NCBI RefSeq assembly: GCF_009659535.1
Contig: NZ_VJZZ01000005.1
Span: 310,001-374,000, forward strand
Direction of reading: 5' to 3'
Origin: Aggregicoccus sp. 17bor-14
GTDB taxonomy: Bacteria; Myxococcota; Myxococcia; Myxococcales; Myxococcaceae
DNA: 64,000 nt
Shown here piece after piece: positions 1 through 64,000 of this stretch. The notes below the pieces were generated by a model that saw only the letters and a list, made by a program, of their open reading frames with translations, ran no database searches and was not told the origin of the DNA. The first letter of the stretch is position 1; each line of letters begins with the position of its first letter. A program made the translations under genes and the position numbers.

Positions 1-629
1 GTGATGACGAGTCCCCGGAGCGTCACCTCGCCTGTGGCTAGGGCTACCGTCTCCGCGAAGCCGCCGCTGCAGGGGAGGAGTGGGTGGTGCGTGCCGTGGG
101 TAATTTTCGGGGGCCCGCTCCTGGATGCGCCCCCCCCCCGGCTACCCCACCCCTCCAGAATTTTCGGGGACTTCTCGGCGAGCCTGCCGTCGAGGCTTGG
201 GGACGACGGCACCCGGGGGACTGTGCGGCGCGTGCCGCTCTCGCGCATGAGGGGGGTCTGCAGCCGCGCTGCAGAAGGGGCCTTGGCCCATGAGGTGGCA
301 GCGCTGGGGCTGCACGGGGCCCACGGTGATGCCAGCCAGGGCAGCGCGGGTGTCAGCCGGGGCGCCCGCGCCTCGTGCCGCTCGCGCTGGGCCGCGCTGC
401 AGCGCTCGCCGCTGGCGGAGGGCGAGGTTGCCGCCCGGGAAGATGCACCGGCGCGGCGGTGTGAGGCGACGAGCCCACAGGCGGTGCGGACCCCTTGGCA
501 AAGCTCGCGGGCTCAGCGCAGCGATGCGGCCTGCGCCTGGCTGGGTGGAGCTGCGGGCCCTGCAACCGGAGGCTTACGGGCGCCGGGTGCTGTGGAGGGC
601 GAGGGAAAGTACTTACCGGCGCACTGCCG
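1..629. other. Gene-poor left end of the island
   Basis: I find no gene I can support here. The frames that stay open on both strands have arginine/alanine/proline-rich translations without recognisable domains, as expected of chance frames in very G+C-rich DNA. Two things can be seen: a run of ten C at 130-139, and an 11-bp direct repeat (AATTTTCGGGG) at 102-112 and 159-169, an A/T-containing motif that stands out from its surroundings. It may be a decayed mobile-element end, but nothing here proves it. Confidence 0.5.
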
Positions 630-1577
630 TCATGGGTGCGAAGAATCCTCCGCGCTCACCTGCGTCGGCTCCTCGGGCACCATGCCGCTGCTCAGGTGGC
701 GGGCGGCGGCGGTGAGGAAGGCGAGGCCCGTGCCGATGGCCACCAGGAGGGTGACGTCGGGCACGTTGAAGTCCTTGGTGACGGCCATGGACACAGGCAG
801 CCACGCCAGGGCGAAGAGGGCCGCGAGCGCGAGCAGGGCCGTGGCCCGCGCGTTGGCGCCCCGGTACCCGGCGACGTCCTGCCCCGCGCGCTCCATGCGG
901 GCGAGCGGTGGCCGGGCGAGCGCCACCCACAGGGCCAGGGCGAGCGCGCCGAGGGCGAACGCCGTGGCGAAGTACGCCATGAAGTCGCGCGCGGACTCGC
1001 GGCCCTCGGCGGCGCGCAGCTCGCGCTCCACGTCCGCCGCGTCCAGCATCCACCTGCGGCCCTTCAGCTCGGCCGCGACCTGGTCCAGCAGGTTCCCGCG
1101 CCGCATCGCGTCCGCGCGCTCAGCCACCAGCGCCTCGGCCTCCTCGCGGCTGGTGGTTGCGGCCCGCCAGCGTCGCGGCTCGGAAGCAGGGCCCTCTCCC
1201 TCCAGGAGGAGCACCTGGCCCTCGCCTGCGGCCTGGAGCTTAGCGTGCAGCGCCCCGAAGGCCTCCGCTCGCTCGCGGTCCTCACCGGTGTAGGCCTCGG
1301 AGGGGGAGGCGCTGACGATGGCGGGCACCAGCAGCAGCAGGCCGAGGGCTGTGCCCACGCGCAGCAGCAGGCCCAGCCCGCCGATGGCCTCCCAGGCGCC
1401 CGGGGCCGACGGAGGCTGCAGCGGCACGGGCGCGGAGGACACCACCGGCTGCGCCGGGGGCGGCGGCAGGGGTGCGGCACCGGCCGCCTCCAGCCGCTCG
1501 CCGCAGAAGCGGCACTTGATGGCGGCGGCCCGGATGGACTCGCTGCAGAAGGGACAGCGCTTCAGCTGCTCGGACAT
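630..1577 (-). CDS. Zinc-ribbon membrane protein, unknown function
   Basis: A 315-residue protein. It begins with a double-CxxC zinc ribbon (Cys8, Cys11, Cys22, Cys25; CPFC and CRFC), followed by a proline-rich linker and about four hydrophobic segments (near residues 68-92, 200-222, 243-264 and 272-290), with a charged loop of about 100 residues between the first and second. This is the common layout of a cytoplasmic zinc ribbon tethered to an inner-membrane protein. I chose the start at 1577 because GGAGA lies 8 bases upstream; an in-frame ATG at 1592 has no ribosome-binding site. It is divergent from the XRE regulator at 1692. The function cannot be inferred; the zinc ribbon resembles those of many bacterial membrane proteins of unknown role. 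Confidence 0.75.
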   Translation of the reverse strand: MSEQLKRCPFCSESIRAAAIKCRFCGERLEAAGAAPLPPPPAQPVVSSAPVPLQPPSAPGAWEAIGGLGLLLRVGTALGLLLLVPAIVSASPSEAYTGEDRERAEAFGALHAKLQAAGEGQVLLLEGEGPASEPRRWRAATTSREEAEALVAERADAMRRGNLLDQVAAELKGRRWMLDAADVERELRAAEGRESARDFMAYFATAFALGALALALWVALARPPLARMERAGQDVAGYRGANARATALLALAALFALAWLPVSMAVTKDFNVPDVTLLVAIGTGLAFLTAAARHLSSGMVPEEPTQVSAEDSSHP

Positions 1578-1628
1578 GTGGAGCGTCTCCATGTGTGCTG
1601 CGCACGCGCGGACGAGCCGCGCATGCGC

Positions 1629-1654
1629 GAGTTGAATACCACCCTATGAGTTGA
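1629..1654. promoter_or_regulatory. Spaced direct repeat between divergent genes
   Basis: The 7-mer GAGTTGA occurs at 1629-1635 and again at 1648-1654 in the divergent intergenic region between the zinc-ribbon gene and the XRE gene. A start-to-start spacing of 19 bp, just under two helical turns, would suit a regulator bound twice on one DNA face. An XRE operator is an inference; no further copies were looked for outside the window. Confidence 0.3.
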
Positions 1655-1691
1655 TTTTTACAGGTAGGCGGCTGGCCCACCGTCCGGGCCG

Positions 1692-1958
1692 ATGCGAGCC
1701 CCGGGTGCAGCCAAGGTGAAGCAGGGCGTGGGCCGTCGCGTGGCGGAGCTGCGCCGCACCCAGGGCCTCACCCAGGCCGCCTTCGCCGAGGAGGCGGGGG
1801 TGTCGCTGCAGTACGCGCAGCGCGTGGAAGCGGGAGAGGAGAACCTCACCATCGAGTCGCTGGTGAAGCTCGCCCACCTGCTGCGTGTGCCCGTGGCCTC
1901 CCTCTTCGAGGCGCCCACCACCCGCAGGGCACCTCCCGGACGGCCCCGCAAGGCGTGA
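1692..1958 (+). CDS. Small XRE-family HTH regulator
   Basis: An 88-residue protein that is almost entirely one Cro/C1-type helix-turn-helix domain (about residues 12-72): VGRRVAELRRTQGLTQAAFA, then EEAGVSLQYAQRVEAGEENL with the usual recognition helix and a closing hydrophobic helix. A short basic tail ends in GRPRKA. Such single-domain XRE proteins act as repressors or as antitoxin/restriction-control proteins. It is divergent from the zinc-ribbon membrane protein, and a spaced GAGTTGA direct repeat lies between them that could be its operator. It has no strong ribosome-binding site, so a start a few codons later is possible. A C-protein role for the type I system is not supported, since the RM genes are 2 kb away behind an opposite-strand operon. 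Confidence 0.85.
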   Translation: MRAPGAAKVKQGVGRRVAELRRTQGLTQAAFAEEAGVSLQYAQRVEAGEENLTIESLVKLAHLLRVPVASLFEAPTTRRAPPGRPRKA

Positions 1959-1993
1959 GGCCGCGTGCCCTTGGGGGCGCGGGCACCACGAGG

Positions 1994-2329
1994 TCAGCGG
2001 GCCCGCCGCCTAAGGCGGGCTTCTGGTCCGCGTGCTGCTCGGGTTGTGCGTGGCGGTACAGAGCGCACGAAACCGGGGCTGCGGTGCTCGCCTCCCGGCC
2101 CGAGGAGGCCGGCTGGCGTTTCGCCCCGCAGCACTTGGCCCAGGAGGCGCAGCCGGAGGAGAACGAGCGACAGCAGCGCCGCCGTGGCCCAGGGTGCCTG
2201 AGCGCGGGCGGCCTGCGTGCCGAGCTGCCGCGTGGCGATGGCCTCCACCAGCAACTGGGCGGCCCGCACGGCGCCCTCCACCTCGGCGAGCTCGTGCTGC
2301 AGGCCCGCCCACCCGCCGGTGCGCTTCAC
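1994..2329 (-). CDS. Small hypothetical protein, last gene of DUF932 set
   Basis: A 111-residue protein of unknown function with one likely membrane-spanning or amphipathic segment (about residues 47-66, APWATAALLSLVLLRLRLLG), preceded by a helical stretch and followed by an arginine-rich tail. The main evidence that it is real is its start: a GTG whose last two bases are shared with the TGA of the gene before it (GTGA overlap at 2326-2329), the same arrangement as at the previous junction in this set. The arginine-rich C-terminus could be read-through into non-conserved sequence, so the true 3' end is less certain. Confidence 0.5.
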   Translation of the reverse strand: MKRTGGWAGLQHELAEVEGAVRAAQLLVEAIATRQLGTQAARAQAPWATAALLSLVLLRLRLLGQVLRGETPAGLLGPGGEHRSPGFVRSVPPRTTRAARGPEARLRRRAR

Positions 2330-2550
2330 GGGGAGGCTCCCGGGGGCTCGTCCTCCAGTCCCCAGTCGCAGCCGCAGGCGAGGTCATGGGCAGCCTGTGC
2401 CTCGGCATCGCCCGGGTAGTGCCCGCATGTGTCACAGCGCTGCACCTCGCGGCCGTGCTGGAGGCTCGTCATGTGCAGCCACCCCCTGCCCTCGCACTCC
2501 GGGCAGCGGGCAACGTCGGCGTTGGCGGGCGTCCCGTGCTGCGCGCTCAC
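2326..2550 (-). CDS. Small zinc-ribbon protein
   Basis: A 74-residue protein with two cysteine pairs, CPEC (residues 16-19) and CDTC (40-43), followed by H44/H45-like and further Cys residues (CGC near 59-61), consistent with a compact zinc ribbon. It begins at a GTG overlapping the upstream TGA by GTGA, and ends in a TGA that overlaps the next GTG the same way, so it is translationally coupled on both sides. Small zinc ribbons of this kind are common on plasmids and phages beside DUF932 genes; the role is unknown. Confidence 0.65.
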   Translation of the reverse strand: MSAQHGTPANADVARCPECEGRGWLHMTSLQHGREVQRCDTCGHYPGDAEAQAAHDLACGCDWGLEDEPPGASP

Positions 2551-2684
2551 GCGGGCCTCCGCGTGCAGAGGGCCTGGGCGAGCGCGTGGAGGACGGCGCA
2601 GGCCACCTCGCGCAGCGTGCGAGAGCGCAGGGCGCGGCGCAGCCACGAGGGGCTGGCTGCGTTCGCCTTCATGTTGCTGGGCAT
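2547..2684 (-). CDS. 45-residue basic peptide in DUF932 set
   Basis: A 45-residue basic peptide beginning MPSNMKANAASPSWLRRALR. It starts 8 bases after the DUF932 stop codon and its own TGA is part of a GTGA overlap with the zinc-ribbon gene. No domain is recognised; an amphipathic helix is likely (residues 13-40, with alternating Arg and Leu/Val/Ala). The coupling is the reason to list it; on sequence alone it would be doubtful. Confidence 0.5.
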   Translation of the reverse strand: MPSNMKANAASPSWLRRALRSRTLREVACAVLHALAQALCTRRPA

Positions 2685-2692
2685 GGCGCGCC

Positions 2693-3670
2693 TCACGCGG
2701 CCAGCGCGAGGCGGCTCTCCCCGGCGATGGCGAAGAGGGCCTGGTGCTTGAGGGCGGCGGCCCGGCCGAACCAGATGCTCTCCAGCCGCAACTCCTCCGC
2801 CCGGCGCCCCTTGAGAGCCCGGGTGTGCCGGTGGTGGTCCGCGTACTCGGTGAAGGCCTGCAGCGCCGCCCAGGCGGTGCCCCGGATGGGCCCCTCGATG
2901 CCGGTGCCCGCCTCGAAGAGCTCGCGCACCTTCTCCCGGGCGCCCAGAATGCGCGGGTGCTCGTGGGCGTCCTCGGGCACGGGCAGCACGAAGTCCAGCG
3001 CCGTGGCGAGCTGCGCGTCGCTGAAGCGGGTGACTGCGAGCGCGTTGGCCAGCTGCCCGAAGCGTGCGTAGCCCTCGGCGAGGCGCCGGAAGGCCTCGGC
3101 CGCCTCCGCCAGGTGCGCGAGGGGCTGCCCGTGGTGCGCGATGTGCCACTCCGCGCCCTGCCGCTCTCCGAGCGCCACACCAAGCGTGTTGGCGCACACG
3201 ACTCGGGTGGCGACATTCTTGAGGGTGATGGCCGTGGCGCCGTCGTGCCCCGTGTAGCCGAGCAGGTACTTGCGGATGGGGCTCTTGTCCCCCTGCACCC
3301 GCAGGGGCTGGGGCAGCTCCGCGAGAAGCCAGCCACGCACGCCCGCGCGTCCCAGGGTGCCGGCGGTGTGGAAGAGGGCCCCCACGTCGCCGGACGCCTG
3401 CACGAGGCAGCGTGCCACCTCCTCGAACTGCACCGTCTTGTAGCCCCGGCTGACGGCGGCCAAGTACTCGCCCGTGTCGCCGCGCACCAGCGCCTTGCGG
3501 TCGGGCACGGGGCGCAGCGTGCCGTCGATGAAGAGCTCGCGCTCCTCGGCCCGGTAGAAGCCGGCGGCCTCCACCACCTGCTCGCAGTCCGCGTTGGCCG
3601 GCAGCTGCGTGCCCAGGCCGTGCCAGGGCACCTCTCCGGCGTACATCATCGTGTGAATGTCATGGGGCAT
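2693..3670 (-). CDS. DUF932 phage/plasmid-like protein
   Basis: A 325-residue protein of the DUF932 family (phage/plasmid-like TIGR03299 type). Characteristic features are the N-terminal MPHDIHTMMYAGEVPWHGLG, the central ...YLLGYTGHDGATAITL... with NVATRVVCANTL following, and a C-terminal helical region. The family is found on plasmids, phages and integrative elements; its biochemical role is not established. I chose the start at 3670 because AAGGAG lies about 9 bases upstream; an ATG at 3733 lacks a site. It heads a tightly packed set with three small downstream genes (gaps or overlaps of a few bases). It is divergent from the AAA+ gene at 4088. Confidence 0.88.
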   Translation of the reverse strand: MPHDIHTMMYAGEVPWHGLGTQLPANADCEQVVEAAGFYRAEERELFIDGTLRPVPDRKALVRGDTGEYLAAVSRGYKTVQFEEVARCLVQASGDVGALFHTAGTLGRAGVRGWLLAELPQPLRVQGDKSPIRKYLLGYTGHDGATAITLKNVATRVVCANTLGVALGERQGAEWHIAHHGQPLAHLAEAAEAFRRLAEGYARFGQLANALAVTRFSDAQLATALDFVLPVPEDAHEHPRILGAREKVRELFEAGTGIEGPIRGTAWAALQAFTEYADHHRHTRALKGRRAEELRLESIWFGRAAALKHQALFAIAGESRLALAA

Positions 3671-4087
3671 CGCGTTGCTCTCCTTGGGGGTTGGGGTGAA
3701 CGCGGCGATGCGCCCGCACCAGCACCCGCGCACAGCGCTTAGGCACGGCGATGGCCAGCCGAAGCCGGCTCAACGCGCAGCGGGACGTCTCGCCATGGCC
3801 TTATCCCCAGGAAGCTCAGCGATTTTCCGAAACACGCCCGCTGGCGGGTGCGCTCGGCGGCGCGGGGCGACGAACACGGTGTCCGGCCTCCTCGGGAGGC
3901 CCGAAGGGCGCAGCCACCTCCGATGCACCAGCGGCCTCACACACGCCGAGGCCTCCGCTGCTCGTGACCAAGGGACCGCGACCCTCCACGGAAGCGAGAT
4001 AGGCGGACGTCCCACATACCGCCTTCCCTGCGAAGCGCGCTAAAACCGGCGGGCGCACGTACAGGCGCACGCCAAAAACAGGAGCCC
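3671..4087. promoter_or_regulatory. Divergent intergenic region with hairpin
   Basis: This 417-bp region separates the DUF932 set (minus) from the defence cassette (plus) and should hold both promoters. No gene is supported. A perfect 7-bp inverted repeat, GGCCTCC-TCG-GGAGGCC, lies at 3885-3901. There is no T-run, so it is more likely an operator or processed hairpin than an intrinsic terminator. No convincing -35/-10 pair was found. Confidence 0.4.
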
Positions 4088-6592
4088 ATGCGAATCCAGC
4101 TCGGTGACACGGTCATCCTCAACGACAGGACGCGGGACATCGGCATTGTCGAGCGGCGCCATGGCAACACGCTCAGCATCCGCCGCCCCGACCGGGACAA
4201 CCTGCGCGAGCAAGTGGCGCGCGAGCACGCGAAGCCCCTCGCTCTGGCCATGGCCGAAGCGCGCGAGCGGGAATCAAAGTTCCGCAACGACTTGAGCCTC
4301 ACCGGCCAGTCCACCCTCGCGGACCTGGTGAGCGCCTTCGGGTACGCCACGGCGCAGCTGCGCCGCGACTCGCTCGCCCGCGTGGTGCGGCAGCTGCAGC
4401 GGGCCGGACTCGAAGTGCAGCCCTCCTCCGAGGAGTGGAGCCGCCACGACAACTTCGCCCTCCAGCTCAAAGCCACGGTCGGCGGAGGTGAAGGTGAGGG
4501 CGAAGGCGAGGAGACGGAGACTGCAGCGGACTACCTCACCGAGGGTGCTCTGCCGGAGCCCTTCTGGCCCTGCTCCTTGGGGCTGGGTGCTGACGCAGAG
4601 GTCGCCTTCTTGAGGGCCCTCACCGCGCGAGAGCCCATCCTCGCGCTGCTGCACCTCTCCGACGATGCGCAGGCGCACGGCTGGCTGCAGGGGACGTGGG
4701 AAGGGCTGATGGCATGGGCCTATCGGGCCGCGCAGCGCTTCGTCCATACCGGCACGGGGGAGTTCCTGCACCCGGAGGTGCAGGTGGGCCCTGCCGCGCT
4801 CCTGCACGCCTACCTGAAGCCCTCGAAGTTGAGTGACGAGGGGCCACGTCTGCAGGATGGGCCCCGGCACCTCAACTTGGTAGCGCTGAAGCAGGACTCC
4901 GACTCGCCGGTGGACTTCCAGCGTCTCAAAGCCGCTTGGCCTGGCCCTGTGTTCGAGTTCAAGGGCGCGGCGGCGAGCGCCACGGGCGCCCCCGTCGTGC
5001 AGCTGCTGCTGCAGGTGGGTGGGACACCAGAAAAGGTGGGCACGCTGCCCGCTGCCGAGCTCTCTCCCCTCAAGCTGCTGCTGTGGGCCCGCGAGGCGAG
5101 CGCCCAAGTGCTGGCCCAGGGCTCGACGCGCCTCGGGGCGCTGCTCGCGGACGGGCCCGTGGCGCGCCTCAAGGGCAGCAACGAGAGCGCCACCTCGTTG
5201 GCCCTCAAGGCCCACCTGGCGGCCTGGGTGCGCGAGCGCCTTCCGGATGCGGAGCTGCGCTTCGAGGACGTGCAGGTGGAGCAGTTCGACGAGGAGGGAC
5301 GGGCGCGCAAGGTGAGCCGCGCGGACCTCAAGGTGGAGGACGAGGGCGTGTACGAAGTCGAGTCGCTCTCGGGTAGCGGGCCGATGGAGGCCTTCTACCA
5401 CCAGAAGGTTTTCTCCCGGCTCAAGGGCGACGTGCCCTTCCACCTCGTTGTCCCCAACGAGGCGCTGCTGTGGGCAGGTCCCTTCCTCGCTGACATCGCC
5501 CACCATCTGGGCGAGCGCGGGCGCGTCCTCGTTCCTGGCGCAGGCCACGCCTACCTCGCACTCCAAGGCCGCGCCCTCGCAGAGGAGGCCACGGACATCG
5601 ACGCGCCGGAGGAGGCGGGCCGGAAGGACCTACCCTTCGGGCCGCCGCAGCGGCCAACCGAAGAGCCCCTGCGCCTGAAGGGCATCGCCGGCTACGGCTC
5701 CGTCAAGGAGCGCATCGCGCGGAGCATCCTCTGGCCCGAGCGCCACCGCAGCCTCGTGCGCGGGCTCTCACGCGCCTCGGGCATCCTCTTCTTCGGCCCG
5801 CCGGGTTGCGGCAAGTCCCGCCTCGCGCGAGCGATTGCCGGCGAGCTGGAGCAGGAGGTGCGGCTGCTCAGCCCTGCGGACCTGCGCGGGCCCTACATCG
5901 GCTGGGGACAGGTGATGATTCGGGAGCAGTTCGACTGGGTGGCCGAGCGCGAGCGGCGCATGCTCGTCATCGACGAGCTCGACGCGGTGGCGCGCTCTCG
6001 CCGCAGCCGCGAAATGCACAGCGATGAGAAGGCGGACGTCAACGAGCTGCTCGTGCAGCTCGACCGCGTAAGTCGGATGGGACGGCTCGTCGTGGGCACC
6101 ACCAACTTCATCGGCTCGCTCGACGAGGCGGTGGTGCGCAGCGGCCGCTTCGGCCTCTACGTGCCGGTGCCGCCTCCGGATGCGGACGAGGCGGTGGAGA
6201 TCATGGGCTACTACCTCGCCCGTCTCACCCCCGAGGTGGGTGGCTCCGTAACGGTGTCGGTGCCACAGGCCGATGCCCTGCGCGCTGCGCTCTTACCGCT
6301 CTTCGCCGAGAACGTGCAGGCGGGCACCCACTTCTGCGGCGCCGACCTGGAGGCGGCCGTCAACGACACCTTCCTCCGCTGCCTGCAGCGCGCCGTCGAG
6401 GGCGCCGGAGAGATGCCTCGCAGCATGGCCGTGACTCTGCCAGTCGAGGAGCTCGCACGCTCGCTCGCGGCCGGCCCCCGCTCCGTCAGCGCCCTCTCGC
6501 TGCGGCGCTTCCTCAAGGAGGCGCGTCGCTACTGCGGACACGATGCGGCCGAAGCCCTCGCGCGGCGATTCGCTGCTGCCGACGTCTCTTAG
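4088..6592 (+). CDS. AAA+ ATPase heading the restriction cassette
   Basis: An 834-residue protein. The C-terminal third is a classical AAA+ module: Walker A GPPGCGKS (570-577), Walker B MLVIDELD (625-632), sensor-1 Asn in VVGTTNF, arginine finger in SGRF (685-688), then a helical lid. It resembles the FtsH/CDC48/spastin group rather than McrB. The N-terminus (1-35) looks like a small SH3/KOW-like barrel, and an acidic GEGEGEGEE patch follows near 137-145. A middle region has D413 and E423-V-E425 after a basic strand (RADLKV...VYEVES), the spacing of a PD-(D/E)xK-like core with the lysine replaced by Glu or moved to YHQK; this is only a suggestion. AGGAG lies 3-4 bases before the ATG. HsdM follows 100 bp downstream on the same strand. 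Possibly a remodeller or effector ATPase of the RM system. Confidence 0.8.
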   Translation: MRIQLGDTVILNDRTRDIGIVERRHGNTLSIRRPDRDNLREQVAREHAKPLALAMAEARERESKFRNDLSLTGQSTLADLVSAFGYATAQLRRDSLARVVRQLQRAGLEVQPSSEEWSRHDNFALQLKATVGGGEGEGEGEETETAADYLTEGALPEPFWPCSLGLGADAEVAFLRALTAREPILALLHLSDDAQAHGWLQGTWEGLMAWAYRAAQRFVHTGTGEFLHPEVQVGPAALLHAYLKPSKLSDEGPRLQDGPRHLNLVALKQDSDSPVDFQRLKAAWPGPVFEFKGAAASATGAPVVQLLLQVGGTPEKVGTLPAAELSPLKLLLWAREASAQVLAQGSTRLGALLADGPVARLKGSNESATSLALKAHLAAWVRERLPDAELRFEDVQVEQFDEEGRARKVSRADLKVEDEGVYEVESLSGSGPMEAFYHQKVFSRLKGDVPFHLVVPNEALLWAGPFLADIAHHLGERGRVLVPGAGHAYLALQGRALAEEATDIDAPEEAGRKDLPFGPPQRPTEEPLRLKGIAGYGSVKERIARSILWPERHRSLVRGLSRASGILFFGPPGCGKSRLARAIAGELEQEVRLLSPADLRGPYIGWGQVMIREQFDWVAERERRMLVIDELDAVARSRRSREMHSDEKADVNELLVQLDRVSRMGRLVVGTTNFIGSLDEAVVRSGRFGLYVPVPPPDADEAVEIMGYYLARLTPEVGGSVTVSVPQADALRAALLPLFAENVQAGTHFCGADLEAAVNDTFLRCLQRAVEGAGEMPRSMAVTLPVEELARSLAAGPRSVSALSLRRFLKEARRYCGHDAAEALARRFAAADVS

Positions 6593-6692
6593 CCGCTACG
6601 CTCTCGCAGAGGGCAGCCCGCTGCCCTCTGCGCCTCGAAGTGCCTTCACGGCGGATGCACCGCCGCACCCTGCTCCGGACACCTCGCCCGCC

Positions 6693-8744
6693 ATGACGTC
6701 CCCTGCGCCCCTCAAGCAGTTCGACAGCTTCTCCAGCCTCGCCAATTTCATCTGGTCCTGCGCGGACCTGCTGCGCGGCGACTACAAGCCGCACGACTAC
6801 GGCAAGGTCATCCTCCCCTTCACGCTGCTGCGCCGCCTGGATTGCGTGCTGGCGCCCACGAAGGAGAAGGTGCTGACCAAATACGAGACGCTCAAGGGCG
6901 GCGAGGTGAAGAACCTTGCGCCCGTGCTCAACCGCATCACGGGCGTGGGGCTGCACAACATCTCGAAGCTCGACTTCGAGCGGCTCAAGGGCTCACCCAA
7001 CACAATTGCCAAGGACGTGCGCGCCTACATCAAGGGCTTCAGCGAGAACGCACGCGAGGTGCTGGAGCGCTTCGGGTTCGAGGCGCAGCTCGACAAGCTG
7101 GACGAGGCGGACCTGCTGTACCAGCTGGTGGTGAAGTTCGCCGAGGTGGACTTGCACCCCGAGCGCGTGCCCAACCACGTCATGGGCAGCGCCTTCGAGG
7201 AGCTCATCCGCCGCTTCGCCGAGCAATCGAACGAGACGGCCGGAGAGCACTTCACCCCGCGCGAGGTGGTGAAGCTGATGGTGAACCTCCTCCTCGCCGA
7301 GGACGCGGAGCTGCTCACCCGCCCCGGCGTGGTGAAGACGCTGCTCGACCCCGCCTGTGGTACGGGCGGCATGCTCAGCGTCACCGAGGAGTACCTGCGC
7401 GAGCTCAACCCGAAGGCACGCCTGGAGGTGTTCGGCCAGGAGCTCAACGACGAGACGTATGCCATCTGCCGCGCGGACATGATGATGAAGGGCCAGCGCG
7501 CGGACGCCATCAAGCGCGGCAACTCCTTCAGCGAGGATGGGCATGCGGGCGAGCGGTTCGACTACCTCCTCGCCAACCCGCCCTTCGGTGTGGAGTGGAA
7601 GAAGGTGGAGAAGAGCGTGCGTGACGAGCACGAGCGCCTCGGCCACGCGGGGCGCTTCGGTGCCGGCCTGCCGCGCATCTCGGATGGCAGCCTTCTCTTC
7701 CTGCAGCACATGCTCAGCAAGATGAAGCCCGTGGACCCGAGGACGGGTGAGGGCGGCAGCCGCGTGGCCATCGTCTTCAACGGCTCACCCCTCTTCACCG
7801 GCGAGGCGGGCAGCGGGGAGAGCGAGATCCGTCGGTGGGTGTTGGAGAACGACTGGCTGGAGGCCATCGTCGCCCTACCCGACCAGCTCTTCTTCAACAC
7901 CGGCATTAGCACGTACGTGTGGCTGCTCACCAACCGCAAGGCGCCCGAGCGCAAGGGCAAGGTGCAGCTCATTAATGCCGTCGAGTTCTTCGTGAAGCTG
8001 AAGAAGTCCCTAGGCGAAAAGCGGAAGGAGCTGTCTGAGGCGCAAATCGCCGAGTTGGTGCGGCTGTACGGGGACTTCGCCGAGGGACCGCACTCAAAGA
8101 TCTTGGGCACGGAGGATTTCGGCTACCGGCGCATCATCGTGGAGCGCCCCCTGCGCCTGTCCTTCCAAGCAAGCCCCGAGCGGCTACAGCGTTTGGCCAA
8201 GGAGAAGGCCTTCTTGGAATTAGGCGCCCCGCAGCGGGTGAAGAAGGGCTCGCCTGCAGCGCATGAGGCTAAAGCGCAACGTCAGCAACAGGAGGACATC
8301 CTCCAGGCGCTACGCACCTTGGATGGCACCCAGGTGTGGAAGAACCGAGATGCGTTCCAATTGGCGCTTAAGGGCGTCTTCACGACAGCCGGCATCAAGC
8401 CATCCGCCAAGGTATGGGCCGTCGTTCTAGCCGTGCTGGGTGAGCGGGACGAGACCGGCGAGGTGTGCCGCGACCAATACGCCCAACCGGAGCCGGATGT
8501 TGAGCTTCGTGATAGCGAGAATGTGCCCCTCAAGGAGGACATCACCACGTACTTCCAGCGTGAAGTTCGGCCCCACGTCCCAGATGCTTGGATAGACGAA
8601 GCAAAAACGAAGGTGGGTTACGAGATCCCCTTCACCCGGCACTTCTTCAAGTTCCAGACCGTGCGTCCGCTTCCCGAGATCGAGGCTGAGATCTTGGGCC
8701 TTGAGCGCGAAATCCAAGGGATGTTGGCCGAGGTGCTTCGGTGA
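6693..8744 (+). CDS. hsdM: Type I restriction-modification methyltransferase HsdM
   Basis: A 683-residue N6-adenine DNA methyltransferase, the modification subunit that works with HsdS as M2S. The N-terminal HsdM_N helical domain (FDSFSSLANFIWSCADLLRG) precedes the Rossmann core with SAM-binding motif I LDPACGTGG (218-226) and catalytic NPPF (295-298). A long C-terminal extension (from about residue 500, ...PLKEDITTYFQREVRPHVPD) is shared by one group of type I methylases and contacts HsdS. I start it at the ATG at 6693, where similarity to HsdM begins. An in-frame ATG at 6543 would overlap the AAA+ gene by 50 bases and add a low-complexity, proline-rich leader; no clear ribosome-binding site decides. 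The TGA overlaps the HsdS GTG (GTGA). The 3' third is visibly less G+C-rich than the 5' part. Confidence 0.95.
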   Translation: MTSPAPLKQFDSFSSLANFIWSCADLLRGDYKPHDYGKVILPFTLLRRLDCVLAPTKEKVLTKYETLKGGEVKNLAPVLNRITGVGLHNISKLDFERLKGSPNTIAKDVRAYIKGFSENAREVLERFGFEAQLDKLDEADLLYQLVVKFAEVDLHPERVPNHVMGSAFEELIRRFAEQSNETAGEHFTPREVVKLMVNLLLAEDAELLTRPGVVKTLLDPACGTGGMLSVTEEYLRELNPKARLEVFGQELNDETYAICRADMMMKGQRADAIKRGNSFSEDGHAGERFDYLLANPPFGVEWKKVEKSVRDEHERLGHAGRFGAGLPRISDGSLLFLQHMLSKMKPVDPRTGEGGSRVAIVFNGSPLFTGEAGSGESEIRRWVLENDWLEAIVALPDQLFFNTGISTYVWLLTNRKAPERKGKVQLINAVEFFVKLKKSLGEKRKELSEAQIAELVRLYGDFAEGPHSKILGTEDFGYRRIIVERPLRLSFQASPERLQRLAKEKAFLELGAPQRVKKGSPAAHEAKAQRQQQEDILQALRTLDGTQVWKNRDAFQLALKGVFTTAGIKPSAKVWAVVLAVLGERDETGEVCRDQYAQPEPDVELRDSENVPLKEDITTYFQREVRPHVPDAWIDEAKTKVGYEIPFTRHFFKFQTVRPLPEIEAEILGLEREIQGMLAEVLR

Positions 8745-10054
8745 TCCCTGCAGGTGTCCAGCCTGTAGACGCCCGCATCCCATGGATGGGCGTCGTTCCG
8801 AGCGAATGGGCCGTGCTCCCCTTGATGGCTTGTGTGAAGAAGCGCGAGTGCGCAAACCACGGGGGACTCGAACAGAACGTCCTGTCGCTGAGCTATGGGC
8901 GCATCCTACGGCGAGATGTCGCAACGAACTCAGGCCTGCTTCCCGAGAACTTCGACAGCTACAACCGAGTAAGTCCCGGCGATGTCGTGCTCCGACTCAC
9001 GGACCTGCAGAATGACGTCACCAGTCTTCGTGTCGGTCTCGTTCGAGAGCCAGGCATCATCACGTCTGCGTACACAACGCTGAGCGCAGATCCGGCCAAG
9101 CTTATATCAGAATGGCTTTTTTATCTTCTGCACGCCTACGACGCGCGAAAGGTCTTCTATTCGTTGGGGGGCGGTGTTCGACAGTCCGCGAAGTTTGAGG
9201 ACCTACGCCACCTCCTCGTCATCGTTCCTCCATTGAGGACCCAACGGAGTTTGACCGCCTTCCTCGATCGAAGAACGGCAGCTATCGATTCCCTCCTTCA
9301 GAAGAAGGAGCGCCTACTGGAGTTGATGGAGGAAAAACGACAGGCTCTCATCAGCCATACGGTCACCAAGGGCCTCGACCCCCACGTCGACATGAAGAAC
9401 TCAGGCGTGGCGCACTTTGGAAAGATTCCCACTTCTTGGCAGGTGTTGCCGTTGAGAAGGGTCATCCGCGAGTTCGTCGATTACCGAGGGCGTACACCGA
9501 CGAAAGTGGACGCCGGCATCCCACTAATTACGGCTGGTGCGATCCGGGACGGCCGCATCGAACATTCACGTGCTCCAGAGTACATGGAACCGTCTGAATA
9601 CAACGAGTTCATGAGTCGGGGACGTCCTGCTGTTGGTGACATGGTTTTCACCACGGAAGCACCGTTGGGCGAGGTGGCCCTCGTAGAGGACGCATCTCAT
9701 GCGTTTGCCCAGCGCGTCATTCTCTTCCGGATGAACTCGCTGCGGATGACCAGCAAGTACCTGCGCCTCTTCTACCTGTCATCGCCGGGGCGTGACGAGA
9801 TCAAGAGTCGTGCAAGCGGCTCGACCGCAGAAGGAATCCGGGCCGACCGGCTTCGAGGGAGCGCAGTGATCGTCCCACCGGTCGAAACCCAGCAACTCAT
9901 CGCGGCTGAGCTTGATGCCAAGCTAGTTGCGTTTGAACCGCTTCTACGTCGACTTGAGACACAAGTCGCTCGACTGCGCGAGTACCGACAAGCGCTCATT
10001 GGTGCTGCAGTAACAGGCCAACTTAGCGAGTCTGTTGAAACGGAGGCCGCCTGA
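8741..10054 (+). CDS. hsdS: Type I specificity subunit HsdS
   Basis: A 437-residue DNA-specificity subunit with the expected two-fold layout: target-recognition domain 1 (about 15-175), a conserved coiled coil (FLDRRTAAIDSLLQKKERLL, followed by MEEKRQAL), target-recognition domain 2 (about 225-390), and a second helical repeat (LRRLETQVARLREYRQALIG). Each half ends with the typical VPPLRTQ or VPPVETQ motif. Translation is coupled to HsdM through a GTGA overlap, and the stop codon shares one base with the HsdR ATG (TGATG). The base composition is lower than the surroundings: I count 31 G/C in 9061-9120 and 34 in 9121-9180, about 52-57%. This is typical of specificity genes that are exchanged horizontally. 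The recognition sequence cannot be predicted from the sequence alone. Confidence 0.95.
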   Translation: MIPAGVQPVDARIPWMGVVPSEWAVLPLMACVKKRECANHGGLEQNVLSLSYGRILRRDVATNSGLLPENFDSYNRVSPGDVVLRLTDLQNDVTSLRVGLVREPGIITSAYTTLSADPAKLISEWLFYLLHAYDARKVFYSLGGGVRQSAKFEDLRHLLVIVPPLRTQRSLTAFLDRRTAAIDSLLQKKERLLELMEEKRQALISHTVTKGLDPHVDMKNSGVAHFGKIPTSWQVLPLRRVIREFVDYRGRTPTKVDAGIPLITAGAIRDGRIEHSRAPEYMEPSEYNEFMSRGRPAVGDMVFTTEAPLGEVALVEDASHAFAQRVILFRMNSLRMTSKYLRLFYLSSPGRDEIKSRASGSTAEGIRADRLRGSAVIVPPVETQQLIAAELDAKLVAFEPLLRRLETQVARLREYRQALIGAAVTGQLSESVETEAA

Positions 10055-13041
10055 TGGCGACCCACACCGAGCGCGCGTTCGAGGATGCGATCGAAGTCCA
10101 CTTGCTGGCCCATGGCTGGCTCAAGGGCGATGCAGCCGACTTCGACCGGACCATTGCCCTCGATTCTGGCCCGCTCCTCGCCTTCCTCCATGACACGCAG
10201 CCGACTGTGATGCAGACGCTGCGCACACAGCTTGGCACTAACCTAGAAGCGAGCCTCACCGACGCGCTGGTGAGGGGGCTAGAGGAGCGCGGGACCCTCG
10301 ATGTCCTGCGCCATGGCTTCAAGCTCTACGGCAAGAAGCTGGAGGTGGCCGCCTTCAAGCCTGCGCACGGACTCAACGCGGACACCCTCGCGGGCTACGG
10401 GGCCAACCGTCTCGTCGTCACCCGCCAGGTGCGCCCGGACCCAGCGTCCGAGCAGTCCGTGGACATGGTGCTCTTCCTCAACGGTCTGCCCATCGCCACG
10501 CTGGAGCTGAAGAACGAGCTCACCCAGCAGACGGTGCAAGACGCCATCAGGCAGTACAAGTCACGCGACCCGCGCCTGCCCCTCTTCCAGTTCAAGCGGC
10601 GCGCGCTCGTCCACTTCGCCGTCGACACCGACCTGGTGGCGATGACGACGCGGCTCGCAGGCAAGGACACCGTCTTCCTGCCCTTCAACCGAGGGCACGG
10701 TGGCGGCAAGGGCAATCCGCCCCACCCCTCGGGCCACCGCACCGCCTACCTCTGGGAAGAAGTGCTGCAGCGCGACTCCTTCCTCGACCTGCTCGCGCGC
10801 TTCCTCCACCTGCAGGTGGAAGAGAAGGAGAAGAACGGCAAGAAGGAGAAGCGCGAGAGCCTCATCTTCCCGCGCTACCACCAGCTGGACGTGGTGCGAA
10901 AGCTGGAGGCGGCGGCGCGTGCTGGCGCGGGTAATCCGCAGGCCTTCCTCATCCAGCACTCGGCAGGAAGCGGCAAGAGCAACTCCATCGCGTGGCTGGC
11001 CCACCGGCTCGCCACCCTGCACGGGGAGGACCAAGACCGGGTCTTCACCTCCGTCATCGTGGTGACCGACCGCACCGTCCTTGATGACCAACTGCAGGCG
11101 ACCATCTACCAGTTCGAGCACAAGCACGGGGTGGTGGCCCGCATCGACCAAGACTCGACCCAACTGGCCACCGCGCTCACCAGCGGCACACCCATCATCA
11201 TCACCACGCTGCAGAAGTTCCCCTTCGTGACGGAGAAGGTGGGCCAGCTTCCCACGCGGCGCTACGCCATCATTGTGGACGAGGCGCACTCCAGCCAGAC
11301 GGGCGAAGCGGCGCGCACCCTGCGCGAGACGCTCGGGACGGAGCAGGCGCAGGCGCAGGAGGAGGAGGCGGGTGAGACGTACGAGGACCAGATTGCGAAG
11401 GTGATGGCGAGCCGGGGCCGGCAGAAAAACCTCGCCTTCTTCGCCTTCACCGCCACGCCCAAGGCGAAGACGCTGGAGGTATTCGGAACCAAGGGCGTGG
11501 ACGGGAAGCCCGCCCCCTTCCACCTCTACTCCATGCGCCAGGCCATCGAGGAGGGTTTCATCCTCGACGTGCTGCGCAGCTACACCACCTACAAGGCATT
11601 CTACCGGCTAGCGAAGAAGGGCGAGGAGGACCCCACCGTCAGCGCGAAGAAGGCCGCCGTGGAGCTGGCGCGCTTCGCCGCCCTGCACCCCTACAACCTC
11701 GCGCAGAAGGCCGAAGTCATCATCGAGCACTTCCGCACCAAGGTGCGCAACCGCATCGGCGGCCGCGCCAAGGCGATGGTGGTGACGGGCAGCCGCCTGC
11801 ACGCAGTGCGCTACAAGCAGGCCTTCGACAAGTACCTGAAGGAGAAGGGCTATGCGGACGTGGGCGTCCTCGTGGCCTTCTCGGGCGAGGTGGCGGACCC
11901 GGACGTGCCGGGACACAGCTACCGCGAGACGGTGATGAATGGCGGCATCTCCGAGAAGGAGCTGCCAGAGAAGTTCGCCTCCGATGCCTTCCAGCTCCTC
12001 CTCGTCGCCAACAAGTACCAGACGGGCTTCGACCAGCCCCTGCTGCACACCATGTACGTGGACAAGCGGCTCTCGGGAGTCCAGGCCGTACAGACGCTCA
12101 GCCGCCTCAACCGCACTTCCCCGGGAAAGGAGGACACTTTCGTCCTCGACTTCGTCAATGACGCGGAGGGCATCCAGGCCGCCTTCCAGCCGTACTACGA
12201 GGCCACGACGCTCGCCGAGGCGGCGGACCCGCAGCAGCTCTACACCCTGCAGCATGAGCTCGATGCGTTTGGCGTGTACTGGCGCGAGGAGGTGGAGTCC
12301 TTCGCCCGCGTCTTCTACGCGCCCAAGGGCAAGGCCGGCAGCGGTGCCCACGCGGAGCTCTACCGATACCTGCAGCCCGGCGTGGACCGTTTCCGCCAGC
12401 GCCCCGAGGAGGAGCAGGAGCGCTTTCGCAACGCACTCTCGGGCTACGTGCGCCTCTACGCCTTCCTCGCCCAGGTGATGCCCTTCTCCGACCCGGACCT
12501 GGAGAAGCTCTACGCCTTCGCGCGCGCACTGGAACTGAAGCTGCCCTCCGCCGAGAGCGGGGGCGCGCTGAAGGTGGACGATGACGTGGCACTCGCCTTC
12601 TACCGGCTCGACCGCATCTCCAGTGAGGCCATCGTCCTCATGGCCGGCGAGCCCCCGGTGGGCCTCAAGAGCATGTCGGACGTGGGTACCCGGAAGGCGG
12701 AGGATGAGGAGCGCCGGCTCTCGGAAATCATCGACGTGCTCAACGAGCGCTTCGGCACGGCCTTCACCGAGGCGGACCAGATTCTCTTCGACCAGTTCGT
12801 CGCGGAGGCGAAGGCGGATGCCGAGGTGATGCAGCGCGCGGCCGCCAACCCCTTCGACAACTTCGCCCTCTCAATGAAGGCCAAGGTGGAGGGGCTGATG
12901 ATTGACCGCATGGAGCAGAACGGCGCCATCGTCACCCGCTACCTCAACGACGAGGCCTTCCGCGACGTGGCCTTCCGCGAGCTCGCCCGGCGCATCTACG
13001 ACGAGCTGCGCGCCACCCCACCTGTCAGTCCCCCCGCGTAA
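10054..13041 (+). CDS. hsdR: Type I restriction endonuclease/translocase HsdR
   Basis: A 995-residue motor and nuclease subunit of the type I complex. The N-terminal PD-(D/E)xK nuclease shows D137 and E151-L-K153. Two RecA-like helicase domains follow, with Walker A AGSGKS (304-309), DEAH box (409-412) and the SF2 motif III-like FAFTATP. Motif VI-like SRLNRTSPGK, a helical spacer and the C-terminal HsdM/S-binding region complete a full-length protein. Family knowledge: HsdR translocates DNA through an HsdM2S complex bound at an unmodified site and cuts on collision. All key residues are intact, so the system should be active. It starts at an ATG overlapping the HsdS stop by one base. The GmrSD-like gene follows 55 bp later. 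Confidence 0.96.
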   Translation: MATHTERAFEDAIEVHLLAHGWLKGDAADFDRTIALDSGPLLAFLHDTQPTVMQTLRTQLGTNLEASLTDALVRGLEERGTLDVLRHGFKLYGKKLEVAAFKPAHGLNADTLAGYGANRLVVTRQVRPDPASEQSVDMVLFLNGLPIATLELKNELTQQTVQDAIRQYKSRDPRLPLFQFKRRALVHFAVDTDLVAMTTRLAGKDTVFLPFNRGHGGGKGNPPHPSGHRTAYLWEEVLQRDSFLDLLARFLHLQVEEKEKNGKKEKRESLIFPRYHQLDVVRKLEAAARAGAGNPQAFLIQHSAGSGKSNSIAWLAHRLATLHGEDQDRVFTSVIVVTDRTVLDDQLQATIYQFEHKHGVVARIDQDSTQLATALTSGTPIIITTLQKFPFVTEKVGQLPTRRYAIIVDEAHSSQTGEAARTLRETLGTEQAQAQEEEAGETYEDQIAKVMASRGRQKNLAFFAFTATPKAKTLEVFGTKGVDGKPAPFHLYSMRQAIEEGFILDVLRSYTTYKAFYRLAKKGEEDPTVSAKKAAVELARFAALHPYNLAQKAEVIIEHFRTKVRNRIGGRAKAMVVTGSRLHAVRYKQAFDKYLKEKGYADVGVLVAFSGEVADPDVPGHSYRETVMNGGISEKELPEKFASDAFQLLLVANKYQTGFDQPLLHTMYVDKRLSGVQAVQTLSRLNRTSPGKEDTFVLDFVNDAEGIQAAFQPYYEATTLAEAADPQQLYTLQHELDAFGVYWREEVESFARVFYAPKGKAGSGAHAELYRYLQPGVDRFRQRPEEEQERFRNALSGYVRLYAFLAQVMPFSDPDLEKLYAFARALELKLPSAESGGALKVDDDVALAFYRLDRISSEAIVLMAGEPPVGLKSMSDVGTRKAEDEERRLSEIIDVLNERFGTAFTEADQILFDQFVAEAKADAEVMQRAAANPFDNFALSMKAKVEGLMIDRMEQNGAIVTRYLNDEAFRDVAFRELARRIYDELRATPPVSPPA

Positions 13042-13096
13042 GTGCGGCACCCCGCGAGCGGCGCCCTTGCGCCCTCACCTTCCCCAAGGAAGCACC

Positions 13097-14920
13097 ATGT
13101 CCGCCATCTCCAGCACCTTCCGCTCCGGTGAGCCCGCGCTGCGCGACCTCCTCGACGAGATTGCGAAGGGCCACATCCAGTTGCCCGACTTCCAGCGCGG
13201 CTGGGTGTGGGACGACGAGCACATCCGCTCGCTCATCGCCAGCCTCTCGCTCTCCTACCCCATCGGCGCAGTCCTCCTGCTGGAGACGGGCGGCGAGGGG
13301 GTGCGCTTCAAACCACGTCTCGTGGAGGGCGTGAAGCTGCCTTCGGCGCCGCCCCCGCAGCGTCTCCTCCTGGACGGGCAGCAGCGCATGACGTCCCTCT
13401 TCCTCTCGCTGCGCAGCGGCCAGCCGGTGCTCACCACCACGGAGAAGGGCAAGGCCATCGAGCGCGTCTACTACCTGGACATGGCCAAGGCGTTGGACCC
13501 GCTCGGCGAGCGCATCGACGCAGTGGTGTCGCTGCCGCCCGAGCGAATCCTTACCTCCAACTTCGCGCGCACGGTTGACCTGGACATCAGCACGCCCGAG
13601 CGGGAGTGGGCGGCGGGCCTCTTCCCCCTCGACGCGCTCTTCGACCTGGCGAAGTACTCCGCTTGGCGGCGTGGGTACACGAAGCTGCACCGCGACCGCG
13701 ACGACGACGCACGGCTCGACCTCTTCGACCTCTTCGAGGCGAACGTCATCAGCCGCTTCCAGCACTATCGCGTGCCCACCATCGAGTTGCTGCGCGATAC
13801 GCCCAAGGAGGCGGTCTGCCAGGTATTCGAGAAGGTGAACATGGGCGGTGTGGCGCTCACCGTCTTCGAGCTGGTGACGGCCACCTTCGCCGCTGACGAG
13901 TTCTCGCTGCGTGACGACTGGGAGGCGCGGGCCGAGCGGCTCCATGCGCACGAGGTGCTGAGCGAGGTGAGCAACTCGGACTTCCTCGCGGCCGTCACCT
14001 TGCTCGCCAGCTACCAGGAGAGTCGCGTCCGGAAGGCCGGCGTGGGCTGCAAGCGCCGCGACATCCTGCAACTCTCCGTGGGGGCCTACCGAGCCCATGC
14101 CGACGCCGTAGAGCGGGGCCTTAAGGCCGCCTCCAAGCTGCTGATGCGCGAGAAGGTCTTCAGCGCCCGCAACCTCCCCTACCAGACGCAGCTCATTCCC
14201 CTCGCGGCCATCTGCGCAGCCCTCGGCGACCGCTTCGAGACGGACGGGGTGAAGGCGAAGCTCGCCCGCTGGTACTGGTGCGGCGTCTTCGGGGAGTTGT
14301 ACAGCGGCGCGAGCGAAACGCGCTTCGCCTTCGACATCGTGGAGGTGCTCGCCTGGGTGGATGGCGGTGACGAGCCGCGCACCGTCCGCGAAGCGGCCTT
14401 CTTCCCCACACGCCTGCTGAGCATGCAGACGCGCCTGAGCGCCGCCTACAAGGGGCTGATGGCGAAGCTGATGCAAGAGGGCAGCTGGGACTTCAAGAGT
14501 GGCGATGCCATCGAGCTCACCAACTTCTTCGAGGAGGCGGTGGACATCCACCACATCTTCCCCCGGGCGTACTGCGAGAAGCAGGGGCTGGACCGCAACC
14601 TCTGGAACAGCGTTGTCAACAAGGGGCCGCTCACCGCGCGCACCAACCGCATCATCGGCGGCCACGCGCCCAGCACGTACCTCTCCAGCCTGGAGCGCAA
14701 CCACCACGTCGCGCCCGCCCGGCTCGATGCCATCCTGGAGAGCCACCTGGTGAATCCTGCCCTCCTGCGGGCGGACGACTTCGGGGGTTTCATCCGCACC
14801 CGGGCAGCCGCCCTGCTGGACCTCATCGAGGACGCGATGGGCAAGCCCGTCTCGGGGCGAGAGACAGCGGACGTGGTGAAGGCCTACGGCGGCGTGCTGA
14901 CGCGGGCAGGGGTGGCCTGA
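13097..14920 (+). CDS. GmrSD-like nuclease (DUF262-DUF1524)
   Basis: A 607-residue protein combining an N-terminal DUF262 (ParB/Srx-like NTPase) domain with DFQRGWVW (31-38) and DGQQR (93-97), and a C-terminal DUF1524 His-Me/HNH-type nuclease domain with HHIFP (485-489) followed by Asn-rich NKGPLTARTNRIIGGHAP. This is the single-chain form of GmrS plus GmrD. Characterised relatives (GmrSD, BrxU, SspE) restrict DNA carrying modified bases, often glucosylated hydroxymethylcytosine or phosphorothioate. The start at 13097 has AAGGA 7 bases upstream; the open frame extends further upstream but overlaps HsdR. Its place directly behind hsdR suggests that it guards against phages whose base modifications block the type I enzyme. 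Confidence 0.92.
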   Translation: MSAISSTFRSGEPALRDLLDEIAKGHIQLPDFQRGWVWDDEHIRSLIASLSLSYPIGAVLLLETGGEGVRFKPRLVEGVKLPSAPPPQRLLLDGQQRMTSLFLSLRSGQPVLTTTEKGKAIERVYYLDMAKALDPLGERIDAVVSLPPERILTSNFARTVDLDISTPEREWAAGLFPLDALFDLAKYSAWRRGYTKLHRDRDDDARLDLFDLFEANVISRFQHYRVPTIELLRDTPKEAVCQVFEKVNMGGVALTVFELVTATFAADEFSLRDDWEARAERLHAHEVLSEVSNSDFLAAVTLLASYQESRVRKAGVGCKRRDILQLSVGAYRAHADAVERGLKAASKLLMREKVFSARNLPYQTQLIPLAAICAALGDRFETDGVKAKLARWYWCGVFGELYSGASETRFAFDIVEVLAWVDGGDEPRTVREAAFFPTRLLSMQTRLSAAYKGLMAKLMQEGSWDFKSGDAIELTNFFEEAVDIHHIFPRAYCEKQGLDRNLWNSVVNKGPLTARTNRIIGGHAPSTYLSSLERNHHVAPARLDAILESHLVNPALLRADDFGGFIRTRAAALLDLIEDAMGKPVSGRETADVVKAYGGVLTRAGVA

Positions 14921-15042
14921 GCACGGCACCCGCCCCGACGGGGAAGGCGCTCGGTGGGGTGGGAACGGGGACAAACTGGTCTGCAGCCAAAAGACCGACA
15001 CGCCGTTTGGGAGGCTTTCTCGGCGCCCCTATAGTCGTGACC

Positions 15043-15468
15043 ATGGCCGCCTACCTTCCAGCCCACGCACCTGCCAAAGCTGCTCTCGCACGCAACCGCA
15101 CGAGGGGTGCGCGCATGTTAGCGACCGGTCTACTCGCCATTCTTGGCGCCGGCGTCGCGACCTACTTGTCCTATCGAGGTGCGGCTCCGGGTCACAAGTT
15201 CAGAGTGGCTGCTGGGGCGTTCGGCTTGGGTGCAGTTCTGACCCCGATCGGTCTCATTCAGCTGCTTACGGGCTCAAGTCTCCAATTCCTCTACCAGGCG
15301 CGCGACAAGTGGAAGATGGCCGGCGGGGTCTTCGTCGTGAGCGCGGTTCTCATCCTCTGCGGCCTGGTCTTGCGCCGCTTAGCCCCCGGGATTCCTGAGT
15401 TCGAATGGATAGCCGCAGCCGGCATGGTTTTGCTGATCGTGGTTCCGCTAATCCCGCTGCAGCGGTAG
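15043..15468 (+). CDS. Small membrane protein, unknown
   Basis: A 141-residue protein with a basic N-terminus and about four hydrophobic segments (near residues 25-43, 58-78, 93-110 and 120-138), ending in PLIPLQR. No family is recognised. The start is the ATG at 15043, but a second ATG at 15115 (MLATGLLAIL) would also begin just before the first hydrophobic segment. Base composition is lower than the flanking RM genes, which fits acquired cargo. It stands alone between the GmrSD-like gene and the next small gene. Confidence 0.6.
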   Translation: MAAYLPAHAPAKAALARNRTRGARMLATGLLAILGAGVATYLSYRGAAPGHKFRVAAGAFGLGAVLTPIGLIQLLTGSSLQFLYQARDKWKMAGGVFVVSAVLILCGLVLRRLAPGIPEFEWIAAAGMVLLIVVPLIPLQR

Positions 15469-15642
15469 GTGCGGCAAACGATTGATGGGAGCGTGGGCAT
15501 CGGACCGAGCCGGCTGCATCGCTGACTCGGTAGCCAGAAGCTCTCAGCGAGGTCCGCTGGTCCGCTAGCAAAGGTTTATCGCTCGGATTCATCCTTAGAT
15601 TGGTCCGCGCGCCCTCAACGAACGACGAACGGAGGAAACACG

Positions 15643-15957
15643 ATGGGAAGCGACGATTCGATCTTGGGGACTCTGAAGACGGGCCCCTTGAACCAGGCTT
15701 CGGCCAATGACGTGGGGGTGCTGGTGCCCCGCTCGGAGCTCGAAGCCGCACGCCTCGTGGAGGAAGGGTTGGCAACGCTCACCGTGAGCGTGGCGCCCGG
15801 CGCGCGCTTCTATTCCGGGATGCAGCGTGGCTTCTACGGGCTCTTGGAGGTCGAGGGGCAGGGCTTCACCATCAGCGAGCTCGTGGAGCTCGGAGGTGGC
15901 ACGCTCCGGCTCCGGCTGGAGCCGCACGAGGATGGGGGCTCCGCCATCTTCCAGTAG
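15643..15957 (+). CDS. 104-residue orphan protein
   Basis: A 104-residue, mostly acidic soluble protein without recognised domain. The strongest evidence that it is translated is GGAGGAA, 7 bases before the ATG. Predicted features: alternating strand-like segments (TLTVSVAPGARFYSG, TLRLRLEP). No signal peptide. The 170 bp upstream carries no gene and probably the promoter. Confidence 0.65.
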   Translation: MGSDDSILGTLKTGPLNQASANDVGVLVPRSELEAARLVEEGLATLTVSVAPGARFYSGMQRGFYGLLEVEGQGFTISELVELGGGTLRLRLEPHEDGGSAIFQ

Positions 15958-16142
15958 CCAGGCCGAGTGCCCGGTGGTGCCCCAGTACGCAGTCCGTACG
16001 TAACCGGGTGGCGGCGAGCGGACGCGGACGCCCTCGGCTGCACAGCAACTCCAACAGGTTATCGCAGTGCCCCGAGCGAGCCGCTGATTGTCAGGGGTTA
16101 GGACGGCCTTCGAGCATCCGCTTCCACGACCAGGAGAAGACG

Positions 16143-16373
16143 ATGTCCGAGAAACATGTCCGGCGCGCAGGCGCCAACCGCGTGGTGCTGACGGCGACGT
16201 CGCTCTACCACCGCCATGGCAAGAACAAGGGGCGCCAGTGCGCCAACTGCCGCGTCCACTGGACCGTGGACCGCGACGACAACGAGGACTTCCACGTCTG
16301 GCGCAACGGCACCCCCGCAGATGAAGCCATCCTCGACTGGGTGGGCAACAACGTCGCAGTGGAGTGCTGTTGA
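16143..16373 (+). CDS. 76-residue cysteine-containing protein
   Basis: A 76-residue protein with CANC at residues 33-36 and a C-terminal CC (75-76), so a single metal site is possible. AGGAG lies about 8 bases before the ATG. The middle reads VHWTVDRDDNEDFHVWRNGT, a small beta-like unit. No family is recognised. It sits between two other orphan genes in the island, just ahead of the convergent HTH-like gene at 16436. Confidence 0.65.
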   Translation: MSEKHVRRAGANRVVLTATSLYHRHGKNKGRQCANCRVHWTVDRDDNEDFHVWRNGTPADEAILDWVGNNVAVECC

Positions 16374-16435
16374 GCGCTACGGATGGAAGCCCCCTCGCGC
16401 CTTAGCAGGAGCAAGAGGGCTCCAGCGTCCGAGGC

Positions 16436-16753
16436 TCAGTGAAGCCCAGCGGTCGACGTGCCCTCGCGCGGCGCCCTCAGCACGACGGTCATCTCGTCGA
16501 GCGGGCGCACCCGTGTCCCAAAATCCCAGCGCACCTCGACGGTCGTGCCAGAGCGCAGCGTCCAAGCCCGCTCTCCCCGGCGCGGCGACTTGCCGGCGGT
16601 AACGCTGCGGCGGAGCCAGTGCCGCAGACCGTCTTGGACGCTGGAGCCGAGCTTTAACATCGAGCGGAGCTGGCTCTGCGAGATTCCGAGGGCACGGGCG
16701 TACTCCGCGCGGGAGTGGAAGACCTGCGGCTCGGGCGTGATGGCGTTCAACAT
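16436..16753 (-). CDS. Small HTH-like protein beside integrase
   Basis: A 105-residue basic protein. Residues 15-40 contain a helix-turn-helix-like unit (SRAEYARALGISQSQLRSML), and the C-terminal half is strand-rich (WTLRSGTTVEVRW). Two in-frame ATGs exist, at 16768 and 16753; GAGGAG precedes the second by about 7 bases, so I use 16753. It lies downstream of the integrase gene on the same strand with 242 bp of noncoding DNA between. A recombination directionality factor (excisionase) or element repressor would fit the position, but the sequence does not decide. Confidence 0.6.
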   Translation of the reverse strand: MLNAITPEPQVFHSRAEYARALGISQSQLRSMLKLGSSVQDGLRHWLRRSVTAGKSPRRGERAWTLRSGTTVEVRWDFGTRVRPLDEMTVVLRAPREGTSTAGLH

Positions 16754-16995
16754 GACGGCACTCCTCATCCTCTTGCCGCCCACTCGTGGGCGGCGGGCTT
16801 CACTTGAGAATGGGCTGCCGAGCATCCCGGCTTGAGCGATGTACTTGAGTATCCAAGTCTGCTCCAGGGCGCCCCCGAAAGGTCCCCCATACACAAGGTA
16901 TCTGACGGGGAGGCTCTCGCAAGTCCCTGCAGGTTGCCTCTCATGAAGGAGTCCACGAGTGAGCATGCCCACCGGACACTCATCTTCGCGTTCTT

Positions 16996-18054
16996 CTAAC
17001 GCAGGGTAGGCACCTTCGTGGGCGTCGCGTGCGTGGCGTAGAACTTCCGCGTCGTGCTTGGGCTCTTGTGATTCAAGAACGCTGCGACCTGCGCCGGGTC
17101 CGCGCCGTTGTTGATCGCCCACGTGGCCACGGCATGCCGGAACCGGCCCGGTGTGAAGGGCGGCACGCCCGCTGCTTCACAGGCAGCGCGCACGGCCATT
17201 CCGTACTTCTCCCGGCCGAAGGTGCCGCGCTGCCGCAGGCGCTTGCCCGCCTCCAGTACCTCTGCCGACACCGCCGTGCGCAGCGTCTCCCCGCTCTTGG
17301 TCTGCGGACACACCAGTACGCCGCCCGCCTCCTGGGCCTTGCCCCGGTGCGGCTCGATGGTGCCGCTTTTGGCGAAGCGCATCACCTCCGACACGTGCCA
17401 ACCAGTGCCCGCCTGGACGTCCATCCCGTCGCGCCAGTGGGACGCCAGGTGCTCGCGGGCCTTGAGGTAGTGCTCAGCGGGGATGTCCTTCGAGCGCCGC
17501 CACTGCGCGGGCCGGGCCTGCGGGACGACAAGCGTCTCCAGGGTGGGGTCCTGCGCGGGCGTGATGAGGTGCCGCTCCTTGCGGAGCCAGCCGTAGAAGG
17601 CCTTGAGGACGGCGATGCGGTGCTGGCGATTGGGCGCGCTGGCGAGTGCCGGAAGGATGTGCTCGGTGAGCTGCACGCGGCGCCCCCCTGACCCCGTTCG
17701 CAAGTCGAGCCCAGCGAGACGGTCGGCCCACCACGCGAGGTAGCGCTTCTGCTTCTCCAGCCACTCGCGGCTGTTCTTCTTCTCGTCGCGCGACCAGAAG
17801 AGGAACGCCTGCGCGAGGTGCTCGTCGAGCAGCAGCGGTTCGCCCGAGGGCCCACCACCAGGGCTGTAGTGTGAAGGGTCTGCCTCGAAGCGCCGCAGCT
17901 GCTCGACGGCCGCACTCGCGCTGTGGGCGCGGGTGGAGACCTTGTAGACCGTGCCCTCGATCATCTTCCGGATGACGTAGACCTTGCGGCCCTTCGCATC
18001 GCGGCGGATGAAGCCGCCCTCCCACGTCTCGACGTAGTCCTGCCCCTTCGCCAT
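16996..18054 (-). CDS. Tyrosine recombinase (island integrase)
   Basis: A 352-residue phage-type integrase. An N-terminal arm-binding/SAM-like core-binding region (about 75-165) is followed by the catalytic domain. Visible active-site positions are K253 (beta-hairpin lysine, QTKSGETLR), R306-H307 (GRFRH), H329 (LNHKSPSTT) and nucleophile Y339. The usual first arginine (TGLRxSE) reads T217-G-W-H220-V-S-E, so Arg I appears replaced by His, and the box II His (HxxR) is Gly. Either this is a diverged family or the enzyme is impaired. The start at 18054 follows a GGGGG-type weak site. The frame stays open upstream through the tRNA gene, but that part translates the tRNA and is not coding. It is transcribed away from tRNA-Phe, as integrases of tRNA-targeting islands usually are. 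Confidence 0.9.
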   Translation of the reverse strand: MAKGQDYVETWEGGFIRRDAKGRKVYVIRKMIEGTVYKVSTRAHSASAAVEQLRRFEADPSHYSPGGGPSGEPLLLDEHLAQAFLFWSRDEKKNSREWLEKQKRYLAWWADRLAGLDLRTGSGGRRVQLTEHILPALASAPNRQHRIAVLKAFYGWLRKERHLITPAQDPTLETLVVPQARPAQWRRSKDIPAEHYLKAREHLASHWRDGMDVQAGTGWHVSEVMRFAKSGTIEPHRGKAQEAGGVLVCPQTKSGETLRTAVSAEVLEAGKRLRQRGTFGREKYGMAVRAACEAAGVPPFTPGRFRHAVATWAINNGADPAQVAAFLNHKSPSTTRKFYATHATPTKVPTLR

Positions 18055-18125
18055 CGCGCAGCCCCCAGAGGCAGGCCCGCAGAGGACTTGCCCGTAGTTT
18101 GCCCAAGAGGGGTAACGAGAAAGAG

Positions 18126-18172
18126 AAAGCCCCGCACTCCAGAGCCAAAAAGGCCAAGAAGTACGGGGCTTT
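18126..18172 (-). terminator. Terminator of tRNA-Phe
   Basis: An inverted repeat AAAGCCCCG (18126-18134) / CGGGGCTTT (18164-18172) begins 5 bases past the tRNA 3' end. Read on the minus strand, the stem ends in GGGGCTTTCTCTTTCTC, a pyrimidine-rich tail with several T, so it is a plausible intrinsic terminator. A smaller GCC-AAAAA-GGC hairpin lies in its loop (18144-18154). It is on the island side of the presumed attachment site. Confidence 0.7.
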
Positions 18173-18176
18173 ACTG

Positions 18177-18249
18177 TGCCCAGAGACGGAATCGAACCGC
18201 CGACACGGGGATTTTCAGTCCCCTGCTCTACCAGCTGAGCTATCTGGGC
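18177..18249 (-). tRNA. tRNA-Phe (GAA)
   Basis: A 73-nt tRNA on the minus strand. The acceptor stem GCCCAGA (5', from 18249) pairs with TCTGGGC, the discriminator is A, and CCA is not encoded. The D arm has GCTCAGCTGGTAGAGC, the anticodon loop CTGAAAA gives anticodon GAA, and the T loop is GTTCGATTC. Its 3' half is the likely attachment site of the island on its left. Confidence 0.97.
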
Positions 18250-18364
18250 GTTGGGTGCGGCAACCGCGAAAAGCAGGCGGGGTGTACGCGGAGCCGCGCC
18301 GGAATTCAAGCCGGTTTTTTCGTTCACCGGGAGTGCGGGCCAGGGGTCCCCGGGGAGGACGCCG

Positions 18365-18994
18365 CTACCCCCAGCGCTCGCAGGGGCCCACGCACATCGC
18401 GGGGCCGAGACTCGCGGCCTGGGGCGTCAGGCGGATCGGCTGGGCGAGCCGGCGGCCCTCCCCGGCCCCCCGCTCGGCCACCTCGACGAAGAGCGCGTCC
18501 ATCCAGCGCCCGGCCTGGGGCAGCAGCCCGTCGTAGACGAAGGCGTACGCGCTCACCGGCTCGGCGATCGCGCGGGCCCGCTCGTGCGCGGCCTCGCGCG
18601 CCTCGTGGAGGCTGTTCGAGCGGAAGCGCTCGAGCCCGTGCCCCTGCGGCCCCTGGCTCAGGAGGAAGGGCGTGAAGGGCCCGCCCGCGTTCAGCGAGGC
18701 CAGCCCCTGCGCCAGGGCGAGCTCCCCGAGCCGCACCAGCTCCGCCTCGCGCAGCTCCTGCGGGTCCGGCTCTCCGTACTCCTCGCAGAGCACCTGCAGG
18801 GCCGTGACCAGGTCGCTGCGCTCCATCCATCCCTCGGGCAGCGGGTCCATCACCCGCACCTGCCCTCCCACCTCGGCAATCCCCACGAGCCGCGCGGGCG
18901 CAGGCACCACGCGCAGGCGCGGCGGCATCCGCGCCGCCCCCAGCTCGGAGTCCAGCTCGAAGGGCCAGTCGGCGAACAGGTCGCGCTGCTCCAT
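18365..18994 (-). CDS. Conserved hypothetical protein
   Basis: A 209-residue soluble protein without recognised domain. It begins MEQRDLFADWPFELDSELGA and contains the segment DPLPEGWMERSDLVTALQVL. The start at 18994 follows GAGGTGG by 5-6 bases; an ATG at 19111 has no such site. It is the first protein gene on the chromosome side of the tRNA and has normal composition for the region. Its neighbours do not suggest a function. Confidence 0.7.
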   Translation of the reverse strand: MEQRDLFADWPFELDSELGAARMPPRLRVVPAPARLVGIAEVGGQVRVMDPLPEGWMERSDLVTALQVLCEEYGEPDPQELREAELVRLGELALAQGLASLNAGGPFTPFLLSQGPQGHGLERFRSNSLHEAREAAHERARAIAEPVSAYAFVYDGLLPQAGRWMDALFVEVAERGAGEGRRLAQPIRLTPQAASLGPAMCVGPCERWG

Positions 18995-19134
18995 CGGTCC
19001 ACCTCGGGCAAGCGGGTGTGGCCCCCTCCCACACCGGCGCCCCAAGGTCAGCCCTGCGCCTGATCCCGACCAGTGCACCCGCGGGTACAAGGCGCCGCGC
19101 GTGTCGATCAACGATCACCTGCGCCTCGCGGACG

Positions 19135-20733
19135 TCAGGCCCGGAACACCTCGGCCCCCGCGACCACCGTGGCGAGCACCCGCGCCTCCACCAGCGCGCG
19201 CGGCGGCCCCTCCACCGGGTCCTCCGAGAGCGCCACGAAGTCCGCGTCCATCCCCGGCACGAGCCGCCCGCGCCGCCCTTCCGCGTGCTCCGCGTACGCC
19301 GCGCCCACCGTGAAGCCCTCCAGCGCCTCGAGCGGGCTCAGCCGCTGCTCCGGATACCACCCGCCCGCGGGCAGCCCGCGCGCATCCTGCCGGGTGATGG
19401 CCGCGTAGAGCCCCGGCAGCACGTCCGGGTTCTCGATGGGGAAGTCGCTGCCCAGCGCCAGCACCGCCCCCGCCTCCTTCAGGCTGCGCCACGCGTACGC
19501 GCCCTTCAGCCGCTCCGGCCCCAGCCGCTGCACGGCCCAGGGCATGTCGCTCGTCGCGTGCGTGGGCTGCACGCTCGCCACCAGCCCCCCTGCGCCCAGG
19601 CGCCGGATGTCCTCGAGCCGGAGGATCTGCGCGTGCTCGACCCGGTGGCGCAGCGCGCGCGTCCCCGTCTCCTCCCCGAGCCGCAGCAGCGTGTCCACCA
19701 CCAGCGTGTTCGCCCTGTCCCCGATGGCATGGATGGCCACCTGGAAGCCTGCGCGCATGAAGGCCCGGGCGCGCGCCTCGAGCTCCTCGGGCGTGAGCAG
19801 CAGCAGCCCGCGCTCGCCGGGCGCATCGCTGTAGCCCTCGTGCAGCGCGGCGCCGCGGCTGCCCAGCGCGCCGTCCAGGAGGAACTTCACCGCGCGCATC
19901 GCGAGCATCCGCCCGCTCCACGTCCCGCGCTGCAGGTACGCGTGCCGCTGCTCGCCCTGGCCCGCCGCCATCGCGTACACGCGCAAGGGCAGCCGCCCCT
20001 CCGCGTCCCACGCGCGCAGCGCATCGAAGGCCGCGAGGTCCATCCCCGCGTCGTGCACGTTGGTCAGCCCCACCTCCGCGCAGCGCCGCAGCGCGCGGGT
20101 GAGCCGCTCGTGCAGCTGCGCCTCCGTGGGCGGCGGCATCACGTGCTCCACCAGGTCCACGGCGTTGTCCACGAGCACGCCCGTGGGCTCTCCGTCCGCG
20201 CCGCGCAGGATGCGGCCGCCCTCGGGGTCCGGCGTGGTGCGCGAGATGCCCGCGCGCCGCAGCGCCTCGCCGTTCACCCACGCCGCGTGGTGGTCGATGC
20301 GGGTGAGGAACACCGGCAGGTGCCCGAAGTGCGCGTCCAGCTCGCGCCGGTCCGGGAACTGCCCGCCCGGCCACTGGGTCTGGTTCCAGCCGCGCCCCAG
20401 CAGCCAGTCCCCCTGCAGCGAGGAGGGCGCCGCGTGGGCGAGCCGCGCCACCGCCTCGCGCGCGCTTCCGGCCCCCTGCAGGTTCACCACCGAGAGGCTG
20501 CGCCCCAGCCCGTGCACGTGCGCATGCGCGTCCGTGAGCCCGGGCACCAGCGTGGCCCCGGCGAGCTCCACCTCGCGCGCGCCCGCGCCGGCGGCCGCCC
20601 TCACCTCGGCGAGGCTGCCCGTCGCGAGCACCTTCCCACCGCGCACCGCGAGGGCCTCGGCCCGGGGGCGCTGCGGGTCCAGGGTCCACACCCGCCGCGC
20701 CACGTACACCGTCGTCTCGGCCTGCGACGCCAC
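19135..20733 (-). CDS. Amidohydrolase family protein (YtcJ-like)
   Basis: A 532-residue metal-dependent hydrolase of the amidohydrolase-3 (YtcJ) group. The metal-binding motif HAHVH (70-74) follows the N-terminal beta-sandwich strand LVPGLTDAH, and the conserved motifs KFLLDGALGSRGA, HAIGDRA, HRVEHAQ and LGSDFP occur in the right order for the TIM barrel. The C-terminal strand returns to the sandwich (GRLVPGMDADFVALSEDP). Substrates of this group (amides, N-acyl or cyclic imides) are mostly unknown. Translation starts at GTG (20733) with AAGGAG 6-7 bases upstream. No signal peptide, so cytoplasmic. Confidence 0.9.
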   Translation of the reverse strand: MASQAETTVYVARRVWTLDPQRPRAEALAVRGGKVLATGSLAEVRAAAGAGAREVELAGATLVPGLTDAHAHVHGLGRSLSVVNLQGAGSAREAVARLAHAAPSSLQGDWLLGRGWNQTQWPGGQFPDRRELDAHFGHLPVFLTRIDHHAAWVNGEALRRAGISRTTPDPEGGRILRGADGEPTGVLVDNAVDLVEHVMPPPTEAQLHERLTRALRRCAEVGLTNVHDAGMDLAAFDALRAWDAEGRLPLRVYAMAAGQGEQRHAYLQRGTWSGRMLAMRAVKFLLDGALGSRGAALHEGYSDAPGERGLLLLTPEELEARARAFMRAGFQVAIHAIGDRANTLVVDTLLRLGEETGTRALRHRVEHAQILRLEDIRRLGAGGLVASVQPTHATSDMPWAVQRLGPERLKGAYAWRSLKEAGAVLALGSDFPIENPDVLPGLYAAITRQDARGLPAGGWYPEQRLSPLEALEGFTVGAAYAEHAEGRRGRLVPGMDADFVALSEDPVEGPPRALVEARVLATVVAGAEVFRA

Positions 20734-20810
20734 CTTGCGCTCCTTCCGGCCGGGGGCCGGGCTCCAAGTGCCCCTCCCCTCTACACCGTCCGGGCGCGGC
20801 GGCGCGCGCG

Positions 20811-21044
20811 CTACGGCATTCCGGCGTCCGGCGCGCCGCCGTCGCGCGTGCCGGCGTCCTCGAACGGATCGCCCATGGGGCTGCCCGGGCCGGGCGGCTC
20901 GGCGGGCACCGTCTGCACCTGCTCCTGGCCCACTTCATTGGGCGGCTGCCGGGTGTCGTCGTTGCTCGCGGCGGGCTGGGTGGTGCGACAGGCGGCCGTG
21001 GCGAGGACGGCGAGCGCTGCGAGGGCAGCAAGGGCGGGACGCAT
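20811..21044 (-). CDS. Small lipoprotein
   Basis: A 77-residue predicted lipoprotein: hydrophobic signal MRPALAALAALAVLATAAC with lipidated Cys19, then a low-complexity Pro/Gly/Asp tail. The acidic GTRDGGAPDAG end is typical of small myxobacterial cell-surface lipoproteins. The start at 21044 has GAGGAG 8 bases upstream. The function is unknown. Confidence 0.75.
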   Translation of the reverse strand: MRPALAALAALAVLATAACRTTQPAASNDDTRQPPNEVGQEQVQTVPAEPPGPGSPMGDPFEDAGTRDGGAPDAGMP

Positions 21045-21211
21045 GAGAGGGCTCCTCAAGAGGTGTGTCTGCCCTCTCACCGTAAGGACGCCCGCCGCGC
21101 CCCACAACGCCCAGCGCCCGCCAGGCAACACCCGGCGTGCGCGGCGCGCACCCTGCCCGCCTGCTCCCCTTACGATGGGTGCTCCTCGCTGCCCGCTCGA
21201 AAGGCTCTCCC

Positions 21212-21457
21212 ATGGCGCAGAAGAAGAACTCGCTCGTGGCCAACATCAACCGCCGCAAGAAGGCGGGCACCAGCCGCAGCAAGAAGAAGAGCCATGTCTC
21301 CTCCGAGTCCTACGGCGAGATGCGCAAGGGCTGGCCGAAGAGCGCGAAGAAGAAGACCGCCGCGAAGAAGACGGCCGCGCGCAAGAAGACCGCCGCGAAG
21401 AAGGCGGGTGCGCGCAAGGGCGGCGCGCGCAAGAAGGCGGCGAGCAAGCGCGCCTGA
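21212..21457 (+). CDS. Histone H1-like Lys/Ala-rich protein
   Basis: An 81-residue very basic protein. The first 45 residues (MAQKKNSLVANINRRKKAGT, then a KKKSHVSSESYGEM region) are less repetitive; the rest consists of KKTAAKK/ARKK-type repeats like the C-terminal domain of eukaryotic H1 and bacterial histone-like proteins. It probably binds DNA non-specifically by charge. In the H1-like family such tails are modulators of nucleoid compaction. The N-terminal segment resembles a conserved block often seen in small myxobacterial and proteobacterial relatives. It is divergent from the lipoprotein and just upstream of the scramblase-like gene. Confidence 0.8.
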   Translation: MAQKKNSLVANINRRKKAGTSRSKKKSHVSSESYGEMRKGWPKSAKKKTAAKKTAARKKTAAKKAGARKGGARKKAASKRA

Positions 21458-21489
21458 GCAGCCCGCGCGCGCACAGGTGGAGGTGACCC

Positions 21490-22116
21490 ATGCCCCTGAC
21501 TCCCGAGACCTTCGTGCTGGTGCGTGACGACGCGCTGCGCGTGCGGCAGGTGCGCGAGTGGAGCGAGCTCATCAGCCCGCTCGAGCACCGCAACCGCTAC
21601 GAGGTGCGCGGCAGCCTCGACGAGCCACTGCTCCACGCCGTCGAGGTGGGCAGCGGCGTGGGGCACGTGCTGCTGCGCTCGCTGCTCAAGGCGCGCCGTC
21701 CCTTCACGCTGGAGCTGCGCACGCCCGCGGGAGCGCTCGCGCTGCGCCTGGTGCGCCCCTTCCACCTGTTCTTCTCGCGCCTGCGCGTGGAGGACCGCGA
21801 GGGGCGCGTGCTCGGCGAGGTGTGGCAGCGCCTGCGCCTCTTCGGCCACGCCTACGAGGTGCTGGGCCCCAACGGCGAGAAGCTCGCGCGCCTCATCGGT
21901 CCCTGGCTGCGCCCGTGGACCTTCCAGCTCAAGCGCTCGGGGAAGCTGCTCGCCACGGTGCAGAAGCGCTGGCGGGGCCTGGGCGTGGAGCTGCTCACGG
22001 ACGCCGACAGCTTCGGCGTGCGCTACGAGCCCGCGCTGCAGGACCCCACCCTGCGCCTGCTCACGCTCGCCGCCACCTTCCTCGTGGACTTCGTGCACTT
22101 CGAGAAGCGCAAGTAG
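21490..22116 (+). CDS. Scramblase / LURP-one-like protein
   Basis: A 208-residue protein resembling the phospholipid scramblase (tubby-like/LURP-one) fold: repeated strands around SPLEHRNRYEVRG, RPFHLFFSRLRVEDREGRVL, and a C-terminal hydrophobic helix LRLLTLAATFLVDFVHF. In bacteria these proteins have no proven scrambling activity; a membrane-associated lipid-binding role is an inference from the fold. GGAGGTGA precedes the ATG by 3-4 bases. It starts 32 bp after the histone-like gene, so the two may share a transcript. Confidence 0.75.
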   Translation: MPLTPETFVLVRDDALRVRQVREWSELISPLEHRNRYEVRGSLDEPLLHAVEVGSGVGHVLLRSLLKARRPFTLELRTPAGALALRLVRPFHLFFSRLRVEDREGRVLGEVWQRLRLFGHAYEVLGPNGEKLARLIGPWLRPWTFQLKRSGKLLATVQKRWRGLGVELLTDADSFGVRYEPALQDPTLRLLTLAATFLVDFVHFEKRK

Positions 22117-22125
22117 GCGCCGCGG

Positions 22126-22449
22126 CTAGACGACGCGCCGCCGCGAGCCCACCGGCCGCGGCACGTCCTCGAACTCGGCGTCCTCCACCGCGCCCTGCTT
22201 CTGCTGCGTGGAGCGCGGACCGGGCACGTAGCGGCTCACCTCGCGGGCGATGAAGAGCGCCGCGGCGCTCAGCACCCCGAGGTCGTCCAGCCAGCCCAGC
22301 ACCGGGATGAAGTCCGGCACCGCGTCCACCGGCGAGAGCAGGTAGAGCAGCGCGAGCACACCGACCAGCTTGCGCCACAGCGCGACGTGCGGGTCGCGGA
22401 CGTACGAGAACAGCTTGCTGCCGAAGCCCCTCGGACCGGTGACGTTCAT
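22126..22449 (-). CDS. DUF1232 (YkvA) membrane protein
   Basis: A 107-residue protein with the DUF1232/YkvA signature ALLYLLSPVDAVPDFIPVLG followed by WLDDLGVL. The family consists of small inner-membrane proteins with two hydrophobic segments and an unknown role. A basic tail ends the protein (VGSRRRVV). It converges on the scramblase-like gene with a 9-bp gap. Confidence 0.88.
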   Translation of the reverse strand: MNVTGPRGFGSKLFSYVRDPHVALWRKLVGVLALLYLLSPVDAVPDFIPVLGWLDDLGVLSAAALFIAREVSRYVPGPRSTQQKQGAVEDAEFEDVPRPVGSRRRVV

Positions 22450-22525
22450 GCCCCCCTGTACGTCCGGGCAGCCCCGCTCATTGCAGCGTGCCCGGTAGGG
22501 CCGCCTGCCTGCCTGCCCTGGGCGC

Positions 22526-24271
22526 TCAAGGGCCCAGGCGGCTCTTGGCGAAGCGGGCCGCCTCGCTCGCCGGGTAGTGCTGCAGCACGTGCGCGTAGAC
22601 GCGCTGGGCGCCCGCTGCGTCGCCCATGCGCTCGCCCAGCACGCGCGCCATCATCACCAGCGCCTGCGGCGCGAGCGGTCCCGCGGGCTCGGCCGCGCAC
22701 GCCGCGCGCAGCGCCTGCACCGCGAGCGGGTACTGTCCCTGCACCGCCGCCTGGCGCCCCACCGCGTAGTGGCAGTCCGCCGGCAGCGCGGCCGCCGGCT
22801 CGCGCACGGCCTCGGGGTAGAGCTGCAGCGCGCGCGCGAGCGCCCCCATGCTCACCGCCGCCCGCAGCGCCTCCGCGGCCGAGACCGGCGCCGCCACCTC
22901 CGCGCCGCCCTCCTGCGCGAGCACGGTGCTCGCGCCGGACGCCGCGGCCTCGAGGCCCGACGCCCCCATCACCCGTGGCGGAGCGGGAGCGCGCGGGGCC
23001 GCGGGCGGCGGCGAGGCCTGCGCCGCGTCCAGCTCCACCGCCGCGCGGCGGCGCTGCACGTGCTCCGGCTGCGCGAGCGCCTCGGGCAGCTGCCCCTGCG
23101 GCTCGCCCACGGGCGTCACCGCCTCGTACGCATCCTCGGGGCGCATCAGGCCCAGGTCCGCGCCGCGCACGTAGAGCAAGAGGCCCAGCACGCGCCCCAA
23201 CACCAGCGGCGCATAGGTGGCGAGCGCGCAGGCGAGGATGGCGCCCACCACGGGCACCATCGCCAGCCCCGCGCCTACCAGCTGCACCCCGCCGCCCACG
23301 AGCAGGACGAGCGCGGTGGCCGCCGCGGCGAGCGCGTAGTCGCGGGGGATGCAGCGCGCGAAGCGCAGGGCCTGCAGCGGGTTGAGCACCTGCAGCATCG
23401 GCGTGCCGGCCGCGGCGGACGCCACCGAGGCCGGAAGCCAGAGCAGCCCCAGCAGCACCAGGAGCCAGACGACGGGGTCATGCACCGCGCGCGTGGCGAG
23501 GGACACCCCGGAGGGCGGCGTCAGCGCCTCCTGCAGCGCGGCGGTGGGCCGGGGCGCGGGCACGTGTGCGCGCGGGGTGGGCGGCGCGGCCTCGTCGCCC
23601 TCGCCGTCCTCGAGGGTCGAGTCGACCGCGTCCTCATGCGCCTGCGCGCGCTCGCTCGCCTCGCGCACCCGCGCGACCTGCTGGTCCACGAGCGGATCCA
23701 CGTCCGCGCTGGAGGGCAGCTCGACCTGGCCGCGCGCGTCCGGAACCGCCGACTCGAGCGTCGCACCGCGCTGCGGGGCCGGCGCCGCGAGCAGCAGGTA
23801 CAGCAGCGCGGGCAGCCACAGCACCGCGCTGGAGAGCACCCCGCGCACCGCCGGCCCCACCAGGTCCAGCACGCCGCTGAAGTCCGGCGGGTCCAGGCTG
23901 TCGTCGCCCTGCGCGCTGCGCAGGATGAGCGTGAAGACGTAGGACCACACCACGCCCACCGCCAGCACGGAGCCCAGGTTCCCCGCGTGCGAGATGACCC
24001 ACACGACGAGCCCGGAGAGCGCCATCACCACCAGCCCCTCGCGCGTGAGCGGGTAGCGCCACGCGTGCCGCAGGCGAGCGGCGTAGGGGTGTGCGGCGCG
24101 CAGCAGCTGCAGCGGCTCGGCCACCCCGCCGCAGCGCACGCACACCGCGTAGCGCACCGTCTGCGCCTGCTTCGAGGCAACGCAGCGCGCGCACAGCGGC
24201 AGCTCGCAGTGGGGGCAGCGCCAGCCGGCAGGCGCCGGGTGGCTCGAACAGGAGGGGGCGGTGGCGGCCAT
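22526..24271 (-). CDS. Zinc-finger membrane protein with TPR tail
   Basis: A 581-residue inner-membrane protein. The N-terminal Cys-rich zinc finger (WRCPHCELPLCARCVASK, then CVRCGG) resembles a B-box/RING-like ribbon. At least five hydrophobic segments follow (near 80-110, 145-165, 255-280, 305-330 and 335-365), interrupted by an acidic loop (about 170-240). The soluble C-terminus (from about 450) has TPR-like repeats (YAVGRQAAVQGQYPLAVQAL, AQRVYAHVLQHYPASEAARF). The layout is common in myxobacteria without an assigned role. It lies downstream of gyrA on the same strand, separated by the gyrA terminator hairpin. Confidence 0.8.
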   Translation of the reverse strand: MAATAPSCSSHPAPAGWRCPHCELPLCARCVASKQAQTVRYAVCVRCGGVAEPLQLLRAAHPYAARLRHAWRYPLTREGLVVMALSGLVVWVISHAGNLGSVLAVGVVWSYVFTLILRSAQGDDSLDPPDFSGVLDLVGPAVRGVLSSAVLWLPALLYLLLAAPAPQRGATLESAVPDARGQVELPSSADVDPLVDQQVARVREASERAQAHEDAVDSTLEDGEGDEAAPPTPRAHVPAPRPTAALQEALTPPSGVSLATRAVHDPVVWLLVLLGLLWLPASVASAAAGTPMLQVLNPLQALRFARCIPRDYALAAAATALVLLVGGGVQLVGAGLAMVPVVGAILACALATYAPLVLGRVLGLLLYVRGADLGLMRPEDAYEAVTPVGEPQGQLPEALAQPEHVQRRRAAVELDAAQASPPPAAPRAPAPPRVMGASGLEAAASGASTVLAQEGGAEVAAPVSAAEALRAAVSMGALARALQLYPEAVREPAAALPADCHYAVGRQAAVQGQYPLAVQALRAACAAEPAGPLAPQALVMMARVLGERMGDAAGAQRVYAHVLQHYPASEAARFAKSRLGP

Positions 24272-24342
24272 GGAGGCCCGGGAGCGTCGTCCAGCTCCCG
24301 GGCCTCACGCAAGGCGAGGGGGGCTCGCCTGCACGGCCGGCG

Positions 24343-24367
24343 CTCCCTCTCCCAGGGGGAGAGGGAG
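24343..24367 (-). terminator. Hairpin downstream of gyrA
   Basis: A perfect 11-bp inverted repeat, CTCCCTCTCCC (24343-24353) and GGGAGAGGGAG (24357-24367), with a 3-base loop, lies 8 bases past the gyrA stop codon. There is no T-run after it, but the stem is strong enough to stop or stabilise the gyrA transcript. Confidence 0.65.
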
Positions 24368-24374
24368 GACGCGC

Positions 24375-27140
24375 TCAGCCCTCGGCGCCGGGCTCGGGCT
24401 CGTCGCCCGGCTCGGCCTGCACGGCGTCGAGCGGGGAGGCCTCATCGGCCGAGGCGGACGCGGCGCCCGGCGTGAGGAGTTCCTCGCCGCTGCCCTCCTC
24501 GCCCTCGGCGTCCGCGCTGGACTCGGGCAGCTTGGAGATGCCGGTCACCTTCTCGTCCTCGCTCTCGAGCGAGATGAGCCGCACGCCCTGCGTGTTGCGG
24601 CCGATGACCGAGATCTCCTTGGCCTTCATGCGGATGAGCATGCCGCCGTTGGTGACGAGCATCACCTCGTCCTCGTCGCGCACCTGCACGAGGCCCACCA
24701 CCTTGCCGTTCCGCTCGGTGGTCTTGATGTCGATGATGCCCTTGCCGCCGCGGCCCTGCACCCGGTACTCCTCCTCGAGCGTGCGCTTGCCGTAGCCGTT
24801 CTCGGTGACGGTGAGGATGGTGGTTCCCTTCTCCACCACGTCCGCGCCCACCACCTCGTCGCCCTCGTCCAGGGTGATGCCCTTCACGCCGTAGGCCTGT
24901 CGGCCCATGGAGCGCACCTCCTCCTCGGCGAAGCGGATGCTCATGCCGCTCGCGGTGGAGAGCAGCACGTCCTTGGTGCCGTCGGTGATCTTCACCGCCA
25001 CCAGCTCGTCACCCTCCTCGATGCCCAGCGCGATGATGCCGCTGGTGCGCACGTTGGAGAACGCCGTGAGGTCGGTGCGCTTCACCACGCCGCGCTTGGT
25101 GACGAAGAACACGAACTGGTTGTCCGTGAACTCGCGCGTGACGAGCACCTGCGCGAGCTTCTCGTCCTGGCCCAGCTGCACCAGGTTCACGATCGCCTTG
25201 CCGCGCGCGGCGCGCCCCGCCGCCGGGATCTGGTGGACTTTCAGCCAGTACAGCTTGCCCTTGGTGGTGATGGGCATGATGTACGCGTGGGTGCTGGCCA
25301 CGAAGAGGTCGGTGACGAAGTCGTCTTCCTTCGTGGTGGCGCCCGTCTTGCCGCGCCCGCCGCGCTTCTGCGCCCGGTACTCGGTGAGCGCCGAGCGCTT
25401 CACGTACCCGGTGTGGCTCAGCGTCACCACCATGTCCTCTTCGGCGATGAGGTCCTCGCTGGTGAGCTCGTCCGTCTCGCCCACCAGCTCGGTGCGGCGC
25501 TTGTCCGCGTAGCGCTCGCGGATCTCGCGCAGCTCGGCCTTGATGACGTTGAGCAGGCTGCTCTCGTTGGCGAGGATGTCCTTGAGCCGGATGATCTCGC
25601 GGATGAGGTCGATGAGCTCCTTGAACAGCTCCTCGCGCTGCAGGCCGGTGAGGCGCTGCAGGCGCATGTCGAGGATGTTCTGCGCCTGGATCTCGCTGAA
25701 GCCCGCGCCCTCGTACTTGTGCGCGAGGCCCGCGTAGTTGGGCTCCACGTCGCGCGCCCGCGAGACCAGCTTCTCCATCTGCGCGCGCGCCTGCGCGTAG
25801 TCGATGCGCGGCAGGTTCACGAACTTCGGGTGCTCGTAGAGCGCGGGGTTGAGGATGTTCATCAGGCCCCAGCGCGCCTCGTCCGGGTCGCGGCTGGCGC
25901 GGATGAGGCTCACCACCAGGTCGATGAGGTCCTGCGCGACGAGCAGGCCCTCGACGATGTGCATGCGGGCCTCCGCCTTGCGCAGCTCGAAGCGGCTGCG
26001 GCGGGTGACCACGTCGCGGCGGTGCGACACGAAGCGCTCGAGGATCTCCTTGAGCGTGAGCGTGCGCGGCTGGCCGCCGTCGATGGCGAGCATCACCGCG
26101 CCGAAGGTCGTCTCCAGCGGGGTGTTGGCGAAGAGGTTGTTGAGCACCACGCCGCTGATGGCGTCGCGCTTGAGCTCCACCACGATGCGCATGCCCTGGC
26201 GGTCGCTCTCGTCGCGGATGTCGCTGATGCCCTCGAGCTTCTTCTCGCGCACCAGGTCGGCGATCTTCTCGATGAGGCGCGCCTTGTTCACCTGGTAGGG
26301 GATCTCCGTGATGATGATCGCCTCGCGGTCACCCTTCTTGGAGGTCTCGATCTCGGTGCGCGCGCGCAGGGTGATCTGCCCGCGGCCGGTCTCGTAGGCG
26401 CGGCGGATGCCCTCGCGGCCCGTGACGAAGGCGGCGGTGGGGAAGTCCGGGCCCGGGATGAACTGCATCAGCTCCGGGATGGTGCACTTGGGGTTGTCGA
26501 TGAGGTGCAGCGTGCCGTCGATCACCTCGCCCATGTTGTGGGGCGGGATGTTCGTGGTCATGCCCACCGCGATGCCGCTGCTCCCGTTGACGAGCAGGTT
26601 CGGGAACTTGCTGGGCATGACGAGCGGCTCTTCGAGCGAGTCGTCGTAGTTGGGCCCGAAGTCCACCGTCTGCTTGTCGAGGTCGGCGATCAGCTCCTCG
26701 GCGAGCCGGTCCATGCGCACTTCCGTGTAGCGCATGGCCGCGGGACTATCGCCGTCCACGCTGCCGAAGTTACCCTGGCCGTCCACCAGCAGGTAGCGAA
26801 GGCTCCACTCCTGCGCGAGGCGCACCATCGCGTCGTACACCGCGGTGTCGCCGTGCGGGTGGTACTTGCCGATGACGTCGCCGACCACGCGCGCGCTCTT
26901 CTTGTAGGCGCGGTTGTGCGTGTTCCCCAGGTCGTTCATCGCGTACAGGATGCGGCGGTGAACGGGCTTGAGGCCGTCGCGCACGTCCGGCAGCGCGCGG
27001 CCGATGATGACGGACATCGAGTAGTCGAGATACGAGCGGCGCATCTCGTCTTCGATGTTCACGGGGATGAGTTCCCCGGCGCTGCCCGGAGGCGGGGGCA
27101 CGGGGGTCGCTGCCGGCTTGTCAGTGGTGTCGTCGGCCAT
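24375..27140 (-). CDS. gyrA: DNA gyrase subunit A
   Basis: A 921-residue type IIA topoisomerase subunit, the breakage-reunion half of gyrase (with GyrB), which introduces negative supercoils using ATP. Visible features: the N-terminal [20 protein letters not shown], the quinolone region [16 protein letters not shown], the catalytic Tyr in AMRYTEVRM, and a beta-pinwheel C-terminal domain with the GyrA box as QGRGGKG (consensus QRRGGKG). The residue equivalent to E. coli Ser83 is Thr, while Asp87 is kept. An acidic C-terminal tail of about 65 residues extends beyond the pinwheel, longer than in E. coli. It has its own likely promoter (27212-27240) and a terminator (24343-24367). The ATG at 27140 has only a weak site (AAGAGC). 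Confidence 0.98.
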
Positions 27141-27211
27141 GAGCTCTTGGGTAGGGCGGAATGGGGTGCGGGACCGGCCTGCTGGGCGATCACCGACCCG
27201 TTGGAGGAGGT

Positions 27212-27240
27212 TTCGTAACCCCCGGATTTCCCTGCGTCAA
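27212..27240 (-). promoter_or_regulatory. Putative gyrA sigma-70-type promoter
   Basis: On the minus strand TTGACG (27240-27235) and TACGAA (27217-27212) are separated by 17 bp, giving a -35 match of 5 of 6 and a -10 match of 3 of 6 to the housekeeping consensus. Transcription would begin near 27205, about 65 nt before the gyrA ATG. This is the only TTGAC-like element in this interval. Confidence 0.5.
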
Positions 27241-27250
27241 CTCTCTAGAG

Positions 27251-27405
27251 CGCCCCTTTTTGGCGCGCCTGCCCGCCTGCTCCGGACGGGCCTGCCAAAG
27301 GGGCGAAAAGAGGGGGCAAAAACCAGGGCTCCGGAAGGGGTCTCCCGGGGGCCCGGGAGGGGCCCGTCCAGGGGTCTGCGAGGGGGTCCTGAAGGGGGTC
27401 CCGGG
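27251..27405. repeat. Hairpin and G-tract array upstream of gyrA
   Basis: The 273-bp gap between the TPR gene and gyrA holds two structures. CGCCCCTTTTTGGC (27251-27264) pairs with GCCAAAGGGGCG (27293-27304) with a 2-base bulge. Next to it are two runs that fit the canonical quadruplex rule of four G3+ tracts with loops of 1-7: 27337-27362 and 27371-27405, the second with a near-12-bp period (AGGGGGTCCTGA, AGGGGGTCCC). The G-rich strand is plus, so the gyrA-sense RNA would be C-rich. Confidence 0.6.
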
Positions 27406-27413
27406 CAGGCCGC

Positions 27414-28226
27414 TCAGGAGGCCCGGCGCAGCCCCGAGAGCAGGCGTTCGGCCTCGGCTCCCACGGCGCCCTCGGGGTCCTTCTGGCGGGCCTTCTCCAG
27501 CGCCGCGATGGCCAGGTCCTTCTGGCCCTGCAGCCGATAGCAGACACCCAGCTGCAGGTGCGCCGCGGCATGGTCGCGGTCCATGGCGAGCGCCTCGCGG
27601 AAGCGCGCGAGCGCCACGTCCACGTCGCCGGAGAGCAGCGCCTCCTTGCCGGCCTGCACGCGCTTGTCCGCGTCGTTCACCAGCTCCACCGAGAGCACGC
27701 TCTTGCCCGCCACGTTGAAGAGCAGCGCGCGCAGGATGCCGCCCCAGTAGAAGGTCAGCCCCTCTGCGGCCACCACCGCGGCGAGCGGCAGGTCCGGCAG
27801 CAGCTGCTTGCCGCGGAACTTGAAGCGCACGCGCGTGTAGCGGCCCTTGTTCGCCCAGTGCACCAGCTCGCCCTGCAGGCTCTTGAGGCCCTCCTCGAGC
27901 TTGCGCGGGTCCAGCTCGAAGGGGAGCGTGCGCGCCTCCTGCTCCCCGGCGGGCAGCGCAGGCAGGGGCTCCGCGTCCACGGGGGGCAGGGCGGCGCCGG
28001 GGCGCGCGGCGGGCGCGGGGGGCATCGTGGGCTTCACGGCCGCAGTCGCCTTCACGGGGGTCGTCGTTGCAGCACCGCGCGACGTCGCGGCGGCGCGCTT
28101 CGCAGGAGCAGGCTTCGCAGCGGCCGGCTTCGGAGTGACGCGAGCCGCGCCGGTCTTCTTCGCGGCGGGCTGCGCCGCAGGGGACTTTCTTGCCGCGGGC
28201 TGCTTACGGGAGGAGCGCTGGGCCAT
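27414..28226 (-). CDS. TPR protein with Ala/Pro/Lys-rich N-terminus
   Basis: A 270-residue protein. Residues 1-75 are a low-complexity, positively charged Ala/Pro/Lys region with no signal peptide (MAQRSSRKQPAARKSPAAQP). The rest contains a hydrophilic alpha/beta segment (about 95-180) and tetratricopeptide repeats (about 185-262: LLSGDVDVALARFREALAMD, HLQLGVCYRLQGQKDLAIAA). TPRs mediate protein contacts; the partner is unknown. It lies upstream of gyrA on the same strand, but the intervening hairpin and promoter argue for separate transcription. A DNA- or polymer-binding role for the charged N-terminus is inference. Confidence 0.8.
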   Translation of the reverse strand: MAQRSSRKQPAARKSPAAQPAAKKTGAARVTPKPAAAKPAPAKRAAATSRGAATTTPVKATAAVKPTMPPAPAARPGAALPPVDAEPLPALPAGEQEARTLPFELDPRKLEEGLKSLQGELVHWANKGRYTRVRFKFRGKQLLPDLPLAAVVAAEGLTFYWGGILRALLFNVAGKSVLSVELVNDADKRVQAGKEALLSGDVDVALARFREALAMDRDHAAAHLQLGVCYRLQGQKDLAIAALEKARQKDPEGAVGAEAERLLSGLRRAS

Positions 28227-28471
28227 GGGCGAGACCTTAGGTCAGTGGACGCTGTGTTTCACCGTCCGCCTGTAGCGTACGGCCGGCCCGTGCTGCGCTT
28301 GCATCCCGGGATCCCCATCGCACGGCTCGCTGCTCCGTGTCGGCCGTACACCGCCCGGGCGCGGCGCGAAGGGGCGGCAGCGGACACCGCGCCTGGAGTG
28401 CAGGTGCCCCCGCCTGCGCACCCTGCGTAGCGTGCGCTGCGCCGCCTTCCGCGGCCCAAGGGTGGTGCGCG

Positions 28472-29569
28472 ATGGCTCTCGCTCCTCAGTCCGCTGGTCT
28501 CTCCCGCCGTGCGCTGCTGCAGGGCACGCTGGCCTCGGCGCTGGCGTACGCAGCGCGGCCGGCGCTCGCCGTGCCCCGGGTGGACCGGCTCAGCCTGCAG
28601 GTGCTCGTGGACAACGCCACCTTCGGCCCCTTCCTCGAGGACGCCCGGCTGCCGGGGCTGCGCGTGGAGCGCATCACCGGGAAGCTCGACCACGGGCGCA
28701 TGTCCGCGCATGCGATGATGGCGGAGTTCGGGCTCAGCCTGCTCGCGGAGTCGCAGAAGGGCGCGCAGGTGCGGCGGGTGCTGGTGGACTTCGGCTACTC
28801 GCCCGAGGTGCTCGCCAACAACCTCGCGATGCTGGAGGTGGACCCGGCGCTGCTCGACGCCGCCGTGCTCAGCCACGGCCACCTGGACCACTACGGCGGC
28901 TTCCCCGGGCTGTTCCAGGGACGCGCCCCCCGTCCCCACCTCCCGCTCCTGGTGGGCGGCGAGGAGGCCTTCTGCGAGCGCGTGGCGCTCATCGGCAACC
29001 CGCCCCCGCTGATGGGCACGCTGGACCGGCGCGCGCTTGCACGCGCGGGCTTCGAGGTGCGCATTGCCCCCGCGCCCTCGCTCGTGGCCGAGCACGCCTT
29101 CACCACCGGCGTCATCCCGCTGCGCAGCGCCGAGCGCGCCGCCATTCCCACGCAGATGCGCCCCGGCCACGGCTGCGACGCCGCGCGCCTCTCGGAGGCG
29201 AAGCGCTCGGCTGCGCAGCTCCCGGACGACGGCGAGCACGAGCTGGCCACCTGCTACGCAGTGGAGGGGCTGGGGCTCGTGGTCATCGCCTCCTGCAGCC
29301 ACCGCGGCGTGCTCAACTCGGTGGCCCGCGCGCAGGAGGTCTCGGGCGTGCAGCGCGTGCACGCGGTGGTGGGCGGCTTCCACCTGGTGCGGCCGAGGAC
29401 GGAGGCGGAGGCGCGCCAGACGGTGGCCGAGCTCGCCACACTGGACCCCACCTACGTCATCCCCATGCACTGCACCGGCGAGGTGTTCATCGCCGAGGCG
29501 CTGCGCCGCATGCCGCAGAAGGTGGTGCGCCCCTACGTGGGCACGCGCTTCACCTTCAGCGCCACCTGA
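28472..29569 (+). CDS. Tat-exported MBL-fold hydrolase
   Basis: A 365-residue metallo-beta-lactamase-fold protein. A twin-arginine signal ([19 protein letters not shown]) is followed by the MBL metal motif [10 protein letters not shown] (HxHxDH) and later the metal ligands GGFH and MHCTGE. It resembles the cd07713 group (7,8-dihydropterin-6-yl-methyl-4-(beta-D-ribofuranosyl)aminobenzene 5'-phosphate synthase-like hydrolases), whose members are often of unknown substrate. The start at 28472 was chosen because it places the twin-arginine motif near the N-terminus. It is divergent from the TPR gene. Export by Tat implies that the metal is loaded in the cytoplasm. Confidence 0.87.
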
Positions 29570-29655
29570 GGCTGGGAAGCCACCCCCGTGATGCCGTAGA
29601 CACCTGGCCTCCACGGGAGCTCTGCGCTGCCCGCCCGCGCGCTAAAGTCGCGTCC

Positions 29656-30162
29656 ATGAGCGACACGCGCGACATCCCTGCCTTCACCACCGCCGACCTG
29701 TGCGACGCGCACGCGGGCGAGCCCGACTTCCAGGTGGCCGAGCCCGGCTTCCTGGACTTCGGCGCGCGGCGCAGCTTCCACGGCGCCATCGCCACCGTGC
29801 GCGCGCCCGAGGACAACAGCCTCGTGCGCGAGGCGCTGGAGGAGCCCGGCGGAGGCCGGGTGCTGGTGGTGGACGGGGGCGGCAGCCGCCGCTGCGCGCT
29901 GGTGGGTGACATGCTCGCGGCGCTCGCGCAGAAGAACGGCTGGGCGGGCGTGCTGGTCAACGGCTGCATCCGCGACGCGGGCGAGGTGGCCCGCACGGCC
30001 GTGGGCGTGAAGGCCCTGGGCACCCACCCGCTCAAGAGCGGCAAGCGCAACGAGGGCCAGCGCGACGTGGAGGTGCGCTTCGCGGGCGTCACCTTCCGCC
30101 CGGGCGCACACCTCTACGCGGACGTCGACGGCGTCGTCGTGTCCGCGAAGGCGCTGCTGTAG
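29656..30162 (+). CDS. RraA-family protein
   Basis: A 168-residue RraA/HMG aldolase-family protein. The motif [17 protein letters not shown] and [14 protein letters not shown] contain the Arg and Asp residues conserved around the metal/substrate pocket, and [16 protein letters not shown] closes the fold. Family knowledge: members either bind and inhibit RNase E (RraA) or act as 4-hydroxy-4-methyl-2-oxoglutarate aldolases; these cannot be separated by eye. The ATG is at 29656, 87 bp after the MBL gene. Confidence 0.92.
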
Positions 30163-30165
30163 CGC

Positions 30166-31437
30166 CTAGAAGGTGCCGCTGAGCTGCAGCCCCGCGCCCT
30201 GCGGCCCCACGGTGGCTCCGAGCTGCGCCTGGAGCACGGGCGGAACGGCGGGCTTCTTCGGAGCACCGTCGTCCTCCAGCCCCAGCTCCCCGCGCAGCCG
30301 CTTGTTGTAGTCATCCGCGAGCTCTCGCGCCTGGCTCCCGCTCACGGGGTGGGGGCTCATCAGGCGGGCGCCCATGATCAGGCCGCCGCCACCGAGCGCC
30401 GCGCCGAGCCCCAGGACGGCCTTCGTCATCCCGCGCGAGCTGCTGCACGAGGGCGGCGCGTCGAGCCCGCAGAGCTTCGGCTCCGCGGAGATTCCCTGGT
30501 ACATGAGGACCCCGCCCCCCACGAGCGCCGCGCCGCCGAGCACGCCCATCACCACCTTGGCGGTCATCCGCTGCTCGTACGCGGCCACCAGGTCCTTGCG
30601 GCCCAGCCGCTCGTAGAAGGCCTTGCCCTGAAGGGGCTTCTTGAACTTGCCCTCGTACGGCGCGCTCCAGTGGGTGACGCCTGCGACAGGCACGTAGCCC
30701 CACGTGTTGACCGTGACGACCACGCTCTCGTCGAAGCCGATGCTCTTCAGCTCGTACTGCTCCTTCGCCTCGGCGAGCGAGAGGCGGGGGCGCAGCGGCG
30801 GGAGCAGCGACGGCGCCTGCGGCGAGCGGGAGGGCGGCGCGGCCCCGTCGGCCCCTTCCGACGGGGCAGCGGGGGGTGAAGCGTCTGCCACGGGCGACGC
30901 AGCAGCACCCGCTTCCGCGCGGGCGTCCAGGCTCGCGGTGTTCAGGTCCGAAGGCGCGGCGACCTTCTCGGTCGCAGCCACGGCGCCCGCCTCCAGCGGC
31001 GTGCCCGCAGTGGAAGCGAAGGTGCCCTGCGACGTGCCCGCCGTGTCGTAGAGCGCGACCACCGCCTGCGCCAGCGCGCCGCTCGCATCCGGGAACAGGC
31101 GCAGCACCACCACGCGGTCCACCGGGAAGGCGGCGCTGCGCTGGACGATCTCTGCATCCGAGAGCTGCGCCACCGCGCCCAGGGCCTGCGCGCTCATCAC
31201 CAGCGTGGCCCGGCCCCCGGTGCGCAGCGCGGCCGTCAGTGCCTGCTCCGCACGCGCGAGCTCGGCTCCGCCCTCCCCCGCGGGCACCACGATGAAGCGC
31301 GCGGGCGCCGCGCCCAGGTGGCTCGCGACGCCTGCCGGGGTGAAGGTGCCGCTCCAGGAGGGCTGCTCCGCGGCGTGCGCGAGGCGCGCAGGAACCGAGA
31401 GCAGCAACACGAGCGAAACCAGAAGAGCGCGGGTCAT
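30166..31437 (-). CDS. Exported hypothetical protein
   Basis: A 423-residue protein with a Sec signal peptide (MTRALLVSLVLLLSVPARLA, cleavage near AHAAEQ). An N-terminal alpha/beta region (about 30-140) resembles a nucleotide- or partner-binding domain, followed by a Pro/Ala-rich linker and a C-terminal region with two glycine-rich hydrophobic segments (near 295-315 and 335-355). The last residues (LQLSGTF) end in Phe, as in some outer-membrane proteins. No family is recognised. It converges on the RraA-like gene with a 3-bp gap. Confidence 0.72.
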   Translation of the reverse strand: MTRALLVSLVLLLSVPARLAHAAEQPSWSGTFTPAGVASHLGAAPARFIVVPAGEGGAELARAEQALTAALRTGGRATLVMSAQALGAVAQLSDAEIVQRSAAFPVDRVVVLRLFPDASGALAQAVVALYDTAGTSQGTFASTAGTPLEAGAVAATEKVAAPSDLNTASLDARAEAGAAASPVADASPPAAPSEGADGAAPPSRSPQAPSLLPPLRPRLSLAEAKEQYELKSIGFDESVVVTVNTWGYVPVAGVTHWSAPYEGKFKKPLQGKAFYERLGRKDLVAAYEQRMTAKVVMGVLGGAALVGGGVLMYQGISAEPKLCGLDAPPSCSSSRGMTKAVLGLGAALGGGGLIMGARLMSPHPVSGSQARELADDYNKRLRGELGLEDDGAPKKPAVPPVLQAQLGATVGPQGAGLQLSGTF

Positions 31438-31494
31438 AGGCCCTTTCTACGGGGCCCCGGGAGGCGCACACAATCCCCCCACCCGCGCCCGGGC

Positions 31495-31935
31495 TCAGGC
31501 CCGCACGGGCCAGGGCGTGGGGCGCAGGCCCGCGGCCCAGTTGTCGTGGCGGCCGTCCCAGTAGCCTACCTGCAGCGCGCCCACGTCCACCGCGTCCAGA
31601 CAGTTCACGTTCACCGAGGCGAAGGCGCCGCCCAGCTCCGGCACGTCTCCGCGCCCGAAGAGGTAGGTGCCGCAGGCGCGGCAGAAGTAGCGGCGGTTGG
31701 GGCTGCCCTCCCTGCCGTAGCTGCCGAGGCTCTCCTCGCCCGAGAGCACCCGCAGCTGCTGCGGCTTGAGCAGCACGCCGGTGGCGCCCAGCTTCTGGCA
31801 GATGCTGCAGTTGCAGCGGGTCGCGCCGGCATCCAGGTCCAGCTCGGCCTCGAGGCGCACGGCGCCACACACGCAGCCTCCCGCGTGGTGCTGGAGGCCG
31901 GACGGGTTCGGGGACTTCGGACGGGGCTGGCTCAT
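31495..31935 (-). CDS. GFA-family zinc protein
   Basis: A 146-residue protein of the GFA/CENP-V family (glutathione-dependent formaldehyde-activating enzyme-like). The zinc ligands appear as GGCVCGAVR, CNCSICQKLG and FCRACGTYLF, spaced as in the family, and VNVNCLDAVD follows. Most members are not proven to act on formaldehyde, so the substrate is open. The start at 31935 follows GAGGAG by 8 bases; an ATG at 32010 has none. Confidence 0.9.
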   Translation of the reverse strand: MSQPRPKSPNPSGLQHHAGGCVCGAVRLEAELDLDAGATRCNCSICQKLGATGVLLKPQQLRVLSGEESLGSYGREGSPNRRYFCRACGTYLFGRGDVPELGGAFASVNVNCLDAVDVGALQVGYWDGRHDNWAAGLRPTPWPVRA

Positions 31936-32035
31936 GACGGGGCTCCTCGGTGAGGCGGGTGGGATTTGCGCTACCCGGCCAGAGATAGCCCCCTCCCGTG
32001 ACAGCCTCATGTCAGGTTTGTCCGTCTGCGCCCGG

Positions 32036-32257
32036 CTACTTCTTCTGCTGGTCCTGGCAGATGCTCGCGCACTCGGTGCGCATGCAGGTGTCCGGGTCCA
32101 CGCCCTGCGTCGTGGCGCAGCGCTCCTTGCACTGGTCGCAGGTCTCGCCGCAGGCGGGGCCTCCGGTACAGCCGCGGTTGCAGCTCTTGCCGCAGCTCAC
32201 GGCCGCCAGCACCACCACCACCAGCGGGAACCAGCGGCGCTTCAGGGTCTGTCTCAT
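32036..32257 (-). CDS. Cysteine-rich lipoprotein
   Basis: A 73-residue protein with a lipoprotein signal (MRQTLKRRWFPLVVVVLAAV then Cys22) and eight or more further cysteines (CNRGC, CGETCDQC, CATT, CMRTEC, CQ), suggesting a small disulphide-rich or metal-binding surface domain. GGAGG lies 7 bases before the ATG. The ATG overlaps the stop of the 701-residue gene (ATGA), so it is the last gene of a coupled three-gene operon. Confidence 0.75.
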   Translation of the reverse strand: MRQTLKRRWFPLVVVVLAAVSCGKSCNRGCTGGPACGETCDQCKERCATTQGVDPDTCMRTECASICQDQQKK

Positions 32258-34359
32258 CGGGTCCTCCGGGAGGCGGGGGCGGGCAGGGTGTAGAGGTTCC
32301 CGCGCAGGGCGGGCGGTGCGCCCAGCGCGCGCGTGAACGCGGTGCCGTGCGCGGTGATGAGGTCGCGCAGCTGCTGGTCGCGGTCCGGGATGTCCATGCG
32401 CATCACCTGGCCGAAGAGCCGCAGCAGCTCCTCGGGGCGCGGGTAGTTCACCGGCACCGGGTGGATGACGGGGAAGTCGGGCACCCGGCGCACGTAGTCC
32501 TTCACCCGGTCGTAGAGGCAGGCGGTGACGCGCGCGTAGTACGCGCCATCCAGGGTGACCACGTCTCCGGTGAAGGGGGCCCAGGCCTCCGTCTTCAGCT
32601 TCTTGCCGGCGCAGTTCTTCAGCACGGGGCGCACGGTGACGGTGAAGCAGCCCTCGCCGGCCACGTTGCGCAGCGTGAGCCGGTCCTCGTGCCGCTCGTA
32701 GGTGAGGTGCACGTCCTGCACCACGGCGCTGCCGCCGGTGAGCGGCAGCGGGTAGTGCGTGTTCACGCCGGTGAACGTGAGCGTACCGGTGCTCTGGCTG
32801 ATGTCGAAGGGCACCTGCTGCGCGCCGCTGCCGCAGTCCACCCACCAGTCCGTGGTGAACACGTCCCCGAACAGCGAGGGGATGAGCTGGAAGCTCGCCA
32901 GCTGGTCCTGCAGCTCCTCCGAGTAGCCGTAGTCCCCCTTGAGGCAGCCCTCGGTCACCACGTACACGCCCACGCCCGCCCCCACCACGTTCAGCCGGGA
33001 CACCTGCACGGGCACGTCCACCCAGGGCTCGGGGCGCGCGAGGAAGGACAGGGGCCACGTGCCCGCGAGCGAGAGCGCCTCCGGGGTGATGCGCAGCGCC
33101 TCGAACTTCACGCCCTGCAGCGCGCCCAGGCTCAGCAGCGCGAAGGGCTTGCCCACCACGCTTCCCACCGCGCCGCTGATGGCGCCCGCCGCCCCGCCGC
33201 CGCCGCCCGCGAAGAGCTCGGAGAGCGAGGTGCCCAGCAGGTCGTGGATGGCCGCGGCCGGATTGGTGAACACCGCGACCAGGCCGTTGAGCAGCACGCA
33301 GAAGTTGTCCACCTCCGTGGTGACGGTGGTGCTCAGGCCCAGCGTGGTGGCCCCCAGCGTGTTGCCCTGCAGCCACAGCGCTATCTGCCCGCTGAAGGAG
33401 CCCCACGCCTCGTAGCAGTCCCCGGAGGTCTCTGCCGAGCCGCTCACCTGGATGACGCCCTCGCCCAGCGAGGCCTCGAGTCGGGTGAGGGTCACCCCGT
33501 CCACGTCGATGCCCGAGCCGCCGCAGGGCCCGGGAATCTGCGCCATCGCCAGCGAGCCCGGCGTGCGGTTCAGGTAGCGCTCCAGCCCTTGGCGCAGCCC
33601 CTCGCAGAAGACGAAGCGGCGAAAGGCCGGGTCCGAGAGGTGCAGCGCCACGTCCTGCCCCGGCTGCAGCGCGGTCTCCGTCTTGCCCGCGGGGTTGCCC
33701 TGCGCGTGGTTCGCGGCGAACAGCGTGCCCAGCAGCGCGAGCGCCTGGCGCGAGCGGTCCGGGTCCGCGAGGCAGTGCACCTCCACGCGCTCGAACTGGG
33801 TGCTCGCGAGCGTGCCGGTGCCCAGCGAGCCGTCCACCCCGGGCAGGATCTTGAGAGGCACGTCCAGGGACTGGAAGCCGTACTTCTGCACCTCGGTGGT
33901 GAAGATCTGATCCACCTGCGCGGGCAGCGTGGCGAGCGTCACCCCGAGCCGCTTCTGCACCACCTCCAGCGAGGCCGCATCCAGCGCCACGTGCACCGCG
34001 GCGGCGGCGAAGTCCAGCCCCAGCAGGCGCCCCGCCGGCACGGGCCGCAGCTGCACCGGCACCTCGATGCGCACCGTGCCCGCGAGCGGACAGGCGAGGC
34101 GGTTGCCCACGTGCAGCGTGCTGTTGTCGAAGGCGAGCAGCAGCGCCACCCGCTCCTGGGGCAGCAGCTCCAGGTCCAGGTCCCGGATGAGCACGTAGGC
34201 GCGCGGACCTTCGGGACCTGCGTCGTCGCGCCCGGTGCGCAGCTCGTAGGGAGGCGGCGTGCCGGGCACCGGGGCGAGCGGGAAGTGGCGCAGCGCGAGC
34301 CGGCGCAGCGCCTCGCGGGAGATCTCGATGCCCACGTCGAAGCCGGCGAGCAGGCTCAT
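32254..34359 (-). CDS. Large hypothetical protein of a coupled operon
   Basis: A 701-residue protein starting at 34359 in an ATGA overlap with the gene before it and ending in an ATGA overlap with the lipoprotein gene after it. It has no signal peptide. The N-terminus (LLAGFDVGIEISREALRRLA) resembles the start of TULIP-type lipid-binding modules, but this is a weak visual match. The middle is glycine/serine-rich (LFAGGGGGAAGAISGAVGS). Several cysteine-containing segments (CLADPD, CEGLRQ, CYEAW, CLKGDYGY) occur throughout. No catalytic motif is recognised. Confidence 0.72.
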   Translation of the reverse strand: MSLLAGFDVGIEISREALRRLALRHFPLAPVPGTPPPYELRTGRDDAGPEGPRAYVLIRDLDLELLPQERVALLLAFDNSTLHVGNRLACPLAGTVRIEVPVQLRPVPAGRLLGLDFAAAAVHVALDAASLEVVQKRLGVTLATLPAQVDQIFTTEVQKYGFQSLDVPLKILPGVDGSLGTGTLASTQFERVEVHCLADPDRSRQALALLGTLFAANHAQGNPAGKTETALQPGQDVALHLSDPAFRRFVFCEGLRQGLERYLNRTPGSLAMAQIPGPCGGSGIDVDGVTLTRLEASLGEGVIQVSGSAETSGDCYEAWGSFSGQIALWLQGNTLGATTLGLSTTVTTEVDNFCVLLNGLVAVFTNPAAAIHDLLGTSLSELFAGGGGGAAGAISGAVGSVVGKPFALLSLGALQGVKFEALRITPEALSLAGTWPLSFLARPEPWVDVPVQVSRLNVVGAGVGVYVVTEGCLKGDYGYSEELQDQLASFQLIPSLFGDVFTTDWWVDCGSGAQQVPFDISQSTGTLTFTGVNTHYPLPLTGGSAVVQDVHLTYERHEDRLTLRNVAGEGCFTVTVRPVLKNCAGKKLKTEAWAPFTGDVVTLDGAYYARVTACLYDRVKDYVRRVPDFPVIHPVPVNYPRPEELLRLFGQVMRMDIPDRDQQLRDLITAHGTAFTRALGAPPALRGNLYTLPAPASRRTR

Positions 34360-34706
34360 CGGGGCGTCCCCGGAGCCCGCGCCTTCGGGGCCCGCTTCCG
34401 GGCGGGCGGATGGCCCTCCGGGTGGAAGAGGCCGCGCAGCCGCACCTGCACCGCCTGCGGCGTGCGCCCGCCTGCCCGCAGCGCGCGGTAGGGCTGCTCG
34501 GACAGCGTGGCCAGCGCGGGCTGCTTCGCCACCAGCCCCCGCTTGAAGTCCTCCCCCAGCTCCACGCCCAGGTCCTCGAGGAGCAGGAAGGGGTGGAGGA
34601 GGAAGAGGTTGCCGCCGGAGGGCAGCTGCTCGATGCGCTCCAGGATGGCCGCCTGGTGGCGCGCGAGGTCGTCGAAGGACTCGATGCGACACCAGGGTCG
34701 GGTCAT
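34356..34706 (-). CDS. Small protein, first gene of coupled operon
   Basis: A 116-residue protein with a helical, acidic first half (DLARHQAAILERIEQLPSGG) and a basic Lys/Arg/Pro-rich tail. No family is recognised. I chose the ATG at 34706 (MTRPWCRIESF) over the upstream ATG at 34769 because the conserved-looking part begins there. Its TGA overlaps the following ATG (ATGA), which couples it to the 701-residue protein and suggests that the two products act together. Confidence 0.65.
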   Translation of the reverse strand: MTRPWCRIESFDDLARHQAAILERIEQLPSGGNLFLLHPFLLLEDLGVELGEDFKRGLVAKQPALATLSEQPYRALRAGGRTPQAVQVRLRGLFHPEGHPPARKRAPKARAPGTPR

Positions 34707-34799
34707 GGCCGCGCGCCTCCAGAGTGACCCAGAGGTGCGCCCGGCCGGCGCCCGGGGCCATTGCCCCAACAGGCTAGCGCTGCAGTGCCAGCCGCCGCC

Positions 34800-37469
34800 C
34801 TACCCCTCGCCGAGCACCCGCGAGGGGTCCACCTGCAGCGCGCGCCGCGCCGGAGCGAGCGTGGCGAGCAGCGCCACGAGGGCGAGCAGCGCCATGGCCG
34901 CCGCGAGCGCGACCGGGTCCGCCGGGCTCACCCCGCGCAAGGAGGCTTGCAGGAGGCGCGTGGCCCACACCGCCGCGAGCCCGCCCACCCCCAGCCCCGC
35001 GAGCACCGGCCGCATGCCCTGCCACGCGAGCATGCGCAGCACGTCCGCGGGCTTCGCGCCCAGGGCCATGCGCACGCCGATCTCCCGCGTGCGCAGGCCC
35101 ACGAAGTAGGCCACGACGCCGTAGATGCCCACCGCCGCGAGCAGCAGCCCCACGATGCCCAGCACCGCGAGCAGCAGCGTGCGGAAGCGCGCGGTCGCCG
35201 TGCTGGCGCGCAGCGCCTCCTCGAGCGTCGTGATGCCGGCGAGCGGCAGCGTGGAGTCCACCTCGCGCACGGCGGCGCGCATCGCCGTGATGGCGTCCGC
35301 GGTGCTGCCGCTGCGGCGCACCACCAGCGTCACCGTGCGGTCGATCCAGTCCCAGCTCTTGCCCGGCGCCTGGCGCAGCGGCAGGTAGAACTCGGGCGCG
35401 GGGTCGCTCATCGGGCCCTGGCTGCGCACGTCCCCGGCGATCCCCACCACCTCCTTGTTGCGCAAGGCCGGCTCCATCTCGCAGCAGCCGATGTGCTTGC
35501 CCAGCGCGCGCTGCCCGGGCCACGCCTGGCGCGCGAGCGCCTCGCTGAGGATGATGACCTGCGGCGCGCCGCCCACGTCGGCCGCCGTGAAGCGCCGCCC
35601 CTCCTTCAGCGGGATGCCCAGGGTCTCGAAGAAGCCCGCGGAGACCACGCGCCGGCGGCCGTTGATCAGCTGGTCCTGCGTCTCCGGGCGCCCCTCGGGC
35701 AGCATCCCGTTGCTGCCGCCGCCGGGACCCAGCGGCACGCTCGAGGAGAGGGCCGCGCTCGTCACCCCGGGCGCCCCCTGCAGCTGCTCGAGGATGCGCT
35801 CGAGCGCGCGGGTGATCTGCTCCGGGGTCTCGTAGCTCGCCTTGGGCAGGCTCACCTGCGCGATGACCAGCCCCTCCGGCTTGAAGCCGGTGTCCACCTG
35901 GCTCAGGTGCAGCGCGGTACGCACGAGCAGCCCCGCGCCCACCAGCAGGGTGAAGGCGAGCGCGACCTCGCCCGCGATGAGCCAGGCGCGCAGCGCGTCG
36001 CGCCCGTGACTCAGGCCGCGGGCCCCCTGGCGCAGCACGCTCTCCAGGTCCGAGCGCGCGGCGCGCACCGCCGGCGCAAGGCCGCAGGCGAGGCTGCTGA
36101 GGAGGGCGGCGCCGAGCGCGAAGAGCAGCACGCTGCCGTCGATGCGCGTCTCGTCCAGGCGCGGGATGCCCTCGGGCGCGCTCGCGAGCAGCACGTGGAT
36201 GCCCACCCACGCGAGCGCGAGCCCCACCGTGGCCCCGAGCAGCGCGAGCACCAGGCTCTCGGTGAGCAGCTGGCGCACGATGCGCCCGCGCCCCGCCCCC
36301 AGCGCCGCGCGCACCGCGAGCTCGCGGGCCCGCGAGGCGCCGCGCGCGAGCAGGAGGTTCGCCACGTTCGCGCACGCGATGAGCAGCACGAGCGCCACCG
36401 CGCCCAGCGTCACGAGCAGCTGCTGGCTCCAGTCCCCCACGATGGCCTCGGAGAGCGGCTGCACGGCGGAGCCGCGCTCGGCGTTGCCCTGCGGGAAGCG
36501 CCGCGAGATCTCCTCCTGCAGCGACTGCAGCTCGCCTTGTGCGCGCTGCCCGCTGACGCCCGGCTGCAGCAGACCCACCACCAGCAGCAGGTGCTCGTCG
36601 TGCTCGGCGCGGCGCGCGGGCGTGAAGGCCGCCGGCAGCCACACGTGCTCGCCGCTCGCCGTGGGGTCGAAGCCGCGCGGCATCACCCCCACCACGGTGT
36701 GCGACTGCCCGTCGATGCGCACGCTCTTGCCCACCAGCGAGGGGTCCGCGCCGAAGCGCCGCGTCCACAGGCCGTGGCTGAGCACGACGACGGGGCTCGC
36801 CCCCGGCGCGTCCTCCTCGGGCAGGAAGGTGCGGCCGAGCTGCGGCCTCACCCCGAACACCGAGAAGAAGTCGTGCGTGACGCGGCCCGCGGACAGGCGC
36901 TCCGGGTTCTCGCCCTCCTGCAGGCTCGCCCCGGTGAACTCCTCCGCCGCGAAGGCCTGGAACGAGTGGCTTCCCGCCTTGAGGTCCACGTAGTTGCCCA
37001 CCGACATGCTCGCCGGCTGGCCGCGGTAGCTCTCCTGCACCAGCATCACCCGCTCGGGGTGTGCCCAGGCGAAGGGGCGCAGCACCACGCTGCGCACCGC
37101 GCTGAAGATGGCCGTGGTCGCGCCGATGCCCAGCGCCAGCGTGAGCACCGCGGTGAGCGTGAAGCCCGGCACGCGCCGCAGCTGGCGCAGCGCGTAGCCC
37201 ACGTCCTGCACCAGCTCGCTGAGCCACTGCGCGCGCTGCCGCTCGCGCTGCTCGGCGCGCCCCAGCTGCCCGCACTCCTTGCGCACCGCGCCCACGTCCC
37301 CGAAGCGCCGCAGGGCCTCCGCACGCGCGGCCTCGGGGCTCATGCCGCCCTCGACGAGCTCCTTCGTCACCATCTCCAGGTGGAACTTGAGCTCCGCGTC
37401 CACCTCCTCGGCGACGGGGGCGCGGAAGATGAGTCCCTTGAGCTGCTCGTGGATGCGCTTGCCGGCCAT
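34800..37469 (-). CDS. ADOP-type ABC transporter permease
   Basis: An 889-residue protein of the MacB/FtsX superfamily with the duplicated layout of 'acidobacterial duplicated orphan permeases': an N-terminal helical domain (about 1-90), then two MacB-PCD/FtsX modules. Each has a periplasmic loop followed by three transmembrane helices (about 345-470 and 765-885). Conserved strings are [20 protein letters not shown] and [14 protein letters not shown]. It carries no ATPase domain, and no ABC ATPase gene is adjacent, as is typical for ADOPs. The start at 37469 follows GAGGTG by 6 bases. It lies 28 bp downstream of a PadR repressor, the usual neighbour in this family. Confidence 0.92.
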
Positions 37470-37497
37470 GGGCGACACCTCGGGTCCTGCGCAGGTG

Positions 37498-37830
37498 CTA
37501 CGTGCTGAAGAGGATGGGGGACACGGCGGTGACGAAGGCGCGGAAGCCCTCCACCTCCACCTGCAGCTGCCGGCGCCCCGCGGGCGTGAGCCGGTAGAAG
37601 CGCGCCTTGCGGCCCTCGTCCGAGGTGCCCCACTCCGGCTCGATCCACCCCGCGCGCGCGAGCCGGTACAGCGCCGGGTACAGCGAGCCCTCCTCCACGA
37701 CGATCGCCTCGCCGCTGCGCTCGCGCAGCCAGCGGCTGATGGCGTAACCGTGGCGCGGACCGGCCGCGAGCGTCTTGAGCACCAGCGCGTCCAGCGTGCC
37801 GTGCAACCGATCCTTCCCCTGCGTGGGCAT
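37498..37830 (-). CDS. PadR-family repressor
   Basis: A 110-residue PadR-type winged-helix regulator. The signature is [20 protein letters not shown], followed by [20 protein letters not shown] (recognition helix and wing) and the C-terminal dimerisation helix [13 protein letters not shown]. In this family the protein represses its own operon together with the adjacent transporter. It is the first gene of the operon with the ADOP permease, and two palindromes upstream are good candidates for its operators. Confidence 0.93.
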
Positions 37831-37842
37831 TCGGGCTCCTTC

Positions 37843-37892
37843 CCTAGATGACTAGGCAATGATGGGCGCCCCATACCTAGACGTCAAGGTAT
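37843..37892 (-). promoter_or_regulatory. Palindromic PadR operators
   Basis: Two inverted repeats lie 13-62 bp upstream of the PadR ATG. CCTAG-ATGA-CTAGG spans 37843-37856, and ATACCT-AGACGTCA-AGGTAT spans 37873-37892. Both share a CCTAGA core. The second matches the ATAC(N)GTAT-like dyads bound by PadR repressors. They would cover the promoter of the PadR-ADOP operon. No separate -35/-10 elements were assigned. Confidence 0.65.
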
Positions 37893-37996
37893 CCAGCGTG
37901 GGAAGGCGCGTTCCCACCGGGGGAAGCGCGGCCGACGCGGCACGAAAAGTGGACCGGGAGCGGGGGAGGCCGTCTCTTCCCAAACCGGAGCCACCC

Positions 37997-38572
37997 ATGT
38001 CCCTCGCCCGCCTGCCCGCCGCCTCTCTCTTCGCGCTCGTGCTGCTCGCGCTCCCCGCGCAGGCGGGCGGCACGCGGCTGGGCGTCGCATACCTGCAGGA
38101 GGCGGAGGTGCAGCGCGACCTCGGCTCCGCGCGCACGAGTCCCGGGCTGCAGCTCACCTGGGACGTGCCGCTGGTGGGCGGGCTCGGCCACGAGCTGCTC
38201 GCGGCGGTGAGCGTGGGCGGCTACCGCGCGGGCCTCGAGCCCTTGAACCTGCTGGGCGATGCGCTGCTGGGCTACCGCTTCACGCTCGCGCTCGGGCTCT
38301 TCTTCGACGTGCGCGCGGGCGCGAGCTACCTGCACGCCTTCGAGGGTGGGAGCGAGAGCGCGCGCACGGTGGCGCAGGAGGGCCTCGCGGCGGTGCGCAG
38401 CCGGCAGCTCGCGGCGTGCGGCGCGCTGGGGCTGGGCTGGGACCTGGACCGCATCAGCCCCCTGCCCTTCAGCTTCTTCGCCCGCGTGACGGGCTACGGC
38501 CGGCGCGCAGGAGCGGGCGCGCCCCTGCCGCAGGTGACCTCGCAGGCGGGGCTCGCCCTGCACTTCGGCTAG
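37997..38572 (+). CDS. Outer-membrane-type hypothetical protein
   Basis: A 191-residue exported protein: signal peptide MSLARLPAASLFALVLLALP with cleavage near AQAGG, then repeated amphipathic strands (LGVAYLQEAEVQRDLGS, LLGYRFTLALGLFFDVRAGA, FSFFARVTGYGRR). It ends in LALHFG and is consistent with a small beta-barrel. No family is named. It is divergent from PadR, so the PadR operators could influence it too. Confidence 0.7.
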   Translation: MSLARLPAASLFALVLLALPAQAGGTRLGVAYLQEAEVQRDLGSARTSPGLQLTWDVPLVGGLGHELLAAVSVGGYRAGLEPLNLLGDALLGYRFTLALGLFFDVRAGASYLHAFEGGSESARTVAQEGLAAVRSRQLAACGALGLGWDLDRISPLPFSFFARVTGYGRRAGAGAPLPQVTSQAGLALHFG

Positions 38573-38641
38573 GGCGTAGAAAACCCACCAAGCGCGCGGC
38601 CAGAATCGGGACGGGGCGAAGGCCGCCTGTAAGCTGGCTCC

Positions 38642-40528
38642 ATGCACCCCCTCTACGCCCCCGCGCTCGCGCTCGCGCTCGCGGCCGTCCCCCAGGCTCC
38701 GTCGCAGGCTCCTGCGCCCCCTGCGCCGTCCGCCCGGGCTCCTGTCCCCGCCGCCGACCCGCCCCTGCCCGCCGGCTACTGGCCCGCGGCGCGCGTGGAC
38801 GAGCTGCTCGCCAAGACCGAGACGCTGCGGCTCGCGCCGGACCTCTCCCGCCTCACCCCCGCCGAGCAGGGTGCGCTGCGCGACCTGCTCGAGGTGGGGC
38901 GCATCCTGCAGCGGCTCTACGAGGACTCGCGCCACCCGCAGGCGCTCGCGGCGCAGGACCGGCTCCAGAAGCTGGACGCGCGGCTGGGCAGCCCGCCGCG
39001 CACCCAGCGCCTGCTGCAGCTCTACCGCCTCTTCCAGGGCCCCATCGCCACCACGCTGGACAACAGCCGCGAGCCCTTCCTGCCGGTGGCCCCGCAGACG
39101 CCCGCGCGCAACGTGTACCCCGCGGACGCGACGCGCGAGGAGCTGGATGCCTTCCTCGCCGAGCACCCGGAGCGCAGCAGCGAGCTGATGCACGAGCGCA
39201 CGGTGGTGCGGCGCGCGACCGCCGCGAACGTGGCGCGCGACCAGGCCACGCTGCAGCGCCACCCGGCGCTCGCGCTCCTGCACCCGCAGCTGCCCCCCCG
39301 CCTCAAGGCGCTCGCGGCGAACCCGGACGCGCGCGCCTTCTACGCCGTGCCCTACCCGGTCGCCTACGCGGACGCGATGGTGCGCGCCTACGGCCTGCTC
39401 GTGCACGCGGCGGACACGGTGCAGCCCAGCGACAGCGAGTTCGCCGGCTACCTGCGCAACCGCGCGCGCGACCTGCTCTCCAACGACTACGAGAGCGGCG
39501 ACGCGGCGTGGGTGACGGGGCGCTTCAAGCGGCTCAACGCACAGCTGGGCGCGTACGAGACCTACGACGACGCGCTCTACGGCGTGAAGACCTTCCACGG
39601 GGTGAGCCTGCTGCTCACCGACGAGGAGGCCACCACCAACCTGCGCCGCGCGCTCGGCGGGCTGCAGGCGGTGGAGGACGCCCTGCCCTACCCCGCGCAC
39701 AAGCGCGTGCGCGAGGACATCCCGGTGGGCGTGTACGAGGTCATCGCGGACTTCGGCCAGGCGCGCGGCACCAACACCGCGACGAACCTGCCCAACGAGC
39801 CGCTGTACTCGCGCCGCTACGGCCGCACCATCCTGCTGCGCGAGAACATCATGAAGAACCCGCGCCTCTTCGCGCAGGAGCAGCGCGTGTGGCGCACCGC
39901 CGTGGCCGAGGCCCACGGCAACGACCTCACCCCCGAGGGCCCCTTCCAGCGCACGCTGTGGCACGAGGTGGGCCACTACCTGGGCGCCGAGCGCGACGCG
40001 CAGGGGCGCACCCTGGACGAGGGGCTGCAGGACGACGCGGACGCGCTCGAGGAGATGAAGAGCGACCTGGTCTCGCTCTTCGCGCTCCTGCGAATGGGTC
40101 CCCCGCCCCCCAAGGGCGCGCCGCCGCGCGAGGGCGGCCTGGACCCGGCCACCCTGCGCTCGGTGCAGGCGAGCGGCATCCTGCGCACGCTGCAGAACAA
40201 CCGGCCGCGCAAGGACCAGCCCTACGGGCAGATGCAGCTGGTGCAGTTCAACTGGTTCCGCGAGCGCGGGCTCATCGAGGTGGAGCCGCGCACGCAGCGC
40301 CTCGTGCTGCACTACGAGCGCTACCCGGAGGCGGTGCAGAGCCTGCTGAAGGAGGTGCTCGCGCTGCAGCTGGGCGGGGACAAGGAGGCCGCGGCGCGCT
40401 TCTTCGAGCGCTGGACCCAGTGGACCCCGGAGGTGCACGAGCCGCTCGCCGCCCGCATCCGCGAGGCGCAAGGAGCCCGCTACACCCTGGTGCGCTACGG
40501 CGCGCTGGGCGAGCAAGACGAGGAATAA
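38642..40528 (+). CDS. M49-like zinc metallopeptidase
   Basis: A 628-residue protein with a signal-like, Ala/Pro-rich N-terminus. The zinc site is HEVGH (441-445), in LWHEVGHYLG, and a second Glu in EEMKSD (470-475) lies 26 residues later, as in dipeptidyl-peptidase III-like (M49) and Nudix-associated M49-like enzymes. DPP III itself has HExxGH, one residue longer. The conserved strings QLVQFNWFRERGLIEVE and RYTLVRYG at the end also fit this group. Likely an exported or periplasmic dipeptidyl peptidase; the substrate is unknown. A short gap of 69 bp separates it from the outer-membrane-type gene upstream. Confidence 0.7.
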   Translation: MHPLYAPALALALAAVPQAPSQAPAPPAPSARAPVPAADPPLPAGYWPAARVDELLAKTETLRLAPDLSRLTPAEQGALRDLLEVGRILQRLYEDSRHPQALAAQDRLQKLDARLGSPPRTQRLLQLYRLFQGPIATTLDNSREPFLPVAPQTPARNVYPADATREELDAFLAEHPERSSELMHERTVVRRATAANVARDQATLQRHPALALLHPQLPPRLKALAANPDARAFYAVPYPVAYADAMVRAYGLLVHAADTVQPSDSEFAGYLRNRARDLLSNDYESGDAAWVTGRFKRLNAQLGAYETYDDALYGVKTFHGVSLLLTDEEATTNLRRALGGLQAVEDALPYPAHKRVREDIPVGVYEVIADFGQARGTNTATNLPNEPLYSRRYGRTILLRENIMKNPRLFAQEQRVWRTAVAEAHGNDLTPEGPFQRTLWHEVGHYLGAERDAQGRTLDEGLQDDADALEEMKSDLVSLFALLRMGPPPPKGAPPREGGLDPATLRSVQASGILRTLQNNRPRKDQPYGQMQLVQFNWFRERGLIEVEPRTQRLVLHYERYPEAVQSLLKEVLALQLGGDKEAAARFFERWTQWTPEVHEPLAARIREAQGARYTLVRYGALGEQDEE

Positions 40529-40584
40529 AGGTCTTTGGCCGCTGTCCTGTTGCGTCGCCCCTTCCCTACCCGTCGGAGCCGTCC

Positions 40585-41766
40585 ATGAGTTCCTCCCGAA
40601 GGACCTTCCTGCAGCTCTCCTCCCTCGCGGCCGCGGCCAGCCTGCTGCCCGGCAGCGTGCTCGCGAAGGGCAAGAGCAAGCCCCAGCGCATCCTCATCCT
40701 CGGAGGCACGGGCTTCCTCGGGCCCGCGATCGTCACGGCGGCGCAGGCGCGCGGCCACACGCTGACGCTCTTCAACCGCGGCAAGACGCGCCCCGCGCTG
40801 TTCCCCGGCGTGGAGAAGCTGCGCGGCGACCGCGACCCCAAGAAGGACGAGGGGCTCAAGGCGCTGGAGGGCAAGAGCTGGGACGCGGTCATCGACACCT
40901 CGGGCTACTACCCGCGCATGGTGTCCGCCTCCGCGGGGCTGCTCGCGCCCCACGTGAAGCAGTACGTCTACATCTCCAGCGTGTCCGCCTACGCGGAGAA
41001 CGCCACGCCCGGCCAGGACGAGAGCGCGCCCACCGCGAAGCTCGCCGACCCGAACGTGGAGGACATGGGCAAGAACTTCGAGAACTACGGCGGGCTGAAG
41101 CGCGCGTGCGAGGAGGCCGCGGAGAAGGCCATGCCCGGCCGCGTGGCCAACGTGCGCCCCGGCTACATCGTCGGCCCCGAGGACCGCTCGGACCGCTTCA
41201 CCTACTGGCCGGTGCGCTACGCGAAGGGCGGCGAGATGCTCGCGCCGGGCGCCCCCACGGACCCGCTGCAGATCATCGACGTGCGCGACCTCGCCGAGTG
41301 GCTGGTGCACGTGGTGGAGACGGGCGCCATGGGCATCTACAATGCCGTGGGTCCCCAGAAGCCGTGGAACATGGGCGCGCTCTTCGACGCCTGCCAGAAG
41401 GCGACCGGCCAGAAGGGCACGAAGCTCACGTGGGTGCCCGGAGAGTTCCTCGACAAGCACGGCGAGAACGGCGACGGCGACATCCCCATCTGGGCGCCGT
41501 ACCTGGGCAAGTACAAGGGCATGCACCTGTACAGCAACGCGAAGGCAGTGAAGGCCGGCCTGCGCTTCCGCCCGCCCGCGACCACGGTGAGGGACACCTT
41601 CACGTGGTTCAACGCGCAGCCGCCCGAGCGCCGCAAGCTCAAGGCCGGCCTCAGCCCCGAGCGCGAGCAGGAGCTGCTCTCGCTCTGGCACAAGGCCCAG
41701 CAGGGCGGCGGCGGTGCAAGTGACGCGGGCAGCCCCGCATCGCCCGGCGACGCGGGGACGCGCTAG
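40585..41766 (+). CDS. Tat-exported NAD-dependent epimerase/reductase
   Basis: A 393-residue protein of the extended SDR (NAD-dependent epimerase/dehydratase) family. A twin-arginine signal (SSRRTFLQLSSLAAAASLLP) precedes the Rossmann nucleotide-binding motif LGGTGFLG, and the YVYISSVSAY strand with Tyr in NYGGLKR follows the Ser/Tyr/Lys arrangement, though Tyr-x-x-x-Lys reads Y-G-G-L-K. Substrate specificity is unknown. A short acidic Gly/Ala tail ends the protein. It follows the M49-like gene by 57 bp. Confidence 0.85.
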   Translation: MSSSRRTFLQLSSLAAAASLLPGSVLAKGKSKPQRILILGGTGFLGPAIVTAAQARGHTLTLFNRGKTRPALFPGVEKLRGDRDPKKDEGLKALEGKSWDAVIDTSGYYPRMVSASAGLLAPHVKQYVYISSVSAYAENATPGQDESAPTAKLADPNVEDMGKNFENYGGLKRACEEAAEKAMPGRVANVRPGYIVGPEDRSDRFTYWPVRYAKGGEMLAPGAPTDPLQIIDVRDLAEWLVHVVETGAMGIYNAVGPQKPWNMGALFDACQKATGQKGTKLTWVPGEFLDKHGENGDGDIPIWAPYLGKYKGMHLYSNAKAVKAGLRFRPPATTVRDTFTWFNAQPPERRKLKAGLSPEREQELLSLWHKAQQGGGGASDAGSPASPGDAGTR

Positions 41767-41779
41767 GTTCGGGGGCGTC

Positions 41780-42154
41780 ATGCACGCCCTCGCGCAGGTC
41801 CTGACCGCCCTGGTGGCACTCGAGCACGCGGGGTTCCTCGTGCTCGAGATGTTCCTGTTCACGAAGCCCATCGGGCTGAAGACCTTCCGGCTGAAGGAGG
41901 ACTTCGCCCGGGCGGCCGCGCCGATGATGCAGAACCAGGGGCTCTACAACGGCTTCCTCGCCGCGGGGCTCCTCTGGGCGCTGCTCGCGAGCGACCCCGG
42001 TCAGGCGCTGCAGCTGAAGACCTTCTTCCTCGGCTGCGTGGTGGTCGCGGGCGCCTTCGGCGCGGTCACGGTGAGCCGCCGCATCCTCTGGCTGCAGGCC
42101 TTCCCTGCGCTGCTCGCGCTCGCGGTGAGCTGGGGTGCCTCACGCGGAGCGTGA
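41780..42154 (+). CDS. DUF1304 membrane protein
   Basis: A 124-residue four-helix membrane protein of the DUF1304 family, recognisable from ALVALEHAGFLVLEMFLF, NQGLYNGFLAAGLLWALL and the third and fourth helices (FFLGCVVVAGAFGAVTV; LQAFPALLALAVSW). The role is unknown. It starts 14 bp after the epimerase gene, so it is probably cotranscribed. Confidence 0.88.
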   Translation: MHALAQVLTALVALEHAGFLVLEMFLFTKPIGLKTFRLKEDFARAAAPMMQNQGLYNGFLAAGLLWALLASDPGQALQLKTFFLGCVVVAGAFGAVTVSRRILWLQAFPALLALAVSWGASRGA

Positions 42155-42290
42155 TGAGCGCGAAGGTCCGCGTCGGCTCTCTGGGGCGGCCAGGCAGGAC
42201 GGTCGCGGGAGACCTGCGCTCAGCCCGAGGGGGCGCTGCCCTGCGAGACGCTCCGGGGATGCGCGGGGTGTCGGGCCGGGTGCTGCGCGC

Positions 42291-42343
42291 TGCTGTGTAC
42301 GAACCTCGGGAGTTTTCGAAAGTCCCGAGGTCTGTAGACAGCA
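42291..42343. repeat. 21-bp inverted repeat (long hairpin)
   Basis: Two 21-nt arms (42291-42311 and 42323-42343) are complementary except at three positions. The inner 9 bp, ACCTCGGGA / TCCCGAGGT, are perfect, and the 11-nt loop contains TTTCGAAA. It could be a cruciform, a terminator of the DUF1304 transcript, or a REP-like element. Confidence 0.7.
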
Positions 42344-42389
42344 CCGCACCATCCTGCGCCCGGGAGCGGCACCCCTCCGGGCGCGGAGT

Positions 42390-42708
42390 CGTGCTCACCT
42401 GTTCTGAGATGTCGGGGGTTTTCCGGTAGCTCTTACCGACCTCGAGGCCATTCTTCTCCGAGCGAGGGCCGCACCGGAACGAGCGTTCATCCGGGTGCTC
42501 ACCTTCGCCCGGACGCCCGGAAAGCGCGGGAAGCCACAGCGGGTGGAGGGGCGCGACGTGCGCGTAGAACGCGCCTCCGTCTGCGCCTTCAGGGGCCCGA
42601 CGGGGGCCCGGAATGAAGCTTCCTTCGCGGGTTGCTCGGGTCGGCGGGCCTCGCGAGCTCTGAAAATTGTTCAGCAAAACCCCCGACATCTCAGAACAGG
42701 TGCGCACG
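42390..42708. mobile_element. MITE-like element with 33-bp terminal repeats
   Basis: Two inverted arms, 42390-42422 and 42676-42708, are identical over 27 bp (CACCTGTTCTGAGATGTCGG and GGGTTTT following) and match 32 of 33 overall. They bound a 319-bp noncoding segment with no transposase, the structure of a MITE or a deleted IS. No target-site duplication is obvious. The same arms are not seen elsewhere in the window. Confidence 0.6.
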
Positions 42709-42941
42709 GACCTGCCCCCGCCGAACCCGCACGCGCGTGCTCTTCGGCGACTGAAGCGCGTGAGCAACGAGATGCCTTGTCGCTCCGGCCGCACGTGAGT
42801 CCGATCCCGAGGCACCCCGGAGCGCCGCGCAGGCCGACGCCCGAGCGCGCTCGGCGCTCACGGAACGAGCCCGTCCCGTCCGGCTTCCTCTCCGAGCGCG
42901 GGCGACGGGCGGGGCACAGGCGAGCAGGGCCGCTTCGCAGC

Positions 42942-43559
42942 TCAGTGCCGACGCTTCATGCGCGCCAGAAAGTACGCCGCCACTTGCTCCGGCGTCGCGA
43001 GCTGCGCCTTCGGTGCATCGGGGTAGATGGACAAGAGAGCGCCTTCGGACGCGCGCACGACGTTGAGGCACGCGTGGCGCAGACCTCCGACGAGGAAGGG
43101 CGCTCCGGGCTCGTAGCGGCACGCCCCCACCTGGGCGAAGGTCGTCGCCCACTGCTCGCACGGCGCGTCGTAGCGTGAGCGCGGGGACGTCATCTTGGCG
43201 AGGGCGTCCGGCTCGCAGCGCTTCACCCGGTAGTTGAGCGCGTAGTACGCGACCTCCTCGTCGGTGTCGTTGTCCAGCCCGCGCATCCGCGTTGCGACCG
43301 TGGCCGAGGAGGGCTGCTCGTACAGCGCGAAGACGAGGAGCCGGCGCGGGTACGGGTCTGTCATGCCCCGCAGTCGCCGCCAGAGCACTTCCGCCGGGTA
43401 GCGCTGCGCGAGCCCCTCGGCCAACTCCCACAGGGTGGCCTGCGTGCCGCACGCATCCAGGTGCGCGACGCAGGTGAGCGACTCGTCGAGCGTCATGGGC
43501 GCAGGCGCCTGTGACTGAGGATTCGAGGCCAGAACGAGGGCAGCCAGAACACTGAGCAC
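42942..43559 (-). CDS. Exported hypothetical protein
   Basis: A 205-residue protein of unknown function. The GTG at 43559 follows AGGAA by about 9 bases and begins a signal peptide (VLSVLAALVLASNPQSQAPA). The mature part has helical repeats (ATLWELAEGLAQRYPAEVLW, RRLLVFALYEQPSSATVA) suggestive of HEAT-like packing, with four or more cysteines. It lies 36 bp from the end of the NTF2-type gene on the same strand. Its composition is lower in G+C than neighbouring genes, consistent with acquisition. Confidence 0.65.
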   Translation of the reverse strand: MLSVLAALVLASNPQSQAPAPMTLDESLTCVAHLDACGTQATLWELAEGLAQRYPAEVLWRRLRGMTDPYPRRLLVFALYEQPSSATVATRMRGLDNDTDEEVAYYALNYRVKRCEPDALAKMTSPRSRYDAPCEQWATTFAQVGACRYEPGAPFLVGGLRHACLNVVRASEGALLSIYPDAPKAQLATPEQVAAYFLARMKRRH

Positions 43560-43594
43560 GGTGGGAGGTTCCTGGACGCTGCCGCGCGCCGTCG

Positions 43595-43921
43595 CTACTT
43601 GCCGTGACTCACGCGGAGTATGCGCGCATCGGACTTCGCAATCTCCGCGAGCGCAACTCCTCCGCGACTCACCCCCTTGGGAAGGCTGCCCACGACGGTC
43701 CACACCCCGCCCTTGAGCATCGCAGTCAGGGGCCTCTGCCGCTCGATGTTCTCAGCGCCGTAGATGGGCAGCCACACCGCCTCTGCAATCCGCATGGCCG
43801 TCTGGGCATCGGGGACGAAGCCCTCCGGAGGCACGTAGTTGTGCGGCGCTGCGTGGACGCTGGAAGCCACGACCAGCGCAGCACTGACGGCAACGAGCGC
43901 ACTCCATCTCCGCTGGGGCAT
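43595..43921 (-). CDS. NTF2-fold immunity-type protein
   Basis: A 108-residue protein with a signal peptide (MPQRRWSALVAVSAALVVAS, cleavage near VHAAP). The mature region matches the NTF2-fold immunity family pattern: YVPPEGFVPDAQTAMRIAEA, VWLPIYGAENIERQRP, GGVWTVVGSLP and a closing GGVALAEIAKSDARILRV. In the family, members neutralise polymorphic toxins. No toxin gene is visible nearby, so this is an orphan. AAGGAG lies 6 bases before the ATG at 43921. The export signal fits an immunity protein acting in the periplasm. Confidence 0.75.
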   Translation of the reverse strand: MPQRRWSALVAVSAALVVASSVHAAPHNYVPPEGFVPDAQTAMRIAEAVWLPIYGAENIERQRPLTAMLKGGVWTVVGSLPKGVSRGGVALAEIAKSDARILRVSHGK

Positions 43922-43992
43922 CGGCTTCTCCTTGCCGCGCACGACACCCCAACCGGGCTGTGCATTCCAGCCCTTCGGCTTTCGGACACGCC

Positions 43993-44256
43993 CTAAGCGG
44001 ACGCGGCCTCGGGGTCGCCTTGCTCGGCCTGCGCCGCGCGGATGGCCTGCAGGAGCCGCTCGTCGGGGAGCTTCTCCCAGCCCTCCTTCAGCTCCACGCG
44101 CACCGAGCGCGCGCCGCCGCTGGGCGTGCACACCACCTGCAGCCGGCCCTCTTCCGTGCGCGCGGCCTCCTTCGCGGCCTTCTTGTCGGAGAGCCCCGCG
44201 AAGGCCTGCACGCACTTCCACGTCACCCCGTCCGCGTCCTGCACCTCTCGCTCCAT
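43993..44256 (-). CDS. Small conserved hypothetical protein
   Basis: An 87-residue acidic soluble protein: MEREVQDADGVTWKCVQAFA, a Lys/Ala helix, the strand-rich RLQVVCTPSGGARSVRVELK, and a final helix. The even mixture of charged residues and the regular secondary structure suggest a real gene, but no family is recognised. It is on the minus strand, 32 bp from the end of the larger lipoprotein gene. Confidence 0.6.
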   Translation of the reverse strand: MEREVQDADGVTWKCVQAFAGLSDKKAAKEAARTEEGRLQVVCTPSGGARSVRVELKEGWEKLPDERLLQAIRAAQAEQGDPEAASA

Positions 44257-44288
44257 CTCCGGAAGCTAGGGACGCGGGGGCGGCGCGG

Positions 44289-46025
44289 CTACTGCGTGGG
44301 CCCCTTGGGCAGCTCCGCTTGACTCAGGAGGCTCGCGCGCGGCAGCAGCGCGGGAATGGACGGCGTGATCTTCCCCACGTGCAGCACGCCGTGGAAGCCC
44401 GCGTGGGAGAGCTTCTTGAAGAGCTCCACCGAGGGGGCGCGGCCCGGCGGCGAGTAGCTCTCTTCGCTGGGGCTGGTGGCGTACACGCGGCACTCCGGCT
44501 CGTTGCGGCGGTTCACGCCGCAGGCCCAGCGCGAGCCGCGCGCGAACGCGGTGTCCAGGCTGTAGTGCGCCACGCCCTTCTGCGCGAGGCGGTAGCCGAG
44601 CGGCTGGAAGGTGCGGCTCCACGGCGCGCCGTAGGTGGAGCGCACGTGGTAGTTGCCGCCCAGCACCAGCAGCGTGGCCTGCGGGCTCGCGCGCCGGTGC
44701 GCGAGCAGCACCGAGGCCATCGCCTCCTCGCGCGCGTTGCCCTTCGTGTCCGAGGCGTCGTAGGCGATGGGCCGGATGTCCAGCCCGGCGGCGCGCCAGC
44801 GGCGCACGCGCTCGAGCAGCACCACCAGCGCGCGGCTGCTGCGCCCGTCGCGCGGCACCTGGCGCCAGAAGCTGCCGGTGAGCAGCTGCTCCACGTCCTC
44901 GTTCGTGCCGGCGCTCTGCACGTAGGTGTCCAGCGCGCGCTGCTCCTCGTGCGGCAGCGAGAGCCCGAGCAGCACGTGCCGCCCCACCTGCGCGAGCTCG
45001 CAGGCCATGTTGCCCACCGCCGCGGGCGTCTCGCGCGTGCCCAGCTGCTCGCCCACCAGCACCGTGGCGCCGGGGGTCGAGAGCGGGCCCAGCCCTCCGA
45101 TGGGCTGGCCGCAGGGCCCCTCGCCCGCGCTGAAGGGCGTGCCGCCGTCCTCGAGCTCCCAGTCGCGCGTCATGGGCACGGCGCCCGGGTGCGCGTGGGA
45201 CTGGGGCACGTCGTAGGCGCCGCCGGTGAACTCGAGCGAGGCGAACTGCTCGAGCCGCTCCACCACTTCCTTCTCCACGTCGCGGTCGCGCACGCCGCGC
45301 TCGTTCGCCCCGCGCAGCTCGTCCTGCGAGCTCATGTCGTACTGGCCCGCGAAGCGCTCGTCCGCCATCAGCTCGCGGGTGGGGCCGCCCACGTAGTTGG
45401 TGCCGCTGCCGCCGCCCACGTTCGCCACGCCGCGCCGCTCGCGCTTCACCACGCCGTCGTCGTAGGGCTCCTTGTCCTGCAGGTGGCGCTGGTTCGTCTC
45501 CAGGCCGGTGGCCACGTAGCGGCGCCAGCCACCGCTGGCCGCCTCGGGGATCTTCCCCTCCTCGGAGTCGTGGTCGTTGTGCTCGCTGTTGGCGAGCTGC
45601 GCCGTGTAGAGCAGGTCGCTGGGCAGCTGCCCCGGCGTGAAGTGCTCCTGGCGGTCGATGCGGAAGATGCGCACCACGCTGTGGTAGGGCCCGAGCGCGA
45701 TGCCCTGCACGTAGTAGCGGCGCAGGTACATGGTGTTGGTGTAGCCGCCCATGCCGCGCCCCTCGAGGCGCCAGCGCGTGAGCAGCTGGGTGCCGTCCTT
45801 GAAGGGCTCCGAGTCGAAGTCGTGGTTCGCCAGCACCGCGCGCACCGCGTAGAGCGCCTCGGGCAGCGGATAGAGGAAGACGTGCTCGGTGTGCGGCTGC
45901 GACTCGGCGCCCGCGTACAGGGGCTCGGGCGTGGTGGCGCAGCCCGCGGGGAGCAGCAGCAGCGCGCCGGCGAGCGAGCCAGCGCCCAGCCAGGTGCGCA
46001 GGTGCCGCGGTGGCGTACGAGTCAT
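44289..46025 (-). CDS. Lipoprotein with EreA/ChaN-like C-terminal domain
   Basis: A 578-residue lipoprotein (signal MTRTPPRHLRTWLGAGSLAG, lipobox LPAGC, Cys29). The N-terminal 270 residues have no recognised family and include an SEHNDHDSEEGK segment. The C-terminal half follows the erythromycin-esterase/ChaN-like pattern: VGEQLGTRETP (GExHGTxExP), GLSLPHEEQRALDTYVQSAG, W...DGRSSRALV, and LLVLGGNYHVRSTYG. The family's catalytic His in GExHGT reads Leu here (EQLGT), so activity is doubtful. It is downstream of the OYE gene and not clearly in an operon. Confidence 0.72.
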   Translation of the reverse strand: MTRTPPRHLRTWLGAGSLAGALLLLPAGCATTPEPLYAGAESQPHTEHVFLYPLPEALYAVRAVLANHDFDSEPFKDGTQLLTRWRLEGRGMGGYTNTMYLRRYYVQGIALGPYHSVVRIFRIDRQEHFTPGQLPSDLLYTAQLANSEHNDHDSEEGKIPEAASGGWRRYVATGLETNQRHLQDKEPYDDGVVKRERRGVANVGGGSGTNYVGGPTRELMADERFAGQYDMSSQDELRGANERGVRDRDVEKEVVERLEQFASLEFTGGAYDVPQSHAHPGAVPMTRDWELEDGGTPFSAGEGPCGQPIGGLGPLSTPGATVLVGEQLGTRETPAAVGNMACELAQVGRHVLLGLSLPHEEQRALDTYVQSAGTNEDVEQLLTGSFWRQVPRDGRSSRALVVLLERVRRWRAAGLDIRPIAYDASDTKGNAREEAMASVLLAHRRASPQATLLVLGGNYHVRSTYGAPWSRTFQPLGYRLAQKGVAHYSLDTAFARGSRWACGVNRRNEPECRVYATSPSEESYSPPGRAPSVELFKKLSHAGFHGVLHVGKITPSIPALLPRASLLSQAELPKGPTQ

Positions 46026-46159
46026 GGGCCCAACCCCCTGCTGCGCAAGGCGCGTGCAGCGACGCTGTGGGTTCAGGGGCAGCCCCCGGTGGGAGGGCCC
46101 CCCAGGGGTTCAACGCCCGACCTCCCTCAGAATATCGCCATCCGTCCGCGCCGCGCCTC

Positions 46160-47245
46160 CTAGTCCCGCGGCCAGGCCCTTTCGTACTGAACTGGAGGGC
46201 GGGGCGGGGCGCCGCGCTCGCGCAGGGCGCGCGCCGCGTGCTGGGGCCAGTAGGCGTCTCGCAGCAGCGCGCGGGCGAGGAACACCGCGTCCGCATCCCC
46301 CATGGCGAGCACCTGCTCCACCTGCGCCGGCTCGGTCAGCATGCCCACCGCCGCGGTGGGGATGTCCGCGCCCTGACGCACCGCGCGCGAGAAGGACACC
46401 TGGTATCCCGGACCCACGGGGATGCGCGCGTCGGGCACCAGGCCGCCCGTGGAGCAGTCCACCAGGTCCACCCCCAGGGCCTTCATCCGCCGCGCCAGCT
46501 CCACCGACTCCTCCAGCGTCCAGCCCCCTTCCGCCCAGTCGGTCGCCGAGATGCGCACGAGCAGCGGCAGGCGCTCGGGCCAGGCCTCACGCACCGCGGC
46601 AATCACCTCGAGCGGGAAGCGCACCCGGTTGTCGAAGCCCCCGCCGTAGCTGTCCTGGCGGGTGTTGGACAGGGGCGAGAGGAAGGTGTGCAGCAGGTAG
46701 CCGTGCGCCGCGTGCAGCTCCACCACCTCGAAGCCGGCGGCGAGCGCCCGGCGGGTCGCCGCGACGAAGTCCTCGCGCACCCGGCGCAGGCCCGCCGCGT
46801 CCAGGGCGCGCGGCGCGGGCAGGCCGCCGAAGGCGATGGCCGAGGGGGCCACGGTGTCCGCCCAGCCCCCCTGCTCGGGGGGGACGTAGCCGTGCCCCTC
46901 CCACGGCGCCTGGGTGCTCGCCTTGCGGCCGGCGTGCGCGAGCTGCACGCCGGGCACCGCCCCCTGCTCGCGCATGAAGGCGGCGATGCGGCTCCAGGCC
47001 GCCTGCTGGGCGTCGTTCCACAGGCCGGTGTCCGCGGGGCTGATGCGCCCCTCGGGGGAGACGGCGGTGGCCTCGGCGAGGATCAGCCCCGCGCCGCCCA
47101 CCGCGCGCGAGCCCAGGTGCACGAGGTGCCAGTCCTGCGGCACGCCCTCCTTCGCGCTGTACTGGCACATGGGGGACACCCAGGCGCGGTTGCGGGCGGT
47201 GACGCTGCGCAGCGTGAGGGGGCGGAAGAGGTGGTTCTGGCTCAA
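46160..47245 (-). CDS. Old yellow enzyme (YqjM-like)
   Basis: A 361-residue FMN-dependent ene-reductase. The N-terminal Cys in SPMCQYSA (Cys27) is the YqjM-type redox-sensing cysteine, HAGRKAS binds FMN, and the catalytic HAAHGYLLHTFLSPLSNTRQ with YGG identifies the family. C-terminal VFLARALLRDAYWPQHAARA carries the flavin phosphate site. It reduces activated C=C bonds with NADPH; the natural substrate is unknown. The ATG is at 47245 on the minus strand. Confidence 0.95.
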   Translation of the reverse strand: MSQNHLFRPLTLRSVTARNRAWVSPMCQYSAKEGVPQDWHLVHLGSRAVGGAGLILAEATAVSPEGRISPADTGLWNDAQQAAWSRIAAFMREQGAVPGVQLAHAGRKASTQAPWEGHGYVPPEQGGWADTVAPSAIAFGGLPAPRALDAAGLRRVREDFVAATRRALAAGFEVVELHAAHGYLLHTFLSPLSNTRQDSYGGGFDNRVRFPLEVIAAVREAWPERLPLLVRISATDWAEGGWTLEESVELARRMKALGVDLVDCSTGGLVPDARIPVGPGYQVSFSRAVRQGADIPTAAVGMLTEPAQVEQVLAMGDADAVFLARALLRDAYWPQHAARALRERGAPPRPPVQYERAWPRD

Positions 47246-47434
47246 GGGGGCCTCGGGGAGTGGAGGGAAGCGCGGGCGGCCCGGCAGCCGTGCGGGCGGC
47301 CGGGCTGCGCGGCGGCGGAGCCTACGATGCGGCCGTGCTCCTCAGGGTGCGCACGGGAGGCCCCCGCCTGCCCGGGCCCTGCGCGCGGGAGCCCCTGCAG
47401 CGGGCGGGCAGGCGACCCGGCCCGCCGCGGCGCC

Positions 47435-47710
47435 TCAGGCCCCGCGGCGCGGGCGCTTCTCGAAGCGCATCCGCTTGAGCGCCTCGAAGCGCGCGCGGTC
47501 CTTCGGCGGGGTGCTCGCCACCATCCCGTCCAGCAGCCGCTTCGAGCTCTGGAAGACCTCCTCCACCGCCGCCTCGAAGGCGGCCGCGTTCTTCTGCGAG
47601 GGCGCGCGGGTGCCGGCAATCTTGCGCACGAACTGCAGCGCCGCGGCGCGCACGTCCTCGTCCGTCGCGGGCGGGGCGAAGTTGAAGAGCGGCTTGATGC
47701 TGCGGCACAT
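47435..47710 (-). CDS. DUF2277 protein
   Basis: A 91-residue protein of the DUF2277 family, recognised by MCRSIKPLFNFAPPATDEDV and the helix AALQFVRKIAG. The C-terminal half contains FEAAVEEVFQSSKRLLDGM and a basic end. The role is unknown. It lies between the 2OG oxygenase (42 bp upstream) and the OYE gene on the same strand. Confidence 0.9.
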   Translation of the reverse strand: MCRSIKPLFNFAPPATDEDVRAAALQFVRKIAGTRAPSQKNAAAFEAAVEEVFQSSKRLLDGMVASTPPKDRARFEALKRMRFEKRPRRGA

Positions 47711-47751
47711 GGCGGGCTCCCGCGCAGTCGTTCTCTGGGCTCGCGCGAGCG

Positions 47752-48855
47752 CTAGCGCTGGGCGCGCTGCGTGTCGAGCCGGTCGTAGTGGCGGTAGCCC
47801 AGCTGGTCCAGCGCGCTCGCGGGCGCGAGCCCGATGTCCACCAGCGTCTTGATGTCGTAGGTGCCCGCGAGCACCGGCGGCGCGTAGGCCTGCGCGGCCT
47901 CGGGCGTGCGCAGGTGCGCGAGCGGGAAGAGCACCGTGCGGGTGTGCACGTGCATGAAGTGCGCGGCGGACTGGCGGCTCCAACCGGGCACCCCCGGCGC
48001 GGTGATGACGTGCGGGGTGGCGAGGAAGGTGCCGCCGGTGAGGATCTCCAGCTGCTGGCCCACCTGCGCCACGATGCAGCCCGCAGGCGGCGTGCCGCGC
48101 ACCAGCTGCCCCGCGGGGTGCTCGGGCGTGGCGCGCGTGCGCAGGTACAGCCCGCTCTGGTCGTCCGGGCGGCCCGCGGCGCGGCCCTCGGGATTGAGGA
48201 AGCGACCGCCGGGCAGCAGCGTGAGGAGGTTGAAGTCGGTGTGCTCCTCGCCCCACACGATGCCGGTGTTCACCTGCTCGGCCTTGAGCGGCAGGTAGTG
48301 CAGCGTGCGCGTGACGTGCGGGCCCTTCTCGCACAGCTCGGCGAAGGTGCCCTCCGGCAGCGCGAGCGCGAGCGCCGCGCCGCGCAGGAGCGCGAGCCCC
48401 GCCGCGTGCAGGGAGAGCCCTAGGCCCACCAGCCCCTCCCCGAAGAAGGCGGGCGCGCGCTCGGGCCACACGTTCTCGGGGTAGAGCTGCGGGAACTCCA
48501 GCGCGGCCTCCGGGTCCACCGGGTGCGGCGCCGCGAAGTAGCACTCCTTGAAGTCCGGCTGCCCGTTGCCCGCCACCGCGACCTCGGTGTTGGGCGGCGT
48601 CCAGCCGCGCTGGTACCAGATGTCGCTGCGGCCGTAGGGGCGCTTGGCCGCGTCCGGCTGCGCGATGAACTGGCCGAACGCGTCGTAGAGGCGCTCGAGC
48701 GCGGCCGCGTCCACGCCGTGGTTCTTCACGTACACGAGGCCGTAGCGGCCGAAGGCCTCGCGCAGCGCGGCGGCGCCCCGCTGCAGGCGCGCGGGATCAG
48801 TGGAGGCGAGGTCCGTCAGGTCGACGGTGGGGATGTTCGGGGAGGCGTCGGACAT
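47752..48855 (-). CDS. 2OG-Fe(II) oxygenase (isopenicillin N synthase-like)
   Basis: A 367-residue non-haem iron oxygenase of the isopenicillin N synthase/DIOX_N family. The DIOX_N region begins IPTVDLTDLA and contains GLVYVKNHGVD; the 2-His-1-Asp iron site appears as HTD (in GEEHTDFNLLTLLPGG) and the distal His in ATPHVITAPG, followed by a basic residue that may anchor 2-oxoglutarate. The substrate cannot be inferred. It is immediately upstream of the DUF2277 gene. Confidence 0.9.
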   Translation of the reverse strand: MSDASPNIPTVDLTDLASTDPARLQRGAAALREAFGRYGLVYVKNHGVDAAALERLYDAFGQFIAQPDAAKRPYGRSDIWYQRGWTPPNTEVAVAGNGQPDFKECYFAAPHPVDPEAALEFPQLYPENVWPERAPAFFGEGLVGLGLSLHAAGLALLRGAALALALPEGTFAELCEKGPHVTRTLHYLPLKAEQVNTGIVWGEEHTDFNLLTLLPGGRFLNPEGRAAGRPDDQSGLYLRTRATPEHPAGQLVRGTPPAGCIVAQVGQQLEILTGGTFLATPHVITAPGVPGWSRQSAAHFMHVHTRTVLFPLAHLRTPEAAQAYAPPVLAGTYDIKTLVDIGLAPASALDQLGYRHYDRLDTQRAQR

Positions 48856-48951
48856 GGCGGGGCGCAGGTTTACCCTGCCCGGCGCCCGCTGGGGAGGGAG
48901 GGGGGGCGGAGGCCTGGGGTGTCGGCGGGTGTGGGCAGCGGAGGCGGAGGA

Positions 48952-50052
48952 CTAGCTGGCGACGGGCTGGGCGGCGCCCGTGGGCGCGGGGCTCTCCACC
49001 GCCTCGGTGCGCGCGAGCTCCTCGGGGTGCAGCCGGAACCAGCGGGCGATGAGCAGCACCTCCTGCACCTCGTGCGCGCGCAGGCCCAGCGCGTGCGTCT
49101 CCGGCTGGGCGAAGAGCAGGCGCGCCTGGTCCGCGAGCGCGCGGCGGTCGCGGGGGCTGCGCGGGGCGGGCAGCTCCGCGCGCACGCTGCCGCGGCGGAT
49201 GACGTAGACGAAGTCGTCCTCGCCCGTGCCCGAGCAGCCCGGCACCGTGTAGAGGAAGGAGAGCGACTCGATGGTGCGGCTCACCTCCTCCGCCTCCGCC
49301 TGCACCCACTCGAGGTGCTCGGCGCGGTCGCGCAGCTCCGCCGCGTACTCGAACTGCAGCCGGCTCGCGGCGGCGCGGATGCGCTCGCGCAGCTGCTCGA
49401 GCGGCCCCTGCACCTCGCCGAGGAAGAAGCGCCGCGCCAGGTCCACCCGCGTCCCGTACTCCGCGCGCGTGCAGCCGCCTGCGCACGGCGCGAGGCAGCG
49501 GTGCACCTGCCCGCGGATGCAGCGCGGGTCCTCGCGCCCGGCGAAGAGCGGCAGCTGGTCCGCGAGCCGCATCTTCACCTCCGCGCCGCAGTCGCGCAGC
49601 TCGAGCAGGTCCGAGAGCGCGCGCACCGCGTCCTCCGCCCCACTGCGCCCGCGGAAGGGCCCGAAGTAGTGCGCCCCGTCCGAGAGCACCTGGCGCACGA
49701 CGACGAGCCGCGGGACGGCCTCGCGCGTGAGCTTGATGAAGCAGTAGGAGCGGTCGCCCTTGTGCTCCACGTTGTACACGGGGCGCCAGCGCTTGATGTG
49801 GCGGAACTCCTGCAGCAGCGCCGCGAACTCGCTCGGCGCGTACTCCCACTTCAGCTCGTGCGCGTGGCCGATGATCTCCGCGGCCTTCTCCCCGCGCTCC
49901 GCGCGGAAGTACGAGAGCAGCCGCGTGCGCACGTGCACGCTCTTGCCCACGTAGAGCACCTCGCCGGAGGGACCCAGCATCCGGTAGGTGCCGGGGCGGT
50001 TCTTGGCGCTCGCGCGGACCTCGGCGCGCAGCTGTTCGATGCGGGGGTTCAT
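48952..50052 (-). CDS. UvrC-like GIY-YIG nuclease protein
   Basis: A 366-residue UvrC homologue without the C-terminal RNase H-like domain. The GIY-YIG core (PGTYRML, LYVGKS) with the family's downstream Arg and Glu precedes the cysteine-containing FHCRC-like region (CIRGQVHRCLAPCAGGCTRA) and a UvrB-interacting helical segment. Length and layout resemble Cho and other short UvrC paralogues, which incise 3' of some lesions. A role in nucleotide excision or a related DNA-repair process is inferred. It is not adjacent to uvrA or uvrB. Confidence 0.88.
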   Translation of the reverse strand: MNPRIEQLRAEVRASAKNRPGTYRMLGPSGEVLYVGKSVHVRTRLLSYFRAERGEKAAEIIGHAHELKWEYAPSEFAALLQEFRHIKRWRPVYNVEHKGDRSYCFIKLTREAVPRLVVVRQVLSDGAHYFGPFRGRSGAEDAVRALSDLLELRDCGAEVKMRLADQLPLFAGREDPRCIRGQVHRCLAPCAGGCTRAEYGTRVDLARRFFLGEVQGPLEQLRERIRAAASRLQFEYAAELRDRAEHLEWVQAEAEEVSRTIESLSFLYTVPGCSGTGEDDFVYVIRRGSVRAELPAPRSPRDRRALADQARLLFAQPETHALGLRAHEVQEVLLIARWFRLHPEELARTEAVESPAPTGAAQPVAS

Positions 50053-50214
50053 GGGACGGGTGCTGCGGACCGAACGCGCGTTCAGCCCTGCGGAGGGCCC
50101 CGAGTCTGCCCCACCTGGGCGCCCACTTCAGCGCCCCGCCCCGGGCCAGGCCGTGCAGCGCGGAGGCACACCGGGCCCCGGCTGCTCGCACGCCCCTACC
50201 GCGAGTGACGCGCG

Positions 50215-50451
50215 CTAGCGCGGGTTGGGCGGCTGCAGGGGCGCATCCAGGGCCTGCTCGCACTGGCACACCTCGCACTTGCGCTCGCGGTCGTAGCTGC
50301 ACCGCTTGCCCGCGACGCAGCGCAGGCTGCGGGCCTCGGGGCACAGGGACTGCTCGCGCTGGGCGCGGCGCTGGTCGGACTCGTGCGAGCAGCCGAGGGC
50401 CGCGAGCAGCGGCAACAGCAGGACGGCCGGGAGGGCAAGGCGCTTGGACAT
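50215..50451 (-). CDS. Small cysteine-containing lipoprotein
   Basis: A 78-residue lipoprotein: signal MSKRLALPAVLLLPLLAALG then Cys21 in the lipobox LAALGC. The mature part has six cysteines (CPEARSLRCVAGKRCSY, CEVCQC). It is divergent from the MFS transporter. The function is unknown; the cysteine spacing suggests disulphides or metal binding. Confidence 0.75.
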   Translation of the reverse strand: MSKRLALPAVLLLPLLAALGCSHESDQRRAQREQSLCPEARSLRCVAGKRCSYDRERKCEVCQCEQALDAPLQPPNPR

Positions 50452-50482
50452 GGGCGCGGAGCCTAGTATCCCCGCGCGCCTC

Positions 50483-51682
50483 ATGTCCGCGCCCTCCCCT
50501 GCCGCCGCGCCCCTGCGCCCCGGCCTCGTCTGGCTCATGGCCGCCGCGAGCGGCGCCACCGTCGCGAACCTCTATTACAACCAGCCGCTGCTCGGGGAGA
50601 TCGGCCGCAGCCTCGGCGCCTCCGACGCCAGCCTCGGCCTGCTGCCCACGCTCACCCAGGTGGGCTACGCGGTGGGCATGCTCTTCATCGTGCCGCTCGG
50701 CGACAGCCTCGAGCGCCGCCGCGTCGTCGTCACCATGACGCTGCTGGTGAGCCTCGCGCTGGTGGGCACCGCGCTCGCGCCCTCGATGCCGCTGATGGTG
50801 CTCGCGGGCTTCGCGGTGGGGCTCACCACCGTGGTGCCGCAGCTGCTGATCCCCTTCGCCGCGAGCCTCGCGCCGGCAGAGACGCGCGGGCGCGTGGTGG
50901 GCACGGTGATGAGCGGGCTGCTCATCGGCATCCTGCTCAGCCGCACCGCCTCGGGCTTCGTGGGCACGCACGCGGGCTGGCGCGCGATGTTCTGGATGGC
51001 CGCGGCGCTGATGCTCGCCACCGCGCTGCTGCTGCGCTTCACCCTTCCCGCGCAGCCCCCGGCCGAGCACCTGCCCTACCCCGCCCTCATGCGCTCGCTC
51101 GGGCAGCTCGCGCGCGAGGAGCCCGTGCTGCGGCGCTCGGCGCTCCTGGGCTCGCTCTCCTTCGGCGCCTTCAGCGTGTTCTGGTCCACGCTCGCGCTGC
51201 ACCTGCACGCACTGCCGGGCCACTACACCCCGCAGGTGGCGGGGCTCTTCGGCGTGGTGGGCGTGGCAGGCGCGGTCGCGGCGCCGCTGGTGGGGCGCTA
51301 CGCGGACGCGCGCGGCGGGGGCACGCGCGCGATCAACGCGGCGGCGCTCGGCGCGCTGCTGCTCTCCTTCGTCACCTTCGCGCTGCTCTCGCGCTCGCTG
51401 TGGGGCATCGCGCTGGGCGTGGTGCTGCTGGACCTGGGCGCGCAGGCGAACCACATCGCGAACCAGACGCGCGTGTACGCGCTGCGCCCCGAGGCGCGCA
51501 GCCGCCTCAACACCCTCTACATGGTCACCTACTTCGCCGGCGGCGCGCTGGGCTCCTGGGCGGGCACGGCGGCCTGGGGGCGCTGGGGCTGGTGGGGCGT
51601 GTGCGGCGCGGGCGCGCTCTTCTGCCTCGCGGCGCTCGCGCTGCTCGCCTCTCGCGGGCGCGAGCGGGCGCGCGCGGCCTAG
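50483..51682 (+). CDS. MFS transporter
   Basis: A 399-residue major-facilitator protein with 12 predicted transmembrane helices. The NLYYNQPLLGEIGRSLGASD motif and PLGDSLERRR (motif A-like) place it in the DHA1-type drug/metabolite efflux group, close to the YybF-like subfamily with NYYNQP. Substrate unknown. The start at 50483 is the first ATG that begins the conserved region. Its TAG shares four bases (CTAG) with the convergent stop of the SGNH hydrolase gene. Confidence 0.9.
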   Translation: MSAPSPAAAPLRPGLVWLMAAASGATVANLYYNQPLLGEIGRSLGASDASLGLLPTLTQVGYAVGMLFIVPLGDSLERRRVVVTMTLLVSLALVGTALAPSMPLMVLAGFAVGLTTVVPQLLIPFAASLAPAETRGRVVGTVMSGLLIGILLSRTASGFVGTHAGWRAMFWMAAALMLATALLLRFTLPAQPPAEHLPYPALMRSLGQLAREEPVLRRSALLGSLSFGAFSVFWSTLALHLHALPGHYTPQVAGLFGVVGVAGAVAAPLVGRYADARGGGTRAINAAALGALLLSFVTFALLSRSLWGIALGVVLLDLGAQANHIANQTRVYALRPEARSRLNTLYMVTYFAGGALGSWAGTAAWGRWGWWGVCGAGALFCLAALALLASRGRERARAA

Positions 51683-53217
51683 CGCCGGCTGCGGCGCAGC
51701 AGGCCGAGCACCCCGAGCGCGAGCAGCGGGGCGAGCCCACCGACGCCCCCCGCGACGGCGCAGCTGCTGCCGCTGCCCTCGTCCCCCTGCAGGGCCTCGG
51801 GCGCCTCGGGGGTGACGGGGCGCGGGCCCTCGGCATAGACGAAGGGGGCCTGCGCGCGCGCCACCTGGCCGCTCGCGGAGGTGGCCACCACCTCCACGCT
51901 GCCGGCCGCGTGCGCGGGCGCGGTGGCGCGCAGGTGCTCCGCGTCCTGCACCTGCACGCTCTCGGCGAGCGCCTCGCCGAAGCGCACCTGCACCCCGGAG
52001 GCGAAGCCGCTGCCGGTGAGGGTGACGGCGGTGCCGCCGCCGGTGGGCCCGGTGGTGGGCGCGAGCGCGGAGAGCGCGAGGGGCGCAGCGGGCACGGGCG
52101 TGGGCTCGGCCTCTGCGAGCGCGCGCGCCGCCTCCTCGCCCATCTTGCGCTGGCCTGCGACGCTCGGGTGGATGCCGTCCTGGCCCAGCCCCGCGAGGAA
52201 GCGGTCGGGGCTCGCGGGGTCGCGCAGCACGGCGTCGAAGTCCAGCACGCCCTGCACCTGTGCCAGGGTGCGCAGCCACTCGTTCACCGCGCGCCGCTGC
52301 GCGTTGACGTCCGCGAGCGGGGCGCTGTTGCCCGAGCGCTCCTTGGGCGGCAGCGTGGCGCCCCACACGCGGCAGAAGGGGCGCAGGCGATCGTAGAGCG
52401 CGGCGAGCTTCGTCTCGAGCTGCGCCGCGGTCAGGGTGCCCAGGTCGTTGGTGCCCAGCAGCACCGCGCAGTCCGTCACGCCGCGCAGGGTGAGCACCTC
52501 CGCGTCCAGCTTCGCGCTCGCCTCGCTCACGCCCTGGCCGTACACCGCGGCGTTCACCAGCGGCACCTTCAGCGCGAGCTCCGCCACCGCGGGCCAGCCG
52601 TCGCGCGCATCGCCCGGGTCGGTGACGTAGGCCTCGGTGATGCTGTCGCCGATGGCCACGAAGGCGCGCGTCGTCGCGCCCTCCACCTCCACCGTGTCCA
52701 GGCCCACCATCTTGGTGAAGGCGCTGCCGCCCAGCGCGGTGCGCAGCGACGTGTAGCTGCCCGCGCGCGCGTAGCTGCCGGGGAAGTTCTGCAGCGCGCT
52801 CGCCGCGAGCGCGCCCTCCACCTCGAAGGACACCGCGAGCTCCGCGCCGAAGGGCACCGCGAGCGCCACCGCGTCGCTCGTCACGCGCTGCCCCGCGGCC
52901 GCGCTGAAGGTGGAGGCGCCGGAGAAGGTCAGCGCCACCGGCTCGGAGGCGAGGCTGCCGCTGGGGCCCGAGAGCGCCACCGTGGCGGCGTAGAGGCGCA
53001 GCGCGCCGGTCCCGGCCCGGAAGCTCACCCGCACGCGCTCGCCCGCGCGCCGCACCGGCACCCGCATCCGGTAGGTGGTGCGCGCGCTGTCCTGGGACCA
53101 GCGCAGCGCCTGGTGGAAGCCAGGCTGCGGGCTGGTGGGCTGCTGTGCGTGCACGAGCGGCGAGGTGAGCGCGAGTGCGCACGTAGCCAGCAGCGGCAGG
53201 GGTCGGGGGTGCGGCAT
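51679..53217 (-). CDS. Exported SGNH hydrolase with IPT domain
   Basis: A 512-residue exported protein: signal MPHPRPLPLLATCALALTSP with cleavage near VHAQQ. The SGNH/GDSL hydrolase core shows GDSITEAY (block I Ser), GTNDLGT (Asn) and DGIHPS (Asp/His). An IPT/TIG-type immunoglobulin fold follows (APTTGPTGGGTAVTLTGSGF, VQVRFGEA). The C-terminus GSSCAVAGGVGG plus hydrophobic LAPLLALGVLGLL and RRSRR is MYXO-CTERM-like and implies surface anchoring. The family acts on ester bonds of lipids or polysaccharides. I chose the ATG at 53217 to place the signal at the N-terminus. Confidence 0.88.
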   Translation of the reverse strand: MPHPRPLPLLATCALALTSPLVHAQQPTSPQPGFHQALRWSQDSARTTYRMRVPVRRAGERVRVSFRAGTGALRLYAATVALSGPSGSLASEPVALTFSGASTFSAAAGQRVTSDAVALAVPFGAELAVSFEVEGALAASALQNFPGSYARAGSYTSLRTALGGSAFTKMVGLDTVEVEGATTRAFVAIGDSITEAYVTDPGDARDGWPAVAELALKVPLVNAAVYGQGVSEASAKLDAEVLTLRGVTDCAVLLGTNDLGTLTAAQLETKLAALYDRLRPFCRVWGATLPPKERSGNSAPLADVNAQRRAVNEWLRTLAQVQGVLDFDAVLRDPASPDRFLAGLGQDGIHPSVAGQRKMGEEAARALAEAEPTPVPAAPLALSALAPTTGPTGGGTAVTLTGSGFASGVQVRFGEALAESVQVQDAEHLRATAPAHAAGSVEVVATSASGQVARAQAPFVYAEGPRPVTPEAPEALQGDEGSGSSCAVAGGVGGLAPLLALGVLGLLRRSRR

Positions 53218-53361
53218 GGCCGCCCGAACATTCGGGCCCGCCACTTCGTTCCGCGCTCAACACGGGATGGAGCGGGGCTCGCCTGCCTGCCCCTGTTTTC
53301 CGGTTCGCGAGGAGCGCCCCGCTTCCCAGCCGGGTGGCACGTGCCTACCTGCGGCGGCAGC

Positions 53362-54564
53362 ATGATCACGCCCAACGCCCACCGCCCCGTCCACCGCCTG
53401 GATGCGCTGACGGGAGTCCGCTTCCTCGCGGCCCTGCAGGTGCTGCTCTTCCACTACGGCGCGCCGCTCGCCGCCGGTGCCCCCGCCTGGCTCGAGCGCG
53501 TGTGCGGGCGGGGCTACGTGGCGGTGTCCTTCTTCTTCGTGCTCTCCGGCTTCATCCTCGCCTACCACTACGCGGAGCCGGCGGCGCGCGGGGTCCTGGA
53601 CCGGCGCAGCTTCTGGGTGAACCGCTTCTCGCGCATCTACCCCGTGTACGCGCTGGGGCTCCTGATGATGCTGCCGCTCGCGCTGGACCCGGCGGGGCTG
53701 GGGGCGCACAGCTTCGGCGGCTCCTCGCTGCTCGCGCGCGCGGTGACGGGGCTCGCGCACCTCACCCTCACCCAGGGCTGGGTGCCGCAGCTCACCGCCT
53801 CGTGGAACCTGCCGGGCTGGAGCATCTGTGCGGAGGCCTTCTTCTACGCGGCCTTCCCCTTCGCGGCCGTGCCCATCGCCCGGCTGCGCAGCCGCGGCGC
53901 GCTCGTGGGCGCGCTGCTCGCGGCCTGGGCGCTGGCGCTCGCGCTGGCCGGCGGCTACCTGCTGCTGGACCCGGACGGGCTGGGCACGGCGTCCGCGGGG
54001 GCGCGCGGGCCGTGGCTCTCCGCGCTCAAGTACAACCCGCTGGTGCGCCTGCCGGAGTTCCTCGCGGGCATCTGCCTCGGCTGCCTCTTCGTGCGCGAGC
54101 GCGCGCGCAGCGCCGCCGCAGCAGCAGGCGGATGGAGCAGGGGTGGGGTGCTCACGCTCGCGGCGGCCGGAGGCGCGCTCGCGCTGCTCGCGGCGCCGGG
54201 CCTGCCCTACCCGCTCTTGCACAACGGGCTCTTGCTGCCGCTGTTCGCCGCGCTCGTGTTCGGGCTCGCGCAGGGCGGGGGCCTGCTGGGCGCAGCGCTG
54301 CGCACGGGGCCGATGCGCGTGCTGGGCGAGGCGAGCTACGCGCTCTACATCCTGCAGCTGCCGCTCATGCTCTGGGCGCAGCCCTTGCGCGGCCACGGGC
54401 TGCCCGAGGGCGGCGCGGCCTTCACCCTCGCCTACCTCGCCCTCGCGCTCGGCTTCGCGCTCGCCTCCTTCTACTTCCTGGAGCGCCCCGCCCAGCGCCT
54501 GCTGCGCGCGGCGCTGCAGCGCGAGGAGGCTCCCGAGCCCGCGGTGGCCCGCGTCCGCCGCTAG
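53362..54564 (+). CDS. Acyltransferase 3 membrane protein
   Basis: A 400-residue acyltransferase-3 family protein with about ten transmembrane helices. The family's N-terminal HRLDALTGVRFLAALQVLLF and a second conserved region FWVNRFSRIYPVYALGL are present, and C-terminal YALYILQLPLMLWAQPL and the motif FLERPAQRLL close the protein. Members O-acylate surface polysaccharides or antibiotics; the acceptor is unknown. It is divergent from the SGNH hydrolase gene. Confidence 0.93.
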   Translation: MITPNAHRPVHRLDALTGVRFLAALQVLLFHYGAPLAAGAPAWLERVCGRGYVAVSFFFVLSGFILAYHYAEPAARGVLDRRSFWVNRFSRIYPVYALGLLMMLPLALDPAGLGAHSFGGSSLLARAVTGLAHLTLTQGWVPQLTASWNLPGWSICAEAFFYAAFPFAAVPIARLRSRGALVGALLAAWALALALAGGYLLLDPDGLGTASAGARGPWLSALKYNPLVRLPEFLAGICLGCLFVRERARSAAAAAGGWSRGGVLTLAAAGGALALLAAPGLPYPLLHNGLLLPLFAALVFGLAQGGGLLGAALRTGPMRVLGEASYALYILQLPLMLWAQPLRGHGLPEGGAAFTLAYLALALGFALASFYFLERPAQRLLRAALQREEAPEPAVARVRR

Positions 54565-54635
54565 CCCTCTCCCTTCCCCCGCCTCTGCGGCCAGGGGGGT
54601 GAAACCAGAGGGTGCGGGCGTAGTACAGTCGGGCT

Positions 54636-56735
54636 GTGGATATCCCGGAAGAGAAGAAGGCGGGGGGCTGGGAGGCGCGGCTCCTCGGGGGCGCGACGCT
54701 GGTGAGCGGCGAGCGGGTGCTGCGGCTGGACCGCAAGCCCGCGGGGCTGCTCGGCTACCTCGCGTGGGAGGGCCCCACGCCGCGCGCCCGGCTCGCGGGG
54801 CTGCTGTGGCCCGAGAGCCCCGAGTCCACGGCGCGCAACAACCTGCGCCAGACGCTGCGGCGCCTGCGCACCCAGACGGGCGCGGACCTGGTGCAGGGCG
54901 ACGACCTGCTCTCGCTCGCCCCGGAGCTGGGGGGCGATGCGCGCGACCTGCGCGAGCCGACGCAGGACGTGGACCGGCTGCGCGCCCGCGTGCAGGCCGG
55001 CGCGCTGCTCGAGGGGCTGGACTACGACGACGCGGAGGACTTCCGCGAGTGGCTGCAGCTCGCGCGCGAGGCGCTGGGGGCGGCGCAGCGGCGCGCGCTC
55101 GCGGGTGCGGCGGACGGGCTGGAGGCCGCGGGCCACTTCTCGGGCGCGCTCGCGCTCGCGCGCCTCGGCGTGGACGTGGAGCCGTACGCGGAGGAGGCGC
55201 ACCGGCGCCTCGTGCGCCTGCTCTACCTCTCGGGAGACCGCAGCGCGGCGCTGCTCGCCTACGAGCGGCTGAAGGCGATGCTGCAGGAGCGCTTCGGCGT
55301 GGGGCCCCTGCCGGAGACGGCGGCGCTCGCGCGGGAGATCTCCCGCGGCACGGCCGCGGCCACCCGCGCGCCGGCGCAGCCCAGCGCCCCGAAGGCCCGC
55401 CTGCCCCTCTCCGTGCTGCGCCCGCCGGTGCTGGTGGGGCGCGAGCAGGAGTGGGCGCGCATGGAGGCCGCGTGGGAGGCGCGCCAGGGCATCGCCATCA
55501 GCGGCCCGCCGGGCGTGGGCAAGAGCCGGCTGGTCAACGACTTCCTCCAGGCGAAGGCGCCCGGGCGCACCGTGTTCTGCTCGGGCAAGGCCGGAGACCG
55601 GCTCGTGCCCTACGGCACGCACGCGCGCACCTACCGGCAGATGCTGGACGTGCTGGGCGGCGCCCCGCTGCCCGAGTGGGCGCGGCTCGAGCTCGCGCGC
55701 ATCATCCCGGAGCTGGGCCCCCGCCCGCCGCCGCTCGCAGGCGAGGAGGACAAGCTGCGCTTCTGGCAGGCGAAGATCGAGCCCTTCCGCGTGGCGCACG
55801 GGCTCGGCTACGACACGCTCGCCTTCGACGACCTGCAGTACGTGGACGCGGCGAGCGCCGAGGCAGGCTCCTACGTGCTGAGCCAGCTGCTGCAGGACCC
55901 GGCCACGCCCGTGCGCACCATCCACGTGTTCCGCACCGGCTCGCTGCCCCCGGAGACGGACGCCATCATCCGCTCCATGGCGGCCGCCGGGCTGCTCTGC
56001 CTCATCGAGCTCGAGCCGCTGCAGCCCTCGCGCCTGGACGAGCTGCTCGCGAGCCTCGGGGTGCCCGGGCTCGAGGGGCGCGCCGAAGAGCTCGCGCGCT
56101 ACACCGGCGGCAACCCGCTCTTCGTGCTGGAGACGGTGCGCCACCTGCTGGAGAGCGGCGACCTCTCGCGCGGGCTCTCGGAGAGCCTGCCGCCGCCGGG
56201 GAAGGTGGGCCCGGTCATCGCCGAGCGCCTCGCCAAGCTGAGCGCGCCCGCGCTGCACCTCGCGCAGGCGCTCGCCGTGCTGGGCACGGACTTCACCCTG
56301 GGCGTGGCGGCGGAGCTGCTCGAGAGCCCGCCGCTGGAGCTCGCCGCGCCGTGGCGCGAGCTGGAGACGGCGCAGGTGGTGCGCGGGGGCGGCTTCAGCC
56401 ACGACCTGATGGAGGAGACGGTGGGGGCCCTGATGGCGGAGCCGGTGCGCCGCCACCTGCACCGCCGCGCGGCGCTCGTGCTGCAGGCGCGCGGCAGCCG
56501 CCCCGCGCGCGTGGCCGCGCACTGGCGCGACGCGGGCGAGGACGCCCACGCCGCGCCCTTCCTCCTGGCCGCCGCCGAGCAGGCGCGCGGAGAGCTGCTG
56601 CTCAAGGAGGCGGAGGACTTCTACGTGCGGGCGGCAGAGGCCCTGCGCGCGGCGGGCAACGAGGACGGCGCGCGCGCGGTGCTCGCCAGCCGCGAGCTCG
56701 CGCTGGGCGGGGCGAAGCAGCGCGTGCACGCCTGA
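54636..56735 (+). CDS. BTAD-AAA transcriptional activator
   Basis: A 699-residue regulator with the bacterial transcriptional activator domain (winged-helix about 10-80, BTAD about 95-240) and a STAND-like AAA ATPase module. Walker A is GPPGVGKS (290-297), and a later LAFDDLQYVD is Walker B-like. TPR-like helices in the C-terminus (KEAEDFYVRAAEALRAAGNE) may sense a ligand or partner. Translation starts at GTG (54636); no strong ribosome-binding site is visible. Members often activate nearby biosynthetic or developmental genes; the target here is unknown. Confidence 0.88.
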   Translation: MDIPEEKKAGGWEARLLGGATLVSGERVLRLDRKPAGLLGYLAWEGPTPRARLAGLLWPESPESTARNNLRQTLRRLRTQTGADLVQGDDLLSLAPELGGDARDLREPTQDVDRLRARVQAGALLEGLDYDDAEDFREWLQLAREALGAAQRRALAGAADGLEAAGHFSGALALARLGVDVEPYAEEAHRRLVRLLYLSGDRSAALLAYERLKAMLQERFGVGPLPETAALAREISRGTAAATRAPAQPSAPKARLPLSVLRPPVLVGREQEWARMEAAWEARQGIAISGPPGVGKSRLVNDFLQAKAPGRTVFCSGKAGDRLVPYGTHARTYRQMLDVLGGAPLPEWARLELARIIPELGPRPPPLAGEEDKLRFWQAKIEPFRVAHGLGYDTLAFDDLQYVDAASAEAGSYVLSQLLQDPATPVRTIHVFRTGSLPPETDAIIRSMAAAGLLCLIELEPLQPSRLDELLASLGVPGLEGRAEELARYTGGNPLFVLETVRHLLESGDLSRGLSESLPPPGKVGPVIAERLAKLSAPALHLAQALAVLGTDFTLGVAAELLESPPLELAAPWRELETAQVVRGGGFSHDLMEETVGALMAEPVRRHLHRRAALVLQARGSRPARVAAHWRDAGEDAHAAPFLLAAAEQARGELLLKEAEDFYVRAAEALRAAGNEDGARAVLASRELALGGAKQRVHA

Positions 56736-56810
56736 GGCGGGTGTCCGCCGCCGGCACTGCCGAACGCAGGGCTTGCGGACGGTGCGCGGGTGCGGAAGAT
56801 GGGCTGCACC

Positions 56811-58016
56811 ATGTCCTTCCTCAGCCACCTCGAGTGCTCCCGCTGCCACCAGACGCATGACGCGGACCGCGTGCAGAACCTGTGCAGCTGCGGCGGCCCG
56901 CTGCTCGCGCGCTACGACCTGAAGCGCGCAGGCGCGGCGCTGCGCCCCGAGCAGCTCTCGGGCCGGCCCGCCACGCTGTGGCGCTACCGCGAGCTGCTGC
57001 CGGTGCGCGACGCCGCGAACATCGTGAGCCTGGGCGAGGGCATGACGCCGCTCTACCCGCTGCCCCGGCTGGGCGCGGCGCTGGGGCTGCCGGACCTGTG
57101 GCTGAAGGACGAGGGGCTCAACCCCACCGCGACCTTCAAGGCGCGCGGCGCGGCCACCGGCGTGAGCCGCGCGAAGGAGCTGGGCATCCGCGCCATCGCC
57201 ATGCCCACCAACGGCAACGCGGGCGGCGCGTGGGCGAGCTACGGCGCGCGCGCCGGGATGAGCGTGACGCTGGTGATGCCCACGGACGCGCCCGCCATGA
57301 GCGTGCTCGAGGCGGCGGCGGTGGGGGCGAGCGCGTACATGGTGAAGGGGCAGATCACCGACGCGGGCGCCATCGTGGCGCGCTCGGCGAAGGCGCACGG
57401 CTGGTTCGAGGCCTCCACGCTCAAGGAGCCGTACCGCATCGAGGGCAAGAAGACGATGGGCTACGAGATCGCCGAGCAGCTGGGCTGGAAGCTGCCGGAT
57501 GCGATTCTCTACCCCACCGGCGGCGGCGTGGGGCTCATCGGCATCTACAAGGCGCTGCGCGAGATGCAGGCGATGGGCTGGATCGCCGAGGACGCGCGCC
57601 TGCCCCGGCTCGTGTGCGTGCAGGCCGAGGGCTGCCAGCCCATCGTGAAGGCCTTCCAGGAGGGCAAGGCCGTGAGCGAGAAGTGGGAGGGCGCAGCCAC
57701 CGTGGCGCAGGGCATCCGCGTGCCCAAGGCGCTCGGCGACTTCCTCGTGCTCGAGGCGGTGCGCGAGACGGGCGGCACCTGCATCGCGGTGAAGGACGCG
57801 GACACGCTGTGGGGGCTCGAGCAGCTCTCCCGGCAGGAGGGCGCCTTCGTGTGCCCCGAGGGCGCGGCGCTGGTAGGCGCGGCGCGCGCGCTGCGAGAGC
57901 AGGGCTGGCTGCAGCCGCACGAGCGCGTGGTGCTGCTCAACACGGGCGCGGGCATCAAGTACCCGGACATCCTGAAGCCCCAGCTGCCCGTGCTCCCGCT
58001 GGACGCGACGCTCTAG
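56811..58016 (+). CDS. thrC: Threonine synthase
   Basis: A 401-residue PLP-dependent enzyme converting O-phosphohomoserine to threonine. The N-terminal zinc-ribbon-like Cys pairs (ECSRCHQ; CSCGG) and the ThrC-type GEGMTPLYP are present. The PLP lysine is Lys110 in NPTATFKARGA, and the PLP-phosphate loop is the TGGG in YPTGGGVGLIG. It is longer than some short ThrC forms and belongs to the Bacillus-like group. I use the ATG at 56811; an ATG at 56790 would add seven residues. Confidence 0.93.
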   Translation: MSFLSHLECSRCHQTHDADRVQNLCSCGGPLLARYDLKRAGAALRPEQLSGRPATLWRYRELLPVRDAANIVSLGEGMTPLYPLPRLGAALGLPDLWLKDEGLNPTATFKARGAATGVSRAKELGIRAIAMPTNGNAGGAWASYGARAGMSVTLVMPTDAPAMSVLEAAAVGASAYMVKGQITDAGAIVARSAKAHGWFEASTLKEPYRIEGKKTMGYEIAEQLGWKLPDAILYPTGGGVGLIGIYKALREMQAMGWIAEDARLPRLVCVQAEGCQPIVKAFQEGKAVSEKWEGAATVAQGIRVPKALGDFLVLEAVRETGGTCIAVKDADTLWGLEQLSRQEGAFVCPEGAALVGAARALREQGWLQPHERVVLLNTGAGIKYPDILKPQLPVLPLDATL

Positions 58017-59518
58017 GCCGCCGGACACTCCGCGAACCATCTCGCCGCAGCCCGGGCGACCTCCTCCGGCGTGGCAGCCGTGTCGCTCGCCCAGGCGACG
58101 AAGCCGTCAGGACGCACGAGCACGGCGCTCAGCCCGAGGCGGTCCCTCGCGTCGCAGGCCACGTACCTGACGCGCTCGCCCCAGCGGCCCTCCAGCGCGC
58201 GCAGCGGCCCCTGCGGGCCGAAGTCCAGGAGCACTCCGCTCCCCTCTTGCAGCCGTGTGCCGAGCCTCGATCCGTTCTCCAGCTCGAAGTCCGGGCAGCT
58301 GCGGCCCACCAGCGGGTGCTCGCCGCCGAGGCCGTAGCGGAGGGACACGCCCCAGACACGCTCCGCGAAGTAGGTCGCGCCGTCGCGCGTGGCGATCAGG
58401 TCGCGCAGGATGGCCTCGAGGGCGCGGGACGATCGGCTGGGGCGCATCAGCGCGACCTGGGCCCGCGACCAGTCGAGGATGCGCGCCCCGAGCGGATGCC
58501 GCTCCGCGGTGTAGCTGTCGAGCAGGCCCTCGGGGGCATCGCCGCGGAGGGTGGCGGCGAGCTTCCACCCGAGGTTCATGGCGTCACCCAGTCCGAGGTT
58601 CAAGCCCTGTCCGCCGAGCGGTGAATGGATGTGCGCGGCGTCGCCCGCCAGCAGCACCCGTCCCTTGCGGTAGGTCGTCGCCTGCTGGGCGCGGTCGGTC
58701 CAGGTCGTGGCGGAGTTCAACGCCTCGACGGTCACATCCGTGCAGGACACGCGCCGCAGGACCGCTTGCACGTGCTCGCGCGTGATCGGCTGGGTGCGGT
58801 GGAATGCGCCGCCGTCGAAGTCGGCCATCGCGATCACCCCGGGCTGCCCCTGCATGTACATCCCCGTCGGCGTGTGATGTCGGCCGAGGGGGAGCTTCTC
58901 CGGATCGGCGAGCTCGACGCGGACCGAGTAGCCCGTGAACTCCGGCTCGGTCCCCGTGAACTCGAAGCCCCCCTGCTTGCGCACCGTGCTGCGGCCGCCG
59001 TCGCAGCCCACGAGCCAGCGCGCGCGAAGGCGCTGCCCGCCGGCGTGGACGGTCACGTCATCGTCCGAAGCCTCGAAGCCTTCGACTCCCTGGCCGCGCC
59101 GGAGCTGCACGCCGAGGGAGAGCGCTCGAGCGGTGAGAACCCGCTCGAGATGCTCCATCTCGCAGCCGAACTGGAAGTCGGCCGGGCCCGGCAGTCGGAA
59201 CGTCCAGCGCGACGAGTCGATGCGGTCGTAGTCGAACGCGATGCCCGCGAAGTGGCCGGCCGGCCCGCGCAGCGGAGGCCCCGCAGCCATGGCGCCAGGC
59301 TGGGGTTGCGCTGCGATCTGTTCCAGCAGCCCGCGCCGATAGAAGGCTTCGATGCTCGGGCCCCACAGCCCTCGCCTTCCGAAGGGAAGCCGCTTCAGGG
59401 GGGAGTGCGGATCTTCCGACTGCTCGAGCACCAGCACGGAGCGCTTCCCGAGCCGCAGCTCGCAAGCCAGGAACAGGCCGACCGGGCCGGCCCCCGCGAT
59501 GATCACGTCGTAGTCCAA
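58013..59518 (-). CDS. FAD-dependent monooxygenase (Rox/PHBH-like)
   Basis: A 501-residue class A flavoprotein monooxygenase. The FAD-binding GAGPVGLFLACEL, the DG motif GCDGGRS, and the GDAAHIHSPLGGQGLNLGLG strand are intact. A C-terminal thioredoxin-like domain follows (about 390-501). The overall pattern resembles aromatic polyketide hydroxylases and rifampicin monooxygenases; the substrate is unknown, and antibiotic inactivation is only a possibility. The TTG at 59518 is the likely start because GGAAGG lies 5-6 bases upstream and the FAD motif begins at residue 4. It converges on thrC with a 4-bp overlap. Confidence 0.85.
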   Translation of the reverse strand: MDYDVIIAGAGPVGLFLACELRLGKRSVLVLEQSEDPHSPLKRLPFGRRGLWGPSIEAFYRRGLLEQIAAQPQPGAMAAGPPLRGPAGHFAGIAFDYDRIDSSRWTFRLPGPADFQFGCEMEHLERVLTARALSLGVQLRRGQGVEGFEASDDDVTVHAGGQRLRARWLVGCDGGRSTVRKQGGFEFTGTEPEFTGYSVRVELADPEKLPLGRHHTPTGMYMQGQPGVIAMADFDGGAFHRTQPITREHVQAVLRRVSCTDVTVEALNSATTWTDRAQQATTYRKGRVLLAGDAAHIHSPLGGQGLNLGLGDAMNLGWKLAATLRGDAPEGLLDSYTAERHPLGARILDWSRAQVALMRPSRSSRALEAILRDLIATRDGATYFAERVWGVSLRYGLGGEHPLVGRSCPDFELENGSRLGTRLQEGSGVLLDFGPQGPLRALEGRWGERVRYVACDARDRLGLSAVLVRPDGFVAWASDTAATPEEVARAAARWFAECPAA

Positions 59519-59607
59519 GGCGTCCTTCCGGTTCGGGTGACTGGAGGCGTGACGGCCCGCCGCCCGCTGAAGCCTGCGCACTTCCGCAGGGGTGGGCAGG
59601 GACAGGG

Positions 59608-60201
59608 TCAGGCGCGGTGCAGCACGCCGCGCAGCGAGAGCTGCCCGCAGGCGGCGAGGTCTCCGGGGCTGGTGTGCGCGTCCGCGCGTCCCGGCACCAG
59701 GTCCACCTCGGCGAGCCGGTAGCAGCGGCTCACCAGCTGCGAGCAGAAGTACGAGGCCGCGCTCTTCTTCGGGTCGCGGTACTTGCGCATCCGGCCGTGC
59801 CAGACCATCCGCGCGAGCCGCAGGAGCGGCCCGTGCGCGTAGGGCTTGCCCACCTCGTCCAGCGCCGCGGTCACGAGCACGTCGCGGCGCAGCCGCGCGC
59901 GCACCTCGGGCAGCGGGGTGAACCAGTCCACCTGGCCGCTGTAATGGTCCACCGCCACGCTCAAGGGCACTGCCTCCACGCCCTTGCCCACCGCCTGCAC
60001 CACCATGAGCCGCGGGCCCCACCACAGCGCGACCCCCGCGTGCGAGTAGGCGCTCTTGCTGCCCCAGCGGATGAGGCGGCTCATCCAGTAGGTCCCCTGG
60101 AAGAGCAGCACGTCGCCGTCCTGGATCTCCGCACGCACCGCGCGGTAGTCCAGGCGGCTGCCCTTCGGTCGCTTCGGTGCGCGCGCGGCGAGCCCCTCCA
60201 C
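59608..60201 (-). CDS. Permuted papain-like (YiiX/C92) protein
   Basis: A 197-residue protein with the NlpC/P60-related permuted papain fold of the YiiX/YaeF (C92) group: GDVLLFQGTYWMSRLIRWGS, SAYSHAGVALW (His), and YFCSQLVSRCY (Cys). The catalytic His-Cys pair is present in the permuted order. It has no signal peptide. Members are thought to act on lipids or peptidoglycan; the substrate is unknown. The GTG start directly abuts the stop of the DUF2378 gene, so the two are cotranscribed. Confidence 0.85.
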   Translation of the reverse strand: MEGLAARAPKRPKGSRLDYRAVRAEIQDGDVLLFQGTYWMSRLIRWGSKSAYSHAGVALWWGPRLMVVQAVGKGVEAVPLSVAVDHYSGQVDWFTPLPEVRARLRRDVLVTAALDEVGKPYAHGPLLRLARMVWHGRMRKYRDPKKSAASYFCSQLVSRCYRLAEVDLVPGRADAHTSPGDLAACGQLSLRGVLHRA

Positions 60202-60801
60202 TCAGGCCTCCCAGCGCACGCGGTAGGTGCAGCCCTGCGCGTCGCGTGCGTGCACGCTCACGTCCCGGCGGGCCACGCCCACGTGCTCGAGCGCCGCGTC
60301 CACCACGCCCGCCACGTACGCGGGGTGCAGCGTGGGCTCGTTGAGCCACAAGAGCACCTCGGTGGGCCCCACTTCGGTGAGCTGGCTGAGGTTGTAGTTG
60401 CAGCCCGCACGGAAGTTCTGGGTCATCCGCTCCAGGGTGCGGCGCGGCCCGATGAGCCGCAGCAGCCGCAGCATCGCGGCGCCGGTGAGCGTGCGCGAGT
60501 AGCCCACCAGCAGCTGGCGGCCCAGCTGGTGGTAGGCCTGCTCGTGCGAGCCGTGTGGCCACAGCAGCTCCGCCGTGAGCTGCAGGAAGCGGTTCCAGTC
60601 GGCGCGCCGGTAGGTGGGCAGCAGCGGCCGCGCGAGGTCCAGGCCCGCGTCCGCGAGCCGCGCGCGCAGCTCCGGCGTCACCTGCCCCTTGAGCCCCACG
60701 TGGAAGAGCCCCTCCACGGCGTGGTCGAACACCAGCTCGGGCTCACCGGGCCCCGGCGTGCTCCTCCTCAGCTCCTCGACGCTGCGGCTCTGCGGGTACA
60801 T
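60202..60801 (-). CDS. DUF2378 (TIGR02265) protein, second copy
   Basis: A 199-residue protein of the DUF2378/TIGR02265 family, which is known from Myxococcales as large paralogous sets of unknown function. The pattern ELVFDHAVEGLFHVGLKGQV, RLADAGLDLARPLLPTY, and LTEVGPTEVLLWLNEPTLHP matches the adjacent upstream copy over its full length. It starts 3 bases past the stop of that copy and runs directly into the papain-like gene. Family members have been linked only loosely to development; no catalytic motif is seen. Confidence 0.9.
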   Translation of the reverse strand: MYPQSRSVEELRRSTPGPGEPELVFDHAVEGLFHVGLKGQVTPELRARLADAGLDLARPLLPTYRRADWNRFLQLTAELLWPHGSHEQAYHQLGRQLLVGYSRTLTGAAMLRLLRLIGPRRTLERMTQNFRAGCNYNLSQLTEVGPTEVLLWLNEPTLHPAYVAGVVDAALEHVGVARRDVSVHARDAQGCTYRVRWEA

Positions 60802-60804
60802 GCC

Positions 60805-61449
60805 TCAGGCTTCCCAGCGCACGCGGTAGGTGCAGCCCTCCTCGTCGCGCGCGTGCACGGTGATGCTGCGCTCGGCCACGCCCACCAGCTCCAGCACCAT
60901 GTCCACGATGCCGGCCACGTAGGAGGGGTGCAGGGTGGGCTCGTTCATCCACAGCAGCACCTCGCGCGGGCCCAGCTCCGTCACCTTGCACAGGTTGTAG
61001 TTGCCCCCGGAGCGGAAGTTCTGGGTCATCCGGTCCAGCGTGCGGCGCGGGCCGATGAGGCGCAGCAGGCGGATGATGGCGCCGCCCATCAGCGTGCGCG
61101 AGTAGCCCAGGAGCAGCTGGCGGCCCAGCTGGTGGTAGGCCTGCTCGGGCGTCTCGTCGGGCCACAGCGTCTCGGCCGTCACCTGGATGAAGCGGTTCCA
61201 GGCAGCGCGCGGGTAGGCGGGCAGCAGCGGGCGCGAGAGGTCCAGCCCCGCGTCCTTGAGGCGCGCCTGCAGGGGCGGCGTCACCTGCCCCTTGAGGCCC
61301 ACGTGGAACAGCCCCTCCACGGCGTGCTGGAACACCAGCTCGGCCTCGCCGGGCCGGAGGCTGGCGCGCTTCGACGAGGTGCCGGACGAGGCTCCGGAGG
61401 AGGCGTTCGGGGAGGCGTTGCCCTGGGTCTGCGGGTGCATGCGCCGCAC
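60805..61449 (-). CDS. DUF2378 (TIGR02265) protein, first copy
   Basis: A 214-residue paralogue of the next gene, with the same segments (ELVFQHAVEGLFHVGLKGQV, RLKDAGLDLSRPLLPAYPRA, VTELGPREVLLWMNEPTLHP). It has a serine/alanine-rich N-terminal extension (MHPQTQGNASPNASSGASSG). The close similarity across both proteins points to a recent tandem duplication. The frame also allows MRRMHPQ at the start. It is the first gene of a probable three-gene operon with the second copy and the papain-like protein. Confidence 0.9.
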   Translation of the reverse strand: MRRMHPQTQGNASPNASSGASSGTSSKRASLRPGEAELVFQHAVEGLFHVGLKGQVTPPLQARLKDAGLDLSRPLLPAYPRAAWNRFIQVTAETLWPDETPEQAYHQLGRQLLLGYSRTLMGGAIIRLLRLIGPRRTLDRMTQNFRSGGNYNLCKVTELGPREVLLWMNEPTLHPSYVAGIVDMVLELVGVAERSITVHARDEEGCTYRVRWEA

Positions 61450-61564
61450 TCTACCTCAAGCCGGGCCCGGGACCGGCCGACCTGCACCTCCGGGGGGGAC
61501 GAGCAGGCAGGGGGCGGGCGCCGTCCCCGGGCGCGGCGCGCGCCGGGCCACTAGGATTCGCCCC

Positions 61565-62119
61565 ATGCGACACACGAGCAAGACGGCCGCAAGCGCCCTG
61601 CTGGCGCTGGGCCTGGCCTGCGCCCACCCCGCCGCTGACGCACCGCAGGAGGCGGGCGCCTCCGGGGGCGGCGCGCCCGAGGCGCTGCAGGCGCTGGCGA
61701 TGCGCGGGGTGATGGACTTCTACGGCGTGGGCTTCGGGCGCGGGCTGCTGGTCTGCGTGTCCCTCTGCGAGCAGGGGCGCTGCGCGTCGCCCTCGCCCCA
61801 GTTCGTCGCCCGCTTCGAGCACGAGCAGTACCGCGTGAACGAGCCCGGCTACTGCACCTGGCGCGACGGGCGCGTCACCTACTCGGGCCGCGCCTCGGCG
61901 CAGCTGGGCGCCCAGCAGCTGAGCCTGCGCACCCCGCCGCGCGGCGCGCTCTACCTGGACCTCTGGCCCGCCGAGGGCTGCGCGCAGGGCACCTGCACCG
62001 TGCCCGCGAAGCTCACCGTGGGCGCCGGCACCACGCGCGGCCTCAGCGTGCTGCTCGAGAAGCAGCGCGCCGACTGGCGCGTGCGCCAGGTGCGCGAGCT
62101 GCGGCTCGCCTCGCAGTAG
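61565..62119 (+). CDS. Lipoprotein, unknown
   Basis: A 184-residue lipoprotein (MRHTSKTAASALLALGLACA; lipobox LGLAC with Cys19). After a Gly/Ala linker the mature region contains cysteines in CVSLCEQGRCASP and GYCTWRDGR and ends in a strand-rich segment. No family is named. It is divergent from the DUF2378 operon. Confidence 0.75.
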   Translation: MRHTSKTAASALLALGLACAHPAADAPQEAGASGGGAPEALQALAMRGVMDFYGVGFGRGLLVCVSLCEQGRCASPSPQFVARFEHEQYRVNEPGYCTWRDGRVTYSGRASAQLGAQQLSLRTPPRGALYLDLWPAEGCAQGTCTVPAKLTVGAGTTRGLSVLLEKQRADWRVRQVRELRLASQ

Positions 62120-62137
62120 CGCCGGGGCAGCGGGCGC

Positions 62138-64000
62138 TCAGGCCGCGCGGCGCGCGAGGCGCTCGCGCACCACGGCCTTCACCTCGCCGGGGTCGAAGGG
62201 CTTGGCCACCACGCGGCCCGCCACCTGCTCGAGGAAGCGGCGCGCCTCGGGGGTGAACGCGCCGCCGGTGACGAAGACGACGCGCCCCTGCAGCGCGGGC
62301 TGCACGTGACCCAGCGCCTCCCAGAAGTCGCGCCCGCTCATCTCCGGCATCATCACGTCGCAGAAGACGAGGTCGAAGTGCTCGCCGGCCACCAGCCGCT
62401 CCAGCGCGGTGCGCGCGCTGGTGACGGCCTCCGCGTGGTGCTCGGTGCCCAGCAGGCGCACGAGGCTCTTGGCCACCAGGGGCTCGTCGTCCACCACCAG
62501 GATGCGCCCGCGCGGGCCCGGCGCGCTGGGCACCGGCACGGGGCGCGCGGGCTGCTCGTCGGTGGCCGCGGGCAGCACCACGCGGAACAGGGAGCCCTCT
62601 CCCGGGCGGCTCTCCACGTGGATGTCGCCGCCCAGCCCGGTGACGATGCTGTGGCAGATGGAGAGCCCCAGCCCCGTGCCCTCGCCCACCGGCTTGGTGG
62701 TGAAGAAGGGGTCGAAGATGAGCTTCAGGTTCTCCGGCGGGATGCCGCAGCCGCTGTCCCTCACCTCCACCACGGCGCGCCCGGCCGCGTCCGTGGAGGT
62801 GCGCACGGAGATCTCGTTCTGGTCCGCCGCGCCCTCGCGGATCGCCTGCGCGGCGTTCACCACGAGGTTGAGGAACACCTGGCCCAGCTTCGCCTCGCTG
62901 GCCATCACGTAGGGCACCTCGCCCAGCTCCTTGCGCAGCCGGGCGCGGTGGCGCACCTCGTTGTTCGCCATGGACAGCGAGCTCTCGAGCACCGGGCGCA
63001 GGTCGATGCGGCTGGGCGTCTCGCCGCCGCGGCTGAAGGTCTTCAGGTCCTTCACGATGTGCTTCACGCGGTCCGCACCGTGGCAGGCCTCGTCCAGTGC
63101 CTGGGCCACCTCGCGCACCTCGTCCAGCTCCAGCGTGCGGCCCGCCTCGAGCGCCTTCTCCCAGGCGCGCAGCTCCACCGCGCCGTAGCGCAGGTTGCTC
63201 ACCACGAAGGCGAGCGGGTTGTTGATCTCGTGCGCGACGCCGGCCGCGAGCGTGCCCACGCTGGCCATGCGGTCGCTCAGCCGCAGCCGCGCCTCCATCT
63301 GCTGCGCCTGGGTCACGTCGCGCGCCACGGAGACGTAGGCGGCGCGCCCGCCGAAGGTGAGGGGCACGCCGCTCAGCTCCACCACGGCCACGCTGCCGTC
63401 GCGCCGCCGCAGCCGCGCCTCCTGCACCCCCGGGGCCCGCTCGCGCGCCTCGGCCTCGTCCTCCGGCAGGCGGTGGGCGTGCAGCGGCTGGCCCTGCAGG
63501 TCGCGCAGCCGCTCGTAGCCGAGCAGGCGCAGCGCCGCGTCGTTCGCGTAGGTGGCGCGCTCGTCCACGTACACCGTGACGGCGATGGGCAGCTGCTCGA
63601 TGAGCCGGCGCAGGCTCTCCTCGATCTCGGCGCTCTCCTCCGCCACGCGGATGAGGGCGCGGTTGGCCTCCGCGAGCTCGCCGGTGCGCTCCTCCACCCG
63701 CTCGGTGAGCTCGCGCTCGCGCTCGCGCAGCTGCCGCACGCGCAGCCGGAAGGCGAGCGCCACCAGCCCCGCGAGCGCGAGCAGCGCCGCGCCCCAGAAG
63801 GCCGGCGTCTCGAGCAGGCGCGGGCGGCGGCGGAAGGCGAAGGTGGCCTCCACCGGGGCGGCCTGCGCGCCGGCCCCGCCCGCGCGCTCCAGCATCACCC
63901 GGAAGCGGTACTGGCCCGCGGGCAGGTTCGTGTAGAAGGCCTGCCGCCGGCTCCCCGCGTCCACCCAGTCCGGGTCGTAGCCCTCCAGCTTGTAGCGGTA
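62138..64000 (-). CDS. Hybrid histidine kinase, 5' end outside window
   Basis: At least 620 residues of a sensor kinase whose N-terminus lies beyond the right edge. The visible start is a Y_Y_Y domain (YKLEGYDPDWVDA, then AFYTNLPAGQYRFRVML), so beta-propeller repeats are expected upstream. A transmembrane helix (LLALAGLVALAF), coiled coil, PAS domain (IEQLPIAVTVYVDERATYAN) and histidine kinase follow: H-box GVAHEINNPLAF, N-box NLVVNAAQA, G1 DSGCGIP, G2 GTGLGLSIC. A C-terminal receiver ends the protein with the phosphoacceptor Asp in CDVMMPEMSG. The kinase probably phosphorylates its own receiver and onward partners; the signal is unknown. Confidence 0.95.
   Translation of the reverse strand, partial: YRYKLEGYDPDWVDAGSRRQAFYTNLPAGQYRFRVMLERAGGAGAQAAPVEATFAFRRRPRLLETPAFWGAALLALAGLVALAFRLRVRQLRERERELTERVEERTGELAEANRALIRVAEESAEIEESLRRLIEQLPIAVTVYVDERATYANDAALRLLGYERLRDLQGQPLHAHRLPEDEAEARERAPGVQEARLRRRDGSVAVVELSGVPLTFGGRAAYVSVARDVTQAQQMEARLRLSDRMASVGTLAAGVAHEINNPLAFVVSNLRYGAVELRAWEKALEAGRTLELDEVREVAQALDEACHGADRVKHIVKDLKTFSRGGETPSRIDLRPVLESSLSMANNEVRHRARLRKELGEVPYVMASEAKLGQVFLNLVVNAAQAIREGAADQNEISVRTSTDAAGRAVVEVRDSGCGIPPENLKLIFDPFFTTKPVGEGTGLGLSICHSIVTGLGGDIHVESRPGEGSLFRVVLPAATDEQPARPVPVPSAPGPRGRILVVDDEPLVAKSLVRLLGTEHHAEAVTSARTALERLVAGEHFDLVFCDVMMPEMSGRDFWEALGHVQPALQGRVVFVTGGAFTPEARRFLEQVAGRVVAKPFDPGEVKAVVRERLARRAA

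Follow-up and report, generated by a model that had tools for sequence, protein, structure and literature searches.

A dispersed mosaic repeat of Aggregicoccus sp. 17bor-14 with putative AbiEi-type half-sites

Modules and copies of the mosaic element

Two convergent genes of Aggregicoccus sp. 17bor-14 stop at 42154 (+) and 42942 (-) of the 64,000-nucleotide stretch of DNA analysed here (the window), and the gap between them is occupied by a mosaic element. The genes were called with a purpose-written G+C-frame script. The order of modules in the element is M1-(M2 palindrome)-arm-internal palindromes-M1 (Table 1). A preliminary description of this DNA had drawn attention to two inverted arms (42390-42422 and 42676-42708). 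The window sequence and its inverted-repeat listing confirm that these are 33 bp each with one mismatch, that the two copies lie ~250 bp apart, and that no transposase ORF lies between them. As also described, no matching direct repeat was found beside the arms. The location next to low-G+C genes held only weakly: the two surrounding 2-kb bins (0.71 and 0.70) are slightly below most of the window, and the clearly lower G+C of the window is at 6-18 kb (0.59-0.68).

Table 1. Features of the mosaic element, in window positions, and contig ends of the same genome (contig:position) at which an insertion sequence (IS) interrupts the repeat.
Feature	Position	Strand	Basis
Whole mosaic element, M1 to M1, ~720 bp	42177..42896		M1 model matches; alignment with C13 and C2 copies
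Left M1 module	42177..42260	+	R1 match C5:352177-352260, E 8.3e-12; M1 alignment
M2, 49-bp palindrome, CTGT..CTCGGGAGTTTT / AAAGTCCCGAG..ACAG	42293..42341		Sequence, inverted repeat, other copies
Left arm M3, leading C plus 23-bp core TGTTCTGAGATGTCGGGGGTTTT, putative AbiEi-type half-site	42399..42422	+	Sequence, core copies
Internal palindrome, M4-type variant, TGGACGGAAC..TTCGTCCA	42471..42498		Sequence; M4 sites elsewhere
Second internal M4-like palindrome, core GGAATGAAGCTTCC	42607..42631		Sequence; other copies
Right arm M3, putative AbiEi-type half-site	42676..42699	-	Sequence, core copies
Right M1 module	42814..42896	-	R1 match C5:352814-352896, E 6e-18
IS-bearing end, locus L135	C2:1		
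IS-bearing end, locus L134	C7:1		
IS-bearing end, locus L092	C14:168561		
IS-bearing end, locus L091	C18:1		
IS-bearing end, locus L137	C19:1		
IS-bearing end, locus L082	C19:118513		
IS-bearing end, locus L136	C24:1		
IS-bearing end, locus L085	C25:1		

The arm has further copies. Its 19-mer core occurs at 27 sites in the genome with up to three mismatches (19 of them exact), as compared to none for the reversed pattern. Only three pairs of arms face inward (in the window, at C13:73375/73629, and at C2:240715/240922), with spacings of 207-280 bp, and one pair faces outward (C16:16721/16963); the remaining arms of the genome are solo. The arm is therefore real, and is not normally one of a pair of element ends. 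A wide scan of genome contigs with the arm core, from which the own and near genomes were possibly omitted, returned one Planctomycetota contig.

Similarity among copies extends beyond the arms, leftward to ~42177 and rightward to ~42896 (copy alignments). The arms are thus internal modules rather than the boundaries of the element, for which they had been taken. The right-arm block is nearly identical in the window, C13, and C2 copies, and the interior of the window element is mostly common to the other two; the C2 copy is without M2. Module sets vary, with some copies having M1 and M2 without the arm, some M1 and the arm without M2, and some all of these. M2 has the same layout as the arm palindrome found in relatives (see below) and, by hand count, agrees with the palindrome arm at 16 of 24 positions; it may be a sibling site of the arm. 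Outside M1 similarity fades, except for a hairpin common to the C13 and C2 copies. A hairpin of the form CCCTCTCCC..GGGAGAGGG..GGGGTGAGGG is found just outside M1 in some copies (e.g. L073, L074, L075, L078, and L085).

M1 is an 85-bp module that lies outside nearly every arm, the exception being the arm at C16:16963, and copy alignments show it often in inverted pairs. The M1 alignment used 53 of 54 M1 sequences (L102 omitted). A sequence-only model of M1 (R1) has 73 matches in the genome at E<=0.01 and 66 at E<=5e-4. Forty-six matches pair into 23 elements of 277-1045 bp, and the others stand alone or are truncated at contig ends. The terminal inverted repeats common to copies are thus these 23 inverted M1 pairs, and not the arms noticed at the outset. 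All 66 copies of the stricter set lie clear of called genes. In 40 of the 66, the closest gene on the outer side is transcribed toward M1, with its stop codon mostly 15-110 bp before the module; in the other 26 it is transcribed away, at larger distances. No covarying RNA structure was evident in M1, as none of six predicted pairs was changed on both sides. Nor was there a common target duplication at the M1 edges: for 20 of the 23 pairs the best offset gave 43% identity versus 32% for the null, with no common edge. The copies of the arm and of M1 bear out a multicopy, dispersed, intergenic, non-coding repeat that lacks its own transposase; the assignment to a MITE or transposon family in the preliminary description did not hold, as the outer inverted module is M1 and its edges share no target duplication.

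At least five of the 95 other family genomes have M1, each with one weak match (34 bits at best), and M1 is therefore peculiar to the lineage of the own genome, which is the sole representative of its genus among the family genomes surveyed. This survey applied stricter filters and scored up to 46 candidates per genome, such that its counts are lower bounds (at least 46 versus 73 for the own genome).

At eight contig ends (Table 1), the end of an IS lies inside an M1-bearing element, each time at an identical position in the M4 palindrome. The IS ends (CTCAAGATCCAACACAT.. and CTCAAGATTGATCACAT..) are foreign-looking and differ from both M1 and the arms; only two ends are assembled, these two fragments had no Pfam match, and the label IS4-like was given by eye only. 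Seventeen of 18 distinct M4 sites are in or beside M1-bearing loci (comparison of match lists). A separate IS thus exploits the repeat, inserting at one M4 position. REP-targeting IS are described in several families, IS4 included (PMC1525189). ISRm22 (IS4) and IS1397 (PMC1525189) similarly target palindromic repeats; the IS here, which inserts at the M4 centre, differs in being known from two ends only, on which Pfam is silent.

The arm palindrome in sister genera

In relatives, the arm forms a palindrome, CTGTTCGGAAATGTCGGGGGTTTT-N-AAAAGTCCCGACATTTCCGAACAG, which consists of two near-invariant 23-bp inverted repeats, spans 54-57 bp overall, and has a constant left/right asymmetry. Each of the three relatives scanned has 29-49 arm sites, mostly paired 6-9 bp apart. 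A model of the palindrome (R2) has matches in at least 19 of 96 family genomes and at least four of 26 genera, own genome included. These comprise at least 14 of 27 genomes in g23 and at least three of seven in g15, with 2-46 matches per genome, some palindromes being counted on both strands. All of these counts are lower bounds, from stricter filters and up to 52 candidates scored per genome.

One orthologous convergent gap has the palindrome in 10 g23 genomes and is without it in the eight others aligned. Orthologs were mapped in 20 of 23 genomes (G077, G090, and G092 omitted), three with gaps longer than 1.2 kb were dropped (G085, G089, and G095), and the remaining 17 were aligned together with G022. 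Among the 10 orthologs with the palindrome, variable columns number 0/18 and 1/18 in the arms, 8/19 in the centre, 17/29 and 15/18 in the flanks, and 32/75 and 16/60 in the adjoining coding DNA. Either strong constraint or constant homogenisation acts on the arm sequence. In this same convergent gap, the site of L052, eight genomes without the palindrome (G078, G086, G081, G080, G091, G094, G083, and G093) have another hairpin, of the type GGCGACGC..GCGTCGCC.

The palindromes of relatives lie between convergent genes at 18 of 35 classed loci and at 13 of 34 in a second set; six loci in each set were at an edge and unclassed, and the loci include some orthologs. Comparison of orthologous loci (L150 versus L152 and L154; L209 versus L258) shows the asymmetric palindrome centre in opposite orientations, a pattern that template switching or recombination between the arms could produce. 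L150 versus L154 is the clean case, because L152 is on the other strand. One sister-genus locus (L210, G013:C16:73241-73479) has two inverted arms 221 bp apart, like the spaced pair in the window.

AbiEi-family genes beside the arms

Each of the four genera in which the site occurs has an AbiEi-family gene less than 400 bp from a copy of it. A scan of G101, G022, and G013 for arm pairs at IS length yielded one candidate, in G101, where an extra arm lies 0.9 kb away. This locus was rejected as a full-length IS, its gene being AbiEi-like and not a transposase. A tblastn search then identified homologs within palindrome-bearing loci of G013, G022, G087, G098, and G100, as well as one in the own genome, on C16 (L080:3402-4046) beside an arm. 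L058 was suspected of bearing a homolog, and none was found there. A second sample, examined after the link had been proposed, took 40 palindrome loci from eight genomes (34 new places, six already sampled) and gave one homolog each in G095, G073, and G088. The partial locus samples of G074, G076, G082, G085, G090, G096, G097, and G099 had none. Overall, homologs occur in 10 of 85 sampled palindrome loci of relatives, or nine of 76 distinct places (263 kb with repeats), versus none in 1.2 Mb of control DNA (0.8 Mb of arm-free DNA from the own genome, and 0.4 Mb from G101 and G013).

These genes have four neighbourhoods: that of G101 and G095; that of G022, G087, and G088, with G098 and G100; that of G013 and G073; and that of the own genome. 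In G101 and G095, a single arm precedes the start codon by 37-38 bp and a palindrome follows the stop codon by 24-77 bp. In G013 and G073, the palindrome lies 69-161 bp upstream of the start codon. The closest arm in the own genome begins 139 bp upstream of the start of the gene. The palindrome follows the stop codon by 213 and 389 bp in G088 and G022, respectively, with no arm in the promoter of the gene.

Four of six homologs score above the cut-off for PF13338. Those of the own genome and G013 score below it, and belong with the other homologs by their 47-52% identity to them. The AbiEi-like protein has a profile match to PDB 6y8q (AbiEi) and 9hlo (E 1.1e-4), and among the matches listed, the G101 protein is 41-45% identical over about two-thirds of its length to annotated plasmid AbiEi antitoxins. 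The partner nucleotidyltransferase gene AbiEii was present with all eight plasmid AbiEi homologs compared. Here the loci differ from the AbiE type IV toxin-antitoxin system, as no AbiEii gene was found among six neighbouring proteins of the four AbiEi-like loci checked, a set that covers some of the downstream neighbours.

The arm has a plausible precedent in AbiEi operators. S. agalactiae AbiEi is described as binding two 23-bp inverted repeats 3 bp apart, and M. tuberculosis Rv2827c as binding two pairs of 23-bp inverted repeats with 13-bp gaps (PMC7319586). The palindrome of the sister genera likewise consists of 23-bp inverted repeats, and just as an AbiEi-family protein binds the known sites (PabiEi and Prv2827c), a homologous gene adjoins one palindrome copy in the sister genera. 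The arrangement differs. The known sites are described as lying within the toxin-antitoxin promoter, with gaps of 3 or 13 bp, whereas the putative sites here are dispersed. The own genome has 27 arms, most of which are solo or spaced 207-280 bp from each other; three relatives have 29-49 arm sites apiece, mostly in pairs with 6-9 bp between them.

We compared the arm with the promoters of eight plasmid AbiEi/AbiEii pairs, taken from 15 listed plasmid matches (121 records in total). An arm-blind search found an inverted repeat beyond those of shuffles in four of the eight. When all half-sites of the eight promoters were compared jointly with the arm, the match was 170 versus 147.9 +/- 6.0 for shuffled arms, five of 5000 of which were as good; this joint test was framed after exploratory inspection by eye. 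The signal is carried by Methylobacter (28 versus 19.9), Methylomagnum (26 versus 20.8), and Pseudosulfitobacter (19 versus 15.0). Three of the eight promoters are individually arm-like (7, 117, and 163 of 5000 shuffles), and the other five do not stand out.

Interpretation and alternatives

The element in the window is probably (at about 60%) one copy of a dispersed, BIME-like, lineage-specific mosaic repeat that carries AbiEi-type operator half-sites, with the arms as the putative sites. Directly observed are the copies, their mosaic anatomy and lineage restriction, the near-invariance of the arm, the linkage of gene and site, and the joint resemblance to promoters. The 319-bp segment from arm to arm would be the inner part of a repeat located intergenically in a few dozen places. 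The 23-bp arm would be a half-site recognised by an AbiEi-family winged-helix protein encoded beside one copy, and the own genome and three sister genera would have the same pairing of half-site and protein. This protein may recognise two half-sites together in the palindromes, and perhaps single ones in the own genome. Such binding would explain the conservation of the arm. Linkage, conservation, and resemblance suggest this tie between arm and AbiEi gene in every genus found with the site. Counting against the reading are the palindromes of G022 and G088, which lie downstream of the gene, the mostly solo arms of the own genome, the two homologs below the PF13338 cut-off, the partial locus samples of eight genomes without a homolog, and the five plasmid promoters that do not stand out.

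MITEs are short, non-coding, multicopy elements with inverted ends and a target duplication. The element is like them in its size, its inverted ends, its lack of coding sequence, and its copy number, and differs in its mosaic modules and in having neither a target duplication nor a parent that we found. That it is a plain MITE, a unit bounded by M1 that is moved in trans by the transposase of a lost or unseen parent, with arms that have no role of their own, is unlikely. The 23 pairs of inverted terminal M1 (277-1045 bp), none in a called gene, the three copies with a mostly common interior at different loci, and the restriction to one lineage would all fit such a unit, and the elements broken at eight contig ends hold an unassembled IS, which offers a place for a driver. 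However, no target duplication is common to the copies, the modules come in varying sets, and the arms are conserved alone in genera without M1. The preliminary description had pointed to a full-length copy with a transposase between the arms. No arm pair at IS length occurs in the own genome, and neither there nor in G101, G022, and G013 was there a parent element with a transposase and the same ends, the eight contig ends being unassembled. Among the 120 longest matches listed, no gene was common to 20 loci and the window. The IS ends are unlike M1 and the arms and lie at one spot of a palindrome, as an insertion would sit.

The arms and palindromes could instead be RNA elements (terminators or stabilisers) at the 3' ends of flanking genes. 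Such a role would suit the 40 of 66 M1 copies that lie downstream of a gene transcribed toward them, mostly 15-110 bp past its stop codon, the frequent location of the palindromes of relatives between convergent genes (18 of 35 classed loci; 13 of 34), and the other hairpin that sister species without the palindrome have at one site. It is at odds with the 26 of 66 M1 copies that face genes transcribed away, with the lack of conserved RNA pairing in M1, with an arm that is invariant in sequence itself and not in pairing alone, and with the lack of a terminator-like site in 42100-43000, and we regard it as improbable. A described RNA family was rejected as well, the only Rfam match in the window being a tRNA at 18177-18249. 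Least probable, in our estimation, is a conventional REP or BIME that a RAYT (Y1 transposase) disperses and that is retained as a DNA structure element. BIMEs and REPs with RAYT (PMC2817692) are described as intergenic mosaics of palindromic modules, with many copies and one linked gene, and the repeat resembles them in these respects and in being the target of a site-specific IS. It differs in that its modules are 50-85 bp and its linked gene encodes an AbiEi-like DNA-binding protein of an antitoxin family rather than a RAYT: PF01797 (Y1_Tnp) has no match in the own genome, while five of 14 control genomes were positive, and no GT(A/G)G head is seen by eye.

Beyond the reading of the arms as AbiEi-type half-sites, it is conceivable, at somewhat less than even odds, that an orphan AbiEi-family antitoxin is the partner of a genome-wide repeat, its operator palindrome having been multiplied into numerous near-identical intergenic copies in at least four genera and built into a mosaic in the own lineage. 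Most dispersed palindromic repeats are either associated with a transposase or unexplained. Here, a dispersed bacterial repeat would be paired with a toxin-antitoxin regulator in place of a transposase. It could constitute a global regulon or a chromosome-structuring system, or else a selfish site spreading with its binding protein. If the repeat is linked to an AbiEi-type DNA-binding protein, orphan AbiEi genes would gain a testable role, that of binding many fixed sites, and a repeat family would gain a named protein. Titles and the opening lines of abstracts, in a literature with subscription journals thinly covered, had nothing on point about these repeats or about AbiEi with dispersed sites. 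Repetitive sequence was reportedly noted in Myxococcus xanthus in an older account.

Elsewhere in the window, positions 60201-60752 and 60804-61355 are 83% identical and constitute tandem duplicated genes of ~200 amino acids.
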